From the NCBI GenBank assembly GCA_029785195.1, contig JAFMAD010000001.1:186001-250000 (forward strand): a DNA stretch of 64,000 nucleotides, in the 5' to 3' direction. The stretch's first letter is position 1. Every line of letters begins with the position of its first letter. Both the position numbers and the translations under genes were made by a program. Shown here piece after piece: positions 1 to 64,000 of the stretch. This stretch comes from Nitrososphaerota archaeon. GTDB taxonomy: Archaea > Thermoproteota > Nitrososphaeria > Nitrososphaerales > Gagatemarchaeaceae. The notes under the pieces were generated by a model. The model was not told the origin of the DNA, searched no databases, and saw nothing but the letters and a program-made list of their open reading frames with translations.

Positions 1-174
1 CTTCATCCTGTTCGACTCGCCGACAGCACCGAACAGCCTCTCCGCCTGACGGAGCTTTGCCGCGGACTCGGGGGTCGTCAGTTTCTCGGCCTCGGCCTTC
101 GCCTCCCTGATGTCAGACGGCTGGCATAACTTGAGCTGGATCAGCCGTTGGACGGATGCGTCCTGCTCCTTCAT
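1..174 (-). CDS. ArsR-like winged-helix regulator, N-terminal part
   Basis: The reading frame starts at ATG 174 and runs off the left edge, giving the first 58 residues. A helical, charged N-terminus leads into a segment with LFGAVGESNRMK, which resembles the start of the ArsR-family winged helix (compare LFKALSDPTRLRIL). The DNA-binding helix and any metal-sensing cysteines lie outside the window. An AT-rich stretch at about 190-214 (minus strand reads TTATTATAGATTG) is a plausible TATA region. Role is inferred from this one motif only, so the family call is moderate. Confidence 0.5.
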   Translation of the reverse strand, partial: MKEQDASVQRLIQLKLCQPSDIREAKAEAEKLTTPESAAKLRQAERLFGAVGESNRMK

Positions 175-480
175 CTCGCCTGTCACACGTATCCATCTAT
201 ATCAATCTATAATAACTAACTCTCAGGGCTGGGAATCGCCTTCGCGCAATAAATAGCCCGTTCAGGTCCAAGTCAGGTGAGTGCTGGGATGAGGCGCTTC
301 TTCTGCGACAAGGCGGCTTCCGCTGCATGCCAGGAGCGCGACCGTGCCGGCTGCAAGGGACACGGGACTCGCCATGGCAACCACCGCCACTTTGCCAGGT
401 CAGCTTTCGTCTTTCAGGTCCTCCGGAGGGCATGGCCCAACCCTGCGACCAGGGTGCCATCGACTTGAGAGGAGAGTGAC

Positions 481-733
481 ATGGTTACAACACCCAGCGG
501 GCTCGTCCCCGACTGGATATGGCAGTCCTACGGACACCGCTGCCCGTTCATGTCCATGGGGTACAGGATGGGTCGCTCTCGCTTCTCTGAATTGGATGCC
601 GGAGTTCGCGCTCCTCCTGGCCTGCCTTGTCACCGCGCTCTTCCTTCTCTTCACCGCGCTCTTGGCCGCCCCAGTAGAGGGACGCAAGTGGCAAGGTTCA
701 TGGTGCGGACGCGTTCCGAGCAGGTCGATGTAG
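481..733 (+). pseudogene. FmdE-like fragment running into a frameshifted membrane segment
   Basis: An ATG at 481 follows a GAGGAG ribosome-binding site. Residues about 17-31 read YGHRCPFMSMGYRMG, close to the His-Gly-His-x-Cys-Pro...Gly-Tyr-Arg motif at the N-terminus of FmdE-like proteins (normally a metal-binding, often redox-linked domain). After about 40 codons the similarity stops. The +2 frame instead holds a strongly hydrophobic segment (MPEFALLLACLVTALFLLF, ATG 596, stop 733). The original frame continues to 789 without recognisable content. I read this as a decayed gene or a short chimera. A genuine small membrane peptide at 596-733 is the alternative. Confidence 0.35.
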
Positions 734-809
734 GGTCCGGGCTGCTGATGTGTGGATTAGCGGTCCAGCTGGTCGCCAAGCAGAAATGACTCTGACCACA
801 TGAAATTGG

Positions 810-1079
810 TCAGCAGCAGGGGTTGCCTGCTCGAGAAGTCTCCAAACTGATGCGGGTTCGCAGGCCCTCATCAAGCTCCCCGGGCTGCGGGAACTGGTTC
901 GTCTTTGCCTTCGAATATATCACGTTGCCGTCCCGAACGACATCGAACTGTCCATTGGCGCCAGGCTTGAGCTTGATGACGAAATCGTCGTCGTGGGCGT
1001 GCCCTTCCATGATGGCGCTGGCCAGCTCCAAAGCTCTGGGAAGATAGCAGCTTACGCAGAACTCGAATTGGTACTCCAT
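810..1079 (-). CDS. Rdx-family (SelW/SelT/SelH-like) thioredoxin-fold protein
   Basis: 89-residue protein. The N-terminus MEYQFEFCVSC carries the CxxC redox motif (Cys8, Cys11) directly after the first beta strand, and a conserved FPQPGEL segment lies near residue 75. Both are hallmarks of the Rdx family, whose members are thought to be small thiol oxidoreductases. ATG 1079 is preferred over longer in-frame starts up to 1253 because the family begins just before the CxxC. A TATA-like AATAAATAC lies about 25 nt upstream on the minus strand (near 1098-1108), implying a leaderless or nearly leaderless mRNA. Substrate unknown. Confidence 0.75.
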   Translation of the reverse strand: MEYQFEFCVSCYLPRALELASAIMEGHAHDDDFVIKLKPGANGQFDVVRDGNVIYSKAKTNQFPQPGELDEGLRTRISLETSRAGNPCC

Positions 1080-1312
1080 GGGGTGACAATATTGCGGGGC
1101 GTATTTATTGACTCCTGACGATGACGGGGACATAAACACCCGAACCTGGAATGAATGCTCCTGCAGTCGGAGGAGTCCCCTACTGCCCTTCTTTCTTGGA
1201 GGTCCAGCAGCCGTGGATTCGAGCGCCGTGGCCTGGTCGATCCATAGGAACAAGTTCGCCCTTTGCGTCTGCGCCTAAGCGCCGCTCTGCCGCAGGAGGA
1301 CGGCCCTGACCT

Positions 1313-1633
1313 TCAGGACGGCTCCCCCTTGATCGCCCGCCTGAGCATCTCTCTTGAAGGGGAGCCGGACAATCTTCCCCCTGCTCTGTAGAGCCTGCAT
1401 ACCAGGCCGAAGTCGCTGGGCTGCCTCGCTGCTACGTCGACGTCGACGCCGTCGACCCTGACCGTGGGCGACCCTGGGAACCTCAGCCTCTGGGCGTCCT
1501 TCTCCGAATCTACTTTGACGAGTTCGATTCGAACATCCAGGCCTTCTTGCTCCACAACCTCCTGGATGTCCTCCAGGGTCGTCTTGTAGCTCGGGCAACC
1601 CTCAAAATACATGAGCTCCACCTTCCTAGCCAT
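1313..1633 (-). CDS. thioredoxin-like protein with a single active-site cysteine
   Basis: 106 residues beginning MARKVELMYFEGCPSYK. The strand-then-FEGCPSY arrangement and the later FPGSPTVRVDG (a cis-Pro type segment before strand 3) match small thioredoxin-fold proteins often found beside metal- or mercury-response genes. Only one Cys sits at the CxxC position, with another near residue 79 (LVCRLY), so it may act through a distal disulfide or bind metal. Start ATG 1633 lies 2 nt after the stop of the PadR gene, the third gene of a tight operon. Function is inferred from fold motifs. Confidence 0.6.
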   Translation of the reverse strand: MARKVELMYFEGCPSYKTTLEDIQEVVEQEGLDVRIELVKVDSEKDAQRLRFPGSPTVRVDGVDVDVAARQPSDFGLVCRLYRAGGRLSGSPSREMLRRAIKGEPS

Positions 1634-1634
1634 G

Positions 1635-1994
1635 TCACCGCCAGATCTCCCTGAGCTGCGTGACCCCCTCCACCCACTGGTCCCTGAACCTGCTGTAGTC
1701 CTTCAGCGCCTCCTTCCCCTTCCCGGTGATCCTATACGGCCTCCTCGCCTTCTCTCCCTTCGCCTCGCTCGCCGTCTGCTCGATGTACCCCTTCTCTTCG
1801 AGCCAGGTGAGGGTCGGATAGATCGCGGAAGGTCCCGGCCTCCACATCCCCCTCGTGCGCTGGAATATCTCCTCCATCATCTCGAAGCCGTGCATCGGTC
1901 TTTCGGAGAGGAGGCGGAGGATGTAGGGCTTGAGCATCCCCTGGGGGACCACGCTCACCCTGAAGGGGCCGCACCTGCACCATCCTCCAGGCAC
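1635..1994 (-). CDS. PadR-family transcriptional regulator
   Basis: 119 residues. ILRLLSERPMHGFEMMEEI, then a GPSAIYPTLTWLEEKGYI winged-helix recognition segment, and a C-terminal YRITGKGKEALKDY are diagnostic of PadR repressors. GTG 1994 is chosen because AAGGAG lies about 12 nt upstream; ATG at 'MLKPY' is possible. The N-terminal tail contains WCRC, an unusual pair of cysteines that could make it redox- or metal-responsive (inference). It is the middle gene of a three-gene operon with a Cys-rich small protein upstream and a thioredoxin-like protein downstream. A perfect dyad in the promoter (2211-2226) is a candidate autoregulatory operator. Confidence 0.85.
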   Translation of the reverse strand: MPGGWCRCGPFRVSVVPQGMLKPYILRLLSERPMHGFEMMEEIFQRTRGMWRPGPSAIYPTLTWLEEKGYIEQTASEAKGEKARRPYRITGKGKEALKDYSRFRDQWVEGVTQLREIWR

Positions 1995-2000
1995 TGCCTT

Positions 2001-2180
2001 CTACTCCTTCTTCCCTTTGAGGTTCTGGATCCTCTTCTCCAGAGCTGTTATCTCGGACTCGAGGTTCACCTTGTAGTCCTCCAGCTCCTCGACGAATTCG
2101 TCCCTGCTCCTAGGCCGATAATAGCCCGGCCCGGAGCAGTTGCAGCCGCACTGACCGCCCGCCCATCCATGTCTTGGCAT
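2001..2180 (-). CDS. small Cys/Gly-rich, coiled-coil protein (DUF5320-like)
   Basis: 59 residues from ATG 2180 to TAG 2001. The first half is Gly/Cys-rich (MPRHGWAGGQCGCNCSGPGYY). The second half (residues 28-59) is a charged heptad-like helix ending GKKE. This arrangement resembles DUF5320-type small proteins. The CGCNC cluster could coordinate a metal. It leads the operon with PadR (6 nt gap) and the thioredoxin-like gene. Function unknown. Confidence 0.65.
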   Translation of the reverse strand: MPRHGWAGGQCGCNCSGPGYYRPRSRDEFVEELEDYKVNLESEITALEKRIQNLKGKKE

Positions 2181-2210
2181 TGCTTTGCTTCGCCTCTCTG
2201 TACGGCCCTC

Positions 2211-2226
2211 ATATCACCTCTGATAT
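2211..2226. promoter_or_regulatory. candidate PadR operator overlapping the TATA box
   Basis: Perfect inverted repeat ATATCA-CCTC-TGATAT in front of the Cys-rich/PadR operon (start 2180). Read on the minus strand, the repeat includes ACTTATATCA, a plausible TATA element. A repressor bound here would therefore block transcription factor access. Assignment to PadR is inference from position. Confidence 0.45.
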
Positions 2227-2240
2227 AAGTCTTGTAGGAG

Positions 2241-2568
2241 ATTCCCAATCGCGAGAAATGTACTGGCTCTCGGCCAGAAGCAAAATGTCGGGGAGGAGGT
2301 CGGTACCAGCGCTATCTCCCCCCGCTCTCAGAGGTTAAGGCGAACGCCCCCAGGATTCCAGAGTCACGAACGCAGCCGGGTGAGCGCCTGGCGTGAGCGT
2401 CGGTGGAACTCCTCAGAAACAAGAGGAAGAACGTTCGCCCGCACGGCCATGGCCGGTGGCCTACGCTCGCGCGCGTAGGGCTCGACCAGATCATGTTCCG
2501 CACAGGCGTCCTGCTCAGACAGAGCGTAGCCGACCCGCATACGAAGGGCCAGGCTATCGTCTGCGGCG
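2241..2568. other. intergenic region without recognisable gene
   Basis: Short frames on both strands have no recognisable product. A hairpin CCTACGC-loop-GCGTAGG lies at about 2460-2479. I see no tRNA, C/D boxes or TATA element convincing enough to name. Confidence 0.4.
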
Positions 2569-2952
2569 TCAGGAGGAGTTAGGCGTCGCTTTGAAACTCT
2601 TGAGGTACTTGACCAGCTCGACGAAGTCAGGGTTCTTGTCTGCCTTCAGCATACGTACCGGGAACTCCCGGCTGTTGACCATCGCCCTCTTCTCTTCCTG
2701 AAAACTGGTCTCCGTGAAGCTGACTATCGCATAATGGATGATGCCTTTCAGGTTCTCTGATATCGTCTCCGGCGTCGGCGGGAACTGGCCTATCGCGAAG
2801 GCTACCCCATCGATCCAGTTGACCGCGGGGATCCCGGCCTGCTTCTGCGCCTCGGCCTGCTCGACTATCGACTTGAAGAAGTCAGGGACGTCGAGCTTCC
2901 TGAGCTCGTGGACCACGATCTTCTGATATGGGCGGTATTCTATTTCGACCAT
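2569..2952 (-). CDS. hypothetical protein, soluble, about 127 residues
   Basis: Not recognised. Starts ATG 2952, with CTTTAATACC about 30 nt upstream on the minus strand as a probable TATA box. The protein is soluble and mixed alpha/beta, with two conserved-looking blocks: VNWIDGVAFAIGQFPPTPETIS (about residues 45-65) and a C-terminal NPDFVELVKYLKSF. No cysteines, no signal peptide, no membrane segment. Composition and codon usage match the neighbours, so I consider it a real gene. It stands alone, divergent from nothing and followed by 390 nt of non-coding DNA. Confidence 0.6.
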   Translation of the reverse strand: MVEIEYRPYQKIVVHELRKLDVPDFFKSIVEQAEAQKQAGIPAVNWIDGVAFAIGQFPPTPETISENLKGIIHYAIVSFTETSFQEEKRAMVNSREFPVRMLKADKNPDFVELVKYLKSFKATPNSS

Positions 2953-3194
2953 TCTCGACCCTCAGTCACGTTTGGTCGGTAGGTATTAAAGGGCAGGCGA
3001 CTTCCGGTCGCCCTGACGGAAGGAGACAGCGGAGTCGCCAAGGTCGACGCAAACCCTGGCATGGTGTCGAGGGGGGCCAGCAGTCTTTTGGAGGCAAGTC
3101 GCGGGGCTTCTCGGAGGCTTTTCCGGTGAAGGTTCGGCCAGGGCAGTCAACTCCCTCCCCTGCATCGCCAAAGCCGGCCCCCGCGTACTCGGCG

Positions 3195-3638
3195 TCATTC
3201 TAGGCTGAGGTACAGAAGGACGGTGTAAGCCACCACGGTGAAGACGTCTGCCGCCGAGAAGTAGGGGCCGAAGACCTCGGAGAACGTCCCCACGTAGCCG
3301 AGCAGGAGCGGGTACTGGAAAAAAGACTGGAAGAGGAGGGCGAACATCACCACCAGGATGCCTAGGCTGAACCTCGCCTTCGTCTGGGCGTAGATCCGGA
3401 CGTACACCGCGACTATCGCCACCAGAAGGGCTATGCTGACGGTGGACAGGATGGTGTGTATCACCAGCAGGTTCCTGAGCTGGAAGTAGAACTGGAAGCC
3501 GAAGGGGGTCGGTTCGTAGGGGAGAGGGACGTAGGCCGAAAGGGCGAGCCCGACGAGGGCGCCGACGGCGAGGACGATTGGGACGAGGACCTTCGATGGG
3601 CCGCTCTTCCTCGCGGGGGGCGCGGGCTGCTCGCTCAT
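3195..3638 (-). CDS. four-helix membrane protein paired with an HTH regulator
   Basis: 147 residues with about four predicted membrane helices (roughly 18-38, 58-80, 92-112, 126-144) after a Pro-rich cytoplasmic tail. Start ATG 3638 overlaps the stop of the upstream winged-helix gene by 4 nt (ATGA), so the two are translationally coupled. Pairs of a small winged-helix protein and a small membrane protein are common in archaea and may form a membrane-signal module. No enzymatic motif is visible. Confidence 0.7.
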   Translation of the reverse strand: MSEQPAPPARKSGPSKVLVPIVLAVGALVGLALSAYVPLPYEPTPFGFQFYFQLRNLLVIHTILSTVSIALLVAIVAVYVRIYAQTKARFSLGILVVMFALLFQSFFQYPLLLGYVGTFSEVFGPYFSAADVFTVVAYTVLLYLSLE

Positions 3639-4072
3639 CGCCGTCTCTTCCCTCCCGCCCTCGCGAGTATCGCATCGAGCGCAGGCCAGTGCGCCTCCAT
3701 CGAGTCAGACAAGAAGTAGAGCCTCCCATAGGCGTCCCCCTCGGTGACTATGATGCGGTTGTCAGCCAACACCTTGAGGTGGTGCCGCACCGTCGTGTAG
3801 TCGAGCCCGAGGGCCTGCGAAAGCTGCTGGGCGTTCCTGGGCTGGTCCCTGATCGCCTTCAACACCTCCGCCCTCGTCGGCGCGCCGGTGCTCCCAGCGA
3901 AGAGCCACCAGAGGAGACGCTCGAATGGGTCCAACGCCAGTCGCTCGTCGTATGCTGGTCGCAATAACAGTATCGCGCCCGAGGTGGCGTTTCCGACCGC
4001 CCTCTCCCTGCGGAGCCTCGGCGCCAAGCCCCCTGAGCCCGCCCTGCTATGGGAGAGTGCCAACTTGAACAC
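3635..4072 (-). CDS. winged-helix transcriptional regulator (ArsR-like)
   Basis: The core from about residue 65 reads RAEVLKAIRDQPRNAQQLSQ then LGLDYTTVRHHLKVLADNRIIV, a standard winged helix with the recognition helix TTVRHHLKVL. The first 50 residues are poorly conserved and overlap the 3' end of the htrA-like gene by 26 nt, so the true start may lie further downstream. No alternative ATG/GTG is obvious. Coupled by ATGA overlap to the membrane protein at 3195-3638, which probably acts with it. Confidence 0.7.
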   Translation of the reverse strand: MFKLALSHSRAGSGGLAPRLRRERAVGNATSGAILLLRPAYDERLALDPFERLLWWLFAGSTGAPTRAEVLKAIRDQPRNAQQLSQALGLDYTTVRHHLKVLADNRIIVTEGDAYGRLYFLSDSMEAHWPALDAILARAGGKRRR

Positions 4073-5264
4073 TTATTGTCTCCGCGGAGCCCGCGCTCAT
4101 CACCCCGAGGTCCACAGTCTGGCCAGGGAGGGCGTTCACCTCCAGCCACGCGCTGAGGGCGTCCGTGCTTATCACCTTGGTTCCGTTCACTGAAACTATC
4201 ACGTCGCCCCCGATCTGGTAGGTAGTCCCCTCCACGGTCACGTTCCGCGCCCCCCCTATGAGTCCCGCTTGGGCTGCGGGGCCTCCGGGAGCCACCGACT
4301 CGACCAGGACGCCGTAGGTCACGTTGGAGCCTGTCGCCTGGGCGAGTTGATAAGTCATATCGGCTGCTGACGAGATGCCAAGATACGGATGGAGGGTGTA
4401 GTTCCCTGTCGTCACCAGCGAGGGGAGCTCGCGCGCTATCGTGCTGGCGGGGATGGCGAAGCCTAGCCCCTGCGAGTCGGTCACAGCCGCCGTGGTTATC
4501 CCGACTACCTCGCCTTCGGAGTTGAGCAGGGGCCCCCCCGAGTTGCCTGGGTTTATCGCGGCGCTGAACTGTATGACATCGGGGATCGTCACGCCCGTGG
4601 TCGACTCGGTGATGGTCCTCCCGGTCTGACTCACTATCCCGTCCGTCATCGACCCGGCCAGCCCAAGCGGGCTCCCGATGGCGTACACCTGCTCCCCTAC
4701 GGCGACGGCTTCGGCCGAGCCCAGGACCTCCAGGGGGTGGAACTCGCCCGCGGGGGCCTGGGCCTGGAGGACCGCGAGGTCCATGTATGGGTCTGTCCCT
4801 TTGACCTGCGCAGGATACGAGTTGCCGTCGGAGAACGTGACAGTGATGTTTGTGACCCCGCTGACCACGTGGTTATTCGTGACCACGTAAGGCGACCCGT
4901 CGTAGGTGACGACGAACCCTGAACCCTGGACGCTCTCGAGAGATGTGATCGGACCGAAGAAGCTCTCCTGTGTCGTCAGTGCGTACCCCTGGACCGTCAC
5001 CACGCTGGCGCTGAGGTTCGCGTAAAGACCCTCGGCCCCCGGAAGGGATTGGTCGGACTGCGTCGAGGCGGCGGCGAGCTGGTTCTGGAGCGCCTGGTTG
5101 GCCGCCTGGAGGCTCTTCACTTCTGCCTGGAGCGAGCTCACCTCCGGCTGCGCCTGACCATGGCCGTCGTCCGCCACATAGTATGCGACGAAAGAGAGCG
5201 CGAGCAGCGCAGCCACAAGCACCGCGGCCAGCCTCCATCTACCGTGACGCGTCTCGGCTTCCAT
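4047..5264 (-). CDS. membrane-anchored HtrA/DegP-type serine protease
   Basis: 405 residues: N-terminal membrane helix (about 11-30), a coiled coil (about 41-68), a trypsin-like domain, then one PDZ domain (about 295-395). The catalytic triad is complete: His132 in VTNNHVV, Asp162 in MDLAVL, Ser242 in GNSGGPL. HtrA proteases degrade or refold damaged extracytoplasmic proteins, and this one should face outside. The coiled coil between anchor and protease is extra to the minimal family and may drive oligomerisation. Divergent from the ECF-like gene, with a strong palindrome at 5383-5401 in between. Confidence 0.9.
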   Translation of the reverse strand: MEAETRHGRWRLAAVLVAALLALSFVAYYVADDGHGQAQPEVSSLQAEVKSLQAANQALQNQLAAASTQSDQSLPGAEGLYANLSASVVTVQGYALTTQESFFGPITSLESVQGSGFVVTYDGSPYVVTNNHVVSGVTNITVTFSDGNSYPAQVKGTDPYMDLAVLQAQAPAGEFHPLEVLGSAEAVAVGEQVYAIGSPLGLAGSMTDGIVSQTGRTITESTTGVTIPDVIQFSAAINPGNSGGPLLNSEGEVVGITTAAVTDSQGLGFAIPASTIARELPSLVTTGNYTLHPYLGISSAADMTYQLAQATGSNVTYGVLVESVAPGGPAAQAGLIGGARNVTVEGTTYQIGGDVIVSVNGTKVISTDALSAWLEVNALPGQTVDLGVMSAGSAETISVQVGTLP

Positions 5265-5382
5265 GCCCGCGAACCGGAGCCTGAGGTATTTAGTGGATTT
5301 CCGAAATCGTTCCCTAATCTATGCTGAATCTCTTGAGAGTCCGGCTGCTGCGTTTCCCAGCGAGCGCGCCTGACATATAGAA

Positions 5383-5401
5383 GTCTATAGTTACTATAGA
5401 C
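5383..5401. promoter_or_regulatory. 19-bp perfect palindromic operator
   Basis: GTCTATAGTTACTATAGAC: two perfect 8-bp arms around TTA, located 35 nt before the ATG of the ECF-like gene. ACATATAG at 5373-5380 directly upstream can serve as its TATA box, so the palindrome falls near the transcription start and would suit a repressor. The regulator is not identifiable here. Confidence 0.6.
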
Positions 5402-5435
5402 CACGCTGAAATACGAAGGCGGGGGGATAGAGGGC

Positions 5436-6230
5436 ATGGGGGCCACTGTCGGGTCCGCCAAGGCCAGCGTCACTGCTCAGGTGAGCGTGATAGCGGTCTC
5501 CGCCGCCCTCTTCGCCCTGGCGAAGGGGATCACCGCATACATACGCACCCCGTGGGGGGTCGGCCAGCTGTTCATAGCGTCCTTCATCCCCGTGTATTTC
5601 GCCGTCACGTCCGACGCCATCCCGGCGGCCCTTGGGGCCGGGATAGGCTCCTTCCTCGGAGACCTCTTCTTCCTCGTCCCCCTCGGGGCGACCACCCCCT
5701 TCTTCGCGCTTACCGTGGGCGCGCCTGCGAACTTCATCGCCACCTTCCTCCTCGCTGTCTTCGTCAAGAGGTATACGTCGTGGCCGTCGTTCGTCGCCGC
5801 GACCGTCTGCTTCCTCACCCTCGGCAACTTCATCGCCGGGGCCCTGCTCTGGTGGCTCGCCCCCCTCCCGTCAGCCAGCCTCATCCTTGGATTCACCGTC
5901 TATTGGGACATGACCGCGATACCTGCGATACTGATAGGCGTCCCAGCCCTGGTCCGGGCTACCGGCCCCCTGATCGGGCGTTCACAGATGCTCAGGTACG
6001 TCCCTGCATGGTCGGGCGTCGGGAGGAGGCAGATGGCGTGGTCACTCCTGTTCTCCCTCGTCTTTGTCGGGTTCGGCGGTGCCATATTCCTCTTCGCGCC
6101 TTCGACCCTCAGCGGATGGCCGGGCCTCGCCACCTACTTCGCGATCGCAGGCGTGGCCGTGGTGATCTTCGGGCCCCTGGCGAGCCTCCTCACAGGGAAG
6201 AGGCTGGGGGCGACCCGGACTGCGGGGTAG
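5436..6230 (+). CDS. ECF-type transporter S-component-like membrane protein
   Basis: 264 residues and about six membrane helices. The pattern of short loops, a conserved TPWGVGQLFIASFIPVYFA block after helix 1, and an AALGAGIGSFLGDLF segment resemble substrate-binding S components of energy-coupling-factor vitamin transporters. No EcfA or EcfT gene is present in the window. The ligand cannot be told. Placement directly before pantoate kinase (coenzyme A synthesis) could hint at a pantothenate-related substrate, but this is inference. Probably controlled by the palindrome at 5383-5401. Confidence 0.6.
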   Translation: MGATVGSAKASVTAQVSVIAVSAALFALAKGITAYIRTPWGVGQLFIASFIPVYFAVTSDAIPAALGAGIGSFLGDLFFLVPLGATTPFFALTVGAPANFIATFLLAVFVKRYTSWPSFVAATVCFLTLGNFIAGALLWWLAPLPSASLILGFTVYWDMTAIPAILIGVPALVRATGPLIGRSQMLRYVPAWSGVGRRQMAWSLLFSLVFVGFGGAIFLFAPSTLSGWPGLATYFAIAGVAVVIFGPLASLLTGKRLGATRTAG

Positions 6231-7149
6231 GCGAGCCTCCGCCTTCGCCCCTTCGGCGATAACCAACTTCTTCGAGATCAGCTACGACGGCTCCGCCGAG
6301 GCGCGGGGGGCAACGGGAGGGGGGTACATACTCTCCAGGGGGACGGTCTCAAGCGCAGAAGCGGCCAGGGACAGGACCGGGGTCACCACCGTCGTCAACG
6401 GGGACCCAGACTACGACGCCCGGACCACGCGCAGGGCCGTAGAGCTCCTGCTGGCGTCGTCGCGCAGAGAGGGCCTGTCCATGCGCATCGACCAGAGGGT
6501 GGACACGCCCATCGGCGCAGGGTTCGGGGCAAGCGCTTCTGCGGCCACCTCGGCGGTGTACGCCGCAGCCGCGGCCGCAGGAATACGCAGGCCAAAGCGG
6601 GCGCTCGCCCTCCCTGCCCACAGGGCGGAAGTCATCGAGCAGACCGGGCTGGGGACGGTCTCTGTGATCTACGATTCGGTCGGCGCGGGCGCCATCACCG
6701 TCTCTGGAGAGCCTGGGGCCTCGCGTTTCGTCACGGTCGACGTCCCCGCGGGGATGAAGATAGTCACTGGGTGCATCGCCCCCTTCGACAAGAGGGATGC
6801 GTTCTCTTCGAAGCCTGTGCGCGAGAGGATAAACTCGCTGGGGCGCTCTGCCCTGCGGGCGTTCCTCGCGGACCCGACCCTTGACACCCTCGCGTCAGAG
6901 GGGGAAAGGTTCTCGGCGGGGCTGGGCCTCGAGTCGCCGGAGGTGCAGAAGCTGATACGCGCCGCCAAGGGGTCGGGGGCGAAGTACGCCAGCCAGAACA
7001 TGATAGGATATTCGGTACACTGCTTGGCCGACGCCGAAGCGGCCGACAGGGTCTCCGCCGCGCTGCGGGGGTTCGGCCCCGGGGTGAAGGTCGACGTCTA
7101 CGAAGTGGGGACGAGGAGGGCGGGGGTCCTGCGCCCTAGCCGCAGGTGA
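6220..7149 (+). CDS. pantoate kinase (GHMP superfamily), probable CTG start
   Basis: Archaeal pantoate kinase phosphorylates pantoate on the archaeal route to coenzyme A. The N-terminus FAPSAITNFFEIS, the GATGGGYILSRGT segment, the GHMP nucleotide loop PIGAGFGASASA (about residue 100) and the C-terminal GVKVDVYEVGTRRAG support it. The open frame begins after a stop at 6163, and no ATG, GTG or TTG precedes the conserved N-terminus. The only near-cognate codon in the right place is CTG 6220, which overlaps the stop of the upstream gene by 11 nt. ATG 6481 would remove a third of the domain, so it is rejected. Coupled to the ECF-like gene. Confidence 0.85.
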   Translation: MRGRRASAFAPSAITNFFEISYDGSAEARGATGGGYILSRGTVSSAEAARDRTGVTTVVNGDPDYDARTTRRAVELLLASSRREGLSMRIDQRVDTPIGAGFGASASAATSAVYAAAAAAGIRRPKRALALPAHRAEVIEQTGLGTVSVIYDSVGAGAITVSGEPGASRFVTVDVPAGMKIVTGCIAPFDKRDAFSSKPVRERINSLGRSALRAFLADPTLDTLASEGERFSAGLGLESPEVQKLIRAAKGSGAKYASQNMIGYSVHCLADAEAADRVSAALRGFGPGVKVDVYEVGTRRAGVLRPSRR

Positions 7150-8176
7150 CCAGGTCCTTGGTGAACCTGGTATAGATTTCGGGCTTGCTGTCCACCCGCA
7201 GCGTGTCTTCTATCCTTATCCCGTACTTCCCGACGATGTAGACCCCCGGCTCGTCGGTGATGACGTCGTTCTTCGCAAGCCTGACCTTGTTCCCATGAAA
7301 TATCCCAGGCGACTCGTGGATGTCGATCCCGACGCCGTGCCCGACGCTGTGGTTCAGGTACCTGTCCAACTTGTGCCTGCGAAGGACGCCGACCGCGGCG
7401 TCATGCACTGAGCCGCAGGGCACCCCGTCCCTGACGGCATCGATGGCCGCCTGCTGGGCCTCCCTCACCACGCCGTATGACCTCCTCATCTCTGAGGTGA
7501 CGGTCCCCACGGCGAATGTCCTGGTCTCGTCTGAGTTGTACCCCTCGTACCTGAAGAAAAGGTCAGCCACGACGAAGTCGCCGCTCCTGACCTTCCTCTC
7601 TGACAGCTCCGAGTGACCGTATGCCCCGTGAGGCCCTGACGCGATTATGACCGGCCCGAGGGACGAGTCAGAGTTGGACGGGGTCAATCCCTCCTCCAGG
7701 GCGGTCTTCATCACCTCGGCCGCTAGCTCCCACTCCGTCCTCCCCGGCTTCAAAGCGCGCTCGAGGGCCTCGTACGCCTTGTCAGTCTTGGCGCAAGCCT
7801 TGCGTATCCGCTCCAGCTCAAGTGAGTCCTTCGTCCTCCTCGCCTCCAGGAAGAGCCCGGGGTCCGCGGCGAGCCGCCTCGACTTCAACCCCTCCCTGTC
7901 GACCACCGCATTCCTCCCTCTGAGCTGCTTCTCTATCTCCTTGCCGACGTCCTTCCACCTCCTCACCACCACCACTTCGGCTTCCTTGGCTACCTCCTCC
8001 GCCCTGTCCGCCTCCAGAGGAGAGGTCACGATGACCGTCTTGTCCGGCCGGACTACGGCAGCGCCCCCTCCGAAGAAGTCAGTGAGATAGAACAGGTTCG
8101 GCGCAGCAAACGCCGCCACCTCCTTCCCCTTGGCGAGCGACAAGAGCCTCTTGCGTCTCTGGGAGAATAAGGTCAA
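7136..8176 (-). CDS. pepQ: Xaa-Pro aminopeptidase/dipeptidase, M24 family
   Basis: 346 residues. An N-terminal creatinase-like domain (about 1-120) is followed by the pita-bread catalytic domain. Metal ligands of the M24 fold are visible: Asp in VADLFF, Asp in GYNSDETRTF, His in HSVGHGVGIDIHE, Glu in DEPGVY and Glu in GIRIEDT. Cleaves peptides next to proline in the cytoplasm. Starts at TTG 8176, with TAATAATG about 25 nt upstream on the minus strand, so probably leaderless. Converges with pantoate kinase, overlapping its 3' end by 14 nt. Confidence 0.9.
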   Translation of the reverse strand: MTLFSQRRKRLLSLAKGKEVAAFAAPNLFYLTDFFGGGAAVVRPDKTVIVTSPLEADRAEEVAKEAEVVVVRRWKDVGKEIEKQLRGRNAVVDREGLKSRRLAADPGLFLEARRTKDSLELERIRKACAKTDKAYEALERALKPGRTEWELAAEVMKTALEEGLTPSNSDSSLGPVIIASGPHGAYGHSELSERKVRSGDFVVADLFFRYEGYNSDETRTFAVGTVTSEMRRSYGVVREAQQAAIDAVRDGVPCGSVHDAAVGVLRRHKLDRYLNHSVGHGVGIDIHESPGIFHGNKVRLAKNDVITDEPGVYIVGKYGIRIEDTLRVDSKPEIYTRFTKDLVTCG

Positions 8177-8462
8177 CCCGCCTACCCTGGGGGGTGCATT
8201 ATTACTACCTTGTCATCGACGAGCGCCGGCACGCGCGAACGGCCCGAACAAGGGGTGAGCAGGCCGCTGCGGCTGTAATCGCGCTTCTGGGATGAAAACA
8301 GCCCCAAAAAGCCCCATCCAGGGCGTCTCCTCTTTTAGCGGGCGCCTGCTCAGAAAAACCGCCCTCCCGCGGCGGTGGGCGGCGGGCCCATCACGGCGAA
8401 TCTGGCTGCGATTCCCTTATATCCACTGTCAAACCTGTCCTACAGTCGGGGCTAAACTTCCT

Positions 8463-11400
8463 GTGACGTATATCCGAAGGCTGGAGATGCGCGGCTTCAA
8501 GTCCTCGGGCCCTCGTACCACGGTGGTCAACTTCGAGCGGGGGTTCACTGTCATCACCGGCCCCAACGGAAGCGGGAAGTCCAACATCGCAGACGCGATA
8601 GCGTTCACCATAGGGGAGAACTCGCCCAAAGCGCTGAGGGCGGCGAACGGGAGGCTCTCCGGGCTGATCTATGACCCGAGGAAGGAGGACTCGCCCGGGG
8701 ACGGAAGACCGAACGCCTGCAGGGTCACTATCCAGTTCGACAACTCCGACAGGGCGATACCTGTCGACTCCGACCTTGTGACCATCACGAGAGAGCTAAG
8801 GGAGGACGGCGAGAACACGTACTTCCTCAACGGGAGGAAGAGCACGAGGAGCGCGCTCACCGAGATCATAGACCTGGCGGGACTCGCGCCGAACGGGTTC
8901 AACATAGTCGCCCAGGGCGCCGCGACCAGGATGGCAGACCTCACCCCGGAAGAGAAGAGGAAGGTCATAGAAAGCGTCGTGGGGATCTCGAAGTTCGACG
9001 AGCGGAAGGCCGAGGCCCAGAGGCAGCTCAGCCAAGCGGATCAGAGACTCGAGGTCGCCATGGCGCGAATCGGCGAGATGAAGAGCACCCTCGAGTCCCT
9101 CGACTCCCAGAGGACAGAGATGGTGAGGTACAACCTCCTGGAGTCGCAGATCAGCTGGCTCAACGCCGTGATAACGTCGAAGAGGATCGCCGACCTGAAG
9201 ACCAGGCTCTCTGACCTGAGGTCGCAAGAGCAGGAGCTGAACGGGAAGCTCGGGGACCTTGGGGGGAAGATGGTCGAGCTGGAGAACCGCATATCCCAGG
9301 TCGAGAGCGACAAGACGAAGTTCATAGTCGAGGTCATCCAAGGCGGGGGGGCCAGCCACGTCGAGCTCCAGTTCCAGCTCGCGGGGCTCAGGAACGAGCT
9401 GGAGACGCTCGAGGCCGACTTGAAGACAGCGGAGGGGAACGTAGCGGAGCTGGAAGGGGAGACGGTCCCGCAGCTCAAGCAGGTCGTGGCTGAAAAGCAG
9501 AGGGAAGCCAACGCGGCGAGCTCGACCGTGAGACAGCTGACGGCCGAGATAGAGAAGCTCGACGCCAAACACGCCGAGCTTGCCCAGAAGCTGAAGGATT
9601 TCTTCCGCGCAGGGGAGGAGCTCAGGGGGACAATCGAAAAGAAGGGGAAGCTCACGGCCAGGGTCCAGCTCAAGCTCGCGGACCTGGCCCAGAAGCAGAC
9701 TCAGGTGGAGCTTGCCATCAACGCCACCAACGCCAGCCTCGGCGTGGAGAGGAAGCGCCTCGACGAGCTGAAGCTCAGGGTCGACGGCTACTCGGAGGTC
9801 CTGGGGAAGTTGGAGGCGAGCACGAAGCAGCTCTTCGAGCTCTACGACAGGTCGACCAAGGAGCTCGGCTCCATCGACGAGAGCCTCGCGGGGGCGGAGT
9901 CTACGAGGGAGAAGCTCGTGGCCTCCATACAAGGCGCGTCGAGGATATTGGAGAAGGCTTCGACGGAGATGTCGAAGGAGGAGGCGTTCAGGCACCTCTC
10001 TGAGAGCCTCGCGGGGGAGAGGAGCGGCCAGCTGAAGCTCCAAGAGTTCTGCGACCAGGGAGGGGTCCCAGGCTACGTCGGGAGGCTGGGCCAGGTGGTG
10101 AAGTACCCGCAGCAGTACTCTAAGGCGGTGAACGCCGTTATGGGCAGATGGCTCGGCGCCTTCATCGTCCAGGACCTGAAGTCGATGACGCAGCTCATAA
10201 AGGCGGCGAAGTCTCTGAAGGCGAAGAGCTTCTCTGTCATACCGCTGAGCGAGGTGGAGTCGGTAAAGGCCGCCGAGGTGGAGAAGTCTGCCGGGGTGAT
10301 AGGCCCGCTGTCAGACGTGATAAGGTGCGAGGACGAGTTCGAGGGGCTGGTCAACTTCCTCGCCGGTGACTCGGTCCTCGTCGAGACGGAGGCGATCGGC
10401 TACATCATGGCGTCAGAAGGCGTCAGAGCGGTGACCGAGGCGGGGGAGACCTTCGAGCCGGGCGGCAGGGCCTTCAGCTACGGCTACCAGGAGCTGGTGG
10501 TCAACCTGATGGAGGGCCTGGAGAACATCGAAGGGATGAGCGAGGTGGAGGACGCCGTCGGCGCCCTGAAGGGGGCCATCGAAAGGAGGAGGTCAGAGCT
10601 CAACTCCGTAGAATCAGGGGCCCGCTCTATGATGAAGGAGCGGATCAAGAAGATAGTCACGACCACCAGCCTGAAGGCCGAGGCTACCACGATCACAAGA
10701 ATGGCCAAGAGGTACAGCAGCATATTCAAGACAATGAACGCGGAGTACCAGAGGCAGGCCAGCGCTGTCGCGCGGCTCGAGGAGAAGCTCAAGGTCAGCG
10801 TCGAACGGAAGGAGTCCGTCGCCAAGGGGATCGGCTCGCTTCAGCGGGTGGTCGCCGACGCCCAGGCTCTGGGGCTGGAGGGGCACCTCGCCGAGCTCGA
10901 CGCCGCCAAGCAGTCGGTCTCCACCGAGATAGACGGCATCAGGAACAGGATCCAGGACCTCAATCTCACGCTCACGAGGGAGAAGGCGAACCTCGAGAAC
11001 GTCCTTCTCCGTGCGCTGGAGGAGAACCAGCTCGACCTGGCCAACGCCATCGAGGACCTGCAGTCGAACAAGCAGTTCGCCAGGGAGGCGCCGCGGAAGA
11101 TCAGGGAGCTCTCGGAGCAGAAGGCTTCTCTGGAGGCGCAGATCTCGAAGCTGAAGGAGTCCTCCAAGAGGAGCCAGCCGGTCCTTGACGAGTTCGACGC
11201 GAGGGCGAAGAAGCTGAAGGAAGAAAGGGACAGCATCTCTCGTTCGGTCGCGGGGCACCAGAAGGACCTCTTCGCCCTCGCCGGGCAGGTGTCGGCGGCC
11301 CAGGAGAAGATCGAGGAGGCCCTGGGGAGCCTCAGGATGCTCGGGTACTCGGAGGAGCTGGAGTACTTCGAGTCGTCCGAGTCGCTGCTTGCCGACCTCC

Positions 11401-12023
11401 AACAGGAGTATCAGGGGGCGAGCGGGTCGGTGAACAGGGGGGCCGACAGGCAGTACACTGAGATGTACCTGAGCTACAAGAACCTCTCTGTGAGGCACAA
11501 CGAGCTGGAGAACGAAAGGAACTCGATCATCGCGTTCATCGAGAGCGTGGACGCGGAGAAGAAGAAGGTGTTCATGTCAGCCTTCGACAGGGTGGGGGGG
11601 GAGTTCGGCTCCATATTCGCGAAGCTGACAGGGGGGAGGGCCCAGCTCGACCTCGAAAACCCGGACGAGATATTCGCCGGAGGGGTGTTCATGAGGGCAG
11701 ACTTCGGGAACGGGCTCCGCGAGTCTTCCCAGCACAGCGGGGGGCAGAGGGCTGTGACAGGGGTCGCCCTGATACTGGCGATGCAGGCAGTCCAGACGCA
11801 CCCGTTCTACCTCTTCGACGAGATTGACGCCCCGTTGGACGCGGTGAACTCGAGCAGCCTCGCGAAGTTCCTGAAGGAGAAGTCGTCCGAGGCTCAGATC
11901 ATCACCATCACCCTCAGGGACGTCTTCGTGGCGGAGAGCGACATGACGTATGGGGTCTACTCTGCTGGAGGTATCTCGAGGGTGGTCCACTACAAGCCCG
12001 CCGAGGTGCCGAGAAGTGCCTAG
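8463..12023 (+). CDS. smc: SMC chromosome-segregation ATPase
   Basis: 1186 residues from GTG 8463. Walker A GPNGSGKSN (about 33-41), long coiled coil, hinge domain (about 525-690) beginning GGVPGYVGRLGQVV, second coiled coil, ABC signature SQHSGGQR (about 1087) and Walker B YLFDEID (about 1114). SMC forms the ring-shaped condensin with ScpA and ScpB and organises the chromosome. The frame extends upstream to ATG 8292, but that stretch is unconserved and lies before CCTTATATCC (about 8415-8424), the likely TATA box. GTG 8463 directly precedes the conserved TYIRRLEMRGFKS. First gene of smc-scpA-scpB. Confidence 0.95.
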   Translation: MTYIRRLEMRGFKSSGPRTTVVNFERGFTVITGPNGSGKSNIADAIAFTIGENSPKALRAANGRLSGLIYDPRKEDSPGDGRPNACRVTIQFDNSDRAIPVDSDLVTITRELREDGENTYFLNGRKSTRSALTEIIDLAGLAPNGFNIVAQGAATRMADLTPEEKRKVIESVVGISKFDERKAEAQRQLSQADQRLEVAMARIGEMKSTLESLDSQRTEMVRYNLLESQISWLNAVITSKRIADLKTRLSDLRSQEQELNGKLGDLGGKMVELENRISQVESDKTKFIVEVIQGGGASHVELQFQLAGLRNELETLEADLKTAEGNVAELEGETVPQLKQVVAEKQREANAASSTVRQLTAEIEKLDAKHAELAQKLKDFFRAGEELRGTIEKKGKLTARVQLKLADLAQKQTQVELAINATNASLGVERKRLDELKLRVDGYSEVLGKLEASTKQLFELYDRSTKELGSIDESLAGAESTREKLVASIQGASRILEKASTEMSKEEAFRHLSESLAGERSGQLKLQEFCDQGGVPGYVGRLGQVVKYPQQYSKAVNAVMGRWLGAFIVQDLKSMTQLIKAAKSLKAKSFSVIPLSEVESVKAAEVEKSAGVIGPLSDVIRCEDEFEGLVNFLAGDSVLVETEAIGYIMASEGVRAVTEAGETFEPGGRAFSYGYQELVVNLMEGLENIEGMSEVEDAVGALKGAIERRRSELNSVESGARSMMKERIKKIVTTTSLKAEATTITRMAKRYSSIFKTMNAEYQRQASAVARLEEKLKVSVERKESVAKGIGSLQRVVADAQALGLEGHLAELDAAKQSVSTEIDGIRNRIQDLNLTLTREKANLENVLLRALEENQLDLANAIEDLQSNKQFAREAPRKIRELSEQKASLEAQISKLKESSKRSQPVLDEFDARAKKLKEERDSISRSVAGHQKDLFALAGQVSAAQEKIEEALGSLRMLGYSEELEYFESSESLLADLQQEYQGASGSVNRGADRQYTEMYLSYKNLSVRHNELENERNSIIAFIESVDAEKKKVFMSAFDRVGGEFGSIFAKLTGGRAQLDLENPDEIFAGGVFMRADFGNGLRESSQHSGGQRAVTGVALILAMQAVQTHPFYLFDEIDAPLDAVNSSSLAKFLKEKSSEAQIITITLRDVFVAESDMTYGVYSAGGISRVVHYKPAEVPRSA

Positions 12024-12678
12024 CTCGGCGGTCCTGGGGCGCCCGCCCCTCAACGTGCTGATCGACCCTTCCCTCGCCAAGCGCAAGAGCCCGTGGGAGA
12101 TCAACCTCACTGAGCTCCTCGACATGTTCCTGAAGGCAATCTCCCAGACAGAACTCATCGACATGCGCGCCGCGGGGACGGCAGCCCTCTCCTCGGCCAC
12201 CATCTACAGGCTCAAGGTCGAGACACTGTTCCTCTTCGAGAGGCTCAGGATGCAGCACAGGCTGGTCGACGCGAGCGAGCCCCCACAGATCATTGTGATG
12301 CCGTTCAGGTACGAGATCTACTCGACCAACATAGACGAGCTGTTCGACGAGCTCGGACGCATCCTGCAGGAGGTCGTGGTCACGGAGGAAGGGGGGGAGC
12401 AGAACCCACTCGCCATCGTAGACCTCCCGCCCCCGGACTTTGAAAACTACGTCGTATCGCTCCAGGTCCTCCTCTCTGAGTTCAGGAAGATACTCGTCGA
12501 GAGGCTGAGGGCGACTGGGAAGGCGCTCCTCTCGGATCTCCTCAGAGGGCTCTCCCCCATCGACGCCGCCCGCGTCTTCATACTCCTCCTTTTCGCGGCC
12601 AACGACGGCGAAGTGGTCATCAACCAGGAGGAGTCAGACGGAGACGCGCTGGTGGTGTCGGTGGGCCAGCTTGAGTAG
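12016..12678 (+). CDS. scpA: ScpA kleisin subunit of condensin
   Basis: 220 residues from GTG 12016, overlapping smc by 8 nt, with GAGGTG 8-13 nt upstream as ribosome-binding site. The kleisin N-terminal helical segment (PWEINLTELLDMFLKAI) binds the SMC neck. The C-terminal winged helix (RVFILLLFAANDGEVVINQEE) binds the SMC head. It bridges the two heads of the SMC dimer and recruits ScpB. The frame opens earlier at 11950, but those codons lie inside smc and do not resemble kleisin. Confidence 0.9.
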   Translation: MPSSAVLGRPPLNVLIDPSLAKRKSPWEINLTELLDMFLKAISQTELIDMRAAGTAALSSATIYRLKVETLFLFERLRMQHRLVDASEPPQIIVMPFRYEIYSTNIDELFDELGRILQEVVVTEEGGEQNPLAIVDLPPPDFENYVVSLQVLLSEFRKILVERLRATGKALLSDLLRGLSPIDAARVFILLLFAANDGEVVINQEESDGDALVVSVGQLE

Positions 12679-13213
12679 CGACGAGACGCAGGAGGCGCTC
12701 CCGAAGGAGATGCTAGCGAAGGTAGAGGCGGCGCTCTACGCAGCAGGGAGGCCCGTGTCGGTCGAAGACATCGCCCGCGTCGCAGGGACCACGTCCGAGA
12801 GGAAGGCCGCCGCCATCGCGAGGGAGGTCGCGAGGGCCGTCAACGGCGCCCTCCAGGCCGTGGAGGTCGTCGAGTACTCGGGTCCCAGGTTCGCCATGCA
12901 GCTGAAGGCGAAATACACCCAGACCGCGAGGAAGTTCGCCACGCGGCCGCTCCTGTCCAGGGCGGCGCTCAGGACGCTCTCCTTCATCGCCTTCTTCCAG
13001 CCTATATCGTCATCCGAGCTAGTCCAGAGGCGGAGCTCTACGGTCTACCAGCACCTGAAAGAGCTGGAGGCTGTCGGGTTCATCGTCGGGGAGAGGCAGG
13101 GGAGGAGCAGGGCGTACAAGACGACGGCGAGGTTCGCCGAGTACTTCGGCCTCAGCACCGAGCTCACGACCTTGAAGAGGCAGCTGGAGAGCAGGACGCT
13201 CACACTTAGGTGA
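12671..13213 (+). CDS. scpB: ScpB segregation and condensation protein
   Basis: 180 residues from TTG 12671, overlapping scpA by 8 nt. Two winged helices: EMLAKVEAALYAAGRPVSVED at the N-terminus (classic ScpB opening) and LSRAALRTLSFIAFFQPISSSEL in the second domain, followed by a recognition-like helix. ScpB dimers bind the kleisin centre and regulate the SMC ATPase. Gene order smc-scpA-scpB with repeated 8-nt overlaps implies strict co-translation. Confidence 0.9.
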   Translation: MSSDETQEALPKEMLAKVEAALYAAGRPVSVEDIARVAGTTSERKAAAIAREVARAVNGALQAVEVVEYSGPRFAMQLKAKYTQTARKFATRPLLSRAALRTLSFIAFFQPISSSELVQRRSSTVYQHLKELEAVGFIVGERQGRSRAYKTTARFAEYFGLSTELTTLKRQLESRTLTLR

Positions 13214-13283
13214 CTGAGCCCTCCCCCCGGACCCGCGCCGATATGCTTAACATGAGGCTCAGGCGGGCGAGCGATGGAAACCG

Positions 13284-13670
13284 TTGACACGACCCATCGA
13301 GAACCTCACGAAACGCAAGCCGACCGGAGGCAGGTCAAGGCCCCAAAGGGGGAGGCGGGCCTACGAAAAGGACGGGTACGCCATCGAGCCCCTGGTAGGC
13401 CAGGCGTCGGTGAGGACGAGCAGGAGGCGCGGGGGGTCCCTCTCCACAGGCGTGATATTCGCCGACTATGCAAACGTCTCCGACAGGTCGGGGAAGGCGT
13501 CGAAGTCCAAGATACTCAGGGTTAAGAAGAGTCCCGCGAACAGGGACTACGAAAGGAGGGGCGTCATAACGAAGGGGGCCGTGCTGGAGACGGAGGCGGG
13601 GGAGGCGGTCGTCACCTCTCGCCCGACCGCCGACGGGGTGGTCAACGCGGTCCTCACCGCGAAGAAATGA
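13284..13670 (+). CDS. rps8e: ribosomal protein S8e
   Basis: 128 residues, archaeal/eukaryal small-subunit protein. KRKPTGGRSRP near the N-terminus, GVIFADYANVSDRSGKASK in the middle, and the C-terminal NRDYERRGVITKGAVLETE followed by VTSRP..GVVNAVL are S8e signatures. Start TTG 13284 gives MTRPIENLTKRKPTGG. An ATG at 13274 is out of frame. ATATGCTTAA at 13241-13250 is a likely TATA box, putting transcription start about 10-15 nt before the TTG. Overlaps SRP19 by 4 nt. Confidence 0.9.
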   Translation: MTRPIENLTKRKPTGGRSRPQRGRRAYEKDGYAIEPLVGQASVRTSRRRGGSLSTGVIFADYANVSDRSGKASKSKILRVKKSPANRDYERRGVITKGAVLETEAGEAVVTSRPTADGVVNAVLTAKK

Positions 13671-13993
13671 AGGAATACGACCGCTACATCTTCTGGCTCG
13701 ACTACTTCGACTCCGAGCTGAAGCGCAGCGAAGGGCGGAGGGTCCCGCTGAGTTCGGCGACCAGGGCCCCAGTCCTGGCGGAGCTCGCAGAGGCGTGCCG
13801 GAGGCTCAACCTGCAGCCACAGCCCCAAGCGGCCCGCTACCCCTCCATGCCTGGGAAGGAGTCGGGGTACGTCTCCGTGGCGAAGTCGCCGCCGAAGCGG
13901 GCGCTCCTCCTGAAGGTGGCGAAGGAGCTCTCGACCGTCAGAGGGATCGCGCAGAGGCGCCAGGCGCAGGCGCAGCAGCCGCGCAAAAAGTGA
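13667..13993 (+). CDS. srp19: signal recognition particle protein SRP19
   Basis: 108 residues. The N-terminal DRYIFWLDYFDSELKRSEGRR and VPLSSA segments, and later ARYPSMPGKESGYV, match SRP19, which binds 7S RNA helices 6 and 8 so that SRP54 can assemble. The basic tail RRQAQAQQPRKK is RNA-binding in character. ATG 13667 overlaps the S8e stop by 4 nt (ATGA). Confidence 0.9.
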   Translation: MKEYDRYIFWLDYFDSELKRSEGRRVPLSSATRAPVLAELAEACRRLNLQPQPQAARYPSMPGKESGYVSVAKSPPKRALLLKVAKELSTVRGIAQRRQAQAQQPRKK

Positions 13994-14029
13994 GCGACCC
14001 CCAACGTTTAAAGGCAGGACAAGGGGCGT

Positions 14030-14257
14030 TTGCCTTTCTTGCTTCAGGTGGGCACGGTCATTCATAGGGCCAAGAGTGGCCGGCTCGTAGTCCACCTTAC
14101 CAGAGAGGTCAGGCCAGGCGCCTTCCTCTTCGACGAAGGGAGGAGGAAGCTCGGGAAAGTCGTCGAGTTGATCGGCCCTGTGAAGTCCCCCTACGCGTCG
14201 GTCGCCCCCGCGAGCGACCGCGCGGGAAGACCGGGAGAGCCCGCATTCGCGGAGTGA
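14030..14257 (+). CDS. gar1: H/ACA ribonucleoprotein subunit Gar1
   Basis: 75 residues, single beta-barrel domain: VGTVIHRAKSGRLVVHL, GAFLFDEGRRKLGKVVELIGPVKSPYASV. Gar1 completes the H/ACA pseudouridylation complex with Cbf5, Nop10 and L7Ae. GTTTAAAG at 14006-14013 is the likely TATA box. TTG 14030 is only about 21 nt away, so TTG 14039 (giving MLQVGTV...) may be the real leaderless start. The gar1-TFB pair is a widely conserved archaeal neighbourhood. Confidence 0.9.
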   Translation: MPFLLQVGTVIHRAKSGRLVVHLTREVRPGAFLFDEGRRKLGKVVELIGPVKSPYASVAPASDRAGRPGEPAFAE

Positions 14258-14261
14258 GGTC

Positions 14262-15209
14262 ATGAGTATCTGGAGCAGTACCAGGGACGAGGACTTCAGG
14301 ACCTCCTGCCCCGTTTGCGGCAACAGGCTGATCGGTGACTCGGAGAAAGGGGAGCAGGTCTGCCCCACGTGCGGTTACGTCACCCTGGCCCCCGCTGACG
14401 CCGGCCCGGAATGGAAGGCCATGGACCTGGAGGAGAAGAACAAGCGTGTGAGGGTGGGCGCTCCGACGACCCTGGCGCTCCACGACTTCGGGCTCACCAC
14501 GGAGATCGGGAGGACCATGCGCGACTCCCATGGGAAATACCTCGACCCCGCAATGAGGGCGACCGTGGAGAAGATGAGGAAGTGGCAGAGCAGGTCCAGG
14601 ACGATAAGCAGCGAAGAGCGAGGGCTCTCGAACGTCCTTTCGAAGATCAGCGAGCTCTGCGACGCGTTGAACCTGCCGGACAACGTCGCCGAGACGGCAG
14701 CCCAGATCTACCGGACCTCGGCCAAAAAGAAGGTGGCCAAGAGCAAGTCGGTACTCGGAATGACAGCGGCGACGGTGTACCTGGCGTGCAGGAAGTGCGG
14801 GGTGTCTCGCACCCTCAAGGAGGTGGCCAGGGCCTCGGGGATGGAGAAGGGGAGCGTCGCCCGCTACTTCCGCCTTGTCCTGAAGGAGGTCGAGAAGGAG
14901 TACGTCCCTCCGCCCTCGGTAGAGAAGTACATCTCAAAACTGGTCAACATAGCCAAGATTGACACCAGGGTCGAGCACCTCGCCCTTACCCTCTCCCGCA
15001 AGACGAGCGACTCGCGGATCTCCAGCGGCAAGGCCCCGGCGGGGCTCGCCGCCGCCTACGTCTACCTCTCGTCCGTCATGGTGGGGGAGCACCTCCCACA
15101 GAGGGAGGTGGCGGAGTTCGCGGAGGTGACCGAGGTGACCGTAAGAAATAGGTGCAGGGAGATACTTGACAACTACGTGATCAGACAGGAGTTCATGCCG
15201 TCAAAATGA
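14262..15209 (+). CDS. tfb: transcription initiation factor TFB (TFIIB)
   Basis: 315 residues. Zinc ribbon with Cys16-x2-Cys19...Cys34-x2-Cys37, B-reader/linker region, then two cyclin-like repeats (about 115-205 and 210-305). The second contains EVTVRNRCREIL, the helix-turn-helix that contacts the BRE. TFB bridges TBP-DNA and RNA polymerase. It follows gar1 closely and overlaps the RPC34-like gene by 4 nt. Confidence 0.95.
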   Translation: MSIWSSTRDEDFRTSCPVCGNRLIGDSEKGEQVCPTCGYVTLAPADAGPEWKAMDLEEKNKRVRVGAPTTLALHDFGLTTEIGRTMRDSHGKYLDPAMRATVEKMRKWQSRSRTISSEERGLSNVLSKISELCDALNLPDNVAETAAQIYRTSAKKKVAKSKSVLGMTAATVYLACRKCGVSRTLKEVARASGMEKGSVARYFRLVLKEVEKEYVPPPSVEKYISKLVNIAKIDTRVEHLALTLSRKTSDSRISSGKAPAGLAAAYVYLSSVMVGEHLPQREVAEFAEVTEVTVRNRCREILDNYVIRQEFMPSK

Positions 15210-15700
15210 AGCAGAAGAAACGCGTCAGCAAGGAGGCTGCCAAGAAGCAGGGCAGGCCCCGCCAGAAGAAGGAAGCAGAGCCAGAGAAGCCTGTCGAGAG
15301 GACGGAGGAGGAGCTGGTCGACCTCACATCCAGGGTCTACAAGCTGGTGGTCGAGACAGGGAGGGACGGCGTCCTCCAGAGCGAGATATGGAAGGAGCTC
15401 GGGCTCACGAGCAGGGACGGGTCGAGGCTCGCGATCAGGCTTGAGAGGCGGGGGCTAATCGGGAGGGTGAAGGTCCTGGAGGACGGCCGCTGGACCTACA
15501 AGCTCACCCCTCTCCGGTTCCCAACCGACATGGCTTCGATAGAGAAGGCCCCCTGCATAGTCTGCCAGTACGAGCCGAAGTGCTCCATCGAAGGTGAGGT
15601 CAGCCCGTACGTCTGTCCATGGATAGGGCCCTGGGTCATCCAGGAGGTGATGGCAGCGCGAACTGGCGCGCCTGCGCCTGAACCAGTCTCCGCAGGGTAG
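15206..15700 (+). CDS. RPC34/C39-like transcription factor with a putative Fe-S cluster
   Basis: 164 residues: Lys-rich tail (1-35), a winged helix (about 40-100; VYKLVVETGRDGVLQSEIWK...GSRLAIRLERRGLIGR), then four cysteines Cys117, Cys120, Cys126, Cys137 (CIVCQYEPKC...YVCPW). This layout is that of the archaeal orthologue of RNA polymerase III subunit RPC34/hRPC39, known from Crenarchaeota and Thaumarchaeota, whose C-terminal cysteines hold a cubane [4Fe-4S] cluster. ATGA overlap with TFB suggests it is made together with the initiation machinery. Role in vivo is not settled; a promoter-opening role like TFIIE or RPC34 is inferred. Confidence 0.75.
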   Translation: MKQKKRVSKEAAKKQGRPRQKKEAEPEKPVERTEEELVDLTSRVYKLVVETGRDGVLQSEIWKELGLTSRDGSRLAIRLERRGLIGRVKVLEDGRWTYKLTPLRFPTDMASIEKAPCIVCQYEPKCSIEGEVSPYVCPWIGPWVIQEVMAARTGAPAPEPVSAG

Positions 15701-15709
15701 TCCAAAGCC

Positions 15710-16117
15710 ATGGCGAAGAAAGAGTTGACGGCCCTCGTAGACGCCGCCAGGAAGGCGCGCGAGAACGCATATTCCCCATACTCGGGGGTAAAGATCGGGG
15801 CCGCCGTCCTGACGTCGGACGGGTCTGTCTACACCGGGGCGAACATAGAGAACGTGTCCTATGGGCTCTCCTGCTGCGCCGAGAGGACGGCGATATTCAA
15901 GGCCGTCTCCGAGGGGAAGGTGAAGATACTCGCCATAGCCGTGGTGGGGAAGTCTGAGCAGTTCACGAGGCCGTGCGGCGCCTGCAGGCAAGTCATGGTC
16001 GAGTTCAACCCTGCCATGACCGTGATGATGCGCGGGACCGACGGCTTCGCCGAGGACGCGGCCGCCGAGTCGCTCCTCCCAGCGAGCTTCAACCCCCCTG
16101 AGCTCTCGAAGCGATGA
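15710..16117 (+). CDS. cdd: cytidine deaminase
   Basis: 135 residues. Zinc site Cys56-Ala57-Glu58 (SCCAERTA, Glu is the proton shuttle) with Cys89 and Cys92 (PCGACRQ); substrate segments YSPYSGVKIGAA and GANIENVSYG. Deaminates cytidine and deoxycytidine to uridine forms for pyrimidine salvage. Single-domain tetrameric class. Overlaps the rlmE-like gene by 4 nt. Confidence 0.95.
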   Translation: MAKKELTALVDAARKARENAYSPYSGVKIGAAVLTSDGSVYTGANIENVSYGLSCCAERTAIFKAVSEGKVKILAIAVVGKSEQFTRPCGACRQVMVEFNPAMTVMMRGTDGFAEDAAAESLLPASFNPPELSKR

Positions 16118-16710
16118 GGCTGAGCGAAGCGCGGCGGGATCTGTACCGGCGCCTGGCCAGGGAGCAGGGGTACAAGAGCAGGGCCGCCTTCAAGCTCATC
16201 GAAGCCAACGAGCGCTACGGGTTCATCCGGCGGGGGGACAGGGTGGCAGACTTCGGCGCAGCCCCTGGGGGATGGCTCCAGGTGGCGTCCTTCCTGGTCG
16301 GCGAGGAAGGGGTGGTGGTGGGGGTGGACTTGGATCCGATCCGGCTGAAGGAGAAGAACGTCGTGGCCATCAAGATGGACGTGCACGACCCCGCAGTGGC
16401 CGAGAGGGTGTCCCAGGCCCTGGGGGGGAAGGCAGACGTCATCCTCTCCGACCTCGCCCCCTCGGTCACGGGGGTCTGGGAGCTGGACCAGACGAGGCAG
16501 ATAGACATGACCCTGCGGGTCCTCGAGCTGTCCCGCACCCTCCTCAAGGACGAAGGCCGCGTCTACTGCAAGCTCTTCGAGGGGGAGCGGTCGCAGGAGG
16601 TCCGGGGGGAGTTCCGCAGGATGTTCAGGTCGGTCAGGGTGATCAAGCCCGCGGCCAGCAGGAACTCCGCCTCCGAGCTGTACTACCTGTGCGAAGGGGC
16701 GAAGGGATGA
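16114..16710 (+). CDS. rlmE: FtsJ/RlmE-type ribose 2'-O-methyltransferase
   Basis: 198 residues. SAM-binding RVADFGAAPGGWLQVAS and VDLDP segments. The catalytic Lys-Asp-Lys-Glu tetrad is visible as SRAAFKL, ILSDLAP, RVYCKLFEG and ASELYYL. In bacteria RlmE methylates U2552 of 23S rRNA; the archaeal form is assumed to act on the equivalent site. ATG 16114 overlaps the cdd stop (ATGA). Confidence 0.9.
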   Translation: MRLSEARRDLYRRLAREQGYKSRAAFKLIEANERYGFIRRGDRVADFGAAPGGWLQVASFLVGEEGVVVGVDLDPIRLKEKNVVAIKMDVHDPAVAERVSQALGGKADVILSDLAPSVTGVWELDQTRQIDMTLRVLELSRTLLKDEGRVYCKLFEGERSQEVRGEFRRMFRSVRVIKPAASRNSASELYYLCEGAKG

Positions 16711-16719
16711 CGCGGGTCT

Positions 16720-17865
16720 TCAGGGGCCCGAGCGCGCCGCAGTCATGACCGCCTCCACAACCTCCGCATAGCTCGCGTCCGTCTTCAGCCCTGTCTTCTC
16801 GAATGGCGTCCGGGCGACCCTGCGCCCGGACTGCACCAGGGCCCTGTACACCCTGTCTTCGGGGGCCGACGCCACTTTGAGCGCGGAACAGACCCGCTCG
16901 AGGCTGAAGCTCCATGGCGGGAAACCGTCCACCCCGACCAGGGACCCGAGCGTGGTCGCGGCCCTGGCAAGCCCCTTCTCCTGCGCCGCCTCGGACGCCG
17001 CGCGGACTGTCTCCTCCTCGGTGACCTTCCCGACCCAGAGCGGACCTGCCACCTTCGCCTTCTTCCCGCAGCGTGAGCACACGGGCGAGGGGGAGACGCC
17101 GCTCGAAGCCTCGCCGCAGTGGTGGCACCATGAGACGCTTCCGACGCCCTTCAGCGCGGCGTCAGCCCTGGAGGCCCCGGCCCTGACGCGGACGAAGACC
17201 CTCAGGTAGTGCCTCGTCGAGTGGGCGGCCACGGGCTCGGCCCCTATGTCCAGCATGGCGCCCAGCCTGGCCACAGCCCCCAGGAGCACCCTGATCCCGG
17301 TCTCGTGGTGGAAGTGGTTGTTGAGCGGGGCGCCGCCGTACCTCCTCATGCAGGTCCCCTCCTGCACACCGCAGAGCACAGCGGTGTCGGTGGCAGTGAG
17401 CGACAGCACCCCGCCGTCAGACGTCGCCGCCAGGGCCGCCTGGATGTGCCTGACCGGCGTGCCGAAGGGGTCCACGTCGACGTAGTCGAACCTCTGGTCC
17501 CTCCCGAACCGCGAAGCCAGGAAAGCGTTGGTCTCCGACAGCTCGAAGGAGCACTTCCCGGCCACCCTGTTCAGCCTGGCGGACCTCTCTCCCGCCCGGA
17601 GCGCGGGCTCGTTGAAGTCCACCAGGGTCACCGACGACACCCCTTCCACCTCTTTGGCCACCCGCACACCGCGCCCCCCCACCCCCGCCATGGAGTCGCA
17701 GAACGTGCGGCCTCCACCCACGGCAGCCAGGGCCACGGTGACGTCCCTGTTGAGGGCGGCCGCAGGGTTGAAGAAGACCGGCGAGGTGGGAGGCGGATCG
17801 ACCGTGACGCTCGCCTGGGGGACGAGGAGGGTGGTCTTCCCCTCGCCGTGGCGGACGAACTTCAA
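16720..17865 (-). CDS. trm1: tRNA (guanine-26-N2)-dimethyltransferase Trm1
   Basis: 381 residues from TTG 17865. Family landmarks: VFFNPAAALNRDVTVA, SAM site CDSMAGVGGRGVRVA, catalytic DVDPFGTPVRHI, and a C-terminal zinc-binding set of cysteines (WCHHCGE...PVCSRCGKK). Produces m2,2G26 in tRNA. The open frame extends to 18354 but lies antisense to THEP1 there. TTG 17865 has GTTTAA about 28 nt upstream on the minus strand, fitting a leaderless start. Confidence 0.95.
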   Translation of the reverse strand: MKFVRHGEGKTTLLVPQASVTVDPPPTSPVFFNPAAALNRDVTVALAAVGGGRTFCDSMAGVGGRGVRVAKEVEGVSSVTLVDFNEPALRAGERSARLNRVAGKCSFELSETNAFLASRFGRDQRFDYVDVDPFGTPVRHIQAALAATSDGGVLSLTATDTAVLCGVQEGTCMRRYGGAPLNNHFHHETGIRVLLGAVARLGAMLDIGAEPVAAHSTRHYLRVFVRVRAGASRADAALKGVGSVSWCHHCGEASSGVSPSPVCSRCGKKAKVAGPLWVGKVTEEETVRAASEAAQEKGLARAATTLGSLVGVDGFPPWSFSLERVCSALKVASAPEDRVYRALVQSGRRVARTPFEKTGLKTDASYAEVVEAVMTAARSGP

Positions 17866-17946
17866 CGGGCCGGGCGCGCCGCGCCAGGTGTTAAACGATT
17901 CCCGCAGGCTGCTAACTTCATGTAGCCCGGCGAGGGAGGACGGGGG

Positions 17947-18495
17947 TTGTCGAGGATCTACCTGGTGACCGGCCCGCCGGGGGTGGGCAAGTCCACCCTC
18001 GTCTCCAAGGTCGTCCGGAGGCTGAAGAGCGCCGGGGTGATAGTGGGAGGGTGCACCACCTCGGAGGTCAGGTCGGGGGGCGCCAGGACGGGGTTCGGGG
18101 TGACCGACCTCACCAGCGGGAGGACGGGGGTGCTCGCGTCTGTGGAGTCGAGGTTCGGCCCCAAGGTCGGGAGATACAGGGTCAACCTTTCCGACCTGGC
18201 GTCCGTGGGGGCGGCGGGGCTCGAAGCGGCAGCGGCGGACTCGGAGCTTGTCGTGATCGACGAGGTCGGCCCCATGGAGCTCGTCAGCCCGGACTTCCGG
18301 AGGGCCGTCAGGAAGTGCGTCGCCTCGGGGAAGCCGATCCTCGCGGTGACCCACGAGAGGCTCGAGGACGACCTGCTCAACGAGCTGAGGGGGGCCGCCG
18401 AGCAGATCTTCGCGCTCACCGTCGAGAACAGGGACGACGCCACGGACAGCCTCGCTGCAGTCCTCTTGGCGGCGGCAGGGGGGCCAAAGGTCTGA
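17947..18495 (+). CDS. THEP1-family nucleoside-triphosphatase
   Basis: 182 residues. RIYLVTGPPGVGKST Walker A at the N-terminus, GVTDLTSGRTGVLA, and VIDEVGPMEL as Walker B followed by AVTHER are typical of THEP1 NTPases, which hydrolyse nucleoside triphosphates with broad specificity. TTG 17947. Divergent from trm1; the spacer of 81 nt holds both promoters. Its stop overlaps the proposed CTG start of RNase HII (CTGA). Confidence 0.9.
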   Translation: MSRIYLVTGPPGVGKSTLVSKVVRRLKSAGVIVGGCTTSEVRSGGARTGFGVTDLTSGRTGVLASVESRFGPKVGRYRVNLSDLASVGAAGLEAAAADSELVVIDEVGPMELVSPDFRRAVRKCVASGKPILAVTHERLEDDLLNELRGAAEQIFALTVENRDDATDSLAAVLLAAAGGPKV

Positions 18496-19193
18496 CCGGG
18501 CCGCGGGCGATTGGCGGCGTCGACGAGGCTGGGAGAGGGTGCCTCCTGGGTCCCTTGGTCGTCGCTGGTGTGTCCGCGTCCCCGCGCGGGGCGAGGCGGC
18601 TGAAGGAGCTGGGGGTGAAGGACTCGAAGAAGCTGTCCCCGAAGAGGCGCGAGTCCCTCTACCCGGAGATACTCAAGGCGGCCGAAAGGGTCCGCTGGAC
18701 GAGCATACCTCCGAGAGAGATCGACGCCGTCGTGCTCCGCGGAGAGCGGCTTAGGAAGCTCAACTACCTGGAGGCGGTCTACTTCGCCAGGGTGGTCGAC
18801 CAGCTGGGGGCGGGGAACGTGACCGTGGACGCGTCAGACGTCCTCCCGGAGAGGTTCGCCAGAGACATATCGAGCAACCTCGTGTCCAAGTGCAGGGTGA
18901 AGGCGCTGCACAAGGCGGACAGGGACTTCGTGGTCGTCTCGGCCGCCTCCGTGGTGGCCAAGGTGCAGAGGGACAGGGAGGTCGCCCTGCTCAGGGAGGC
19001 TCACGGAGATTTCGGCTCCGGGTACCCATCTGACCCTCAGACGGAGGCCTTCTTCGTCGAGAAGATCAGGAGAGGTGAGCCGCTCCCTGAGTTCGTAAGG
19101 AAGAGCTGGAAGACTTGGTCCAGGTACGGCGCTCCTGCGACCGCGGTTTCGCTCCCCAACGCGGGGGGCGCTCGGGATTCAGCGTCACGGTAG
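18492..19193 (+). CDS. rnhB: ribonuclease HII, probable CTG start
   Basis: Removes RNA from DNA-RNA hybrids and single ribonucleotides. GGVDEAGRGCLLGPLVVAGV holds the first catalytic Asp-Glu, DSKKLSPKRR follows, VDASDV and KADRDFVVVSAASVVAKVQRD carry the other acidic and Lys residues. The frame is open far upstream, but only noise antisense or overlapping THEP1 is encoded there. No ATG/GTG/TTG exists between the THEP1 stop region and the conserved IGGVDEAG. CTG 18492 overlaps the THEP1 stop as CTGA, mimicking the usual ATGA junction; ATT 18510 is the alternative. Confidence 0.85.
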   Translation: MTGPRAIGGVDEAGRGCLLGPLVVAGVSASPRGARRLKELGVKDSKKLSPKRRESLYPEILKAAERVRWTSIPPREIDAVVLRGERLRKLNYLEAVYFARVVDQLGAGNVTVDASDVLPERFARDISSNLVSKCRVKALHKADRDFVVVSAASVVAKVQRDREVALLREAHGDFGSGYPSDPQTEAFFVEKIRRGEPLPEFVRKSWKTWSRYGAPATAVSLPNAGGARDSASR

Positions 19194-19313
19194 GGGCCTG
19201 GCGGGGCACCGGCCCCTTCGCCGGGGAGGGCTCAAGGGCGAGCTGTCCAGGATGTCCTCCGGCCCGGGGCTGGGCCAGGTGCTGCCATCCAGGAGGGCGC
19301 GTCCGCGAAGGCC

Positions 19314-19979
19314 TCACCCTTCGGAATCCATGACGGCGTGGATCAGGGCGTGGTCCTTCTCGAAGGGGCTCAACTCAGTCACCGACTTCACATCGAATCC
19401 CCCGGCCCGGAGCTTCTTCTCCTCCTCGATGAAGACCCTCTCGGGGTCCTTGAGGACGTCGATGCTCCTAGCCTTCACCACCAGAAGGAGCGTCCCCCCA
19501 GGCTTCAACAACGCAGCGCAGTTGGCGAGGGCGATCTCCGTCTGGTCGGGCTGGGCTATGTCGCAGTAGACCACGTCGAACTTCGCCACCGAGTACTTCG
19601 AAGGGTCCCTGGCGTCCGCCACGAAGGGGATCACATTCCCCCTCTCCCTGGCCACCTTTTCGATGAACTCCCTTGCGACCCTTGGGGAGAACTCTACCCC
19701 GACCACGAGCCCCCCCGGCCCTACGAGGTCAGACACATGAGAGACGGTGGTCCCCGTGGACGCTCCAAGGTATAGGACCTTCGCCCCCTCCCCTACGGCG
19801 GAGTCAGGGAGGCCCTTGATCATCGCCGCGGCCAGCTTGCTCCTGAAAGGGTCCCAGGTCCTGTACTCCGCCCCTCCCCTCTGGAGGAGGTCCTCGTTGT
19901 ATACCCTCTTCCCGGGGACGAGGTTCCGAGTGAGCAGCGCCTTCCTTCCCAGCCTCTCCTCTTTGAGGAGGCGGCTCAT
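19314..19979 (-). CDS. flpA: fibrillarin, C/D RNP 2'-O-methyltransferase
   Basis: 221 residues from ATG 19979. N-terminal domain with YNEDLLQRGGAEYRTWDPFRSKLAA, then SAM site VLYLGASTGTTVSHVSD, VVGVEFSPRV, DARDPSKY, and catalytic VVYCDIAQPDQTEI. Methylates ribose on rRNA and tRNA sites chosen by C/D guide RNAs. ATGA overlap with nop5, its obligate partner. A candidate C/D-like RNA is at 45373-45445. Confidence 0.95.
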   Translation of the reverse strand: MSRLLKEERLGRKALLTRNLVPGKRVYNEDLLQRGGAEYRTWDPFRSKLAAAMIKGLPDSAVGEGAKVLYLGASTGTTVSHVSDLVGPGGLVVGVEFSPRVAREFIEKVARERGNVIPFVADARDPSKYSVAKFDVVYCDIAQPDQTEIALANCAALLKPGGTLLLVVKARSIDVLKDPERVFIEEEKKLRAGGFDVKSVTELSPFEKDHALIHAVMDSEG

Positions 19980-20890
19980 CGCCTTCTGAACTTGTCTCGC
20001 CTGGGGGGCCGGCCTTCCCTGCGCGGCCTGTCCCTCTGCTCCGGTCTCCGCTGCGGGGGCTCCTTGTAACGTTCCTTGATCCCCTCTAGCCTCTTGTCGA
20101 GGCCTGCCTTGATGGTCGGGTCCTCCGACCCGCGGTAGTAGTCCACCCTCGCTGCTATCGCTATCTTGTTGGCGAGGGTCCTCGCTATCTTCCCCCTCTG
20201 CCACTTCGGAGCGGCGTGCACTGCCTGGTGCTGGAAGAGGATCCCGTGCTTGGGGGGCCTTGCCCCCGTCCTCAGGGACCTGAATAGCGCCTTCTCCGCC
20301 CCGAGTATCTGTATCGTGCTGGCTGGGAGGACGGCCAGCCTGTCGAGCCCCCCTGCCTTCGCCATCAGCCTGGCCCCTATGGTTGCCCCCGCCACCTCCG
20401 ACACGTTGGGCGCCACCCTCTTCATCTGGGCCTCCACATAGTCGTTAAGACCCCCCCTCAGCGCGCTGAGCTGGACCGCGAGCGAAGCGAGGGACTTCAC
20501 CTTCGTGATGTCCCCGTCCGAGATCTCCCCTCCCTTCGACCTTTCCTTGGCTTCCATGATAGCCTCGACCTTCTTGTCGGTGAACCCCCTCCCGGCGAGC
20601 GCTTCGAGGGAGTACGCTCCTCTCCCCCCAATCTCGGAGATCATCTTGCAAAGGACGACGTTGTCCTGCACCATCTGGGCCAGCTCGGGGAAGTGCAGCC
20701 CGTACCACTCAGACGCCCTCGTGGCTGTTATGTTCAGGTACTTGTCAGTGTCGTCCAGGGCCTGTATCGCCTGCACTAGGTGGAGGTCCGGACGGGATGA
20801 GGCCTGGCGGATTGCCTCCTCGGCGGCCGCGATGCTCTTCTGCCTGAGCGCCTCGACGTCTTGGTTCTCCGGGATTCCTTCGCCTGACAA
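19976..20890 (-). CDS. nop5: Nop5 (Nop56/58) C/D RNP scaffold
   Basis: 304 residues: coiled-coil domain (about 60-170), Nop domain (about 170-265; NVSEVAGATIGARLMAKAGGLDRLAVLPASTIQILGAEKA and PKHGILFQHQAVHAAP), then an Arg/Pro-rich basic tail. Binds fibrillarin, L7Ae and the guide RNA. Much of the usual fibrillarin-binding N-terminal domain is missing, giving a short form. TTG 20890, with CTTTAA about 30 nt upstream on the minus strand, fits a leaderless start. Confidence 0.9.
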   Translation of the reverse strand: MSGEGIPENQDVEALRQKSIAAAEEAIRQASSRPDLHLVQAIQALDDTDKYLNITATRASEWYGLHFPELAQMVQDNVVLCKMISEIGGRGAYSLEALAGRGFTDKKVEAIMEAKERSKGGEISDGDITKVKSLASLAVQLSALRGGLNDYVEAQMKRVAPNVSEVAGATIGARLMAKAGGLDRLAVLPASTIQILGAEKALFRSLRTGARPPKHGILFQHQAVHAAPKWQRGKIARTLANKIAIAARVDYYRGSEDPTIKAGLDKRLEGIKERYKEPPQRRPEQRDRPRREGRPPRRDKFRRR

Positions 20891-21098
20891 GTCTGGTCGC
20901 CGCTCGCGCCCAACTCCATTAAAGGGTTTCAGGAGAGCCGCGTCAGTGATCCCCGCATCGCCCCTGCGCCGGCGGTCTGCAGTCTGCTCTCCGGCCTGCT
21001 TGCTGTCGGGCTCTCCCTTGTCGCGCTCGGTCGTGGTGGGTTGGAAGGCGTGGGCTGGCGACGTCAGGGTCCGCCGGGCCTGAGGGAGGAGCCGCGAG

Positions 21099-21686
21099 CT
21101 ATTGCTCCATGAACACTTGCCAGTAGCAGTTAGTCGCTGAAATCAGCACCTCGTAGCTGCGCCCTACGGCCAGTCCAGAGCAGCTGTCGCTGAAGGATGC
21201 GGGCGCGTACGCCGTCTTTTGGCACAACGCAGCGCTCTCTGGCGTCTGGGGGTTCAGATACACAGCGTACGAGAATGCGACAGCCTTCGGCGGGTCTGTC
21301 GGCATAATGTATGCCGAGAGCTGGACGGTGAAAGAAGGAGCGGTGAACGAGTAGCTCCCGGTCGACTGCCCTAGTCCCCCGCCTCCGGAGCTGGCGAGGT
21401 CGGGCGGAGGCAAGACGGTGGGCGTCGGACCAATCGCCAGGCTGTATCCTGTGCTGTTCACGTTGTCATAGGTCCCGCCTATTCCGAACACCCGGTAGGT
21501 GACTGATGAATATCCTGGCTTGTAGTAGCCAAAGCACCCGACCATGCGTGTGGCACCTCCTGACGACGATGGACATTTGCTCGGGGGCGGGGTTATGACG
21601 AAGTCCACCTGCAAGATGGGGGCGAGGAACAGGAATGCGGGGACCGCGACTAGCGCGACGATCACTGCCTTGCTCCTTCGTCGCAT
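21099..21686 (-). CDS. hypothetical exported or membrane-anchored protein
   Basis: Not recognised. From ATG 21686 the protein starts MRRRSKAVIVALVAVPAFLFLAP, a positively charged signal or anchor helix, followed by an extracellular-type domain rich in Ser, Gly, Thr, Tyr and Pro with six cysteines. Upstream ATG 21716 would add ten unremarkable residues. Likely surface exposed. No domain match by eye. Confidence 0.6.
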   Translation of the reverse strand: MRRRSKAVIVALVAVPAFLFLAPILQVDFVITPPPSKCPSSSGGATRMVGCFGYYKPGYSSVTYRVFGIGGTYDNVNSTGYSLAIGPTPTVLPPPDLASSGGGGLGQSTGSYSFTAPSFTVQLSAYIMPTDPPKAVAFSYAVYLNPQTPESAALCQKTAYAPASFSDSCSGLAVGRSYEVLISATNCYWQVFMEQ

Positions 21687-21765
21687 GCCCTCAACATGAG
21701 GGCCTCCCATACACACCTATGGTTGAACTGTCCTGGTATCCAGCCGCTGGCGCTTCAGGCGCGGG

Positions 21766-22065
21766 CTACGTCACGGTCAGCAGCTTGCGCATGACCCAGG
21801 CAAAGAGCGACGCGAGGATGCCGCCCACCCCAAGGACTAGGAACGTCCCCTCTACCCGCTGGGTGATGGCGCACGCGAGCACCAGCGTCCCGTTGATCAC
21901 GGGCTGCTGGGCTCCGCACCAGTATGTCTCCACGCCCGACTCGTATATCGCGGCGGCGATCCCAGCGACCGCCAGGACCATCAGCTCGACCGCGACCACG
22001 GTGGCTACGCCGACGCCTCTCCGGACGCGCATGAACCCAGGCGCCGCCCTCACTCGGGGGGTCAT
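21766..22065 (-). CDS. small two-helix membrane protein
   Basis: 99 residues with helices at about 19-41 and 70-92 and an external loop with two cysteines (WCGAQQP, LACAIT). ATG 22065 overlaps the upstream membrane gene by 4 nt (ATGA). Unknown function; probably a complex with its partner. Confidence 0.55.
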   Translation of the reverse strand: MTPRVRAAPGFMRVRRGVGVATVVAVELMVLAVAGIAAAIYESGVETYWCGAQQPVINGTLVLACAITQRVEGTFLVLGVGGILASLFAWVMRKLLTVT

Positions 22066-22310
22066 CGCTCCTCCTCGCGCCTGGCTTCACGTTCTCCGCG
22101 GACCAGGAAGACCAAGTTTAGCGCCATCCCTGCCGCTCCTACTGCGAGCAGCAGATCGGCGGAGGAGAGCAGCGCCCCTCGGACAGAAGTAGCGGCGGTC
22201 ATCGACGCGGCTGCACTCTGGATGAACCAACCGAACAGGCCCACGACACCGAACGTCCACGAGACCAGGGCCGCCGCCCAGTTGAGTCCTCTCATCTGGG
22301 CTGTCGCCAA
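22062..22310 (-). CDS. small two-helix membrane protein
   Basis: 82 residues with helices at about 12-31 and 50-70 and a charged Arg/Glu tail. Starts at 22310 after a minus-strand AT stretch CCTAAAATAGC. ATGA-coupled to the gene at 21766-22065. Not recognised. Confidence 0.55.
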   Translation of the reverse strand: MATAQMRGLNWAAALVSWTFGVVGLFGWFIQSAAASMTAATSVRGALLSSADLLLAVGAAGMALNLVFLVRGEREARREEER

Positions 22311-22453
22311 CCGGCTCGCTATTTTAGGACTCAGCCAGCGAACGTAGGCCCCTTAACTTCACTCCATCAGAGACTGCGCGCGGGCGGAGCAGCCGCCGGC
22401 TGAGCTCTGAGGCATGTCCGGAAGCAGCACCCCCTCGGGAAATCAACCTGGAG

Positions 22454-22798
22454 TCAGGCGTACTTTTCTATCTCTTCCTTGAGGACGGACCTATGGCACG
22501 TCGAAGGGTCCTTCTCCGTGCAGAGGAGGGTTATCGTCCCTGCCTTCGATTCCTTCGCGAGCTGGCGCAGGGTCCCCTCCTTCCCCCTCAGGGACTTCCT
22601 GTACTCCGACCTGAATTCGTCCAACGACACCTCTCCGGATTTGTACCGCTTGATTAGGTCTCTGGGGGAGCCCAGGTCCTTCATCCAGGCGTCCACCTTG
22701 TCCTTGGAGACGCCTCGGGGCCAGAGGGTCATGACAAGGACCCGCTTTCCATCGCCCCGCTCGGGAGGGGAATAGACCGACTTCTCGACCTTGATCAA
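22454..22798 (-). CDS. DUF488 (YeaO-like) family protein
   Basis: About 114 residues from TTG 22798 (MIKVEKSVYSPPERGDGKRV). Landmarks: LWPRGVSKDKVDAWMKDLG near the N-terminus and TLLCTEKDPSTCHRSVLKE at the C-terminus, both characteristic of DUF488. Biochemical role unknown in the family. A start at TTG 22810 is open too, but GCATTAGTAG near 22825-22835 as TATA box favours 22798. Monocistronic. Confidence 0.8.
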   Translation of the reverse strand: MIKVEKSVYSPPERGDGKRVLVMTLWPRGVSKDKVDAWMKDLGSPRDLIKRYKSGEVSLDEFRSEYRKSLRGKEGTLRQLAKESKAGTITLLCTEKDPSTCHRSVLKEEIEKYA

Positions 22799-22948
22799 CC
22801 CGCAAGGCAAGAGGGATCCCAGCTACTAATGCCTTCCCTAGCTCGCACGCGCCGCGGTGTCTCGCCGCTCGACCCCCCTCGTCAGGGCAACTTTTGGCGC
22901 TCCGCCTAGGACGACCAGGTGGCGCGACCCACCTGTCGCTGGCCAATA

Positions 22949-22991
22949 CTTTATAGAGCGTCCAATCAAGTCGGGGAGAAAAGAGGAGGTG
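22949..22991 (+). promoter_or_regulatory. promoter and strong Shine-Dalgarno of the S30e-elp3 operon
   Basis: CTTTATAG at 22949-22956 is a clear TATA box predicting transcription start near 22978-22982. GGAGGTG at 22985-22991 is a near-perfect Shine-Dalgarno placed 7 nt before ACG 22999. A GTG inside the SD (22989) opens only a 14-codon frame. Confidence 0.65.
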
Positions 22992-22998
22992 CAAAAAC

Positions 22999-23186
22999 AC
23001 GCCTACACACGGATCGCTGACGAAGGCGGGTAAACATCCCGACGATGGCCCTGAGTCCGTAGTCAGACTCCGAAACTGGAAGGGAAGCCGAAGGACAGCA
23101 AGATCCCCAAGGTGAGGAACAAGCGGACCTACGAGAAGCGCTTCACTCTGAAGCGTAAGCCCGGACAGAACTGGATGCGCCAGTGA
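22999..23186 (+). CDS. rps30e: ribosomal protein S30e, interrupted by a 20-nt BHB intron; ACG start
   Basis: Exon 1 (22999-23033) encodes (M)PTHGSLTKAG plus two bases of a Lys codon. Exon 2 (23054-23186) completes AAA and continues VRSQTPKLEGKPK...RTYEKRFTLKRKPGQNWMRQ. Joined, 168 nt give a 55-residue protein with the full archaeal S30e signature (HGSLTKAGKVRSQTPK, KRKPGQNW). The halves are in different frames, so unspliced mRNA would stop at 23113. The intervening 20 nt form a bulge-helix-bulge (see the separate entry). The first codon is ACG, in the position where S30e always has ATG; no in-frame ATG/GTG/TTG lies upstream before a stop at 22954. The stop overlaps the elp3 start (GTGA). Confidence 0.85.
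23034..23053 (+). other. 20-nt bulge-helix-bulge pre-mRNA intron
   Basis: Helices: exon-exon 23025-23027/23055-23057 (G-C, G-U, C-G); central 4 bp 23028-23031/23048-23051 (GGGU/GCCC, one wobble); intron helix 23035-23038/23044-23047 (CAUC/GAUG) with loop CCGAC. Bulges are exactly 3 nt: AAA at 23032-23034 and UGA at 23052-23054. An outer 5-bp exon helix CUGAC/GUCAG (23017-23021/23062-23066) adds stability. Cutting after the second bulge base (AA^A, UG^A), as archaeal splicing endonuclease does, removes 20 nt and restores S30e exactly. Much shorter than the protein-gene introns known to me. Confidence 0.85.
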
Positions 23187-24772
23187 CAGACCAGGGACTC
23201 AGCCTCAGCGACGCTATCTCTTACGTAGCGGAGCTGGTGTCGGAGGGGGAGGTGCGCTCCAGGAATGACCTTGAGAGGGCCAAGAAGCGGGCGGCGTCAC
23301 TCTACGGCCTAGACAGATACCCATCGAACTCTGAGATACTCGCCAGGCTCCCACGGGGGTCGGCGGAGGGGTTCGAAGAGCTCCTCAGGGTCCATCCGAG
23401 GAGGAGCGCGTCAGGTATCGTGGTCGTCACCGCGTTTTCCGCTCCGTTTTCATGCCCGCATGGGACGTGCGTCTTCTGCCCCGGCGGCCCCCGCGTCGGC
23501 ACCCCGCAGTCATACCTCCCTCGCAGCCCAGGGATGAAGACGGCCCTCTCCGTAGGATTCGACCCATATCTCCAGGTGAGGAAGTGCCTGGCGAAGTACA
23601 GGGGGAACGGGCACGAGACGAGCAAAGTGGAGACGATAATCGAAGGGGGGACTTTCATCGCGGTGGACGAAGGGTATCAGAGGAGCTTCGTCAAGGGCGT
23701 CTTCGACGGGCTCAACGGCTTCAAGTCAGCCACCTTAGAGGAGGCGCAGGTGGCCAACGAGTCGGCGGATAGCAGGTGCGTGGGTCTGACGCTCGAGTCC
23801 AAACCAGACTGGTGCAGGCCCAGGGACGTAGACCTCATGCTCAGCTACGGCATCACCAGGCTCGAGGTAGGCGTCCAGAGTCTCAGGGACGAAGTCCTCG
23901 CGAAGAGCAACCGCGGGCACACCGTCGAGGACTCGGTCATGGCGTTCCAGGTGGCGAGGGACGCGGGGCTCAAGGTGACGGCCCATATGATGCCCGGGCT
24001 CCCAGGAGCGACCCCGGGAGAGGACCTGGAAGACCTCCGGCGGCTCTTCGAAGACGAGAGGTTCAGGCCGGACATGTCTAAGCTCTACCCCACGCTTGTG
24101 GTCCCGGGGACGGCGCTGGCACGCCAGTTCGATGCCGGGCTCTACACCCCCTATTCCCTCGAGACGGTGGTAGAGCTGCTGAGCGAGATGAAGAGGCATG
24201 TCCCGCCCTGGCACAGGATAATGAGGATACAGAGGGAGATCCCCTCCGACGAGATAGAGGGGGGCGTGAGGGACGGGAACCTCAGGCAGCTGGTCCTGCA
24301 GCGAGCCGAGGAGAAGGGGGTCCGTTGCATGTGCATCAGGTGCAGGGAGGTGGCCCTGAGGGGCCCCGAGGGTCTGGAAGCAGGGGACCTCGAGTATCGA
24401 CAGGAGAGGTACGCGGCCTCCGGAGGGGAGGAGGTCTTCGGGTCGTTCGAGGTCAAGAGGTCAAGGGCGATAGCAGGGTTCGTCCGCCTGCGCCTCCCCT
24501 CCGCCGCAGCCCACAGGAAGGAGATGCGGAGGGCGGCTGTGGTCAGGGAGCTCCGCGTCTACGGGAAGGCGGTGAGGCTGGGGGGGAGGGCGGAGGGGGC
24601 TTGGCAGCACAGAGGGCTGGGGGGCGCGCTCATGAGGAAGGCCGAGGATGTGGCCTCGTCCGACCTCGGGGCGAGGAAGCTCCTGGTCACGAGCGCTGTG
24701 GGGACCAGGGGATACTACAGGGGGCTCGGCTTCGATAGGGAGGGCCCCTACATGTCAAAGCTCCTTCGCTAA
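23183..24772 (+). CDS. elp3: Elp3, tRNA U34 acetyl/carboxymethyl-modifying radical SAM enzyme
   Basis: 529 residues from GTG 23183. Radical SAM domain with the Cx4Cx2C cluster CPHGTCVFC (about 91-99) and GLTLESKPDW, LEVGVQSL, HMMPGLPG. The C-terminal GNAT-type acetyltransferase domain (about 385-529) has HRGLGGALM and YYRGLGF. Adds the carboxymethyl group to wobble uridine using acetyl-CoA and SAM. Translationally coupled to S30e by a GTGA overlap, so its expression depends on the same spliced mRNA. Confidence 0.95.
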   Translation: MTDQGLSLSDAISYVAELVSEGEVRSRNDLERAKKRAASLYGLDRYPSNSEILARLPRGSAEGFEELLRVHPRRSASGIVVVTAFSAPFSCPHGTCVFCPGGPRVGTPQSYLPRSPGMKTALSVGFDPYLQVRKCLAKYRGNGHETSKVETIIEGGTFIAVDEGYQRSFVKGVFDGLNGFKSATLEEAQVANESADSRCVGLTLESKPDWCRPRDVDLMLSYGITRLEVGVQSLRDEVLAKSNRGHTVEDSVMAFQVARDAGLKVTAHMMPGLPGATPGEDLEDLRRLFEDERFRPDMSKLYPTLVVPGTALARQFDAGLYTPYSLETVVELLSEMKRHVPPWHRIMRIQREIPSDEIEGGVRDGNLRQLVLQRAEEKGVRCMCIRCREVALRGPEGLEAGDLEYRQERYAASGGEEVFGSFEVKRSRAIAGFVRLRLPSAAAHRKEMRRAAVVRELRVYGKAVRLGGRAEGAWQHRGLGGALMRKAEDVASSDLGARKLLVTSAVGTRGYYRGLGFDREGPYMSKLLR

Positions 24773-24807
24773 CGCTTTAAGACCCGAGGCCGGACGACGG
24801 CGCTCGC

Positions 24808-26118
24808 ATGGGAGACCTCCCGGGCTACAAAGGCGCCTCCCTACGCTTCCTCGAGGAGGCGGGGGCCGCGGTTGGGGACGTGCTCGAAGTGAGGACCTCG
24901 TGGGGGACGGTCACAGGCACGCTCGTCCCTCGATACCTCGACGCCGACGGGGAGCACGTGGTCCTCAAGCTGAGGTCTGGATACAACGTCGGGCTAAGCC
25001 TGGAGGAGCTGGTGGACGCCAAGGTCGCGGCCAAGGGGGAGAAGCCGACTTTTTCACCCCCTCCGCCTCCGAAGCCCGCCCCCGGGCTCCCGAAGGTCCT
25101 GCTGATAGGCACGGGGGGGACCATCGCCAGCAGGGTCGACTATCGGACGGGGGCGGTAAGGCCCGCCGTGACATCGGACGAGCTCTACTCGCTCGTCCCA
25201 GAGCTCTCCCAGGTCGCCAGGGTCGAGCCCGAGATAATGTTCGACATATTGAGCGAGAACATCACCCCGGCCCACTGGGCCAAGCTGGCGCGGAGGGTCT
25301 ACAGGGCGGTGAAGGAGGGGGTGGACGGGGTGGTGATCACCCATGGGACCGACACCCTCGGGTATACGGCCGCCGGGCTGAGCTTCGCCCTGGGCGGTGT
25401 CCCTGTCCCAGTGGTCTTGGTCGGGGCCCAACGCTCCCCGGACAGGCCCTCGTCGGACGCACCCCTCAACCTGCTCGCCGCCGTCAGCATCGCGGGGTCC
25501 GCGAAATTCTCAGGGGTCTACGTAGCGATGCACCTGGGGGAGAGCGACGACAAGGTCGCGCTCCACAGGGGGACCAGGGTGAGGAAGAACCACACAAGCA
25601 GGAGGGACGCGTTCGAGTCCGTGGGCGTCCCGCTCGCGGCTGTCTGGGGGCGAAACGGGCTGGAGCACGTGGCGGACGGCCTCCCCCCGAGGGGCGGGGA
25701 GTTCAAGCCAGCCCCGAGGTTCGACGGGGGAGCTGCCCTTCTGAAGTTCTACCCTTCGATGCCCGGGGCGCTGGTGAGGGCGGCGAGGAGGTCCGGGTCC
25801 AAGATAATCGTAGTCGAAGGGACCGGCCTGGGGCACGTGAGCAAGGAGGTAGCCCGGGAGCTGCGCCTCTTCGTCCGCTCAGGGGGGATAGCGTGCATGA
25901 CATCACAGTGCGGCCGCGGGAGGCTCGACCTCAACGTGTACGACACGGGGAGGGACCTCCTTCGGATGGGAGTGGTCCCCCTGGAGGACATGCTGGCAGA
26001 GACTGCGCTCGCGAAGGCGATGTGGGTCCTAGGGACCGGGGCGAGGGGGGAGAGGGCGAAGGAGCTCATGCTCAAAGACCTCGCCGGGGAGACGACGACC
26101 AGGACCTTCCCAGGGTAG
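24808..26118 (+). CDS. gatD: Glu-tRNA(Gln) amidotransferase subunit D
   Basis: 436 residues. An N-terminal SH3/Tudor-like domain (about 1-75), a Pro-rich linker, and an asparaginase-type domain with TGGTIASR (nucleophile Thr), THGTDTLGYTA and the catalytic Lys in RVRKNHTS. Liberates ammonia from glutamine and channels it to GatE. ATG 24808 has CTTTAAG at about 24774-24780, suggesting a nearly leaderless mRNA. Followed by gatE after 12 nt. Confidence 0.95.
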   Translation: MGDLPGYKGASLRFLEEAGAAVGDVLEVRTSWGTVTGTLVPRYLDADGEHVVLKLRSGYNVGLSLEELVDAKVAAKGEKPTFSPPPPPKPAPGLPKVLLIGTGGTIASRVDYRTGAVRPAVTSDELYSLVPELSQVARVEPEIMFDILSENITPAHWAKLARRVYRAVKEGVDGVVITHGTDTLGYTAAGLSFALGGVPVPVVLVGAQRSPDRPSSDAPLNLLAAVSIAGSAKFSGVYVAMHLGESDDKVALHRGTRVRKNHTSRRDAFESVGVPLAAVWGRNGLEHVADGLPPRGGEFKPAPRFDGGAALLKFYPSMPGALVRAARRSGSKIIVVEGTGLGHVSKEVARELRLFVRSGGIACMTSQCGRGRLDLNVYDTGRDLLRMGVVPLEDMLAETALAKAMWVLGTGARGERAKELMLKDLAGETTTRTFPG

Positions 26119-26130
26119 GCGGCGCTGAGG

Positions 26131-28011
26131 ATGAAAGAGGAGCTGCTCGTGGGATTGGAGGTCCACCAGCAACTGGCCTGCCGCACGAAGCTCTTCTGCG
26201 CCTGCCCGCCGTTGAAGTCCGAAGAGTTCCCCAAGAAGTTCGAGAGGCGGCTCCGGCCCGCCCAGAGCGAGACCGGGCACCTCGACCCCGCAGCCGTGTA
26301 CGAGTACGCCAAGGGCAAGTCCAACCTCTACTTCTGGAACCCTGAGTCATCCTGCCTAGTGGAAGCGGACGAGGAGCCGCCACACCCTCTCAGCGCGGAG
26401 GCCCTCCGCGACTCCATGCTGGTCGCGGCGACCCTCGGCTCTCACCTGATGGACGAGGTACACGTGATGAGGAAGATTGTGATCGACGGCTCGAACACCG
26501 CCGGGTTCCAGCGGACCGCCGTGGTGGGCCTGGACGGTTCGTTCGAGGTGGACGGCGCGAGGGTAGGGGTCCAGTCCGTGACCCTGGAGGAGGACGCCGC
26601 CAGAATACTCGGGGAGGACGACTCCTCCCACCGCTACGCGCTGGACCGCCTCGGGGTCGCGCTCGTGGAGATAGCCCTGGAACCCGTGGCCGGGGACCCG
26701 GAGCTCGTGGGGCGCGTGGCCCTCCACCTAGGGAGGGTCCTGAGGTCGACCGGAAAGGTAGCCAGAGGCCTTGGGACGATACGCCAGGACATGAACGTCT
26801 CCCTCGGCGGGGGGAAGATCGTGGAGGTGAAGGGGGTCCAGAAGCTCAACCTCCTCCCCAAGATAGTGGAGTACGAGCGGAGGAGGCAGTCGATGCTCCG
26901 GAGGGTGGCGGAGAAGCTGCAGGAGAAGGGGGTCAAGGAGGTCGTCTGCTCCTCCGCAGACGTCACCGCCACGCTCAGGGGCTCCCCGTCCCACGTGATG
27001 TCGAGGCTGATAGGAGAGGGAGGGAAGGCTGTCTGCATCTCTGCCGCGGGGCTTGGCGGCCTCCTGGGGTGGGAGCCTGAGCCTGGGGTGAGGCTGGGGA
27101 AGGAGCTGGCGGAGGTGGCGAAGGCGAACTCACTGGGGGGCGTCATCCATTCGGACGAGTTCGAGAAGCAGGGGGTCACCCCGCAAGAAGCCGCCGCGCT
27201 CAGAGGCGCGGTCGGGTGCGGAGAGGGGGACGGGATGGTACTGGTCGCGGGGAGGCCCGAGTCAGTGGACAGGGTCGTCCCACTGCTGAAGGCGAGGCTT
27301 GCCGGCTGCGTGGGGGGTGTCCCGGCGGAGACGAGGGCCCCGACAGACGCCGGGGAGACGAGGTACATGCGCCCACGCCCCGGGTCGCAGAGGATGTACC
27401 CGGAGACTGACATCCCAGACATAACGGTCACCAGGAGCGAGATGGCGGAACTTGCGAGGTCCGTCCCCGAGGACTGGCGCGTCATCGTCGGGCGCCTGGA
27501 GAGGGAGCGGTCGCTGAGCGCGGACCTGGCCCTCAAGCTATATGACATGGACGCCGTCGGAGAGTTCGAGGAGCTCTCAGGGAGGCTGAGGCTCGAGCCT
27601 TCGTTCATAGCTTCTGTCCTGGTCGACCTGCCGACGAGGCTATCGAGAGAGGGGGTCGGGGAGGAGGGGTACGCCCCTCCCGCCCTCGCCGCCGCCCTGG
27701 AGGCGGTCGCAGCGGGAAGGATGGCGAAAGAGGCGGTCCCCGACGTCCTGAAGCTCGCGTGGGAGAAGGGGGTGACAGCAGCGCAGGCCGCTGATGCCCT
27801 CGGCCTTGGCGCCGTGGACGAAGGGCGCCTGGGGGCCCTCCTGGACGGGCTTGTTTCGAGGCATCGTGCCCTGATCGCAGAGAAGGGGGAGGGCGCGTTT
27901 TCACCTCTGATGGGGGAGGCGATGAAGGAGGTGCGGGGGAGGGCTGACGGGAGCCTCGTGGCTCGCCTGCTGAAGGAGAAAATCACCGAGGCCTCAGGCG
28001 CAGCCGGCTAG
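26131..28011 (+). CDS. gatE: Glu-tRNA(Gln) amidotransferase subunit E
   Basis: 626 residues. GatB-like cradle domain starting LLVGLEVHQQLACRTKLFCACPP, kinase-type segments IRQDMNVSLGGGKIVEVKGVQKL, an inserted AspRS-like domain (about 280-410), TRYMRPRPGSQRMYPETDIP, and helical plus tail (YqeY-like) domains. With GatD it converts Glu-tRNA(Gln) to Gln-tRNA(Gln); the organism therefore probably lacks GlnRS. ATG 26131 follows GGCGCTGAGG. Confidence 0.95.
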   Translation: MKEELLVGLEVHQQLACRTKLFCACPPLKSEEFPKKFERRLRPAQSETGHLDPAAVYEYAKGKSNLYFWNPESSCLVEADEEPPHPLSAEALRDSMLVAATLGSHLMDEVHVMRKIVIDGSNTAGFQRTAVVGLDGSFEVDGARVGVQSVTLEEDAARILGEDDSSHRYALDRLGVALVEIALEPVAGDPELVGRVALHLGRVLRSTGKVARGLGTIRQDMNVSLGGGKIVEVKGVQKLNLLPKIVEYERRRQSMLRRVAEKLQEKGVKEVVCSSADVTATLRGSPSHVMSRLIGEGGKAVCISAAGLGGLLGWEPEPGVRLGKELAEVAKANSLGGVIHSDEFEKQGVTPQEAAALRGAVGCGEGDGMVLVAGRPESVDRVVPLLKARLAGCVGGVPAETRAPTDAGETRYMRPRPGSQRMYPETDIPDITVTRSEMAELARSVPEDWRVIVGRLERERSLSADLALKLYDMDAVGEFEELSGRLRLEPSFIASVLVDLPTRLSREGVGEEGYAPPALAAALEAVAAGRMAKEAVPDVLKLAWEKGVTAAQAADALGLGAVDEGRLGALLDGLVSRHRALIAEKGEGAFSPLMGEAMKEVRGRADGSLVARLLKEKITEASGAAG

Positions 28012-28370
28012 GGCTCGGTCTCCATAGGCGCTTGCGCCCGCTGGGGTGCGCGCGCCTGCCTCTCCTCGAGCGCCTTTATCCTCGCGTCGACGTACTCCAG
28101 TTGCCCCGCCAGGAGCTTCCTGTACGCTCCCAGGAGCGCCGCCTGGTCGCCCGTCGTGCCGCCGTCGATGGTCTTCATCGTCCTGGTGAAAGCGGCCGCA
28201 GCCGCGTCCATCGAAGCGTCAAGTGACCGTTGCAGCGCGGGGGTCGCCTTCTCGATTGTCTTCTGGGTCATGCTCGCGGCCTTCTCCAGCGCGTCCCTGA
28301 GCGTCTTCAGGGCGGACCTGGGCTCGGGGGGCGGCGATTCGCTAGCCAGCTCAGGCCCACCCCTCACCAT
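28008..28370 (-). CDS. hypothetical helical protein
   Basis: 120 residues, almost entirely helical and rich in Ala, Lys, Glu and Gln (ALKTLRDALEKAASMTQKTIEKATPALQ is phasin-like in character). The C-terminus is a coiled coil (YVDARIKALEERQARAP). Converges with gatE and overlaps its last 4 nt. Not recognised. Confidence 0.5.
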   Translation of the reverse strand: MVRGGPELASESPPPEPRSALKTLRDALEKAASMTQKTIEKATPALQRSLDASMDAAAAAFTRTMKTIDGGTTGDQAALLGAYRKLLAGQLEYVDARIKALEERQARAPQRAQAPMETEP

Positions 28371-28533
28371 GGCTGATGCGGCTCATGCCGGGATATCCGC
28401 GCGGTGTCGATTTGAATCTATGGTGTTGAAAGCCTCCGCCCCCGGCCCGCGCGTTATTCTAGGTCAGGCTTGCCATTCGCAGTTTTTATAAAACCGCGGC
28501 GGCGGGTGGCACCGCCACAGGTAGGAGACCGCA
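28371..28533 (+). promoter_or_regulatory. promoter region of the 28534 membrane gene
   Basis: TTTTTATAAAA at about 28482-28492 is a strong TATA element. Transcription would start near 28515, leaving a short leader with TAGGAG about 7 nt before ATG 28534. Confidence 0.5.
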
Positions 28534-28941
28534 ATGGCTCTCAGCACATATGCGAATCTATACGTCGGCCTGATGCTAGGGTTCGTAGTCATCATGGTCG
28601 TCGCCGCTGCGCTGGACAGGTTCGGGGACGCCATGTTCAGGCGTGGGGTCGCGAGGCCCTTCTTCGTCTTGGGGCGCAGGCTGCACCACAGGAGCTTCCT
28701 GTACCGCGCCGTGCCGCTCGCCTACATCGCCGTCTCTGCGCTCATACTCTTCGGATACGTGCACATAGTCTGGAGCCTGTTCTGGACGGGCATAGCCGGG
28801 ACCATACTAGTGGCCGTAGACTGCGTGATAATGGACATGGCCATGGACTACGCCTTGAAGGGGCGCGGCATGTGGCTCTTCAGGCACGAGCTCCTCTACG
28901 CTGCCGTCCCGCTCTACGCGTTCTCGATGTTCCTGAGATAG
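28534..28941 (+). CDS. multi-helix membrane protein, unknown function
   Basis: 135 residues with about four membrane helices (8-28, 62-80, 85-103, 115-133). An amphipathic Arg-rich stretch (RFGDAMFRRGVARPFFVLGRRLHHR) follows helix 1. ATG 28534 has good TATA and SD support. Acidic residues in helix 3 (AVDCVIMDMAMDYALK) are unusual and may bind a cation. Not recognised. Confidence 0.6.
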   Translation: MALSTYANLYVGLMLGFVVIMVVAAALDRFGDAMFRRGVARPFFVLGRRLHHRSFLYRAVPLAYIAVSALILFGYVHIVWSLFWTGIAGTILVAVDCVIMDMAMDYALKGRGMWLFRHELLYAAVPLYAFSMFLR

Positions 28942-28946
28942 AAGGT

Positions 28947-29603
28947 TTACCGCTCCCGGCTCCGGGACACCTCGTCAGCCAGGTCCAGGTCGTCCCCCTC
29001 CCCCCTCCCCCTCAGCCCCGCGACCATCCCTGCCCTGTCCCCGGGGGGCCTGTTCTGGCCCAGCTTCCACTTCCCTTCGAGAGAGGTCACGCCGATCTCG
29101 AAGCCCACGACCGCCTTCAGCTCCCGCGCAACGTAGTCTGCAGGTGCGTCGGCCACCCTCCACGGCGATCCAGATCCCGCCTCGAACTTTTCGGTGAGCC
29201 GGGTGACCAGGCCAAGGAGCCGCCTTTCGTCTGTGAAGAATCTCACCGGGCCCCTGGCGTGGACGACGACATAGTTCCACGTCGGGACAACCTCGCCTTT
29301 CCGTATGCTGCTCTCGTACCACTTCGGCGAGATGTAGGCGTGGGGCCCGACGAAGATTGCGAGGGCTTCAGAACCTGGCAGGGTGTCCCTCCACTGGAGG
29401 TTCCCGCGCGCGATGTGCCCAAGGATCACCCCTCGGGCCCCCCCGTCCCTGTCGACGAGCATCGGGACGTGGGACGCGGAGAGTCCCCCTGCGGTCACAG
29501 ACACGAGCGTCCCAAAGGAGATCTTGTCGATAGCATCGAACATCACTTCCTTCCTTTCTTCCCTGAACCACTTCGGGTTGTACAAGCGCTTGTAGGTTTG
29601 CAT
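28947..29603 (-). CDS. paiB: PaiB-like FMN-binding protein
   Basis: 218 residues. YNPKWFREERKEVMFDAIDKISFGTLVS at the N-terminus, then GHIARGNLQW, ALAIFVGPHAYISPKWYES, VPTWNYVVVHARGPVRF and a C-terminal LEGKWKLGQNRPPGDRAGMV are the blocks of the PaiB family (FMN-binding split barrel, called a negative regulator of protease production in Bacillus). The real role in archaea is uncertain; a flavin-linked oxidoreductase is equally likely. Probably acquired laterally. Confidence 0.85.
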   Translation of the reverse strand: MQTYKRLYNPKWFREERKEVMFDAIDKISFGTLVSVTAGGLSASHVPMLVDRDGGARGVILGHIARGNLQWRDTLPGSEALAIFVGPHAYISPKWYESSIRKGEVVPTWNYVVVHARGPVRFFTDERRLLGLVTRLTEKFEAGSGSPWRVADAPADYVARELKAVVGFEIGVTSLEGKWKLGQNRPPGDRAGMVAGLRGRGEGDDLDLADEVSRSRER

Positions 29604-29988
29604 GCGCGGTTAAAAGAGGTGCAGGGGCTCCTTTGAAACGGGCGGCTCTCCTGTGCCTTCTTAGGAAGCGGGCGAATCGTAGGCTGAAGACGGTCAGAAC
29701 GACATTCAGCGAGAAGAGGGTTGCGAGTAGTACGGAGGAGACGGTCGGTCCGTAGACGAGGTTGACCTGCAGGTGCCCGTTCGGATACCAGACTATCAGG
29801 GAGTTGTAGAAGCCCGAGAGTCTGTAGAACGGGTTGAAGAAGGAAGGGTTTGGCGCCTGATACTTCTGCAGGAGAGGTGTGATGTCCGACGAATAGTAAA
29901 AGAACATGCCGCCTGAGACCGTGTAAAGTAGCCAAAAGCTCAGCCAGCTTCCGACCGCGAGGACCTTGAACCTGCGTGCCGGCGGCAT
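29368..29988 (-). pseudogene. truncated membrane protein reading into paiB
   Basis: From ATG 29988 the frame gives two good membrane helices (FKVLAVGSWLSFWLLYTVSG and TVSSVLLATLFSLNVVLTVFSL) flanking an external loop with VWYPNGHLQVNL, a block seen in larger archaeal multi-helix proteins. After about 120 residues the sequence becomes Arg/Pro/Ala noise and the last 235 nt overlap paiB in another frame. I infer a gene truncated when paiB was inserted or rearranged. It could still express a two-helix protein. Confidence 0.45.
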
Positions 29989-30228
29989 CGTCCTGAGGAG
30001 CGAGGGCAGGCTGTGTCCTCCTTGGGTGGCCTCTTTTAGCGGAACATCAGCGGATACGGGCTTCCGCACTCTTCTTAACTCCCCCGCTACGTCGTCGCCG
30101 CTAGGAGATTGTCCGCGGCGGTTATCGCGCTCTGAATCGTCGTTCCGAGATTGAGACCGCTGGTAACAATTGTCCCCGACGGGCCGAGCTCTGACCAGAG
30201 TTTTGGGATTGGAGCTTGCAGCCAAAAG

Positions 30229-30304
30229 CGGGCCCGGCCGGATTCGAACCGGCGACCCTCAGCTCCGCAGGCTGATGCCCTGATCCGTGCTAGGCTACGG
30301 GCCC
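30229..30304 (-). tRNA. tRNA-Arg (anticodon GCG)
   Basis: Full cloverleaf on the minus strand: acceptor GGGCCCG/CGGGCCC, D arm GCCT...GGGC, anticodon stem TCAGC/GCTGA with loop CTGCGGA (anticodon GCG, reads CGC/CGU), T arm GCCGG-TTCGAAT-CCGGC, discriminator G. CCA is not encoded and there is no intron. GCATATAAGC on the minus strand (30326-30335) is a TATA box about 25 nt upstream, lying in the 3' end of the UDG gene. Confidence 0.95.
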
Positions 30305-30327
30305 GGGCTGCGGTCAAAGCGCCCCGC

Positions 30328-31011
30328 TTATATGCGCAAGTCTCGCCTGATCTTTCTGAGCAGGCCGACGAGCATTGGCATGCTCAGCTTCCCAGTGTTC
30401 GTGTTCCTCGGGCTCGGGTGGTAACCTGCGTACACCACGGGACCCCCCTCCACCCGGTAGGAGAGGCCGTGCCCGAAGACCATCCCCTTGACGTCCGCCC
30501 CTCCCCTGGCGAGGTGCGAGACGTAGGCCTTGAACGCCAGAGAGCCGAGGGCCAGTACCCCTTCCAGGTTAGTCAGGAGCGAAAGCTCGACGTCGAGGAA
30601 ACGGGAGCAGTTGTCGAACTCATCCCTAGTCGGCTTGTCCCCCGGCGGGACGCACTTGACCGCGGCCGTGATGTAGCACCCTTTGTACACCAGTCCGTCG
30701 TCCCTCGACTCCGATACCGGCTGGTTGGCGAACCCCGCCGAATGGAGCGCGGCCACCAGGAACCTGCTCGAGGCGTCCCCGGTGAAGATCCTCCCCGTCC
30801 GCTCGCCACCGTGTAGAGCTGGGGCGAGGCCCAGCACGAGCAGCTTACCCTTCAGGTCTCCGAACCCTGGGACGGGCTTCCTCCAGTAGGCTTGGGACGC
30901 GTAGGACGCCCTGGGCTTCACGTTTTCTCTGTACTCCACCAAGCGCGAACAGGCCCTGCACGAGACTATCGCTCCTTCCAGCTCCTCGACGGAGCGGTAG
31001 CCGAGGCTCAA
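30328..31011 (-). CDS. family 5 (type UDGb) uracil-DNA glycosylase
   Basis: 227 residues. N-terminal cysteines CRACSR with later Cys (VKCVPP, DNCSRF) form the usual [4Fe-4S] site. Motif LGLAPALHGGERTGRIFTGD (family-5 active site with no Asp or Asn at the catalytic spot) and motif HPSPRNTNTG. Removes uracil and other deaminated bases from DNA. ATGA-type overlap with lysS upstream-downstream order shows one transcript: lysS to this gene. Confidence 0.9.
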   Translation of the reverse strand: MSLGYRSVEELEGAIVSCRACSRLVEYRENVKPRASYASQAYWRKPVPGFGDLKGKLLVLGLAPALHGGERTGRIFTGDASSRFLVAALHSAGFANQPVSESRDDGLVYKGCYITAAVKCVPPGDKPTRDEFDNCSRFLDVELSLLTNLEGVLALGSLAFKAYVSHLARGGADVKGMVFGHGLSYRVEGGPVVYAGYHPSPRNTNTGKLSMPMLVGLLRKIRRDLRI

Positions 31012-32600
31012 TTCCCGACGGCGGCGAGGAGCGCCCTGCTCACTTCCGCCTTACCCGCGTCCATGACGTACGGCCCCAGCCTGGGCCCTCTGTCCGAGCC
31101 GAGCAGGATGGAATACACCGCGGGGAAGAACTCCCCCGGCCTGAGGCCGTGCTTCTTGGCGGCGTCGAAGGCGGCGTTCTGCACGTCTTCCTCGGTCGCC
31201 AGCCCTGGGAGGGCCCACGCGAACTCCCTCACGGCCCCGCGCGCGGCGTCCCCCAGCTCGGGGGGCTCCACGGCGGCCCTCCCCTCCCTTGAAGCCCACG
31301 CGCGTGCCCAGGAGACCCTCTGGGACAGCCCCGGCCCTGATGAATTCATCCCGTAGCTCGCAAGCCTCTTAGCCACGAACTCCTCTACCGCCCCCTCGGG
31401 GGCCACTGAGGAAAGCTGCGCGAGGAGCCTGTATGGGACGTGGACCCCCTTCGCCTTGGGAGGCCTCAGGAAGGTGGAGTATTCGTAGAGCCCCTTGAGC
31501 CTCGCGTCCTTCATCGTGTTGGGGTCCCGCTTCTTGGAGAAGTAGTACTCCTCCAGGTCGTCGAACTCGTCCATGTACGTCGGGACGTCCTCCAGGGATA
31601 TGTTCCTCGCGCCGACAATCCTCTTGTACATCAGCAGCCTCAGGCTCTCGGGGGACGCGAACCTCAGCCACTCGTCGGGGGTGACGAGGTTCCCGGTAGA
31701 CTTCGACATCTTTTTCCCCGACTTGTCCTGGAACAGCTCGTACCTGGCATGGTATGGAGGCGGGTATCCCAGGACGCTCTCCGCCACCCAGTCGTTGATC
31801 TTGACCGAGTCAGTAAGCTCCTTCCCGTAGGCTTCGAAGCGTATGTCGAAGGCAGACCACCTGGCAGCGAACTCGACCTTCCACATCAGCTTCCCGTTCC
31901 CCTCGGTGACCTTCACGTCCCCCTCGTGGCCGCACCCCTCGATCAGCTTCTCCCCGAGCTTGGTCCCCTGACAGACGTAGTGGACGGTGTCCTTCACTGG
32001 GTCGAAGGACCTCGCCTGCGTGACGTATATCCTCCCGCAGCTCTTGCAGACAGGGGTGTATGGGAGGGACTCCTCGTACTTCGACTGGCCGACCAGCTCG
32101 TTGATCTTCCTCCCGATGGCGGCAGAGTTGGAGAGTATCTTCCTTATCTGGCCGTTGAGCTTCCCCGAGGCGTACGCCTCCGCCCCGCTCTGGAAGGTGT
32201 ACTCCACCCCTATCTTGTCGAGGGCCCCCCGGAGGAGGGAACCGACGTGCTCTGCGTAGGAGGCGTGGCACCCGAGCGGGTCCGGGATCCGCGCCACCGG
32301 GTGCGACAGATACTCGCTCAGCGACGCGGGGAACCCGGCGGGGACCTTCCTTAGCCCGTCGAAGTCGTCGGAGTATGCTATCAGCTCCGACTTGTACCCG
32401 AGTGACTCCAGCGCGAGCTTGACTCCGTAGCTCCTGATGGCGTCGCCGACGCTCCCGATGTGGGGGAGCCCCGAGGCTCCGAGCCCGCTCTCCACCCTCA
32501 GCAGTGAAAGGCTCCGGCCCAGCCGTTCCTCGCGCTCGACTGTCTCCTGAGCCACCTTGTCGAGCCAGGTCCCCCGCCCTATGATCGCAGCTTGCTCCAA
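31008..32600 (-). CDS. lysS: class I lysyl-tRNA synthetase
   Basis: 530 residues. Rossmann-type catalytic core with the HIGH-like SGLPHIGSVGD (about 42-50), zinc ribbon-like cysteines (VCKSCGRIY, HYVCQGTK...EGCGHEGD) and KKMSKSTGNL (about 296). Class I LysRS is typical of archaea and a few bacteria. TTG 32600 start. Overlaps the UDG gene by 4 nt. Confidence 0.95.
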   Translation of the reverse strand: MEQAAIIGRGTWLDKVAQETVEREERLGRSLSLLRVESGLGASGLPHIGSVGDAIRSYGVKLALESLGYKSELIAYSDDFDGLRKVPAGFPASLSEYLSHPVARIPDPLGCHASYAEHVGSLLRGALDKIGVEYTFQSGAEAYASGKLNGQIRKILSNSAAIGRKINELVGQSKYEESLPYTPVCKSCGRIYVTQARSFDPVKDTVHYVCQGTKLGEKLIEGCGHEGDVKVTEGNGKLMWKVEFAARWSAFDIRFEAYGKELTDSVKINDWVAESVLGYPPPYHARYELFQDKSGKKMSKSTGNLVTPDEWLRFASPESLRLLMYKRIVGARNISLEDVPTYMDEFDDLEEYYFSKKRDPNTMKDARLKGLYEYSTFLRPPKAKGVHVPYRLLAQLSSVAPEGAVEEFVAKRLASYGMNSSGPGLSQRVSWARAWASREGRAAVEPPELGDAARGAVREFAWALPGLATEEDVQNAAFDAAKKHGLRPGEFFPAVYSILLGSDRGPRLGPYVMDAGKAEVSRALLAAVGN

Positions 32601-32642
32601 GCTCGTCGCCCGGGCGTTCGCGCCGGCGTAATTAGGGTTCCC

Positions 32643-34862
32643 CTATCTGTAGTATGGGACAGGGACCTTCTCCATCGGCTTCCCCTCCCTGGACTGGCGG
32701 ACCTTCTTGATGGCCTCCGCGAAGTGGTCGATGGTGACCACGGCCTCGTCGACGTGCTTCTTGGCGTCGTCTGGCTTCGGGTACTTGGAGATGAACCCCT
32801 GCAGGACGATGGAGACAGCTGTGTTGGTGAGCGAGGCCATGTCGGCGCCGCTGAACCCCTCCGTCATATCCACGATCCTGTCCAGGTCCACGTCCTTCGA
32901 GATGGGGACCCCCTTGACGTGTATCTTCAGTATCTCCTTCCTGGCCGGCTTGTCAGGGAGAGGGATCTGGATTAGCTTGTCGAACCTCCCCGCCCTCACC
33001 AGGGCCGGGTCGACGATGTCAATCCTGTTGGTGGCCGCGAGGACCACGACCCCCTGTAGGCTTTGGACGCCGTCGAGCTCGGTGAGGAGCTGGCTGACAA
33101 CCCTCTCGGTCACCATGCTGTCCCCGCCCATCCCTCTGGTCGGGGCGAGGGCGTCGACCTCGTCGAAGAATATGACGCAGGGCGAAGCCTGCCTGGCCCT
33201 CCTGAACACTTCGCGTATGCCCCGCTCTGACTCGCCTACCCATTTACTCAGGAGCTCCGGGCCCCTGACGCTGATGAAGTTCGCCTCGCTCTCTGTCGCG
33301 ACGGCCTTCGCCAGGAGTGTCTTACCAGTCCCAGAGGGGCCGTAGAGCATTATCCCCTTCGGCATGCTATATCCGATCTTGTCGTAGAGGTCGGGGTATT
33401 TCAGAGGCCACTCCACCGCCTCCTGCAGCTCCTTCTTGACCCCCTCAAGGCCGCCGATGTCGTTCCACTTCACGTCTGGGGTCTCCAGGTACACCTCGCG
33501 CATCGCGGAGGGCATGACATCCTTCAGCGCGTCCTCGAAGTCCGCCATGGTGACCACGAGCTTATCCAGGGTCTCAGGGCTCAGCCTATCCTCTTCGAGC
33601 TTGATGTCAGGGAGGTTCCTCCTTAGGGTCTTCATGGCCGCCTCCTTGCACAGGTACTCGAGGTCCGCGCCCACGAAACCGTGGCTCACCCCGGCGAGCT
33701 TCTCCAGGTCGACTATCTTGTCCGCGGCCCCGTTCTTGTCGTCATTCTGGGCCAAGGGCATGTGCCTGGTGTGGATCTGGAGTATCTCCAGCCTCCCCTT
33801 CTTGTCGGGGACCTTGATCTCGATCTCCCTGTCGAACCTTCCGGGCCTCCTCAGCGCCGGGTCGATGGCGTTGGGGCGGTTGGTGGCGGCGATGACGATG
33901 ACCTTCCCCCTCGCTTCAAGTCCGTCCATTAGGGACAGCAGCTGGCTCACCACCCTGCGCTCGACCTCGCCCGTGACCTCCTCCCTCTTCGGCGCTATTG
34001 AGTCAATCTCATCGATGAATATGATGGTGGGCGCCTTCTCCTTGGCCTCCTTGAAAATCTCTCTGAGTCTGGCTTCCGACTCCCCGTAGAACTTGCTCAT
34101 TATCTCGGGGCCGCTTATGGGGATGAAGTGCGCATTGCTCTCGGTCGCCACGGCCTTCGCCAGCAACGTCTTGCCGGTCCCGGGCGGGCCGTAGAGGAGT
34201 ATCCCCTTGGGCGCCTCGACCCCGAGCTTCTCGAATATTTCCGGGTGACGCAGAGGGAGCTCTATCATCTCGCGGACCTTCTGAATCTCGTCCTTCAGGC
34301 CGCCTATGTCCTCGTAGGTCACCTGCGGGACCCCGCGCAGCGCTTCCCCCTTCTCCGAAATCACGAACACTGTCCGCTGCGTGATGAGGGCGGCGTCCGC
34401 GACGGGGCTTACCCCTACGACCTGGAACGTGAGCCGCCCTCCGAAGTATGGTATCATGATGTTGTCCCCCTTCGTCACCGGGACGCTCTCGAGCGCGTCT
34501 GCGAGGTACCTCTCGTCTATGGGCGGGACCGCCTCTAACGGGGCGACGACCACCTTCTCGGCCGGCGGGGCCTTCACCTTCTTTACGACGACGACGTCAC
34601 CTATCGCGACCCCCGCGTTGTTCCTGATGAGCCCATCGATCCTGACTATCCCGCGCCCCTCGTCTGAAGGGTAGAGCGGGAGGCACTTCGCCACCGTCCG
34701 CCTCTTCCCCTTTATCTCGATCACGTCCCCGGTCGACGCGTCAAGCGCGTCCATGGCGTCGTAGTCTATCCTAGCGACCCCCCTACCGACGTCGCGCGTG
34801 TATGCTTCGAGGACCTTCAGTTGGACCTGCTGCTGGCTCACTCCGGCACCACTCTCAGACAA
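32643..34862 (-). CDS. cdc48: Cdc48/VCP-like double AAA+ unfoldase
   Basis: 739 residues. N domain (double-psi barrel plus four-stranded barrel, about 1-185), D1 with Walker A GPPGTGKT (about 225) and [13 protein letters not shown]2 with GPSGTGKT (about 506) and [15 protein letters not shown], both with arginine fingers ([20 protein letters not shown]). The last residues PYYR end in an HbYX-like Tyr-Tyr-Arg, which could open the 20S proteasome gate. Unfolds substrates for degradation. Downstream of hsp20, overlapping it by 8 nt. Confidence 0.97.
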
Positions 34863-35373
34863 TGTTTACCCTCCTGTAGCCCTTATTAGGCTTGTCCTTC
34901 AATGAGAACGAAACCTCCAGCATCCCGTTCCTATACTCCGCCTTCCCAGACTCCGCCTTGACAGGCTCCTTGAACGCCAGCTCGGCGCGGTAGCGCTTCT
35001 CCCCTCGCTCCGCGGTTATCACTGCGCTATCCTCGGTCGCGTCGACCCTGATGTCCGCCTTCTCGACCCCTGGCATCTCCAGTATCAGCTTGAGGGTCCC
35101 GTCCTTCTCGTCGACTATCTGTTCGCTGATAGGGGACCTGAACCCGTCCCTGCGAACCGGGTTGTTGCCGAAGATCTGGACCGACGGCTTCCCCTCCGGG
35201 CCCACGTTGAATGTGAAACCCGCCACGAACGGCTTGTTCTCCCTTCCGTGGCCGAAGAACGCGTCCCTCACCGTGTTCTCGATGTCCTTCTCGAAATCCT
35301 CGAAATACCTGTCGAGCTCGTCGAGCATGTCCCTCAGGTCCCTCCGCCTGTCCCCGCTTTCTATTCCGCTCAT
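34855..35373 (-). CDS. hsp20: small heat-shock protein Hsp20
   Basis: 172 residues: an N-terminal acidic helical arm with DRYFEDFEKDIENTVRDAF, alpha-crystallin domain (about 85-170; LKLILEMPGVEKADIRVDATEDSAVITAER, YRNGMLEVSFSL). The C-terminal I-x-I anchor is replaced by VNIV. Holdase chaperone. First gene of hsp20-cdc48, starting at ATG 35373 next to a perfect palindrome shared with the divergent HTH gene. Confidence 0.93.
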   Translation of the reverse strand: MSGIESGDRRRDLRDMLDELDRYFEDFEKDIENTVRDAFFGHGRENKPFVAGFTFNVGPEGKPSVQIFGNNPVRRDGFRSPISEQIVDEKDGTLKLILEMPGVEKADIRVDATEDSAVITAERGEKRYRAELAFKEPVKAESGKAEYRNGMLEVSFSLKDKPNKGYRRVNIV

Positions 35374-35387
35374 ATTAATTCACATTA

Positions 35388-35399
35388 CGTTAATTAACG
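35388..35399. promoter_or_regulatory. palindrome in the hsp20/HTH divergent promoter
   Basis: CGTTAATTAACG, a perfect 12-bp palindrome in a 49-nt intergenic region. GTTTATTAAC at 35402-35411 nearby is the probable TATA box of the HTH gene on the plus strand. GTTA/TAAC half-sites recall the CTAAC-N5-GTTAG site of the Archaeoglobus heat-shock regulator HSR1 (established for that organism; extension to here is inference). Confidence 0.5.
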
Positions 35400-35422
35400 C
35401 ATGTTTATTAACTTACCTCTAG

Positions 35423-36034
35423 TTGCATTTGCCCGTGCAGACCGACCTGATGGAGGAGGTCCTCTCGTCCAGGGCGAGGCTCAGGATAGCAGACGCTGTC
35501 TCCGTCAGGCCCCGCACCCTGAGGGAGCTTTCGCGGATAACTGGGATCTCAGTCCAGGGGGTGCTCAGGCACCTCAAGAGGCTCACAGAGCTCGGAGCGG
35601 TAGAAGAGAGGCCCCTCCCGAGGCTCGCGCCCAAGGCCCGGACCGTGTACGCCTCGACGTCGGTACGCGTCAGGGATTACTCGACCCCCGGGCTCACGGT
35701 GGTCCGCTCGTCGGAACGCCCGCCACGAGCTAGGCAGGAGGAGAGGGTCCGGAACCTCGAAAGGGCGGCGGGGGAGCTGCTCATACTCAGGCGAAGGATA
35801 GGCGAAGGGACGCGGAAGCTTGGCCGGCTGATCGACGAGGCCGCCGAGGAACAGGAGGCGCTCGCGGCCACGGTGAGGTCACTGCCGTTGTCTCAGGCGG
35901 AGAGGCTGATCGTCGAGGTGGCTCTCACCGAGGACACCCTTGAGGACGGGGTGGCTGTCCTCTCGGAGTACTACGGCATCGAGGACAGAAGGTCTATAGA
36001 GCGAGCCCTCGCCAAGGCGGGCAGATTTGTCTGA
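35423..36034 (+). CDS. winged-helix regulator, candidate heat-shock repressor
   Basis: 203 residues. Winged helix (about 10-75: SSRARLRIADAVSVRPRTLRELSRITGISVQGVLRHLKRLTELGAVEE), a basic linker, then a long coiled coil (about 105-160) and an acidic helical tail. Divergent from hsp20-cdc48 across a palindrome, which suggests it controls them and itself. Start TTG 35423; GTG 35435 is equally possible and better spaced from the TATA box. Overlaps surE by 8 nt. Confidence 0.7.
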   Translation: MHLPVQTDLMEEVLSSRARLRIADAVSVRPRTLRELSRITGISVQGVLRHLKRLTELGAVEERPLPRLAPKARTVYASTSVRVRDYSTPGLTVVRSSERPPRARQEERVRNLERAAGELLILRRRIGEGTRKLGRLIDEAAEEQEALAATVRSLPLSQAERLIVEVALTEDTLEDGVAVLSEYYGIEDRRSIERALAKAGRFV

Positions 36035-36860
36035 GACCAAGAAGCTCGTAATGGTTACCAACGACGACAGCGTGCAGAGCAACGGCATAGTCGAGCTCGC
36101 ACGGGCCACGGCGAAGCACGCCAAGGCTGTCATAGTCGCCCCGGAGCAGCCTCAGAGCGCCACCGCCCTCAGCCTGACGTTCCACAAACCCATCAGGGTG
36201 AACAGGGTGAGGCGCGACAATTTCGAGTGCTACGCCGTCTCGGGGTCGCCGGGGGACTGCGTGATGGTCGGGGTGAACAAGGTCCTCCCGAGGAAGCCTG
36301 ATCTGGTGGTCTCGGGGATCAACATCGGGGACAACGACACCTTCCAAGACATACTGGCTTCCGGCACGGTGGCGGCGGCGTTGGAGTCGGCTATCACTGG
36401 GATACCTGCCATAGCGTTCTCGATGGAGGTGAGCGGGGAGTCGATGTTCGCGCTCGAGTACGACCAGCCCGACTTCACCAACGCAGGCATCATCGCGGGG
36501 GAGATAATCCGCGACGTCCTTGACAACGGCATGCCCGATGGAGCCGAGATCCTGAACGTCAACTTCCCCCGGAACGTGCAGCCTACCACCCCGATCAAGA
36601 TCACAGAGGTGGGGAGGAGGAAGTACACGGACAAGGTCCTCGTCAGACGGGACCCGAGAGGTAGGCCCTACTATTGGCTCTTTGGGGAGCGGCTCACCAG
36701 TTTCCCCGACAGGACAGACGCGGAGGCGGTGGTCGTGAAGAAGCACGTGTCGATCACTCCCATCGTTCTCAAGATGTCAGGCCCCCCCTCCAGGGACCTG
36801 TCGAGGCTCAGGGAAAGGGTCGAAGAGGGGCTCCAGAGGTCACGCCGCGGCGGCCGATAG
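36027..36860 (+). CDS. surE: SurE-family 5'-nucleotidase
   Basis: 277 residues from TTG 36027. VTNDDSVQSNGI (metal-binding Asp-Asp), AVSGSPGDCV, LVVSGINIGDN and ASGTVAAALES are the SurE active-site blocks. Dephosphorylates nucleoside monophosphates and related compounds in stress survival. Coupled by overlap to the HTH gene. Confidence 0.9.
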   Translation: MSETKKLVMVTNDDSVQSNGIVELARATAKHAKAVIVAPEQPQSATALSLTFHKPIRVNRVRRDNFECYAVSGSPGDCVMVGVNKVLPRKPDLVVSGINIGDNDTFQDILASGTVAAALESAITGIPAIAFSMEVSGESMFALEYDQPDFTNAGIIAGEIIRDVLDNGMPDGAEILNVNFPRNVQPTTPIKITEVGRRKYTDKVLVRRDPRGRPYYWLFGERLTSFPDRTDAEAVVVKKHVSITPIVLKMSGPPSRDLSRLRERVEEGLQRSRRGGR

Positions 36861-36869
36861 AAGGGAGCG

Positions 36870-37379
36870 GTGGCGGCGACGGCTGCAGGGGAAGTCTGGG
36901 AGGAGGTCGATGCGAAGATGAGGGTCGTCCGGCTCACGCCCCCCCTGCAGGCGCTGGTCCCCGTCCTGGCGCTCCCCGCCCTATCGAAGGGGACGAGGGG
37001 GATGACACTGATACCAGGGAGCGGGGGGGCCGCCCTGGGCGCTATCCTCGTGGCCGCGTCGTCGGGGATGGCCTACGCGCTCTACACCGCGGCCGGGCCC
37101 CTGGCGGGGCTCCTCCCAGTCTGGCTGGTCGGGACCGCGGGGGCGGTCCTGCTCGCGTCGGCTATGAAGCCGACCGCCTTCGTAAAACCGATATGCGTCC
37201 GCTGCAGGCTCCTCCCTGTGATCAGGGAGCACGAGGCGATACACCTTTCCGGCGTCGGCGGAGAGGAGGCAGTCTGGGAGTCGATGCGTTCGAGGCACAG
37301 CATCGAGAGCCTGTCCTTGGAGGGGGACCCGGCGATATGCGCCTTCTGTCCGATCCCCAAGAGACTCGCGGAGCGCTAG
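36870..37379 (+). CDS. membrane protein with paired CxxC motifs, next to ABCE1
   Basis: 169 residues from GTG 36870 (AAGGGAGC just upstream). Membrane helices at about 24-42, 52-70 and 76-97, followed by a cytoplasmic domain with CVRC (about 110) and CAFC (about 157) and a His (HEAIHLSG), which look like a zinc or Fe-S knuckle. Not recognised. It ends 10 nt before ABCE1, so its role may relate to translation or Fe-S supply (inference). Confidence 0.6.
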   Translation: MAATAAGEVWEEVDAKMRVVRLTPPLQALVPVLALPALSKGTRGMTLIPGSGGAALGAILVAASSGMAYALYTAAGPLAGLLPVWLVGTAGAVLLASAMKPTAFVKPICVRCRLLPVIREHEAIHLSGVGGEEAVWESMRSRHSIESLSLEGDPAICAFCPIPKRLAER

Positions 37380-37389
37380 GTGAGAAGAG

Positions 37390-39201
37390 ATGGTCCACCG
37401 CATCGCCGTAGTAGAACAGGACCTCTGCCAGACCAAGAAGTGCGGCCTTGAGTGCATCAAAGAGTGCCCGGTAAACATCAACGGCCAGGAGTGCATCACC
37501 CTCCCCGAAAGCAGAATCGCGCTGGTCTCAGAAGGGCTCTGCATCGGCTGCGGCATCTGCGTCAAGGTCTGCCCCTTCGATGCCATCGACATCCTGAACC
37601 TGAGCGAGGAGCTGAAGACAGACAAGATCCACCAGTACGGCGTCAACTCATTCCGGCTGTTCCGGATCCCCACCGTGAGGAAAGGACAGGTGGTGGGGCT
37701 GGTCGGGAGGAACGGGATAGGCAAGTCGACGGCCCTCAAGATACTCGCGGGACAGCTCGTCCCCAACCTTGGCGACTACGAGCGGGAGGGGACATGGGAC
37801 AGGTTCGTCAGGTACCTCAGCGGGCGGGAGATGAAGGAGCACTTCGAGAGGGTCGCCGACGGAGAGTTGAAGGTCTCTCTAAAGCCTCAGGCGGTATACA
37901 AGATCCCTGAGGCGTGGAAGGGGAAGGCGCGGGGGCTCCTCGAGCAGATGGACGAAAGGAAGAGGATGGACGAGGTGGCGGACCTGCTAAGCCTGAGGGA
38001 GTCGCTCGACAAGGACCTCCCCGACCTCAGCGGCGGGGAGCTGCAGAGGGTGGCGGTCGCCGCCGCTGCGCTGAAGGACGCGGACCTGTACCTGTTCGAC
38101 GAGCCGTCGTCTTACAACGATGTCTACCAGAGGCTCGCGGTCTCGAAGCTGATAACGGGGCTTGCCGAAGAGGGCAAAGCCGTCCTCGTGGTCGAGCACG
38201 ACATCGCGTTCCTCGACTACGTCACTGACTATGTCCAGATCATCTATGGCGAGCCTGGGGCCTACGGCATCGTCTCCGGGCTGTACCCAGCCAGGACGGG
38301 GATAAACGCCCTGCTCGACGGCTACCTCCCCCAGGAGAACGTCAGGTTCAGGGACCACGCAGTCTCCTTTGACGTCAGGGCTGCCGGGGAGACGGTGGAG
38401 AGCGAGGCCGCCGTCGCGAAGTACACCGAGTTGACGAAGAGTTACCAGTCTTTCAGCCTCAGGGTCGGCGCGGGGGAGATAAAGGGAGGCTCCATCGTCG
38501 GGGCGGTCGGCGCCAACGCGCTCGGGAAGACCACCTTCCTCAAGATGCTGGCAGGAGTGGAGAAGCCCGCCGAGGGGACGGTTCACGTGGACGCGAAGGT
38601 GGCGTACAAGCCCCAGTACCTCAGCTCCGACTTCGAGGGGACCGTGGAGGAGTTCTTCATGTCGACCCTCGGGACGAAGTACAACGACCCGGTCCTCCAG
38701 GACAACCTGGTCGCCCCCTTGAGGCTCGAGAAGCTCATGGCCAGGAAGGTGGGGGAGCTCAGCGGAGGGGAGCTCCAGAAGGTGGCGGTCGTAGCCACCA
38801 TGGCCCAGGAGTCGGACGTATACGCGCTTGACGAGCCGTCGGCGTTCCTGGACGTGGAGGACAGGTTCGTCGTATCTCGGGCGATCAACAGGATGGTGAA
38901 GGCGAGGGGGAAGGCGGCCGTCGTGATAGACCACGACCTCCAAGTGATCGACATAGTGTCCGACAGGCTCCTGGTCTTCAGCGGGGAGCCAGGGGTGGCG
39001 GGGGAGGCCACCCCTCCGCTGACCAAGGAGGCGGGGATGAACGACTTCCTGAGTAGGGTGGGGCTCACATACAGGCGGGACGTCAACACGGGGAGGCCCA
39101 GGGTCAACAAGCCGGGCTCGAAGCTGGACAGGGAGCAAAAGGAGAGGGGGGACTACTACTACGTCCCAGCCCAGAGGGAAGAAAGTGCCCCGGCTGATTA
39201 G
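37390..39201 (+). CDS. abce1: ABCE1/Rli1 ribosome-recycling ATPase
   Basis: 603 residues. The N-terminal ferredoxin-like domain has eight Cys (CGLECIKECP, CIGCGICVKVCP) for two [4Fe-4S] clusters. Two ABC domains follow: GRNGIGKST with DLSGGELQRV and GANALGKTT with ELSGGELQKV, both with DEPS Walker B ends. Splits post-termination ribosomes together with aRF1/Pelota. Overlaps trm5 by 17 nt. Confidence 0.96.
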   Translation: MVHRIAVVEQDLCQTKKCGLECIKECPVNINGQECITLPESRIALVSEGLCIGCGICVKVCPFDAIDILNLSEELKTDKIHQYGVNSFRLFRIPTVRKGQVVGLVGRNGIGKSTALKILAGQLVPNLGDYEREGTWDRFVRYLSGREMKEHFERVADGELKVSLKPQAVYKIPEAWKGKARGLLEQMDERKRMDEVADLLSLRESLDKDLPDLSGGELQRVAVAAAALKDADLYLFDEPSSYNDVYQRLAVSKLITGLAEEGKAVLVVEHDIAFLDYVTDYVQIIYGEPGAYGIVSGLYPARTGINALLDGYLPQENVRFRDHAVSFDVRAAGETVESEAAVAKYTELTKSYQSFSLRVGAGEIKGGSIVGAVGANALGKTTFLKMLAGVEKPAEGTVHVDAKVAYKPQYLSSDFEGTVEEFFMSTLGTKYNDPVLQDNLVAPLRLEKLMARKVGELSGGELQKVAVVATMAQESDVYALDEPSAFLDVEDRFVVSRAINRMVKARGKAAVVIDHDLQVIDIVSDRLLVFSGEPGVAGEATPPLTKEAGMNDFLSRVGLTYRRDVNTGRPRVNKPGSKLDREQKERGDYYYVPAQREESAPAD

Positions 39202-40057
39202 GGCCGCGCTCGAGAAGGCAGGGGTCGAAGGCGCGGGGCGCGTCTCCTCCGGGGTCGACGTGGTGGGGGACATAGCCATCGTGAGGCTGGCAGGGTTCAC
39301 GCCGCGCGAGAAGGCGAAGGTCGCCGACGCCATCCTCGAGGAGATGCGGAACGTGAAGGTGGTGATGGAGCAGGAGGGGGGGATAGAGGGGGAGTTCAGG
39401 CTGAGGAAGCTGGTGCGCCTCGCCGGCGAGGCGAGGACCACCACGGTGCACAGGGAGAACGGCTGCTCTTTCATGGTGGACGTGGAGAAGGCGTACTTCT
39501 CCCCTCGGCTCTCCACGGAGAGGCTCCGGATAGCCAGGCTTGTCGGGCGCGACGAGCGCGTCCTCAACATGTTCGCCGGAGTCGGCCCCTTCTCCGTCTT
39601 GATAGCGAAGGTATCGGGCGCCAGGGTGACCAGCTGCGAGATGAACGAGGTGGCGGCGGACCTGCACGAGGCTAACGACAGGCTGAACAAGGTCGATGGG
39701 CTGGTGACGGTGGTCCGAGGCGACGCCGCCTCCCTCCCCGGCTCTCTCCGGGAGAGGTTCGACAGGGTGCTGATGCCCCACCCGTCTGAAGCGGACAAGT
39801 ATCTCCGGGGGGCGATAGAGATGACGAAGGGGACTGGGACCATACACTACTACAGGCACGTCCTTGGGGAGGACGAGGGGGAGGCGAAGGGGGCGCTCCG
39901 CAGGGAGCTGAGGAGGCTCCTCCCCGCGGGAGCGAGATACAAGTCGAGGAGGGTGAGGGAGGTCGGGCCCAGGTGGGTGGAGATGGAGGCAGACATCAGG
40001 CTCGCCGCGCGAGAGGGGAAGGACCGCCGCGCCCGGAAGGGCGCAACCCCAACATAG
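39185..40057 (+). CDS. trm5: Trm5-like tRNA (guanine-37-N1)-methyltransferase
   Basis: 290 residues from GTG 39185. A small N-terminal domain, a strand-rich linker (HRENGCSFMVDVEKAYFSPRL), SAM-binding VLNMFAGVGPFSVLIA, CEMNEVAADLHEAN and the catalytic-loop region RVLMPHPSEADKYL. The usual Asn-Leu-Pro is replaced by Met-Pro-His-Pro. Methylates G37 to prevent frameshifting. Compact archaeal form. Overlap with abce1 implies one translation unit. Confidence 0.85.
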   Translation: MPRLIRAALEKAGVEGAGRVSSGVDVVGDIAIVRLAGFTPREKAKVADAILEEMRNVKVVMEQEGGIEGEFRLRKLVRLAGEARTTTVHRENGCSFMVDVEKAYFSPRLSTERLRIARLVGRDERVLNMFAGVGPFSVLIAKVSGARVTSCEMNEVAADLHEANDRLNKVDGLVTVVRGDAASLPGSLRERFDRVLMPHPSEADKYLRGAIEMTKGTGTIHYYRHVLGEDEGEAKGALRRELRRLLPAGARYKSRRVREVGPRWVEMEADIRLAAREGKDRRARKGATPT

Positions 40058-40079
40058 AAGCGCCGGGGTCCCCCCGGGC

Positions 40080-41513
40080 GTGCGCAGGATTACTTCCGCG
40101 GCGGAGCTGGCCGCCCTTTCAAAGGACGCGGGGATATTCGTCATAGCCCCGGCGAGGGCGTACGTGGTCGAGTCCGAGCGCGAGGTGTCGCACGCCGTAA
40201 GGGAGGCGGCCGGGGACGGGCTGAGCGTGACCCCCAGAGGAGGGGGGACCTCGATCCCCACGCAGTCGGTCGGGTCCGGCGCGATACTCGTCCAGGCGAG
40301 GGCGTCGATCAGGCTGACGCAGGACACCGTAGTCTGCGAGCCCGGGGTGGTCAAGGCGGACCTAAACAGGGAGCTCTCGAAGTGGGGGAGATGGATGCCT
40401 GTCGACCCTTCGAGCTACGCGAGCTGCACCGTGGGAGGGATGGTCGCGAACAACTCCTCTGGGGCGAGGACCCTGAAGTACGGGTCCACCGCTGACTCCC
40501 TCGCCGGGGCGAGGGTCGTCCTTGCCGACGGCAGGGCCCTGGCCTTGGGCCCCGCGACCGAAGAGGCGCTGTCTGGAGACCCCCTGACACGCAAGGCGGC
40601 GTCGCTGATACTTGAAAACCAGAAGGAGATATCGGAGGACGCCCCCAGGGCGACCAAGAACTCCTCCGGGTACAGGCTGGAAAAGGTGCGCCGGGGGAGC
40701 TTCCTCGACCTTCAGAAGCTCTTCGCTGGGTCCGAAGGGACGCTCGGGGTCATCACGGAGGCGACGCTGAAGACGAGGCTCAGGCCCAAGTGGAGGGCCC
40801 TCTTCGTGGCGGAGTCCACCCTGCACGAGCTCGACGCCGCGGTAGCCGCGTTCAGGACCCTCGCCCCGTCTGCCCTCGAGCTGGTGGACAAATCAGTGTT
40901 CCGCAGCGCGGGGAGGTGGGAGAGGGTCTCGAGGCTCTCGCGGTCGGACGACCCGTTCATGATTTTCTGCGAGCTCGACGGCGACGATGGAGGATTGGAG
41001 GAGGAAGCGGCGGGGGCAGTCGGCGGCCTCGACCCCCTGCTTTTGACTGACGAAGGGGACATCTCGGCGGCCTGGGAGGCTCGGAACGAGACGTTGACCT
41101 TCGCGCAGGACATGGTGAAAGGAGGGAGGCGCCCGGTCCCAGGCGTCGAAGACCTGGCCGTCCCCCCGGGGGCGCTCGGCGACCTGGTGGAGCTGCTTGT
41201 GGGCCAGTTCGAGCGGAGAGGGCTCGAGTACATACTTTACGGCCACGCGGGGGACGCGAACCTCCACGCCAGGCCGCTTCTCGACCTGAGCGAGCCATCG
41301 GAGGCGAAGGTCAACGAGGGGCTGATGGAGGACTGCTTCGAGGAGGTGTGGAAGATGGGAGGGTCCATGACCGGAGAGCACGGGGACGGGATGCTGAGGG
41401 CGAAGTACGTCCCCCGCCAGTACCCGCGGACCTACCACCTGATGGAGGAGCTGAAGGCGATGTTCGACCCGAAAGTGGTCATGAACCCCGGCGTCAAGAT
41501 CGCCAGGACATAG
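40080..41513 (+). CDS. FAD-linked oxidase, GlcD/D-lactate dehydrogenase type
   Basis: 477 residues from GTG 40080. FAD-binding PCMH domain: TPRGGGTSIPTQSVG, VDPSSYASCTVGGMVANNSSGARTLKYGST. C-terminal oxidase domain: PGVEDLAVPP, YGHAGDANLHARPLL, GEHGDGMLRAKYV with FDPKVVMNPG. Oxidises a 2-hydroxy acid such as glycolate or D-lactate. The electron acceptor is unknown; no Fe-S partner subunit is nearby. Confidence 0.88.
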   Translation: MRRITSAAELAALSKDAGIFVIAPARAYVVESEREVSHAVREAAGDGLSVTPRGGGTSIPTQSVGSGAILVQARASIRLTQDTVVCEPGVVKADLNRELSKWGRWMPVDPSSYASCTVGGMVANNSSGARTLKYGSTADSLAGARVVLADGRALALGPATEEALSGDPLTRKAASLILENQKEISEDAPRATKNSSGYRLEKVRRGSFLDLQKLFAGSEGTLGVITEATLKTRLRPKWRALFVAESTLHELDAAVAAFRTLAPSALELVDKSVFRSAGRWERVSRLSRSDDPFMIFCELDGDDGGLEEEAAGAVGGLDPLLLTDEGDISAAWEARNETLTFAQDMVKGGRRPVPGVEDLAVPPGALGDLVELLVGQFERRGLEYILYGHAGDANLHARPLLDLSEPSEAKVNEGLMEDCFEEVWKMGGSMTGEHGDGMLRAKYVPRQYPRTYHLMEELKAMFDPKVVMNPGVKIART

Positions 41514-42066
41514 CAGCCCTGGCCAGCAGCTTGGCCACCCTCACAGGCTCCGGGATTGACCCCTGCAGAGTGAAGGCGTCGAGGACTGCCTTCGCCTCCC
41601 CCTCGTCGACCCCCGCCGTCCTGACGAAGACCGCGTGGCCCGTCTTGAGCCTGACCCTAACCCTCTCGCCAAGCCGCCTGTACGCCTCCAACTTCGCCTC
41701 AGCCCCCTCTGGGAAGTGGCGCCTTATCGAACCCTCGATCCCCCCGGTCTCCTTGTACGTCAGGCAGACGACGGGGAGGCGTGTCCTGACGGAGAGCCCG
41801 TCGGCGTCGACGACGTTGTATAGGCTCAGGATAGCGCCGGAGACGAGGATGACGTTGATGTCGTTCCTGCGGAACCGCCTGAACAACGAGGCGATGGACC
41901 TCGTGGCGTCGTCCCCGCCTACCTCGGTCCTCCCCATCGCCACCCCGTCGATGACGAAGTCGCTCCGCATCACGACCCCGGCCAGGACCGACCTCCTCTG
42001 CCCCTGCCTGAAGCTCTCGGCGACGCCGAGGGCCCTTATCCCAGGCTTGTCGAGGTGGAGCCTCAT
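41494..42066 (-). CDS. DUF99 family protein (endonuclease V-like fold)
   Basis: 190 residues. LGVAESFRQGQRRSVLAGVVMR, DFVIDGVAMGRTEVGGDDAT and NVILVSGAILSLYNVVD match DUF99, a family related to endonuclease V in fold but with unproven activity. Start ATG 42066. Converges with the GlcD-like gene, overlapping 20 nt. Confidence 0.85.
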   Translation of the reverse strand: MRLHLDKPGIRALGVAESFRQGQRRSVLAGVVMRSDFVIDGVAMGRTEVGGDDATRSIASLFRRFRRNDINVILVSGAILSLYNVVDADGLSVRTRLPVVCLTYKETGGIEGSIRRHFPEGAEAKLEAYRRLGERVRVRLKTGHAVFVRTAGVDEGEAKAVLDAFTLQGSIPEPVRVAKLLARAAMSWRS

Positions 42067-42075
42067 CTGGAAGAC

Positions 42076-42924
42076 CTAGTACTCTTCGAACCTGCCTGTC
42101 CTGCGCGAGAGCGACTCGAAGCCGGTGAAGAGCGCGAAGCCGGAGAGCATCACAAGCAGGGCGTCGAGCGACTCCCAGCCGATGATGCCGAGGAGGGACC
42201 GCAGCGAGTCGCCCGCTATCGCCATCCTCACCGCCTCGGTCCCGTATGTGAGCGGGATGGCCCACGCCACCGGCTGCAGCCATGTCGGGAGCTGGGACAC
42301 AGGGAAGTCGATCCCGCAGAGGAGCATGGTGACGAAGAGGAAGACGTTAGCCACTATCAGCGCTGTCCTCATGTAGAGCCCGACGGCGCTTATCAGGAGG
42401 CCGAAGGTCGTCATGGCTATCGCAGTCAGCATCACCACCACGACGAGGGCGAGGAAGTCTGCCTGGGCGAAGCTCACGCCGAATATTGTGGCCGCGTAGA
42501 GCAGCCCCGCCCCCGCTATCAGGGCGGAGAGGAGGACCTGGAACCACGCCCTGCCGATGAATAGTGCCACCCTGTTCGCGGGGGTCACCATGGTGCTAGG
42601 GAGCGTCCCCTGCCACTTGTCCTGGGAGGTGATGTTCGCCACGGCGAACACGGCGGAGAAGGACATCGCCTGCAGGGCGTTCCCGATGACTATGAACTGG
42701 GTCGCCGAAAGAGGGTACTTCAGGTACACGGAGAGGAAGGCGAAGAACCCTATCTGGGCGATGGGGGTGATGAAGATCTGCATGATCCACATCTCCCAGC
42801 TGTCCCAGATGATGAGCCCCTTCCTGCCGAAGAAGAAGGCCCCCTTGAACACGCGGTACGCCATCTGGAGGCGCGACCTGGCGCTGAGGACACCGGCTTC
42901 TTCAGTACTCTTCAAGGGTACCAA
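42076..42924 (-). CDS. ABC-2 type exporter permease, second subunit
   Basis: 282 residues with six predicted membrane helices and the ABC-2 signature region (GTLPSTMVTPANRVALFIGRAW). C-terminus ends ...GRFEEY, similar to the ...IGTLEEY end of its neighbour, showing duplication. Overlaps the upstream permease by 23 nt. Forms the heterodimeric channel with it, driven by the ATPase at 43744. Confidence 0.85.
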   Translation of the reverse strand: MVPLKSTEEAGVLSARSRLQMAYRVFKGAFFFGRKGLIIWDSWEMWIMQIFITPIAQIGFFAFLSVYLKYPLSATQFIVIGNALQAMSFSAVFAVANITSQDKWQGTLPSTMVTPANRVALFIGRAWFQVLLSALIAGAGLLYAATIFGVSFAQADFLALVVVVMLTAIAMTTFGLLISAVGLYMRTALIVANVFLFVTMLLCGIDFPVSQLPTWLQPVAWAIPLTYGTEAVRMAIAGDSLRSLLGIIGWESLDALLVMLSGFALFTGFESLSRRTGRFEEY

Positions 42925-43744
42925 TCTTCTTTGCGTATGCTTCGACCCTCTTGAACAGGAAGAACGCCAGGGCCAGGTAGGCGAGGGTCTCGACGGCCAT
43001 GATGGCCATGTCCTGCCAGTACGTGGTCGGGAGGCCCACGTAGTTGGGGAGGGCGGCGATCCTGATGGCGTCTATCCCCCATGTCGGGGCGAGCATGAAG
43101 GCGAACGGGAGGTAGACTATCGGCAGGAGTATCACAGGGAACATCGTGCCGGTCGCGATGTACACCGGGATCTCCATCGAGTTGGTGATGAAGCCCCCCT
43201 TGCGCGAGAGGAGGAGGACGGTCGTCATGAGGAGGCCGAAGGTCGAGAGCGAGAGGAAGGTAGACACAGAAGCGAGGAAGAAGGCAGGAGGATTGACGAG
43301 CGTGAACCCCGTCCTGAACCAGGCTATCCCGATCACCAGTATGAAGACGGCGGTGAGGACCCCCTGGAGGGTGTTGAACAGCACTCTGCCGAGCGCGATC
43401 CAGGAGAGGGGCATCGGCGCGGCGAGGGTAGATTCCATCGTCCCGTTCCACCTGTCGAAGCCTATCGAGTTCGCCGAGGCGTAGATGGTCGTCCCCCACA
43501 TCCCCATCAGCCCCGAGCCCAGGACTAGGTACAGGAGGAAGGAGCCGCTCGAGGTCTGGCCGTCGAACAGCTCGAAGGCGACGAGGGTGAATATGAACGG
43601 GGCGATGATGTTGGGGATGACCCACTGCGGGTCGGCGAAGAAGAGCCTGCTTGTGAGGAACATGGAAGCCTTCAGGACTTGCACCCTCTGCCCCAGGTAC
43701 CCCTCCGTCCTCTTCCCGGGGGTCAGGTCGTCCATGGAGGGCAT
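42902..43744 (-). CDS. ABC-2 type exporter permease, first subunit
   Basis: 280 residues, six membrane helices, ABC-2 block RWNGTMESTLAAPMPLSWIALGRVLFNT. Starts ATG 43744, overlapping the last base of the ATPase stop. Pair of paralogous permeases suggests a heterodimer. Substrate could be a drug or lipid-like compound; not determinable. Confidence 0.85.
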   Translation of the reverse strand: MPSMDDLTPGKRTEGYLGQRVQVLKASMFLTSRLFFADPQWVIPNIIAPFIFTLVAFELFDGQTSSGSFLLYLVLGSGLMGMWGTTIYASANSIGFDRWNGTMESTLAAPMPLSWIALGRVLFNTLQGVLTAVFILVIGIAWFRTGFTLVNPPAFFLASVSTFLSLSTFGLLMTTVLLLSRKGGFITNSMEIPVYIATGTMFPVILLPIVYLPFAFMLAPTWGIDAIRIAALPNYVGLPTTYWQDMAIMAVETLAYLALAFFLFKRVEAYAKKIGTLEEY

Positions 43745-44742
43745 TACTCTTCCACCAACCTGAGGTAGGCGTCTTCCAGCGTCGGCTCCTTTATCGTCCT
43801 GTCGATTATCTTCGTCCCCTCCGGGAGCGCGGCGACCACCTGTGGGAGGAGGTCCGCGCCCATGGGGGTCTGGACCCTGATCGACTGCTCCTCGGAGTCG
43901 AGGTCGGCCACCACCCTGACCACGCTCGGGAGGGCCCGGAGAGCTTCGACGTACTCCATCGTCGCCCCGTATGTCCTGAGGTCTATGACGGAGATGTCTC
44001 TTACCATGTTCTTCAGATCGGACGGGGTGTCGAGCGCGACTATCTTCCCCTTCGAGATCACCCCCACGCGCTGGCAGAGCTCCTCCGCCTCGAACATGTA
44101 GTGCGTAGTGAGGAGGATCGTCTTCCCCTGTGCCTTCAGCTCCCGCACCATGTTGCGGATGTCCCTCGCCCCGGCAGGGTCGAGCCCTATGGTGGGCTCG
44201 TCGAGGAATATCAGCTCAGGGTCGTGTACCAGGGCCTTCGCTATGTGGAGCCTCTGCTTCATCCCCCTCGAATACTTCTCGACTCTCTCCTGGGCCCTGT
44301 CGGCCAGACCCACCACTTCGAGCAGCTGCGGGATCCTCTTCTTTGCGACCCCCGAGTCGACCCCGTAGAGGTCCGAGAAGTAGCGGAGGTTGTCCACCGC
44401 AGAGACCCTGTTGTAGAGGCCCCTCTCCCCGCCGAAGACGATCCCTATCCTGCGCCTGATCTCGTAGAGGTCTTTCCTGACGTCGAGGCCCAGGATCGTC
44501 GCGTCGCCCCCGGTCGGGGTGAGCAGCGTCGTGAGGATCTTGATGGTCGTGGTCTTGCCGGCGCCGTTGGGCCCTATCAGACCGAAGAGCTCGCCTACCG
44601 CGACCTGGAAGTCGACGCCGGAGAGCGCCCACGTGCTCCGCGCGACCCCGCCGAAGAAGTTCCTAGTGGTATACTCCCGAGTAAGCCCCTTGACCGAAAC
44701 GGCCCATTCTGACGACTCTGCGGACGGCGACCCCAGCACCAA
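43744..44742 (-). CDS. ABC-2 exporter ATPase (CcmA/DrrA type)
   Basis: About 332 residues. WALSGVDFQVAVGELFGLIGPNGAGKTTTIK Walker A, KYSRGMKQRL signature, LIFLDEPTIGLDP Walker B, TTHYMFEAEEL switch, then a C-terminal regulatory domain as in DrrA. TTG 44742 or GTG 44739 best fits the family N-terminus; the frame stays open to 44865. First gene of the exporter operon. Confidence 0.88.
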   Translation of the reverse strand: MVLGSPSAESSEWAVSVKGLTREYTTRNFFGGVARSTWALSGVDFQVAVGELFGLIGPNGAGKTTTIKILTTLLTPTGGDATILGLDVRKDLYEIRRRIGIVFGGERGLYNRVSAVDNLRYFSDLYGVDSGVAKKRIPQLLEVVGLADRAQERVEKYSRGMKQRLHIAKALVHDPELIFLDEPTIGLDPAGARDIRNMVRELKAQGKTILLTTHYMFEAEELCQRVGVISKGKIVALDTPSDLKNMVRDISVIDLRTYGATMEYVEALRALPSVVRVVADLDSEEQSIRVQTPMGADLLPQVVAALPEGTKIIDRTIKEPTLEDAYLRLVEE

Positions 44743-44897
44743 TACCTGATATGGCTCCCGTGGGATTCCCACGTCCGTGTGAGGGTATGAAAGGGTTCCC
44801 CCCAAGGACCAGGCGGTCAGGGCGGGTTTCTGAAACTGTTCCCTGGACCCTCCCCCGAAGGCCACCCCTTTTAACGCCGTGGAGGTCTGGGCGGGCG

Positions 44898-45296
44898 TTG
44901 GCGAAGATACATTCGTTCAAGGCGGGGGCGCGGATCCCCGAAGACATACTCGCGGCCGCGGCCGAAGACAAGGTCACCACGGCCCTTGTGACAGGCATCG
45001 GCGGGGTGCGCGAGGTCAAGCTCGCGTACTTCGACCAGAAGAAGAAGAGGTACGAGGAGAAGGCGTTCGATGAGAAGATGGAGCTCGTCAGCCTGATCGG
45101 GAACGTGACCATGAAGGAGGGGAAGAGGTTCCTGCACGCGCACGGCACGTTCGGAAGGGACGACTACTCAGTCATAGGCGGGCACATCGTTTCCGCGGTA
45201 ATCTCCCCCCTCCTCGAATTCGTCCTCACCCCCACGGACAACGCCGCGGTCAGGGAGTTCGACGAGTCCCTCGGGCTCTACGCGATACGCGACTAG
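44898..45296 (+). CDS. PPC-domain (DUF296) protein
   Basis: 132 residues from TTG 44898, with CTTTTAACG about 28 nt upstream (44868-44876), so leaderless. IPEDILAAAAEDKVTTALVTGIGGVREVKLAYFD and LHAHGTFGRDDYSVIGGHIVSAVISPLLEFVL are PPC blocks with the conserved His residues (HAHGTF, GGHI). The fold forms trimers; in plants it joins AT-hook proteins, while prokaryotic single-domain forms have unknown function. Confidence 0.85.
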   Translation: MAKIHSFKAGARIPEDILAAAAEDKVTTALVTGIGGVREVKLAYFDQKKKRYEEKAFDEKMELVSLIGNVTMKEGKRFLHAHGTFGRDDYSVIGGHIVSAVISPLLEFVLTPTDNAAVREFDESLGLYAIRD

Positions 45297-45343
45297 GCGC
45301 CCGCATCGACCCGCGCAAGCAAAGGGCCCTACCCCCTGCATCG

Positions 45344-45353
45344 TGTTTAAGAG
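45344..45353 (+). promoter_or_regulatory. TATA box of a non-coding RNA
   Basis: GTGTTTAAGA, with no protein start 25-30 nt downstream. Predicted transcription start near 45372 matches the beginning of the folded RNA at 45375. Confidence 0.45.
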
Positions 45354-45372
45354 CAGAAGCGAGCCCGCACCC

Positions 45373-45445
45373 CCGCCCTCGATGACTGAACAGAGTTACG
45401 GGATTAGGTCAAGATGACCTGAAGGCATTAGGCTGAGAGGGCATG
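45373..45445 (+). ncRNA. probable C/D-like guide RNA
   Basis: Terminal stem GCCCTC (45375-45380)/GAGGGC (45437-45442) encloses box C-like GATGA (45381-45385) and box D CTGA (45433-45436). An internal copy of GATGA (45413-45417) can be box C'. The sequence ATTAGG precedes both the D box and the weak D' position. The stem abuts the boxes more closely than in a canonical K-turn, so the class call is tentative. Targets unknown. Confidence 0.45.
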
Positions 45446-45670
45446 CGAGCCTGCAGCGGCTTACGTCGTCTTCCGCTTCGCGCAGCTCCCCGAGTCGGGC
45501 GAGGCCGCGCAACCCCCGGCCGCGAGGGGCATGGAGGACAGAGGGGACGCTGGCAACCCGGCAGCCTACCTTCGGCGTCACCGACGCCCGGGGCGCCGAG
45601 GGACATAGAGACTCTGGGCATGGAACCCCGGGTTCGCGCGCGAGGCTAGCCCCGCCCAGGGTCTGAGATG
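45446..45670. other. GC-rich, structured non-coding segment
   Basis: About 225 nt without a credible protein. Several strong hairpins, for example GGCGTC-ACC-GACGCC near 45573-45587 and CCCG-AGT-CGGG near 45490-45500. It follows the small RNA on the plus strand and the DAPDH-like gene on the minus strand. SRP and RNase P consensus elements were not found. Confidence 0.35.
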
Positions 45671-46606
45671 TCACTGGCAAGAGAGCGGGAGGTCGAGGAC
45701 CGTGATGAGACCGGGCTGCGCCCTCCCCACCCTCTCGACCGCGTGGACCGCCATGGCCACGGTCGCAGAGTCCCCGAAGACCCCCTTCTCGAACCTCAGT
45801 TTGATCACCGGGTCGCCGGTGACCTCGATTACGTCGAAATCGGCCGAGGTGGTGGTCATCTCGAGGTCGAGGCGTATGACGCAGTCCCCCGCCTTCCCCT
45901 CGGCGAACTGCCTCACCCCCATCACGTAGTCTTCGGACCCCAGGACAGGGAACGCCCCCTCGCTCGCCCCTTCGAGCTTCCGACCAAGCGAGAGGGCCAC
46001 GAGGTGCGCCGATTCAACTAGCCCTATGTGGCCGATCCTCCCTTCGGCGAGCTCCTTCTCGAACCTCGCCCGACTGAGACCTACCCCCACCCTCATGTGG
46101 AGCTGCTGCCGCCTGCGGGAGACGTCGACGCTGCGGACTACGTGGATGCGGGTCGGGTTCTTGGACGCGGACGCGACCACCGCAGGGACCCAGTCCATGA
46201 CGAACCCCGGGTTCACCCCCACTCCGACGAGGGACACCCCCTTCTCCTTCGCGATTGCGTCGAGTCTCCCTGCCTGGTCTCCCCCCGCGTGGCGGGGGTA
46301 CACCATCTCCTCCGCGGTGGTGACCACGTCCAGACCTGCGGAAAGGAGGGCGGCTATGTCCCCCGCGACGTCTTCCACCCGCGACTTGGCCGCGAAGACC
46401 GCGACGTCGGAGTCGGCGAGGGGGGCAGACTGGACGGATTGGTGCACCCGCACCCCGATAGGGAGTCCTGTGAGTTCCGCTACTGTCTTCCCCGCTATGG
46501 CCGGGTCAGCGTCTATGACCCCTGTTATCGTGTGCCCCCTTTCGACGAGGTGCTTCAGGATCTCGGTGCCCACCGCGCCCATCCCGCACAGGACGACCCT
46601 GGCCAA
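45671..46606 (-). CDS. 2,4-diaminopentanoate dehydrogenase-like NAD(P) enzyme
   Basis: 311 residues from TTG 46606 with TATTAAAC about 26 nt upstream (46628-46636), leaderless. Rossmann start RVVLCGMGAVGTEILKHL, then GVNPGFVMDWVPAVV and DVSRRRQQLHMRVGVGLS in the dihydrodipicolinate-reductase-like substrate domain. The family includes 2,4-diaminopentanoate dehydrogenase of ornithine fermentation. The exact amino acid substrate is not known here. Divergent from the DUF1028 gene over a 60-nt promoter region. Confidence 0.75.
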   Translation of the reverse strand: MARVVLCGMGAVGTEILKHLVERGHTITGVIDADPAIAGKTVAELTGLPIGVRVHQSVQSAPLADSDVAVFAAKSRVEDVAGDIAALLSAGLDVVTTAEEMVYPRHAGGDQAGRLDAIAKEKGVSLVGVGVNPGFVMDWVPAVVASASKNPTRIHVVRSVDVSRRRQQLHMRVGVGLSRARFEKELAEGRIGHIGLVESAHLVALSLGRKLEGASEGAFPVLGSEDYVMGVRQFAEGKAGDCVIRLDLEMTTTSADFDVIEVTGDPVIKLRFEKGVFGDSATVAMAVHAVERVGRAQPGLITVLDLPLSCQ

Positions 46607-46666
46607 TCCCCCGAGGCGCAGCCAGGCGTTTAATAATGGATTCCCAAGCGTCCGTGGCCGGGCCCA

Positions 46667-47644
46667 ATGACTTACTCCATCGTCGCCCGGGACGGAAAGA
46701 CAGGCGAGATGGGCGTGGCGGTCCAGTCCCACTACTTCTCCGTCGGCTCCGTCGTCCCCTGGGCCAGGGCCGGAGTCGGGGCGGTGGCCACCCAGGCGAA
46801 CGTCGACGTCCGCTACGGACCGCTTGGGCTCGGCCTGATGTCCGGGGGGAAGGCCGCACCTGAGGCGTTGAAGGCGCTCCTGAGCGTGGACTCCAAGGAA
46901 GAGGTGAGGCAGGTGGCCATGGTCGACTCGCGCGGGTCGGTCGGGGTGCACACGGGGGAGAAGTGCATTCCATGCGCAGGCCACGCGACGGGGGAGGGGT
47001 TCAGCTGCCAGGGGAACATAATGAAGAACGACAGGGTCTGGGGGGCGATGAAGAGGGCTTTCCAAAGGAGCTCGGGGTCCCCGCTCCCCGAGAGGCTCCT
47101 ATCAGCGTTGGATGCAGCGCAAGCCGAAGGGGGAGACCTCAGGGGGAAGCAGTCAGCCGCCCTTCTCGTCGTCGCCCCCGACCTGAAGCCGAATGACTGG
47201 GAAGGGAGGCTGGTCGATCTCAGGATAGAGGACCACCCTGACCCCCTCGGGGAGCTCCGGAGACTCCTGAAGTATCAGCGCGGGTACAGGTGGGTCGACA
47301 TGGGGGACGACCTGCTGAGCTCCAACAGGCTCGAAGAAGCGCTGGAGGCGTACGCGAAGGGGATGATGATGGTCCCTGAGGAGCTCGAGCTGAAGTACTG
47401 GGTGGCCGTCGGACTGTTGAGCTCGCGGAAGGACGTCAGGCGGGGCCTCCGCATGCTGAAGGAGGTCTGCTCGAAGGACAGCAACTGGGTGCAGGTGACC
47501 GAGGGGATAATCAGTGTCGGGAGGCCCTCGCTCGACCCATCGGTCCTCAGGGACGTCCGAAGTCCGCGCCCTCGAAGCGGCGGACGCCCTGGAGGATCCC
47601 CAGGAGGCGCTTCGAGTACTCGCTCCCGTCCGAGAGGTCTGTGA
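46667..47644 (+). CDS. DUF1028 protein with a C-terminal repeat-like domain
   Basis: 325 residues from ATG 46667. MTYSIVARDGKTGEMGVAVQSHYFSVGSVVPWA and GVGAVATQANVDVRYGPLGL are DUF1028 hallmarks (an Ntn-hydrolase-like fold), followed by CQGNIMKNDRVW. After about residue 215 a helical TPR-like region begins (DLLSSNRLEEALEAYAKGMMMVPEELELKYWVAV). The last 35 residues are low-complexity and overlap the NlpC/P60 gene by 98 nt. Function of the family is not established; a hydrolase for peptides or amides is plausible. Confidence 0.8.
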   Translation: MTYSIVARDGKTGEMGVAVQSHYFSVGSVVPWARAGVGAVATQANVDVRYGPLGLGLMSGGKAAPEALKALLSVDSKEEVRQVAMVDSRGSVGVHTGEKCIPCAGHATGEGFSCQGNIMKNDRVWGAMKRAFQRSSGSPLPERLLSALDAAQAEGGDLRGKQSAALLVVAPDLKPNDWEGRLVDLRIEDHPDPLGELRRLLKYQRGYRWVDMGDDLLSSNRLEEALEAYAKGMMMVPEELELKYWVAVGLLSSRKDVRRGLRMLKEVCSKDSNWVQVTEGIISVGRPSLDPSVLRDVRSPRPRSGGRPGGSPGGASSTRSRPRGL

Positions 47645-48248
47645 TCGAGACCCCTCCGTGGCTCAGGTTGGCGTGCACTATCTTTCTCCCTCCCAGGTAG
47701 AGCGCTACGTGCCCCGTGAAGAACACGAGGTCCCCCCTCCTCGCGGCGTCGAACCCGTCCACAACCTCCCCCGCGTCCCTCTGCCACCCCGCGTTCCTCG
47801 GGAGCTCGATGCCAGAGTAACGGAACAGCCTCTGGGTGAACCCGGAGCAGTCGTAGCCGAAGTCCGAGGTCCCTCCCCAGAGATATGGGACTCCTAGGAA
47901 GTCCAAAGCGAGGCTCGCCGGGTCGGCCCCCCTGTCCACCGAGACGAGGAGCTTCCGGGGGACCTTGAAGCGTTTCGCCTCCCTCTCGCTCAGGTAGGAA
48001 CCGAAAGGGAACTGGAGGCCGTCGGCGCGGTGCCTGGCCGCCGTCTTGTAGGCCCTGTCCCCTTCCAGGTCGCCTACGAGTGACTTTTGCACATACCCTT
48101 CGTATCCGTCCCTCCCGACCGCCTTGTAGTAGTCCTCCTCCGAACCCAGGGTCCTGACCTCCTCCCCGTAGATGAGCTGGGAGATCCTCTCGGACCTGAA
48201 CTTCGGCTTCCTCCTCAAGTCGGCGACGCCGACCACTATCCCCTTCAC
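47547..48248 (-). CDS. NlpC/P60 cysteine peptidase with SH3 domain (YkfC-like)
   Basis: 233 residues from GTG 48248. SH3-like N-terminal part (1-60), then the NlpC/P60 domain: Cys134 in YDCSGFTQRLFR, His180 in FFTGHVALYLGG, His192 in VHANLSHGG. Related to gamma-D-glutamyl-diaminoacid endopeptidase YkfC, which recycles murein peptides in bacteria. No signal peptide, so cytoplasmic. Archaea lack murein, so this looks acquired and used for scavenged peptides (inference). GTTAAAAC is about 25 nt upstream. Confidence 0.85.
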   Translation of the reverse strand: MKGIVVGVADLRRKPKFRSERISQLIYGEEVRTLGSEEDYYKAVGRDGYEGYVQKSLVGDLEGDRAYKTAARHRADGLQFPFGSYLSEREAKRFKVPRKLLVSVDRGADPASLALDFLGVPYLWGGTSDFGYDCSGFTQRLFRYSGIELPRNAGWQRDAGEVVDGFDAARRGDLVFFTGHVALYLGGRKIVHANLSHGGVSITDLSDGSEYSKRLLGILQGVRRFEGADFGRP

Positions 48249-48319
48249 GCGGGTTCGGCCCGCTGGGGAGTTTTAACCGTTAGCAGGCCTGGGCAACGGA
48301 GAAATAGAGACGGCCCGGG

Positions 48320-49585
48320 ATGAATCGGATGGACAAAAGGAGGCCGCACTTGAACATCTCGCGGGCTTCGCTGAGGATCGGAGGGGTCGAAGCCAGGTCG
48401 CTGGCCGAGAAGTACGGGACGCCGCTGTACGTCACCGACGTCGGCAGGCTGGCTGAGAGGTTCAACGAGGCGAAGGCTGCGCTCTCGTCGAGATACGGAA
48501 ACGTCCTGGTCGCGTTCGCCTACAAGTCCAACTCCACGCCCCCCGTGGTGGAGAGGCTCGCGAGGGAGGGAGCGGGCGCGACGGTGGTGTCAGTAGCCGG
48601 CATCGAGCTGGCGATCAGGCATGGGGTGTTTCCGGGGGACATCGTCCTGGACGGGCCCAGCAAGTCGAAGGAGGAGCTCTCGGCCGCCATCAAGGCAGGG
48701 GTGGGGATGATAAACGCGGAGTCGACGCAGGAGGCCAGGGACGTCGAGGCCCTGAGTCGCGCGCTCGGGTCCAAGGGGGTGCGCCTCGGGTTCAGGGTCA
48801 ACTTCGGGATAGAGGCGGAGACCCACGCTGGGCTGGCCACCGGGGGGAGGGAGCACAAGTTCGGGGTCGCGAGGGACGAAGTGGTGAAGTTCTGCAGGGA
48901 CGACCGCAGCCTCACGTTCGCCAGGGTAGCGGGACTGCACTCCCACATAGGGTCCCAGGTATCAGACGCAGGCGTCTTCAGGAGGCAGACGGAGGAGATG
49001 GTAAGCCTGGCGGGGGAGCTCGAGGCCCTGGGGACCGACGTGGAGGAGTTCAACCTAGGAGGAGGGCTCGGCGTCCCTTACAAGAAGGAGGACGGGGAGC
49101 TCTCGATCGGGGACTATGCCGACGCCACCGCGGGGGCCTTCGCCAGGTCCCGCTGGGCGGGGAGGGCCAGGCTGGTCTTCGAGCTGGGAAGGTGGGTGGT
49201 CGCCGACTCCACCATACTCCTCACGAGGGTGAACTACGTGAAGGCGGCGGGGAGGGTCCGCTGGGCCCTCGTCGACGCAGGGATGAACGACTTCATCAGG
49301 CCTTCTCTGTACGGGGCATATCACGAGATCGTCCCCGCATGGACCTCGACGGAGGGGCGGTCGGGTGCGGCTTACGACGTCGCGGGACCTGTATGCGAGT
49401 CGACCGACGTCTTCGGCAGAGGGAGGCGCCTCGGGGTCAGCCTGGCCCAGGGGGACTTGCTGGCCATACTCGACGCGGGCGCCTACGGATCCTCTATGTC
49501 GAGCACCTACAACATGAGGCCGCTCACCGCGGTTGCGACGGTGGAGGACGGCAGGAGCGCGCTCGCGTCCCCCCGCAGGTTCTGA
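48320..49585 (+). CDS. lysA: diaminopimelate decarboxylase (LysA) type PLP enzyme
   Basis: 421 residues. PLP Lys69 in FAYKSNS, GLHSHIGSQ, NLGGGLGVPY, ELGRWVVADS, Cys in GPVCESTDVF and YGSSMSSTYNMR. Alanine-racemase-type barrel plus C-terminal beta domain. Decarboxylates meso-diaminopimelate to lysine, although related enzymes act on other amino acids. Its neighbour is a YkfC-like peptidase that could release diaminopimelate. ATG 48320 or 48329. Confidence 0.88.
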   Translation: MNRMDKRRPHLNISRASLRIGGVEARSLAEKYGTPLYVTDVGRLAERFNEAKAALSSRYGNVLVAFAYKSNSTPPVVERLAREGAGATVVSVAGIELAIRHGVFPGDIVLDGPSKSKEELSAAIKAGVGMINAESTQEARDVEALSRALGSKGVRLGFRVNFGIEAETHAGLATGGREHKFGVARDEVVKFCRDDRSLTFARVAGLHSHIGSQVSDAGVFRRQTEEMVSLAGELEALGTDVEEFNLGGGLGVPYKKEDGELSIGDYADATAGAFARSRWAGRARLVFELGRWVVADSTILLTRVNYVKAAGRVRWALVDAGMNDFIRPSLYGAYHEIVPAWTSTEGRSGAAYDVAGPVCESTDVFGRGRRLGVSLAQGDLLAILDAGAYGSSMSSTYNMRPLTAVATVEDGRSALASPRRF

Positions 49586-49599
49586 CCGGGGCCCGGGCG

Positions 49600-49944
49600 C
49601 TATACCTTCCCCGATACCTCGAAGTGGGTGACGCTTGGCTCGAGCTCCGCCAGGTATTCGCTGTCTCTCGTGAAGTACTTCGCCTTCTTGATGTCGTCCC
49701 CCGCGAACCTGCGTATGGACTCCTCGGAGTCCCACATCGAGACGAGGAGGAACTCGGTGTTGTCCCCCACGTCCCTGGTGAAGAGCCACGCCCCCAGGTT
49801 GCCCTTCGTATTCCTGATCTCCTCCATGCTCGTCACCCCCACGTAATGGATGAACTCTGCCCGCTTCGTCTTAGGGGTTACGCCGTGCCAGACCCTGGCG
49901 ATTGACGGCTTCTCGCCCCGGCCAGCCGTCTCACTCCCCGCCAC
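49600..49944 (-). CDS. ABM/dimeric alpha-beta barrel protein
   Basis: 114 residues. IARVWHGVTPKTKRAEFIHYVGVTSM, NLGAWLFTRDVGDNTEFLLVSMWDSEESIRRFAGDDIKKAKYF are typical of antibiotic-biosynthesis-monooxygenase-like dimeric barrels. Enzymatic role unclear. Converges with lysA. Confidence 0.75.
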   Translation of the reverse strand: MAGSETAGRGEKPSIARVWHGVTPKTKRAEFIHYVGVTSMEEIRNTKGNLGAWLFTRDVGDNTEFLLVSMWDSEESIRRFAGDDIKKAKYFTRDSEYLAELEPSVTHFEVSGKV

Positions 49945-50066
49945 GCCTTCCAGTCCCCTTGCGGCGGCGTGCGCTGTTTCGCAAGGATGGAAGAATGGCT
50001 CCGCGTGAAGATATAGTTTTCGTGCGTGGAGTCCTGACCGCGCCCGCGGAAGCTCCGCTGGGTCCC

Positions 50067-50100
50067 TAAAAATAGAAGAAGGGTCCCAGACCTCTCGGTC
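50067..50100 (-). terminator. terminator of the peptide-binding protein gene
   Basis: On the minus strand, directly after the stop at 50112: stem GACC-GAGA-GGTC (50089-50100), then TTCTTCTATTTTTA. A hairpin with a T-rich tail, compatible with archaeal intrinsic termination. Confidence 0.55.
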
Positions 50101-50111
50101 CAGGACTTTCT

Positions 50112-52454
50112 CTATACGTTGACTGGCTGGTAGTAGATGAGGTTGTAGAATCCGCCGACGTACTGGTTATCGACTACACCATGTACGTAAGGCTGGACGA
50201 AGAAGAAGTTCGTTGGGAAGCCCGCGTTGGGCTGCCCTGCAGGAATCTCTGGGATTGGTGTGTAGATCCATATCTGGTTCTGCTGCGCCATCGCGTAGAG
50301 GGTGGTTGCACAGGACTGAGCCTGCGCTGTGGACGCCGGGAACTCGCACGCCAACGTTTCTGCGTTGACGGTAGAGTTGGTGAAGAACCCGTTGTACGGT
50401 GACGGGGTCATCAGTGGGAAGAACATTCCGAGGAATGGGTCGTTGAAGTCAGCGCCCCAGCCGACGAGCTGGACCGCTGGATATGTCTGAGGCTTGGAGT
50501 CGAGTATGTCGAGCTCCGTGGTCGTGGTCCCGAACGGCACCGCGGAGATGCCGAACTGGCTAAGAGAGTTCTGGATCACGGTCAGCGTGACCTCCAGAGA
50601 CCCTACCAGAGGGACGGCGTAGTACAGCTTGAATGGCTGTAGCTGTACACCCTTGGCGTCACCTATGACGGTCCCGGCCGCGAGCGTTGTCCCGTTAGAC
50701 AGCGTCAGCGGAGACGGGATGATCATGTAGGAGCCAGACTGCATGCCGAACTCCTGGAAGTAGTTGACGGCCGCGGTGGTGTTCTCCTGTGGTAGTGGGT
50801 AGTTCTGCGGGTTATAGTAGGCGTAGGCTGGCGTCAGCGGTCCGACGAAGTAGCCCGCATATGCGGTGCCGTTGAAGTAGTTGGGCTGGTTGAGCGCGGT
50901 GTAGTTGAGCGCTGCCGCCATACCCTGCCTGAAGCTGGTATAGTTGGTCGGAGCCTGGTATTGGTTGAACTGGGCGAAGAGCGCGAAGTCGTATGCGCCG
51001 ATGCCCTGGAATATCTGGTTGAAGGAGAAGGTGGCTCTCACATCTGCCGGGAGCGCGTCATACATCGCGCTGTACAGGAACGGTGACTCAGCAGATAGCT
51101 GAGCCTTGTTGCTCCCGAAGTCACCCTCGGCCTGTGCGTTGGTGGAGAACGGCGCCATAACTACGGTGTCGATGCTGGCTGGTCTGGCGACCATCGGGAT
51201 GTTCGTTGCTGACGACTTGCCCGCCCAGTAGTTGGGGGTCGCGGTCAGCACGACCGGGTTGTTCCCAGGCCCTACTGACGATACGACGTAAGGTCCGGTC
51301 CCGATTCCGCCGTGGGTGTCGAAGTATGCGTTGGCAGTGTTGTTGGCGACCCCTCCGTGGGCGTCGACGAACGCCGGCTCGACCACCTGCTGGCCGTCGA
51401 ACCCTGCCCACAGCTGTGGACCGAAGGGCCCGAGGCTCCTCAGGTAGTTGGCGGTGAAGTATGTCGAGTTGGCCACGTACGCCTGCTCAGGATACTGCAT
51501 TATAGCAGCCTGAGTGGAGTTCGAGGGGTTGAAGTTGCTGAGCATCTGGTTCAGCGCCTGCACTGCGAGGTTGACGGCGGCCGGCGTGTCAGCTGCGGTC
51601 TGGAGCCCTGTTACGGACTGGATGGCCATCCTCAGACCCCACGGGAATTGGTTGCCCATGGTGTTGTAGGAGTAGCTCCCAGATGCGAACTGGGCGCCCG
51701 CGGTCTCGTTGTAGGAGACCCCGTTCCAGTTGAACAGGCTGATGCCGGAAGGCGCGTTGATGTACTGGGTGCGCACGATCGAGAACCACTGGTCATAGGC
51801 AGTTGCGGGGGTCCCGTCGGAGAAGGTGACACCCGGCCTAATGTGGAAGACGTTCGTACAGCCACCGTTGGTGATCCAGTACTGGTCTGCGACCACAGGA
51901 ACTATCTGTGTGCCGCTGTTACCGTTGTACATGACCAGGTTCTGGAACACTGCGTTGTTGTATGTGACATCCTGCGAGTAGAACCCTGCTGCTGGGTCGA
52001 GGTAGTCCGGCGGAGTCCCGATGGACTCGTCGGTGAGTAGGCTAGAGTTGGTCGGCCCATACTGGCCTGGGCCAGTGGTGGGCGGGGTAGAAGTGACAGG
52101 GTAGTTGAAGTTATTAGCCGTCGAGTTGGCGGTGTAGGTGAACGACTGCGTAGGAGGGACAGTCCCCGATATCGCAGAAGTGCACGAAGCTACCGTCAGG
52201 GGCGTCGGTGGGGCCGTCGAAGTCGAAGTCGAGGAACTCGAAGAACTGCTCGACGAGCTGCTCGAAGAGGTCGACAGGCTGCTTGAAGAAGTGGTCGTGA
52301 CGCTGCTAGACGAAGTCGAGGTCGTCGAGGTCGTCGTCTTCGACGTCGATGACGTGAGGACGAAGTAGCCGGCGACGCCGGCGATGACAAGGATGACTAC
52401 GATGATGGCGACTGTTGCTGTAGTACTAATTGCTTTTCGTTGACTTAGTAACAT
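50112..52454 (-). CDS. dppA: ABC peptide-binding protein (family 5) with pilin-like signal
   Basis: 780 residues. The start QRKAIS-TTATVAIIVVILVIAG resembles the class III (pilin-like) signal of archaeal binding proteins cleaved by PibD. A Ser/Thr-rich stalk follows (about 36-85, long runs of Ser). The family 5 solute-binding domain (about 90-780) has YLDPAAGFYSQDVTYNNAVFQNLVMYNG and FHIRPGVTFSDGTP. Binds oligopeptides outside the cell and hands them to DppBC. Divergent from the rest of the transporter. Minus-strand TTATATAACG near 52480 is the TATA box. Confidence 0.9.
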   Translation of the reverse strand: MLLSQRKAISTTATVAIIVVILVIAGVAGYFVLTSSTSKTTTSTTSTSSSSVTTTSSSSLSTSSSSSSSSSSSSSTSTSTAPPTPLTVASCTSAISGTVPPTQSFTYTANSTANNFNYPVTSTPPTTGPGQYGPTNSSLLTDESIGTPPDYLDPAAGFYSQDVTYNNAVFQNLVMYNGNSGTQIVPVVADQYWITNGGCTNVFHIRPGVTFSDGTPATAYDQWFSIVRTQYINAPSGISLFNWNGVSYNETAGAQFASGSYSYNTMGNQFPWGLRMAIQSVTGLQTAADTPAAVNLAVQALNQMLSNFNPSNSTQAAIMQYPEQAYVANSTYFTANYLRSLGPFGPQLWAGFDGQQVVEPAFVDAHGGVANNTANAYFDTHGGIGTGPYVVSSVGPGNNPVVLTATPNYWAGKSSATNIPMVARPASIDTVVMAPFSTNAQAEGDFGSNKAQLSAESPFLYSAMYDALPADVRATFSFNQIFQGIGAYDFALFAQFNQYQAPTNYTSFRQGMAAALNYTALNQPNYFNGTAYAGYFVGPLTPAYAYYNPQNYPLPQENTTAAVNYFQEFGMQSGSYMIIPSPLTLSNGTTLAAGTVIGDAKGVQLQPFKLYYAVPLVGSLEVTLTVIQNSLSQFGISAVPFGTTTTELDILDSKPQTYPAVQLVGWGADFNDPFLGMFFPLMTPSPYNGFFTNSTVNAETLACEFPASTAQAQSCATTLYAMAQQNQIWIYTPIPEIPAGQPNAGFPTNFFFVQPYVHGVVDNQYVGGFYNLIYYQPVNV

Positions 52455-53023
52455 TCTCAGGCCCGAGAAGTCATATACGTTATATAAGAATTGTTAGCAC
52501 ATGAGACATATTCGCATTTTCTTGAAATAATCGCGAGATTTGTCCACCGTCTGCCATCCCCGGAGCCGAGGACGGTGACGGCCGCGACTGTGCGGCTAGG
52601 GATAAGCAGACAACGGGTGCGCCACGCCATGGGAGTTCAGAGGTGAAGGCGAAGGGGCGCGTCAGGAACGCCCTGAGACACGACCCCCACCCTACAGGCC
52701 AGGGGGGGCGCGATGAAGCGCGCAAGGTGCAGACCAAGGAAGGGGGGGAACGAGCCCTGGGGCGGCCCATCACCGGTTCTCTGTCCCCCCGGGGGCGACT
52801 TTCCAAGCTTGTGGTCGCCAAGTGGCCCTCACCCCTGCCATGCTGGAATGAGAAACATCCACCCGAGGGGAGGAATTCGCACACCAAATGCGAAAAAGGC
52901 CTACCCAAATTGAAAAGCCGTCCCCAGCCAGGACTCCGCCGCAGTGGCGCTACGTATGACAAAGATCGGAGTTGATAACAATCTATAAGAGCCCCAAGGG
53001 GCGGAGTGATGGCCCGCTGATAG
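52455..53023. other. 569-nt divergent promoter and non-coding region
   Basis: Minus strand: TATA near 52480 for the binding protein. Plus strand: TCTATAAGAG (52980-52989) for dppB. The central 400 nt contains possible RNA hairpins: GCGCG-loop-CGCGC near 52708-52723, GGCGAC-loop-GTCGCC near 52793-52829, TTCGCA-loop-TGCGAA near 52875-52893. An open frame at 52643-52975 has no recognisable product. May hold a regulatory RNA or leader. Confidence 0.4.
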
Positions 53024-54052
53024 TTGGACTCTCGGTTCATGCTCTTCGTCGCAAGACGGGCCGTGAACGCCTTCATAACAATCCTGATTATGATTGCGCT
53101 GATGTTCGCTATCATACACCTTGTCGCGCCTACGCCCGAGGACCTGGCTAGGCTCTACGTAGGCACGCACTTCACCGTCCCCGAGCTGGTTCAGATCGCC
53201 CATCGGATGGGCTTTTACCAGCCCATCTATGTCCAGTTCTTCAACTATGTGAACGGGTTCTTCCATGGGAACCTTGGCACCGATACCCAATATGGCATTC
53301 CTGAGATCTTGGTCATCGAAGAGTACTTCCCGGTCACCCTGAACATGGTGATCCTCGGGACGATACTCGGGGTCGTGATAGGGATATTCACCGGCGCCAT
53401 CGCGGCATCCAACAGGAACACGGGGACGGATTACGGGATAAAGGCGATCTATCTCGGGACATGGGCGGCGCCCGTCTTCCTCGTGGGGGTGTTCCTGCAG
53501 TTGATCCTCGCTTACGAGTTGAACCTCCTGCCGACGGGCCAGGTAGCCAATCCTACCCTGGCGATCCCCGCCGCGGTCACGGGGCTCCCTCTCGTCGACG
53601 CGATCCTCGCGCACGATTGGGTCTACCTTTACAGCTACCTCAGGCACCTGGTACTCCCTGCCATCACCATAGCCGTGATAAGCTTCGGCGGGATCACCAG
53701 GCTCACCAGGGCGACGATGGTAGACGCCCTCGACAAGGACTACGTCAAGCTGGCTTACATGAAAGGGCTGCCGAAGCGGCAGGTGGTTTGGGGGACCGCG
53801 TTCAGGAACGCCATAATACCGATAATCACCCTGATGGCCCTTGCGTTCGCGTTCACGGTGGGCGGGGCGGTCGTCGTCGAAGACATCTTCTCCTACCACG
53901 GCATCGGCTTCTTCTTCGTGAACGCGGCGTACAACCTCGACTACCCAGCGATACTGGCCATCACAGTCATAATCGGCCTCGCGGTCATAATAGCCAACTT
54001 CATCGCAGACATACTCTACGGCGTGATGGATCCGAGAGTGAGGCTGACCTAG
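53024..54052 (+). CDS. dppB: peptide ABC transporter permease DppB
   Basis: 342 residues, six membrane helices, GTDTQYGIPEILVIEEYFPVTLNMV and the EAA-type motif ALDKDYVKLAYMKGLPKRQVVWGTAFRNAI that docks the ATPase. TTG 53024 start; ATG for 'MLFVARR' five codons later is also possible. Stop is followed immediately by dppC. Confidence 0.92.
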   Translation: MDSRFMLFVARRAVNAFITILIMIALMFAIIHLVAPTPEDLARLYVGTHFTVPELVQIAHRMGFYQPIYVQFFNYVNGFFHGNLGTDTQYGIPEILVIEEYFPVTLNMVILGTILGVVIGIFTGAIAASNRNTGTDYGIKAIYLGTWAAPVFLVGVFLQLILAYELNLLPTGQVANPTLAIPAAVTGLPLVDAILAHDWVYLYSYLRHLVLPAITIAVISFGGITRLTRATMVDALDKDYVKLAYMKGLPKRQVVWGTAFRNAIIPIITLMALAFAFTVGGAVVVEDIFSYHGIGFFFVNAAYNLDYPAILAITVIIGLAVIIANFIADILYGVMDPRVRLT

Positions 54053-55060
54053 ATGGAGAGCAAAGACACGAACAAAGCCGGGAGGTTCAGGCTGTTCAAG
54101 GGGAAGAGCCACACCACAAGCGTGTCCGTCCACAACGAGGCGGAGGTCCCACTCGGGGAGTCGTCGGGGCTGCGGTTCATAGCCGGGTTCATCAGGAGGG
54201 ACAAGATCGCTCTAACAGGTGCGATAGGGATCGGGATTTTCTTCGTGTATGGGCTGATACAGGGGATAATCGAGATGGCGGCGGACTATACCCACAACCT
54301 CGCACTGAGCTACGTCCTGCTGCCGTCGAACCCCTTCCAGTTCAACTTCGCTCGGTCTCTGGGCGCACCCACCCTAGCCAACTTTCCGGTCGGCATCTTC
54401 GGGTACGACGAGACGGGGAGGAGCATCCTATCGAGGATCTTGTACGCTATACCGAAAGACGCCCTTGCTTCGGTCCTCATCGTCGTCTCGGCCATAGTGA
54501 TAGGGATGTTCCTTGGGATATCGGCGGGGTACCTAGGCGGCTGGGCCGACGAGATCCTGATGAGGGTGACGGACGCGTTCCTCGCGTTCCCGCTTATCGT
54601 CTTCGCAATAGCCCTGTCATTGACTCTCGGAAACGGCTACGTGGTGGTCCTCGTCGCCCTGACGATCATCTGGTGGCCGACCTATGCGAGGTTCTTCAGG
54701 GCCCAGGCTCTGACCCTGAAGTCAAGGGGATACGTGGAGGCAGCGAGGCTCAGCGGGCTGTCCCCCTTCAGCATCATCGTAAGGCACATCTTCCCAAACG
54801 CCATCGACCCGATAGTGGCGATAGCTACCCTAGACTTCGGGAACGTAATCCTGACCTATTCTACCCTCGCGTTCTTGGGGATCGGGGTCCAGGTCGGCCA
54901 GCCAGAACTTGGTTCGATGGCAGCGTCGGGGCTCCAATATGTCCCCCGAGTGTGGTGGTACGCGCTCTTCCCGAGCATAGTGATCATGGCGATAGTGGTC
55001 TGCTACTCCTTGCTCGGCGACAGGATACAGGACATGGTTGGTGGGAGGCTTTCGTACTAG
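54053..55060 (+). CDS. dppC: peptide ABC transporter permease DppC
   Basis: 335 residues. Cytoplasmic N-terminal extension (about 1-45), six helices, GYDETGRSILSRILYAIPKDAL and the EAA motif ALTLKSRGYVEAARLSGLSPFSIIVRHIFPN. ATG directly abuts the dppB stop. Partner of DppB. Confidence 0.92.
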   Translation: MESKDTNKAGRFRLFKGKSHTTSVSVHNEAEVPLGESSGLRFIAGFIRRDKIALTGAIGIGIFFVYGLIQGIIEMAADYTHNLALSYVLLPSNPFQFNFARSLGAPTLANFPVGIFGYDETGRSILSRILYAIPKDALASVLIVVSAIVIGMFLGISAGYLGGWADEILMRVTDAFLAFPLIVFAIALSLTLGNGYVVVLVALTIIWWPTYARFFRAQALTLKSRGYVEAARLSGLSPFSIIVRHIFPNAIDPIVAIATLDFGNVILTYSTLAFLGIGVQVGQPELGSMAASGLQYVPRVWWYALFPSIVIMAIVVCYSLLGDRIQDMVGGRLSY

Positions 55061-56026
55061 TTGCTGCTGGACGTCAAGGGACTGCGAGTAGCTTACCGTA
55101 CGGTCTATGGAGACCTTGAAGCTGTAAGGTCGCTGGACTTCGCCGTCGAGAAGGGCGAGAGCGTGGCGATTGTCGGCGAGAGCGGCTGCGGGAAGTCGAG
55201 CCTCGGCCACGCCATAGTGAGGCTCCTCCCCCCCAACGCGACGTACGAGGGGGAAGTGTTGGTCGACGGGAAGGACGTATTCTCGTTGAAAGGGAGGAGG
55301 TTGAGGGAATACAGGGGGAGCGACGCGTTCATGATATTCCAGGACCCGCTGAACAGCCTCAACCCCGTGAAGCGCGTCGACAGGCAGATGCTCGAGGCCA
55401 TCAGGACGCAGAAGATCATGCGCGACGAACCCTACGACGAAGAGGAGGCGACGAAGGTGGTGGTGGAGGGGCTCAAGGGGGTGAGGATGCCCGACCCCGA
55501 AGTCATCCTCAGAAGGTATCCCCACGAGCTCTCAGGGGGCCAGATACAGAGGGTGGTGATCGCCATGGCGCTCGTCATGAAGCCGAAGATCCTGATTGCG
55601 GACGAGCCGACTTCAGCCCTGGACGTCACCATCCAGGCCCAGGTGATGAAGCTGATCAAGGAACTGAAGGCCGAGTACGGGATGTCTGTCCTTTTCATCA
55701 CCCACGACATGGCCGTGGCGTACACCGTGGCAGACAGGTTCCTGGTTATGTACGCAGGGGAGCTATCCGAGCTGGGACCGGTCGACAAGGTGGTGACAAG
55801 GCCCCTGCACCCCTACACCACGGCACTCGTCAACAGCATCCCCCACAAGTCGAAGAGGGAGGGCGACCTAGTCGCGATACCAGGGTCTCCCCCCAACATG
55901 CTGGCCCCTCCCAGCGGGTGCAGGTTCCACCCGAGGTGCCCGAAGGTCATGGACATATGTAACACGGTGAACCCTGGAGTCAAGCAGGTGGAGGACAGGC
56001 TCCTCAGGTGCCATCTCTATGACTGA
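55061..56026 (+). CDS. dppD: peptide ABC transporter ATPase DppD
   Basis: 321 residues from TTG 55061. GESGCGKSSL Walker A, HELSGGQIQRVVIA signature, ILIADEPTSALD Walker B, and the C-terminal oligopeptide/dipeptide domain with four Cys (SGCRFHPRCPKVMDIC...LLRC) that can hold an Fe-S cluster, as shown for mycobacterial DppD. Overlaps dppF by 8 nt. Confidence 0.92.
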   Translation: MLLDVKGLRVAYRTVYGDLEAVRSLDFAVEKGESVAIVGESGCGKSSLGHAIVRLLPPNATYEGEVLVDGKDVFSLKGRRLREYRGSDAFMIFQDPLNSLNPVKRVDRQMLEAIRTQKIMRDEPYDEEEATKVVVEGLKGVRMPDPEVILRRYPHELSGGQIQRVVIAMALVMKPKILIADEPTSALDVTIQAQVMKLIKELKAEYGMSVLFITHDMAVAYTVADRFLVMYAGELSELGPVDKVVTRPLHPYTTALVNSIPHKSKREGDLVAIPGSPPNMLAPPSGCRFHPRCPKVMDICNTVNPGVKQVEDRLLRCHLYD

Positions 56027-56981
56027 GGCCGTCTTCAGCGCCAAGGGCCTCACGAAGTACTTCGAGGCCTCGAGGAGGGGGTTCATCGAGTCGCTGGTCT
56101 CGCGCCAGCCGAAGGCCTGGGTGAGGGCCGTCGACGAGATAGACTTCACGATACCCGCCGGCGAGGTACTGGCCCTGGTGGGCGAGAGCGGGAGCGGGAA
56201 GACAACCCTCGGGAGGATGCTGGCGACCCTCGAGACAGCGACCAAGGGGGACCTTTACTTCATGGGGGAGAAGGTCTCCAGGAAGGACTACAAGAGGATA
56301 AGGCGCCAGGTGCAGATGGTGTTCCAGAACCCTACGGACAGCATCGACCCCAGGATGTCCATCAAGGCGATAGTCACAGAGCCCCTCCACAGGTCCGACG
56401 CCGGGAAAACCTCGAAGGACGAGCAGTTCAACACGGCCCTGTCCCTGGTCGGGCTCGACGCCAAAACGTTCGCCCAGAGGAGGGTCCGAGACCTTTCGGG
56501 GGGGCAGAGGCAGAGGGTGGCCGTGGCCAGGGCGATCATCTCGAACCCGACGTTCATAGTCCTCGACGAACCGACCTCCGCTCTAGACGCGTCGGTCCAG
56601 GCCCAGGTCTTGAACCTCTTGACGCGGATTCACGACGAGCTCAAGCTCACCTACTTGTTCATCACCCACAACATAGCGGTCGCCCGCTATATCTCTGACA
56701 GGATAGCCGTGATGTATGCGGGGAAGGTCGTCGAACAAGGCCCGACAGAGGAAGTGATAACCAACCCCAAGCACCCCTACACCCAGGCCCTACTGAAGTC
56801 GGTCCCCACGCTCAGGACCCATGAGCTCGTCCCCCCGTCGGGGGAGGTCCCCAGCCTCGTCGGCCTGCCCTCCGGTTGCAGGTTCCACCCACGTTGCCCC
56901 TATGTCATGGACGTGTGCAAGGAGAAGGAGCCGCCGATGAGGAGGACGGGGGACGTGGACGCGGCCTGCTGGCTGTACTAA
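56019..56981 (+). CDS. dppF: peptide ABC transporter ATPase DppF
   Basis: 320 residues. GESGSGKTTL, LSGGQRQRVAVARA, FIVLDEPTSALD, and C-terminal SGCRFHPRCPYVMDVCKEKEP with a final Cys (AACWLY). Forms the ATPase heterodimer with DppD. Followed after 9 nt by a PH-domain membrane gene. Confidence 0.92.
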   Translation: MTEAVFSAKGLTKYFEASRRGFIESLVSRQPKAWVRAVDEIDFTIPAGEVLALVGESGSGKTTLGRMLATLETATKGDLYFMGEKVSRKDYKRIRRQVQMVFQNPTDSIDPRMSIKAIVTEPLHRSDAGKTSKDEQFNTALSLVGLDAKTFAQRRVRDLSGGQRQRVAVARAIISNPTFIVLDEPTSALDASVQAQVLNLLTRIHDELKLTYLFITHNIAVARYISDRIAVMYAGKVVEQGPTEEVITNPKHPYTQALLKSVPTLRTHELVPPSGEVPSLVGLPSGCRFHPRCPYVMDVCKEKEPPMRRTGDVDAACWLY

Positions 56982-56990
56982 TGACGAGCG

Positions 56991-57458
56991 TTGGAATCAG
57001 AAAGAAGGCTAAAGTCTAACGTAACGAAGAGCCTCATCAAGGGGACCGTCGCCCTCGCGGCCCTTTCGGTCTTCCTGAAGATTGACGCGAACACGCTCCC
57101 GGGTTACCTCCTCTTCATGGGGGTGTCTTACGCGCTCATCGGGGCGTACATGTACAACAAGGGGTACACTACGTACACCATAGGAGACACAGGGATAAGC
57201 ATCAAGAAGCGCTTCGGACGCGAGCAACACGTCGCATACAGCAATATTCAGGGCTTCGGTTACTCTCAGGGGATGCTGGCCAGGCGCTTCAAGTGCGGGT
57301 CAGTCTTCGTGGAGCTGAAGCAGGGGAAGGGGAGCCACAGGTCCCCCGAAGGGCTCGGGGTGGTGATCCTCAAGGACGTCCCTGACCCTATCGGGCTGAT
57401 CAAGGAGCTGGAAGACCTTATGGGTCCCTACGCCGCGGCGCCGACCGGGAGCGGCTAG
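56991..57458 (+). CDS. membrane protein with bacterial PH-like domain
   Basis: 155 residues from TTG 56991. Two close membrane helices (about 17-33 and 38-56), then a beta-rich domain with YTTYTIGDTGISIKKRFGREQHVAYSNIQGFGYSQGML, typical of YdbS/bPH2-type domains. It follows dppF and may be co-transcribed. Function unknown. Confidence 0.65.
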   Translation: MESERRLKSNVTKSLIKGTVALAALSVFLKIDANTLPGYLLFMGVSYALIGAYMYNKGYTTYTIGDTGISIKKRFGREQHVAYSNIQGFGYSQGMLARRFKCGSVFVELKQGKGSHRSPEGLGVVILKDVPDPIGLIKELEDLMGPYAAAPTGSG

Positions 57459-58090
57459 ACAAGCTCGAGCCGGCCTGCGTGCTCCTCTATGCTGTCGAGG
57501 AAGTCCCTGAAGGCGAAGATAGGGACCACGGCCCCGCCTTCCACGAACCTCTCCCCCGGGTCTACCGCTACCAGTACCACGGCCGCGATAGGACCCACAG
57601 GGTCGAGGCTGTCGTGCAGCCTCCTGGCCCTTCCGAGCTGCGCCCTCACCAGCCCGGCGAGCGCCCCCCTCCCCGACGCCCTGGCCCAGTGCTTGCAGTC
57701 CACCGCAAGGGAGGTCCTGTCCGAGACCCCGAGGACGTCGACCTGGGCCCTAGGGCGCCTCAGGTAGATGTTCTCCCTCACCCTGTACCCCTTGGCGCGG
57801 AGGATGCTGGAGCAGAACCTCTCGAAGTCCCTCCATGTGAGGTGCTTTGACACGGCCTCGATGCTCTCCCCCCTGGCGCAGAGGGCGAGCCCGGCGAGGT
57901 GCTCGTCTGTCTCTGGGGTGCCCACGAGGCCCAGGGTCGACGCTATGGAGGAGACAGCGTCTTCCGCCGCCTCGATGGAGCCTGTCCTCTTCACGAGACG
58001 GGCCAGGAGTGGGCCCATGTCCGACCTCGCCGCCGCCTCGGCATTTGAACCTGAGCGAGCATCCCACCCCTGGGGAGGGAGGGTTGCCAC
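57455..58090 (-). CDS. PD-(D/E)XK (Mrr/NucS-like) nuclease-fold protein
   Basis: 211 residues. Helical N-terminus, then WRDFERFCSSILRAKGYRVRENIYLRRPRAQVDVLG and LAVDCKHW: the Asp-x(n)-Asp-Cys-Lys pattern of restriction-endonuclease-like domains with an Mrr-like N-terminal helix. Probably cleaves or binds DNA. No methylase is nearby, so not an obvious R-M system. Start GTG 58090; ATG 'MGPLLARL' is also possible. Confidence 0.7.
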   Translation of the reverse strand: MATLPPQGWDARSGSNAEAAARSDMGPLLARLVKRTGSIEAAEDAVSSIASTLGLVGTPETDEHLAGLALCARGESIEAVSKHLTWRDFERFCSSILRAKGYRVRENIYLRRPRAQVDVLGVSDRTSLAVDCKHWARASGRGALAGLVRAQLGRARRLHDSLDPVGPIAAVVLVAVDPGERFVEGGAVVPIFAFRDFLDSIEEHAGRLELV

Positions 58091-58102
58091 GAGTGTCTTA
58101 GG

Positions 58103-58492
58103 TCAGGGGTGAGGAGCGGAGGAGCCTGCATTCCTCGCTTGCCCCCCTTTCACATAGTTAGAGTATAGGTGCCAGGCGTTGACCACCACAAGGAGGACCG
58201 CTATCACCTGGAACCAGTCGAGGGTGGGAGGGCTGGTGAGCGAGACCCCGTTCCCGGTCATGGTGAAATACTGTACCAGAATCCCGTAGCTGAAAGAGGG
58301 GGTGTAGCTGCAGAGGCTGGCGCACGCGGTGTGCAGCGAAGCTGCGTAGTCGGCACGGACCGCCTGGTCCCGGACCACGAGGTAGGCGAGTGCCACGAGG
58401 ACGACGTCGACCGCGAGCAGCTTCAGAGGAAGCCTTGCCACGGCTGACCTGCCCGGCTCAGGGCGGATAAAAACATCGGCGGATTCAGACAT
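58103..58492 (-). CDS. two-helix membrane protein
   Basis: 129 residues from ATG 58492. Helices at about 25-42 and 95-113 with a Cys-containing external loop (HTACASLCSY). Divergent from signal peptidase. ATG 58546 would put the start inside that gene and is rejected. Not recognised. Confidence 0.5.
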   Translation of the reverse strand: MSESADVFIRPEPGRSAVARLPLKLLAVDVVLVALAYLVVRDQAVRADYAASLHTACASLCSYTPSFSYGILVQYFTMTGNGVSLTSPPTLDWFQVIAVLLVVVNAWHLYSNYVKGGQARNAGSSAPHP

Positions 58493-58523
58493 ATAACTGG
58501 TAGCAGGCGGGGAGGGTCCATCT

Positions 58524-59042
58524 ATGAAGGTGGCGTCGAAGAGCACCGTAGTCTACGTCGCGGCCGTGGTGCTCCTCCTCTTCTGGGCCTATTTCGTCCA
58601 GAATGACACGCGCCGGGTGGACGGCCACAGCATGCTCCCCACCCTCGAAGGAGGGGACCTCGTCGTCCTCCAGAGCGTCCCAATCAGCGACGTGCACGTG
58701 GGCGACATCATCGTCTACGGCGGGTCTTGCTCCGCCCTCGGGATATCTGTGGTCCACCGGGTGGTGGCGATCACCTCCGCTGGGCTGATCACCAAGGGGG
58801 ACAACAACCCAGGGACAGACCAATCACTTGGGATAGCTACGGGGCCGATAACCCAGGGGTGCCTCGAGGGGGAAGTGGTCTTCGTGATCCCCTACGTAGA
58901 GCTGCTGGCATACTATGTCGACACATACGGGCTACCGCAGTGGTTGAACTACCTCCCGTCCATTCTGATCATATTGGTGGTCGTGGGCTCGCTACTCCTT
59001 CAGCCGGAGGAGAAGAAGGGCGAGGACGTGCGGGAACCTTAG
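58524..59042 (+). CDS. sec11: type I signal peptidase (archaeal/ER type)
   Basis: 172 residues. N-terminal membrane helix, Ser36 in DGHSMLPTL, His78 in VVHRVVAI and Asp93 in TKGDNN form the ER-type Ser-His-Asp active site (His replaces bacterial Lys). A second helix lies near the C-terminus (about 145-162). Removes signal peptides after Sec export. Confidence 0.92.
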   Translation: MKVASKSTVVYVAAVVLLLFWAYFVQNDTRRVDGHSMLPTLEGGDLVVLQSVPISDVHVGDIIVYGGSCSALGISVVHRVVAITSAGLITKGDNNPGTDQSLGIATGPITQGCLEGEVVFVIPYVELLAYYVDTYGLPQWLNYLPSILIILVVVGSLLLQPEEKKGEDVREP

Positions 59043-59600
59043 AGACGGCCTCTGAGCGAGTTCGGCCCTCGGTTGATCCTAGCGTGGCGCCCTGGCGCGT
59101 ATGATAGAGACCAATATACACCAAATCGCAGGCAACATTAGGCGGGAGTTGAAAGGGGAGCGGACCGGAAATTGAGTGACAGTCCAGATGCCGAATCGAG
59201 GATGGTCTTGTTCTATGGTTCCCCAAATATGACATAAGGTCTCGCTTGTTTCGCCGTGGGCCTCCCCACGTTGGTTACGGGGATTTTCAGGGGGCCCTTT
59301 TTGATTGACCGGAGCGGCTGTCCTTTCACTCGGTAAAGAGACGGTTCTTGGAAGTCGAGATGGAGAGGTGCACTTCGCTGATAGTGGGTGCTATTCAATC
59401 GTTTATCTCTCCTGTCGAGATATGGTTGCACACCCGCGAAGTTTGCACCTATAGCGAGAACCAAGGTTTTGACTCCTGTCGGCGATAACCTTTCCGAGAG
59501 GATGCTCATCTCTAACTCATTGGAGATGGGACATCTTGACTGCTCTGCCGCCTAAGTTACCAGTTCCCGTTCTCCCAAGTATTTATGCCCTTTATATATC
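59043..59600. other. less GC-rich region with no firm gene
   Basis: About 560 nt, visibly richer in A/T than the surroundings. One minus-strand frame (59213-59509, 98 residues, beginning MSILSERLSPTGVKTLVL) shows no recognisable motif. CTTTATATATC at about 59591-59601 is the TATA box of TBP. Confidence 0.35.
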
Positions 59601-59621
59601 GAAAGGATTCGCCCACCCGAG

Positions 59622-60179
59622 TTGCCACAGACAAAGGCAATCGTAAGCATCGAGAACGTAGTCGCGTCAGCGTCAATCAACCAAACAGTCGACCTCAACC
59701 TGATCACAAAGAACTTCGTCACAGTCGAATACCACCCCGACCAGTTCCCAGGCCTGGTCTTCAGGCTGAGGAACCCCAAGACTGCCACATTGATCTTCAG
59801 CTCAGGGAAGATGGTCTGCACCGGGGCCAAGTCCGAGGAGCAGGCCAGGAAGGCGGTCGAGGAAGTCGTCAGGCAGCTTAAGAAGGGGAAGATACCCATC
59901 AAGAACGACGCGGTGGTGGAGATACAGAACATCGTAGCTTCAGCGAGCCTCGGAGGTAAGGTGCACCTCGAAGAGGCTGCAAGGGTCCTTCCGAAGTCGA
60001 TGTACGAGCCAGAGCAGTTCCCTGGCCTGATCCACAGGATGGCTGACCCGAAGACCGTGATCCTGCTCTTCGCCTCGGGGAAGCTAGTCTGCACCGGGGC
60101 CAAGAAGGAGAGCGAGGTCTACCGAGCGGTCAACAACCTGCACGTGACGCTAGAAGAGAAGAACCTCATGGTCTACTGA
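59622..60179 (+). CDS. tbp: TATA-binding protein TBP
   Basis: 185 residues, two direct repeats (about 5-90 and 95-180), each with a VEIxNIVASASLG-type start, a PEQFPGLIHR block and VLLFASGKLVCTGAK. Binds TATA elements and recruits TFB. TTG 59622 has CTTTATATATC about 25 nt upstream, so leaderless. Confidence 0.97.
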   Translation: MPQTKAIVSIENVVASASINQTVDLNLITKNFVTVEYHPDQFPGLVFRLRNPKTATLIFSSGKMVCTGAKSEEQARKAVEEVVRQLKKGKIPIKNDAVVEIQNIVASASLGGKVHLEEAARVLPKSMYEPEQFPGLIHRMADPKTVILLFASGKLVCTGAKKESEVYRAVNNLHVTLEEKNLMVY

Positions 60180-60208
60180 GAGGTTCTCCTTCCCAATTTG
60201 TCTCCGGC

Positions 60209-60697
60209 TCAGAACACCTTCTCCATGTAGAGCAGGTCGTGGTACCTGCCATCGACCAGCAGCTCCTTCTGGGCCCTCATCTGGGCCACGAAGCCTTCTC
60301 TCTCATAGAGGCTGACGGCGGCGCTCATGTCAGGGTTGACGCTGAGCTGGACCTTGACGACCCCTCCGTGCTCCCTTATCCTTTCCAGGGCCGCCCTCAG
60401 CAGCTCCCTCCCTGCCCCCTTCCCTCGGGCGGTCCGGCGCACGTAGACGCCGTAGATGTGCGCTATGTGCCTCGTCTTCACCCTCTCGCTGACCGCGTAG
60501 GTGATCATGCCGACAGGCGACCCTTCCTCGAGGGCGAAGAGGACCGTCCTGATCCTTCGCCTCCACTCCTCCTCTGGCAGCGCCTGCTCTTCCTCGTAGG
60601 AGCTGCCGAAGGCGGCTGGCTCGTCCTGCAGCGACTCCAGGCGGAGGTCCCTGTACTCCCGCCACCTCTCCTCTGGGAGGGCGGATATTGTGACCAA
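60209..60697 (-). CDS. GNAT family N-acetyltransferase
   Basis: 162 residues. IYGVYVRRTARGKGAGRELLRAAL is motif A with the acetyl-CoA loop Arg-x-x-Gly-x-Gly; LSVNPDMSAAVSLYEREGFVAQ follows. Substrate unknown. Ends 1 nt after pyrE stop region; probably co-transcribed downstream of pyrE. Confidence 0.85.
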   Translation of the reverse strand: MVTISALPEERWREYRDLRLESLQDEPAAFGSSYEEEQALPEEEWRRRIRTVLFALEEGSPVGMITYAVSERVKTRHIAHIYGVYVRRTARGKGAGRELLRAALERIREHGGVVKVQLSVNPDMSAAVSLYEREGFVAQMRAQKELLVDGRYHDLLYMEKVF

Positions 60698-60698
60698 C

Positions 60699-61334
60699 TC
60701 AGCCCCTGCGGCGGACGGGCTGCTTCTTCCCTACTGACCGCGTGATTGCTTTCATGTTTTCGTCGGTGATCAGCTCCATAGAGTGGAGGAGGTCCGCTAG
60801 CTCGACCATGTCGGTCACTGCGTGGAGCGTTATCCCCCTCTTGCCGAGCCTCTCCCTGGCGCCTTCGAGCCTGTCCACGAGGACGACGGCCGAGGTGACC
60901 TCCCCTCCTTCGTCCTCCACAGCGTCGGCCGCGGCGAGGATTGTCTTTCCGGACGTCGCGATGTCGTCCACGACGACGACGTCCCAGCCGGGCCTCACCT
61001 CCCCCTCGACCAGCCTCTCGTTCTCGTGCTTCTCCATCCTGGTGTAGACCATCGGCTTCCCTAAGGCGACGGCCACTGGGGGCGCGTAGAGCAGCCCGGT
61101 CAACGGCACGGCGCAGATGGCGTCCGCTTTGGGAGCCTTCTTCGACGCCAACTCCGTCAGGGCCTCCACAGCCAGCCCGTAGGTCCCGGGGTAGCTCGCG
61201 ATCCCCCTCAGGTTGACGTAGTAGGAGCTGTCCCTTCCGTCAGGGAGGGAGAAGGCGCCGAACTGCAGCGCCCCCGCCTTGACCAAGCCCTCGGCCAGCT
61301 CGCCGAGGCGACCGCTGCGTCTCTTCCAGGCCAT
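60699..61334 (-). CDS. pyrE: orotate phosphoribosyltransferase
   Basis: 211 residues. PRPP loop VVVVDDIATSGKTI, AVPLTGLLYAPPVAV and TRMEKHENERLVEG (flexible Lys loop). Converts orotate to OMP in pyrimidine synthesis. No fused OMP decarboxylase. Start ATG 61334. Confidence 0.92.
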   Translation of the reverse strand: MAWKRRSGRLGELAEGLVKAGALQFGAFSLPDGRDSSYYVNLRGIASYPGTYGLAVEALTELASKKAPKADAICAVPLTGLLYAPPVAVALGKPMVYTRMEKHENERLVEGEVRPGWDVVVVDDIATSGKTILAAADAVEDEGGEVTSAVVLVDRLEGARERLGKRGITLHAVTDMVELADLLHSMELITDENMKAITRSVGKKQPVRRRG

Positions 61335-61388
61335 GAGGGCACGCCCTACGCTTTTGCTTAAAAACTAACTCTGCGGGAACCTACATGG

Positions 61389-62489
61389 TTGCCTGAACTC
61401 TGGATCCCGTACGGCGGAGTGGAGACCCTGGTGACGATACAGGCGGAGAACCTCGGGTCGGTGTCGGAGCACCCCCTCGACGGAGCCGCCATGGACCTCG
61501 AGCGGGTCGCCGAGCTCGCGAAGGGCTCTGCCAGCGTTTTCGTCTGCGACGCGGCCCCGGCGACGCTGGAGGTCCTGAAGGGGATAGCCCCCCTTCTCGC
61601 GGGAGCGCCCGGCCTAGGGATCTACTCCCCTGCTCCCAAGCGCGTCGAGGGGAGCGTCCCCGACCTCAAAGGAAAGGTCACCACCCTCCCGCCCCCCATC
61701 CCCGCAGGGGGAGGGGAGGAGCCTGTCTACGCCACGGAGCTGACGTCTGCAGGCGCGAAGCTGTTCGTCGGGACCGCCAGGCCTGACCCTCTCTTCGGCC
61801 TAGTGGACGCCAGGGTGGAGGCATGCCTCTGGTGGGTCGCCGGGGCGAGGGCGACGGCCGCCCGCTCGCGGAAGGACATGGAACCTACCCCCTTCCAGAA
61901 GACCGCAGCCTACGACGCGGCCGAGGGCATCACCAGGGGGATCCCCGGGTCCAAGTTCCTGACGGTCGTCCCCCGAGGAGGCAAGCCCAGGACCGTGCTG
62001 GAAGACGCTCCCTTCGACGCGGTGAAGAACTCATTCGCGAAGACTCAGATGCAACAGGGGAAGGGGATAGTGATCGGGGCAGGGGGGCGCGGCTACGACG
62101 ACACCCTCTCCTCCGCGCTCCGGGGGGTCTGGAACGTAATCGAGGGGGTCAGGAAGTCTGGCTCCATCCTCCTGATAGCCGAGTGCTCGGAGGGGATGGG
62201 GTCAACGGCGCTCGAGATGATGGTCACGGGGAGGCTGGGGGAGTGGGAGCGGAGGAGGGAGAGGTACGTAGACGGGATCGAGGAGGCGCACTACCTCAGC
62301 AGGCTGAAAGACGAGTACGACGTCCTCCTCCTTTCGGGGCTCCCAGATACCTACGCCAGGTCGAAGCTGGGGCTGGCCACGGCCAGGGGGTCGGGGGAGG
62401 CAGTCGGTAGGCTCCTGAACAAGGTGGGGCGCTCGGGGAAGGTCAACGTCGTCCCGAGGTCACCCGAGTGCCAGGTTGAACTAGGGTAG
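61389..62489 (+). CDS. LarA-like (DUF2088) family protein
   Basis: 366 residues from TTG 61389. The N-terminal ELWIPYGGVETLVTIQAENL resembles the IPYG start of nickel-dependent lactate racemase LarA. The C-terminal region DTLSSALRGVWNVIEGVRKSGSILLIAECSEGMG and the later SGLPDTYARSKLGL resembles its second domain. The expected pincer-binding His/Lys residues are not obvious, so activity is uncertain. ATG 61384 is out of frame with an early stop. Confidence 0.55.
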   Translation: MPELWIPYGGVETLVTIQAENLGSVSEHPLDGAAMDLERVAELAKGSASVFVCDAAPATLEVLKGIAPLLAGAPGLGIYSPAPKRVEGSVPDLKGKVTTLPPPIPAGGGEEPVYATELTSAGAKLFVGTARPDPLFGLVDARVEACLWWVAGARATAARSRKDMEPTPFQKTAAYDAAEGITRGIPGSKFLTVVPRGGKPRTVLEDAPFDAVKNSFAKTQMQQGKGIVIGAGGRGYDDTLSSALRGVWNVIEGVRKSGSILLIAECSEGMGSTALEMMVTGRLGEWERRRERYVDGIEEAHYLSRLKDEYDVLLLSGLPDTYARSKLGLATARGSGEAVGRLLNKVGRSGKVNVVPRSPECQVELG

Positions 62490-63593
62490 AGGGATGGTCC
62501 CCACGTTGTGGGGGATGGGGAGGCACAGGAACGCGACTACGATCAGGCCGACCAGGAGCCAGCGCCTTGACCGCGAGAGACCCGACACTTCGTCCATCAG
62601 CTTAGGCTGGGACGGGCGTCCGACGAGGACAAGGCCAAGCAGGGCCACCCCCCAGTAGGTCGGGGTGTCTATGGCCAGCAGTGCGAGGACGCCAAGGTAA
62701 GCCGCCGCCCGTGACGCCCTGGAGGAGAGGGCGACGGTGGTGAGCATCCCCCCGTCATAGAACGCGAGGGGGAGGGAGCAGAGGAACACCAGGATAAAAC
62801 CGACCGTGGCTCCGTCGGCAATCGGCGAAACAGCCACGTATCCAGACGGGACCGCGTGGACGAAAGGCGAGAGAACCGAGTAGACGCCCAGCTGGATCAG
62901 GTTGGGGTTGACGGTCACGGTCGTGTTTGCGAGGGTTGTGCTCGAGAACGGGACGGCAGACTGCACGGAGGTCACCGTGCCGACGGCGAAGAGGAGGATC
63001 GTGAGCCCGAGCATTGCCAGCGGCCCGGCGATCACGGTGTCGAAGAGGCTGTCGCGGTTGAGGGCCGGGGCGCGCTGGGACGACGCGAACCCCCATGACG
63101 GGGTGAAGGGGGGGAGGATAGGGATGCCGGGGACGAGGTAGCTACTGGCGTGCCCCGCGTCCCTTGTCCGAGCGACGAGCCGCTGGCCGAGCTCGTGGGC
63201 GCCCAGGATGACCGCCATCGTCGCGCCGTAGGCGAAGAAAGAGACATACGGCGAGATGTCCGGGATGAGGGCCTGGTAGACCTCCTGCTGCAGCAGGGCG
63301 GAGAAGACGAGCGCGGCGAGCGTGAAGAAGAGGAGGAGCGCGGGGAGGCGCGACAGCTTCCGCGTGCCCTGGTCTGCCTTCCTGAGGACCAGGACGCACT
63401 CCTCGGCGGTACCGGTCAGCTCGGGCCTGAAGCCAAGAGCCGCCGCCTTCCCCTTTAACTCCATGAAATTACGCTTCGTGGAGCCGTCGTAGGCGACCTG
63501 GAACTCGAGCTCACCGTCAGGTAGGACGAAGTGCTGCTTGACCTCGAAGAGGCCTCGGACTATTCGCTCCGCGTCTTCGGTGTTGGAGGACAA
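62481..63593 (-). CDS. site-2-protease-like (M50) membrane protein lacking one zinc His
   Basis: 370 residues from TTG 63593, with CTTTATTATC about 30 nt upstream on the minus strand. Cytoplasmic N-domain, then about seven membrane helices. VILGAHELGQRLVAR stands where S2P proteases have His-Glu-x-x-His, so the second His is Gln; the Asp of the DG motif is kept (AFYDGGML), as is NRDSLFDTVIAGPLA. Likely a pseudoprotease or an altered metal site. Converges with the LarA-like gene (9 nt overlap). Confidence 0.8.
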   Translation of the reverse strand: MSSNTEDAERIVRGLFEVKQHFVLPDGELEFQVAYDGSTKRNFMELKGKAAALGFRPELTGTAEECVLVLRKADQGTRKLSRLPALLLFFTLAALVFSALLQQEVYQALIPDISPYVSFFAYGATMAVILGAHELGQRLVARTRDAGHASSYLVPGIPILPPFTPSWGFASSQRAPALNRDSLFDTVIAGPLAMLGLTILLFAVGTVTSVQSAVPFSSTTLANTTVTVNPNLIQLGVYSVLSPFVHAVPSGYVAVSPIADGATVGFILVFLCSLPLAFYDGGMLTTVALSSRASRAAAYLGVLALLAIDTPTYWGVALLGLVLVGRPSQPKLMDEVSGLSRSRRWLLVGLIVVAFLCLPIPHNVGTIPLP

Positions 63594-63902
63594 GCAGAGC
63601 CCCCGCCCGACCGTTCCGATAATAAAGACATTAGCGCGGCCTGCCCGGCCAAGAGTCATCGGCGCAGTCGGCGATCTGCGGGCAAGCTCGCCTTCGGGTA
63701 TCCAGATTCGCAGACAGGGCTAACCCGCCGAGGCCACGGCTCTCTTACTCGGCTTCATGATGACACCCCCGGCGCACGCTAGTGGGACCCTCCGAGCTCC
63801 GGCATGGCTGGGGGACGGGCCACTCTTTCCCCCGAGAGGAGCGACGAGCATTTGTGCCGGCCAGGAAGCTTTAATCGGCCGTGGTCGGCGAGTTCCACTG
63901 GC
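63594..63902. other. intergenic promoter region
   Basis: Holds the minus-strand TATA box of the M50-like gene (about 63620-63629) and GCTTTAATC (63868-63876) for the last gene. ATGATGA at about 63758-63764 looks like a box C, but no matching box D was found. No protein recognised. Confidence 0.4.
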
Positions 63903-64000
63903 TTGCAGAAGGCCGTGGTTGCGAGGGTCGGAGAGTACGAGATAAGGCGGTGTGACAGGTGCGACGTCCCCGCGGTCATACAGATCAACGAGGAGGCGCT
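63903..64000 (+). CDS. RimI-like N-acetyltransferase, N-terminal part
   Basis: 32 codons from TTG 63903 to the window edge. RVGEYEIRRCDRCDVPAVIQ followed by INEEA resembles the start of archaeal RimI/Ard1-type acetyltransferases (I-R-x-x-D-x-x-x-V-x-x-I-N). Acetyl-CoA motif lies outside. TATA GCTTTAATC is about 28 nt upstream, leaderless. Confidence 0.55.
   Translation, partial: MQKAVVARVGEYEIRRCDRCDVPAVIQINEEA

Follow-up and report, generated by a model that had tools for sequence, protein, structure and literature searches.

What is encoded by the short open reading frame (ORF) that follows a TFB gene in a Nitrososphaerota archaeon, and does it tie a Pol III-like factor to the production of noncoding RNA? 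An earlier note had described the product as an RPC34-like Fe-S factor coupled to TFB. The window analyzed here, the whole stretch of 64,000 nucleotides, comes from a genome of 1.6 Mb rated 78% complete. Our data indicate, with a probability of roughly 94%, that the product of ORF 15206-15700 is TFE-beta, which is the beta subunit of TFE, a general initiation factor of archaea. TFE-beta is a homolog of TFIIE-beta and of Pol III hRPC39. Both its family and its gene arrangement, the latter from related archaea, have been described before, and the gene is an ordinary case; the earlier note had caught the fold relation, the cysteine site, and the coupling to TFB and had missed the established TFE-beta name and role.

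The gene run around the ORF

The ORF and its neighbors are listed below in window coordinates.

13667-13993: SRP19, upstream of Gar1
14003-14014, + strand: AACGTTTAAAGG, a TATA-like element that is conserved and has the Gar1 start about 30 nt downstream
14030/14039-14257, + strand: Gar1, an H/ACA RNP protein (PF04410, E 4.3e-7, just above cut-off)
14262-15209, + strand: TFB paralog (PF00382, E 5.2e-32; zinc ribbon PF08271, E 4.1e-8)
15206-15700, + strand: very probable TFE-beta gene, 164 aa, ATG start (ORF call, sequence and fold matches, cysteine alignment)
15206-15301, + strand: basic low-complexity N-terminal tail, residues 1 to 32 (13 K/R versus 5 D/E, low model confidence)
15305-15511, + strand: winged-helix domain, residues 34 to 102 (H34-54, H58-65, H69-82, E85-92, and E95-102 in the model)
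15554-15616, + strand: four-cysteine site C117/C120/C126/C137, predicted [4Fe-4S] site (alignment, spacing)
15710-16117, + strand: cytidine deaminase, the next gene in the run after TFE-beta
16114-16710, + strand: FtsJ-family methyltransferase, RrmJ-like (below the NCBIfam RrmJ cut-off)

The ATG of the ORF overlaps the stop of the TFB gene in an ATGA string, and the start of the methyltransferase gene overlaps the cytidine deaminase stop in the same way. The methyltransferase gene lies near TFE-beta in all 30 best-matching loci of the near-genome search; the cytidine deaminase gene was not found at the locus in some relatives. With its start region set against those of 27 relatives, Gar1 probably begins at the TTG at 14039. 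Its end and the TFB start at 14262 bear out the nearness to Gar1 that had been pointed out before. Upstream of the S8e/SRP19/Gar1/TFB run, positions 8292 to 13213 hold a long ORF reading like an SMC ATPase, together with an ORF having a sub-cut-off ScpA match and a ScpB gene.

Identity of the ORF product

Among PDB sequences, the top phmmer match of the ORF product was human Pol III RPC6/RPC39 (whole-chain E 0.0074), the best single stretch covering residues 43 to 144 with the cysteine site included (i-E 0.42). A 38-row profile again placed the human RPC6/RPC39 chain first (E 2.3e-4), with the cysteine stretch alone at 0.013 and MarR chains coming next, from 0.043. By sequence, the winged helix reached only 3.5 to 6 bits against RPC6 residues 94 to 145, which is not significant alone. 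The structure model of the protein has a mean pLDDT of 74 and a pTM of 0.46, with residues 1 to 26 below 50 and the C-terminal part, residues 111 to 150, at block pLDDT values of 70 to 87. When it was compared with known structures by Foldseek, ranks 1 to 4 of 1337 matches went to Pol III entries with the RPC39 chain (8ity_P, 7d58_P, 2dk5, and 8iue_P; E 3.8e-4 to 1.1e-3). The 7d58 entry holds RPC6 according to the PDB listing and 2dk5 is titled 39-kDa polypeptide; the P chains of 8ity and 8iue we take to be RPC39 from their chain letter. TM-scores to these chains were at most 0.42, save for 0.62 (target normalized) for the lone winged helix 2dk5, and rmsd values ranged from 8.6 to 16.5, probably because of domain placement and the disordered tail. 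Both by sequence and by Foldseek, the proposed likeness of this winged-helix protein to Pol III RPC34/hRPC39 was recovered at modest scores, and the fold similarity to hRPC39 asked for in the earlier note was found in the top four ranks.

In human RPC39/RPC6 (POLR3F), the C-terminal cysteine site aligns by sequence with the ORF product, and the fold matches both the winged helix and the cysteine part of the model. RPC39, however, is a polymerase subunit of 316 residues with three winged helices (PMC4495717), whereas the protein studied here has 164 residues and a single winged helix in the model, which does not fit an RPC39/RPC34-type polymerase subunit. One winged helix followed by a C-terminal four-cysteine domain is the architecture of archaeal TFE-beta (Sso0944, Saci_1342). 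Unlike Saccharolobus TFE-beta, the protein carries a basic low-complexity N-terminal tail, a kind of extension already described for thaumarchaeal members in PMC2770514, and its gene is followed by those for cytidine deaminase and the FtsJ-family enzyme.

MarR-family regulators have the winged-helix fold in common with the ORF product, which could therefore be a MarR-type regulator with a metal-binding tail and not a basal factor. The combined Pfam and NCBIfam scan gave no RPC34 or TFE-beta family match at E ≤ 0.1, and among the Pfam matches over the winged helix, all below their cut-offs, MarR_2 (E 0.0042) and MarR (E 0.015) stood beside DUF7646 (E 0.0018) and DUF7343 (E 0.08). MarR chains also come close behind RPC39 in Foldseek, where MepR holds rank 5 (E 1.8e-3), and with other winged helices they make up most VIA-align matches, most rows of which cover residues 34 to 110 and leave the cysteine domain outside. 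Against this reading, the MarR_2 and MarR scores reach only 17.7 of 27 and 15.6 of 24.6 bits, the cysteine domain aligns with RPC39, and PMC2770514 describes the misannotation of family members as MarR. The distribution of the gene argues in the same direction: of 60 near genomes, that of the window not counted, 51 have a match, as do all 32 well-completed ones, 30 of them with a single match. Taken together, these points make a MarR-type regulator extremely improbable.

The four cysteines, C117, C120, C126, and C137 (C-x2-C-x5-C-x10-C), are invariant in all 38 aligned homologs, that is, the window and 37 of 43 named homologous loci. These loci come mostly from metagenome assemblies titled Thaumarchaeota, Nitrososphaerales/Nitrososphaerota, or "archaeon," with "Candidatus Gagatemarchaeum stordalenia" (L088, 73%) among them. 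The CxxC-x(3-5)-C-x(4-10)-C site of archaeal TFE-beta is present with a spacing of 2-5-10 and is aligned with RPC39. This spacing equals that of the published positions C92/C95/C101/C112 in Sso TFE-beta, where serine at 92, 95, and 112 abolished the cluster and the TFE-alpha partner and C101S had little effect (PMC4495717). Because the cysteines are invariant and their spacing is that of Sso TFE-beta, a [4Fe-4S] cluster is strongly predicted by analogy; the Fe-S-type site read from the sequence earlier holds as to the four residues and their published spacing type, the cluster itself being predicted.

The presumed partner of TFE-beta, TFE-alpha (PF02002), was not found in the source genome at its 78% completeness. 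Of 61 genomes, with the source genome counted as a miss, 52 have it at E ≤ 0.001 and 51 above the Pfam cut-off; all 32 well-completed genomes have it, G044 among them below the cut-off. These relatives speak against beta without alpha as a lineage trait, a reading that we rejected, and the absence is best read as incompleteness of the assembly.

Some single cases may be recorded here. A distance of about 3 kb separates the TFE-alpha and TFE-beta matches on contig G041:C102 (L143), where both share one strand. Second, weaker TFE-beta matches, possibly paralogs, occur at G049:C3:30687-31034 (43% identity) and at G041:C126:11657-11800 (46% over only 48 residues). In the phylum search, G220, a genome of family f10 that is 99% complete on a single contig, had no TFE-beta match at E ≤ 0.001, and the other 28 genomes of this family do have one; the miss may reflect loss, divergence, or an assembly frameshift.

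Linkage to a TFB paralog

In all 30 best-matching near-genome loci, 29 from the family of the window and one from f9, a TFB gene lies directly upstream of TFE-beta. A possible TFE-beta start shares four bases with the TFB stop in 24 of them (22 ATG, 1 TTG, and 1 GTG) and one base in 3, and a TTG abuts the stop in 1; no possible start was found near the TFB stop in the remaining two (L026 and L030). The coupling to TFB claimed from the window is thus real here, as the ATGA overlap, and general among these loci. From the overlaps and the few-base spacing, TFB and TFE-beta would share one message. Among the 43 named loci, which are partly repeats of the same genomes, TFB is upstream in 33 and was not found there in 10 (L094 to L103), which include "Candidatus Nitrosotalea" and Nitrosopumilaceae and of which L094 has only about 100 bases of upstream sequence.

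The linkage extends beyond the family. At least 7 of 24 genomes from other families of the order (f4, f7, f9, f11, and f13) have a TFB no more than 163 bases from TFE-beta, and two more have one within about 1.2 and 3 kb; in 15, contig breaks and one missing TFE-beta among them, there is no TFB beside TFE-beta among the matches listed. Across the phylum, pairs within 222 bases were read by eye in at least 31 of 200 genomes (the source genome included) from 12 families, the spacing being computed for 30 of the 31, our own aside; a further typed pair (G218) is 2,250 bases apart. Taken together, the two surveys give a minimum of 17 families with the adjacency. The link to TFB, though real, had been reported before, for Crenarchaeota: PMC2770514 describes potential cotranscription with a TFB paralog in the majority of them, and in Sulfolobus acidocaldarius, TFB2 (saci_1341) and TFE-beta (saci_1342) bear consecutive tags, the transcripts of TFB1, TFB2, and TFE-beta rising on nutrient depletion (PMC6335949). 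We met no statement of a thaumarchaeal TFB-TFE-beta operon in the literature; such an operon may have been published all the same, Figure 3 of PMC2770514 being one place where it could appear.

Which TFB is linked was asked of a tree of 69 rows, hand-picked among the matches listed: 47 unlinked, 21 linked (the window included), and the G047 copy. One branch with 100/99 support sets off 39 of the 47 unlinked rows and none of the 21 linked ones, which lie outside it along with 8 unlinked rows and the G047 copy, whose distance from TFE-beta is 1.2 kb. Both linked and unlinked rows were available for 17 genomes, and in all 17 the linked TFB is excluded from this general group, to which another TFB belongs. 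A second tree with ten rows fewer, chiefly long branches, behaved alike: a 100/99 branch separates 34 of its 40 unlinked rows from the rest, and all 19 linked rows remain outside; both trees were midpoint rooted, and the tree program issued a warning about long branches that meet. A TFB that adjoins TFE-beta is, throughout the genomes compared, one other than the general TFB. Linked rows of the order of the window and of other classes are not one clade in the drawn tree, which for that reason does not show one TFB2 group, and calling the linked TFB "TFB2-like" would be a statement about gene position alone, Saci TFB2 not being among the rows.

Besides the linked TFB, two further TFB matches turned up in the source genome, one with 40% identity and the other, of 169 residues with 32% identity, only partial. 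The latter (G000:C68:60854-61366) covers only query residues 133 to 301, with the zinc-ribbon part outside the match. In the linked TFB, what we take to be the zinc ribbon, the B-reader region, and the C-terminal HTH are all present. Because its four zinc-ribbon cysteines and the TEVTVRNR stretch of the C-terminal HTH are retained, it looks like a working TFB.

Ahead of the gene run, TTTAAA at 14007, 32 nt before the probable Gar1 start, is the sole occurrence of this string in the 64-kb window. In two overlapping sets of related loci, 25 of 29 and 27 of 32 carry it in the 60 nt ahead of gar1, versus 1 of 1,485 and 3 of 4,589 control stretches of the same loci, which are mostly coding and unmatched in composition. 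The longer AASGTTTAAAGG occurs once per genome in the three scanned (the source genome, G004, and G015), always upstream of the linked TFB, and its reversed control does not occur in these three. Judged by position and conservation, the TATA-like element is probably the promoter of gar1-tfb-tfeB, the transcript of which would be leaderless or nearly so. A crude scan of 16 loci outside the family gave scattered TTTAAA matches in 4, not placed against gar1.

General factor or dedicated pair

The family was described in 2009 as archaeal RPC34, from Crenarchaeota and Thaumarchaeota, with tRNA and rRNA modification genes as neighbors in both and a Gar1 homolog upstream of Sso0944, and a role in noncoding RNA transcription was proposed from this genome context (PMC2770514). 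It was renamed TFE-beta in 2015 as the partner of TFE-alpha, essential and not an RNA polymerase (RNAP) subunit; the Saccharolobus TFE-alpha/beta dimer sits on the RNAP clamp and aids DNA melting (PMC4495717). In Saccharolobus chromatin immunoprecipitation, the TFE-beta signal tracks TFB and RNAP across 298 transcription units, which were selected for TFB and TFE-beta signal, TFE peaks within the rRNA operon being removed for background (PMC8448881). A review likewise treats TFE-beta as a general factor, with a cluster prone to oxidative damage (PMC7289017).

The 2009 proposal lives on in the view that TFE-beta and the linked TFB are a Pol III-like specificity factor, initiating transcription at the genes for tRNA, rRNA, and small RNAs as a dedicated pair. 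The TFB linkage, the Gar1 and methyltransferase neighbors, the difference between the linked and the general TFB, and the published genome-context argument all lend themselves to it. However, Saccharolobus TFE-alpha/beta stimulated all six promoters tested, coding and noncoding, about two- to fourfold, and the weakest responses were those of the T6 and 16S/23S rRNA promoters (PMC4495717), and in haloarchaea, according to a review, about a third of transcription units are misregulated once TFE-beta is removed (PMC7289017). Moreover, four genomes of families f2, f10, and f14 have the nearest relative of the linked TFB, among the matches listed, on the contig of TFE-beta but hundreds of kilobases away from it. 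Upstream of a tRNA-Arg gene in the window, inspection by eye shows an A/T-rich box of another kind, and in this comparison of one tRNA, nothing ties the operon element to tRNA promoters. We consider such a specificity factor very unlikely. The special link to noncoding RNA production drawn in the earlier note is the 2009 hypothesis, which the later Saccharolobus papers have so far not borne out.

For the general factor TFE-beta, we infer the cluster, dimerization with TFE-alpha, the single message, and the stimulation of initiation. TFE-beta would be made together with the TFB paralog from one gar1-tfb-tfeB transcription unit, the translation of the two being coupled through ATGA. By analogy with Saccharolobus, its four cysteines would hold a [4Fe-4S] cluster, and the cluster domain would pair with the winged helix and tail of TFE-alpha. 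The dimer, sitting on the clamp, would aid DNA melting after RNAP has been brought to the promoter by TBP and TFB.

In conclusion, the linked gene is that of another, faster-evolving TFB and not of the general one, in thaumarchaeal and other lineages of the phylum among the genomes compared. The 2009 idea of a TFB paralog paired with TFE-beta can now be tested across lineages that keep the linkage versus those without it. A further, rather speculative proposal is that the two proteins, made in a fixed ratio from a promoter under their own control, form a dedicated pair and an alternative preinitiation complex, the output of which falls when the oxidation-sensitive cluster is lost. If this were true, the pair would give the cell a two-component switch of promoter use.
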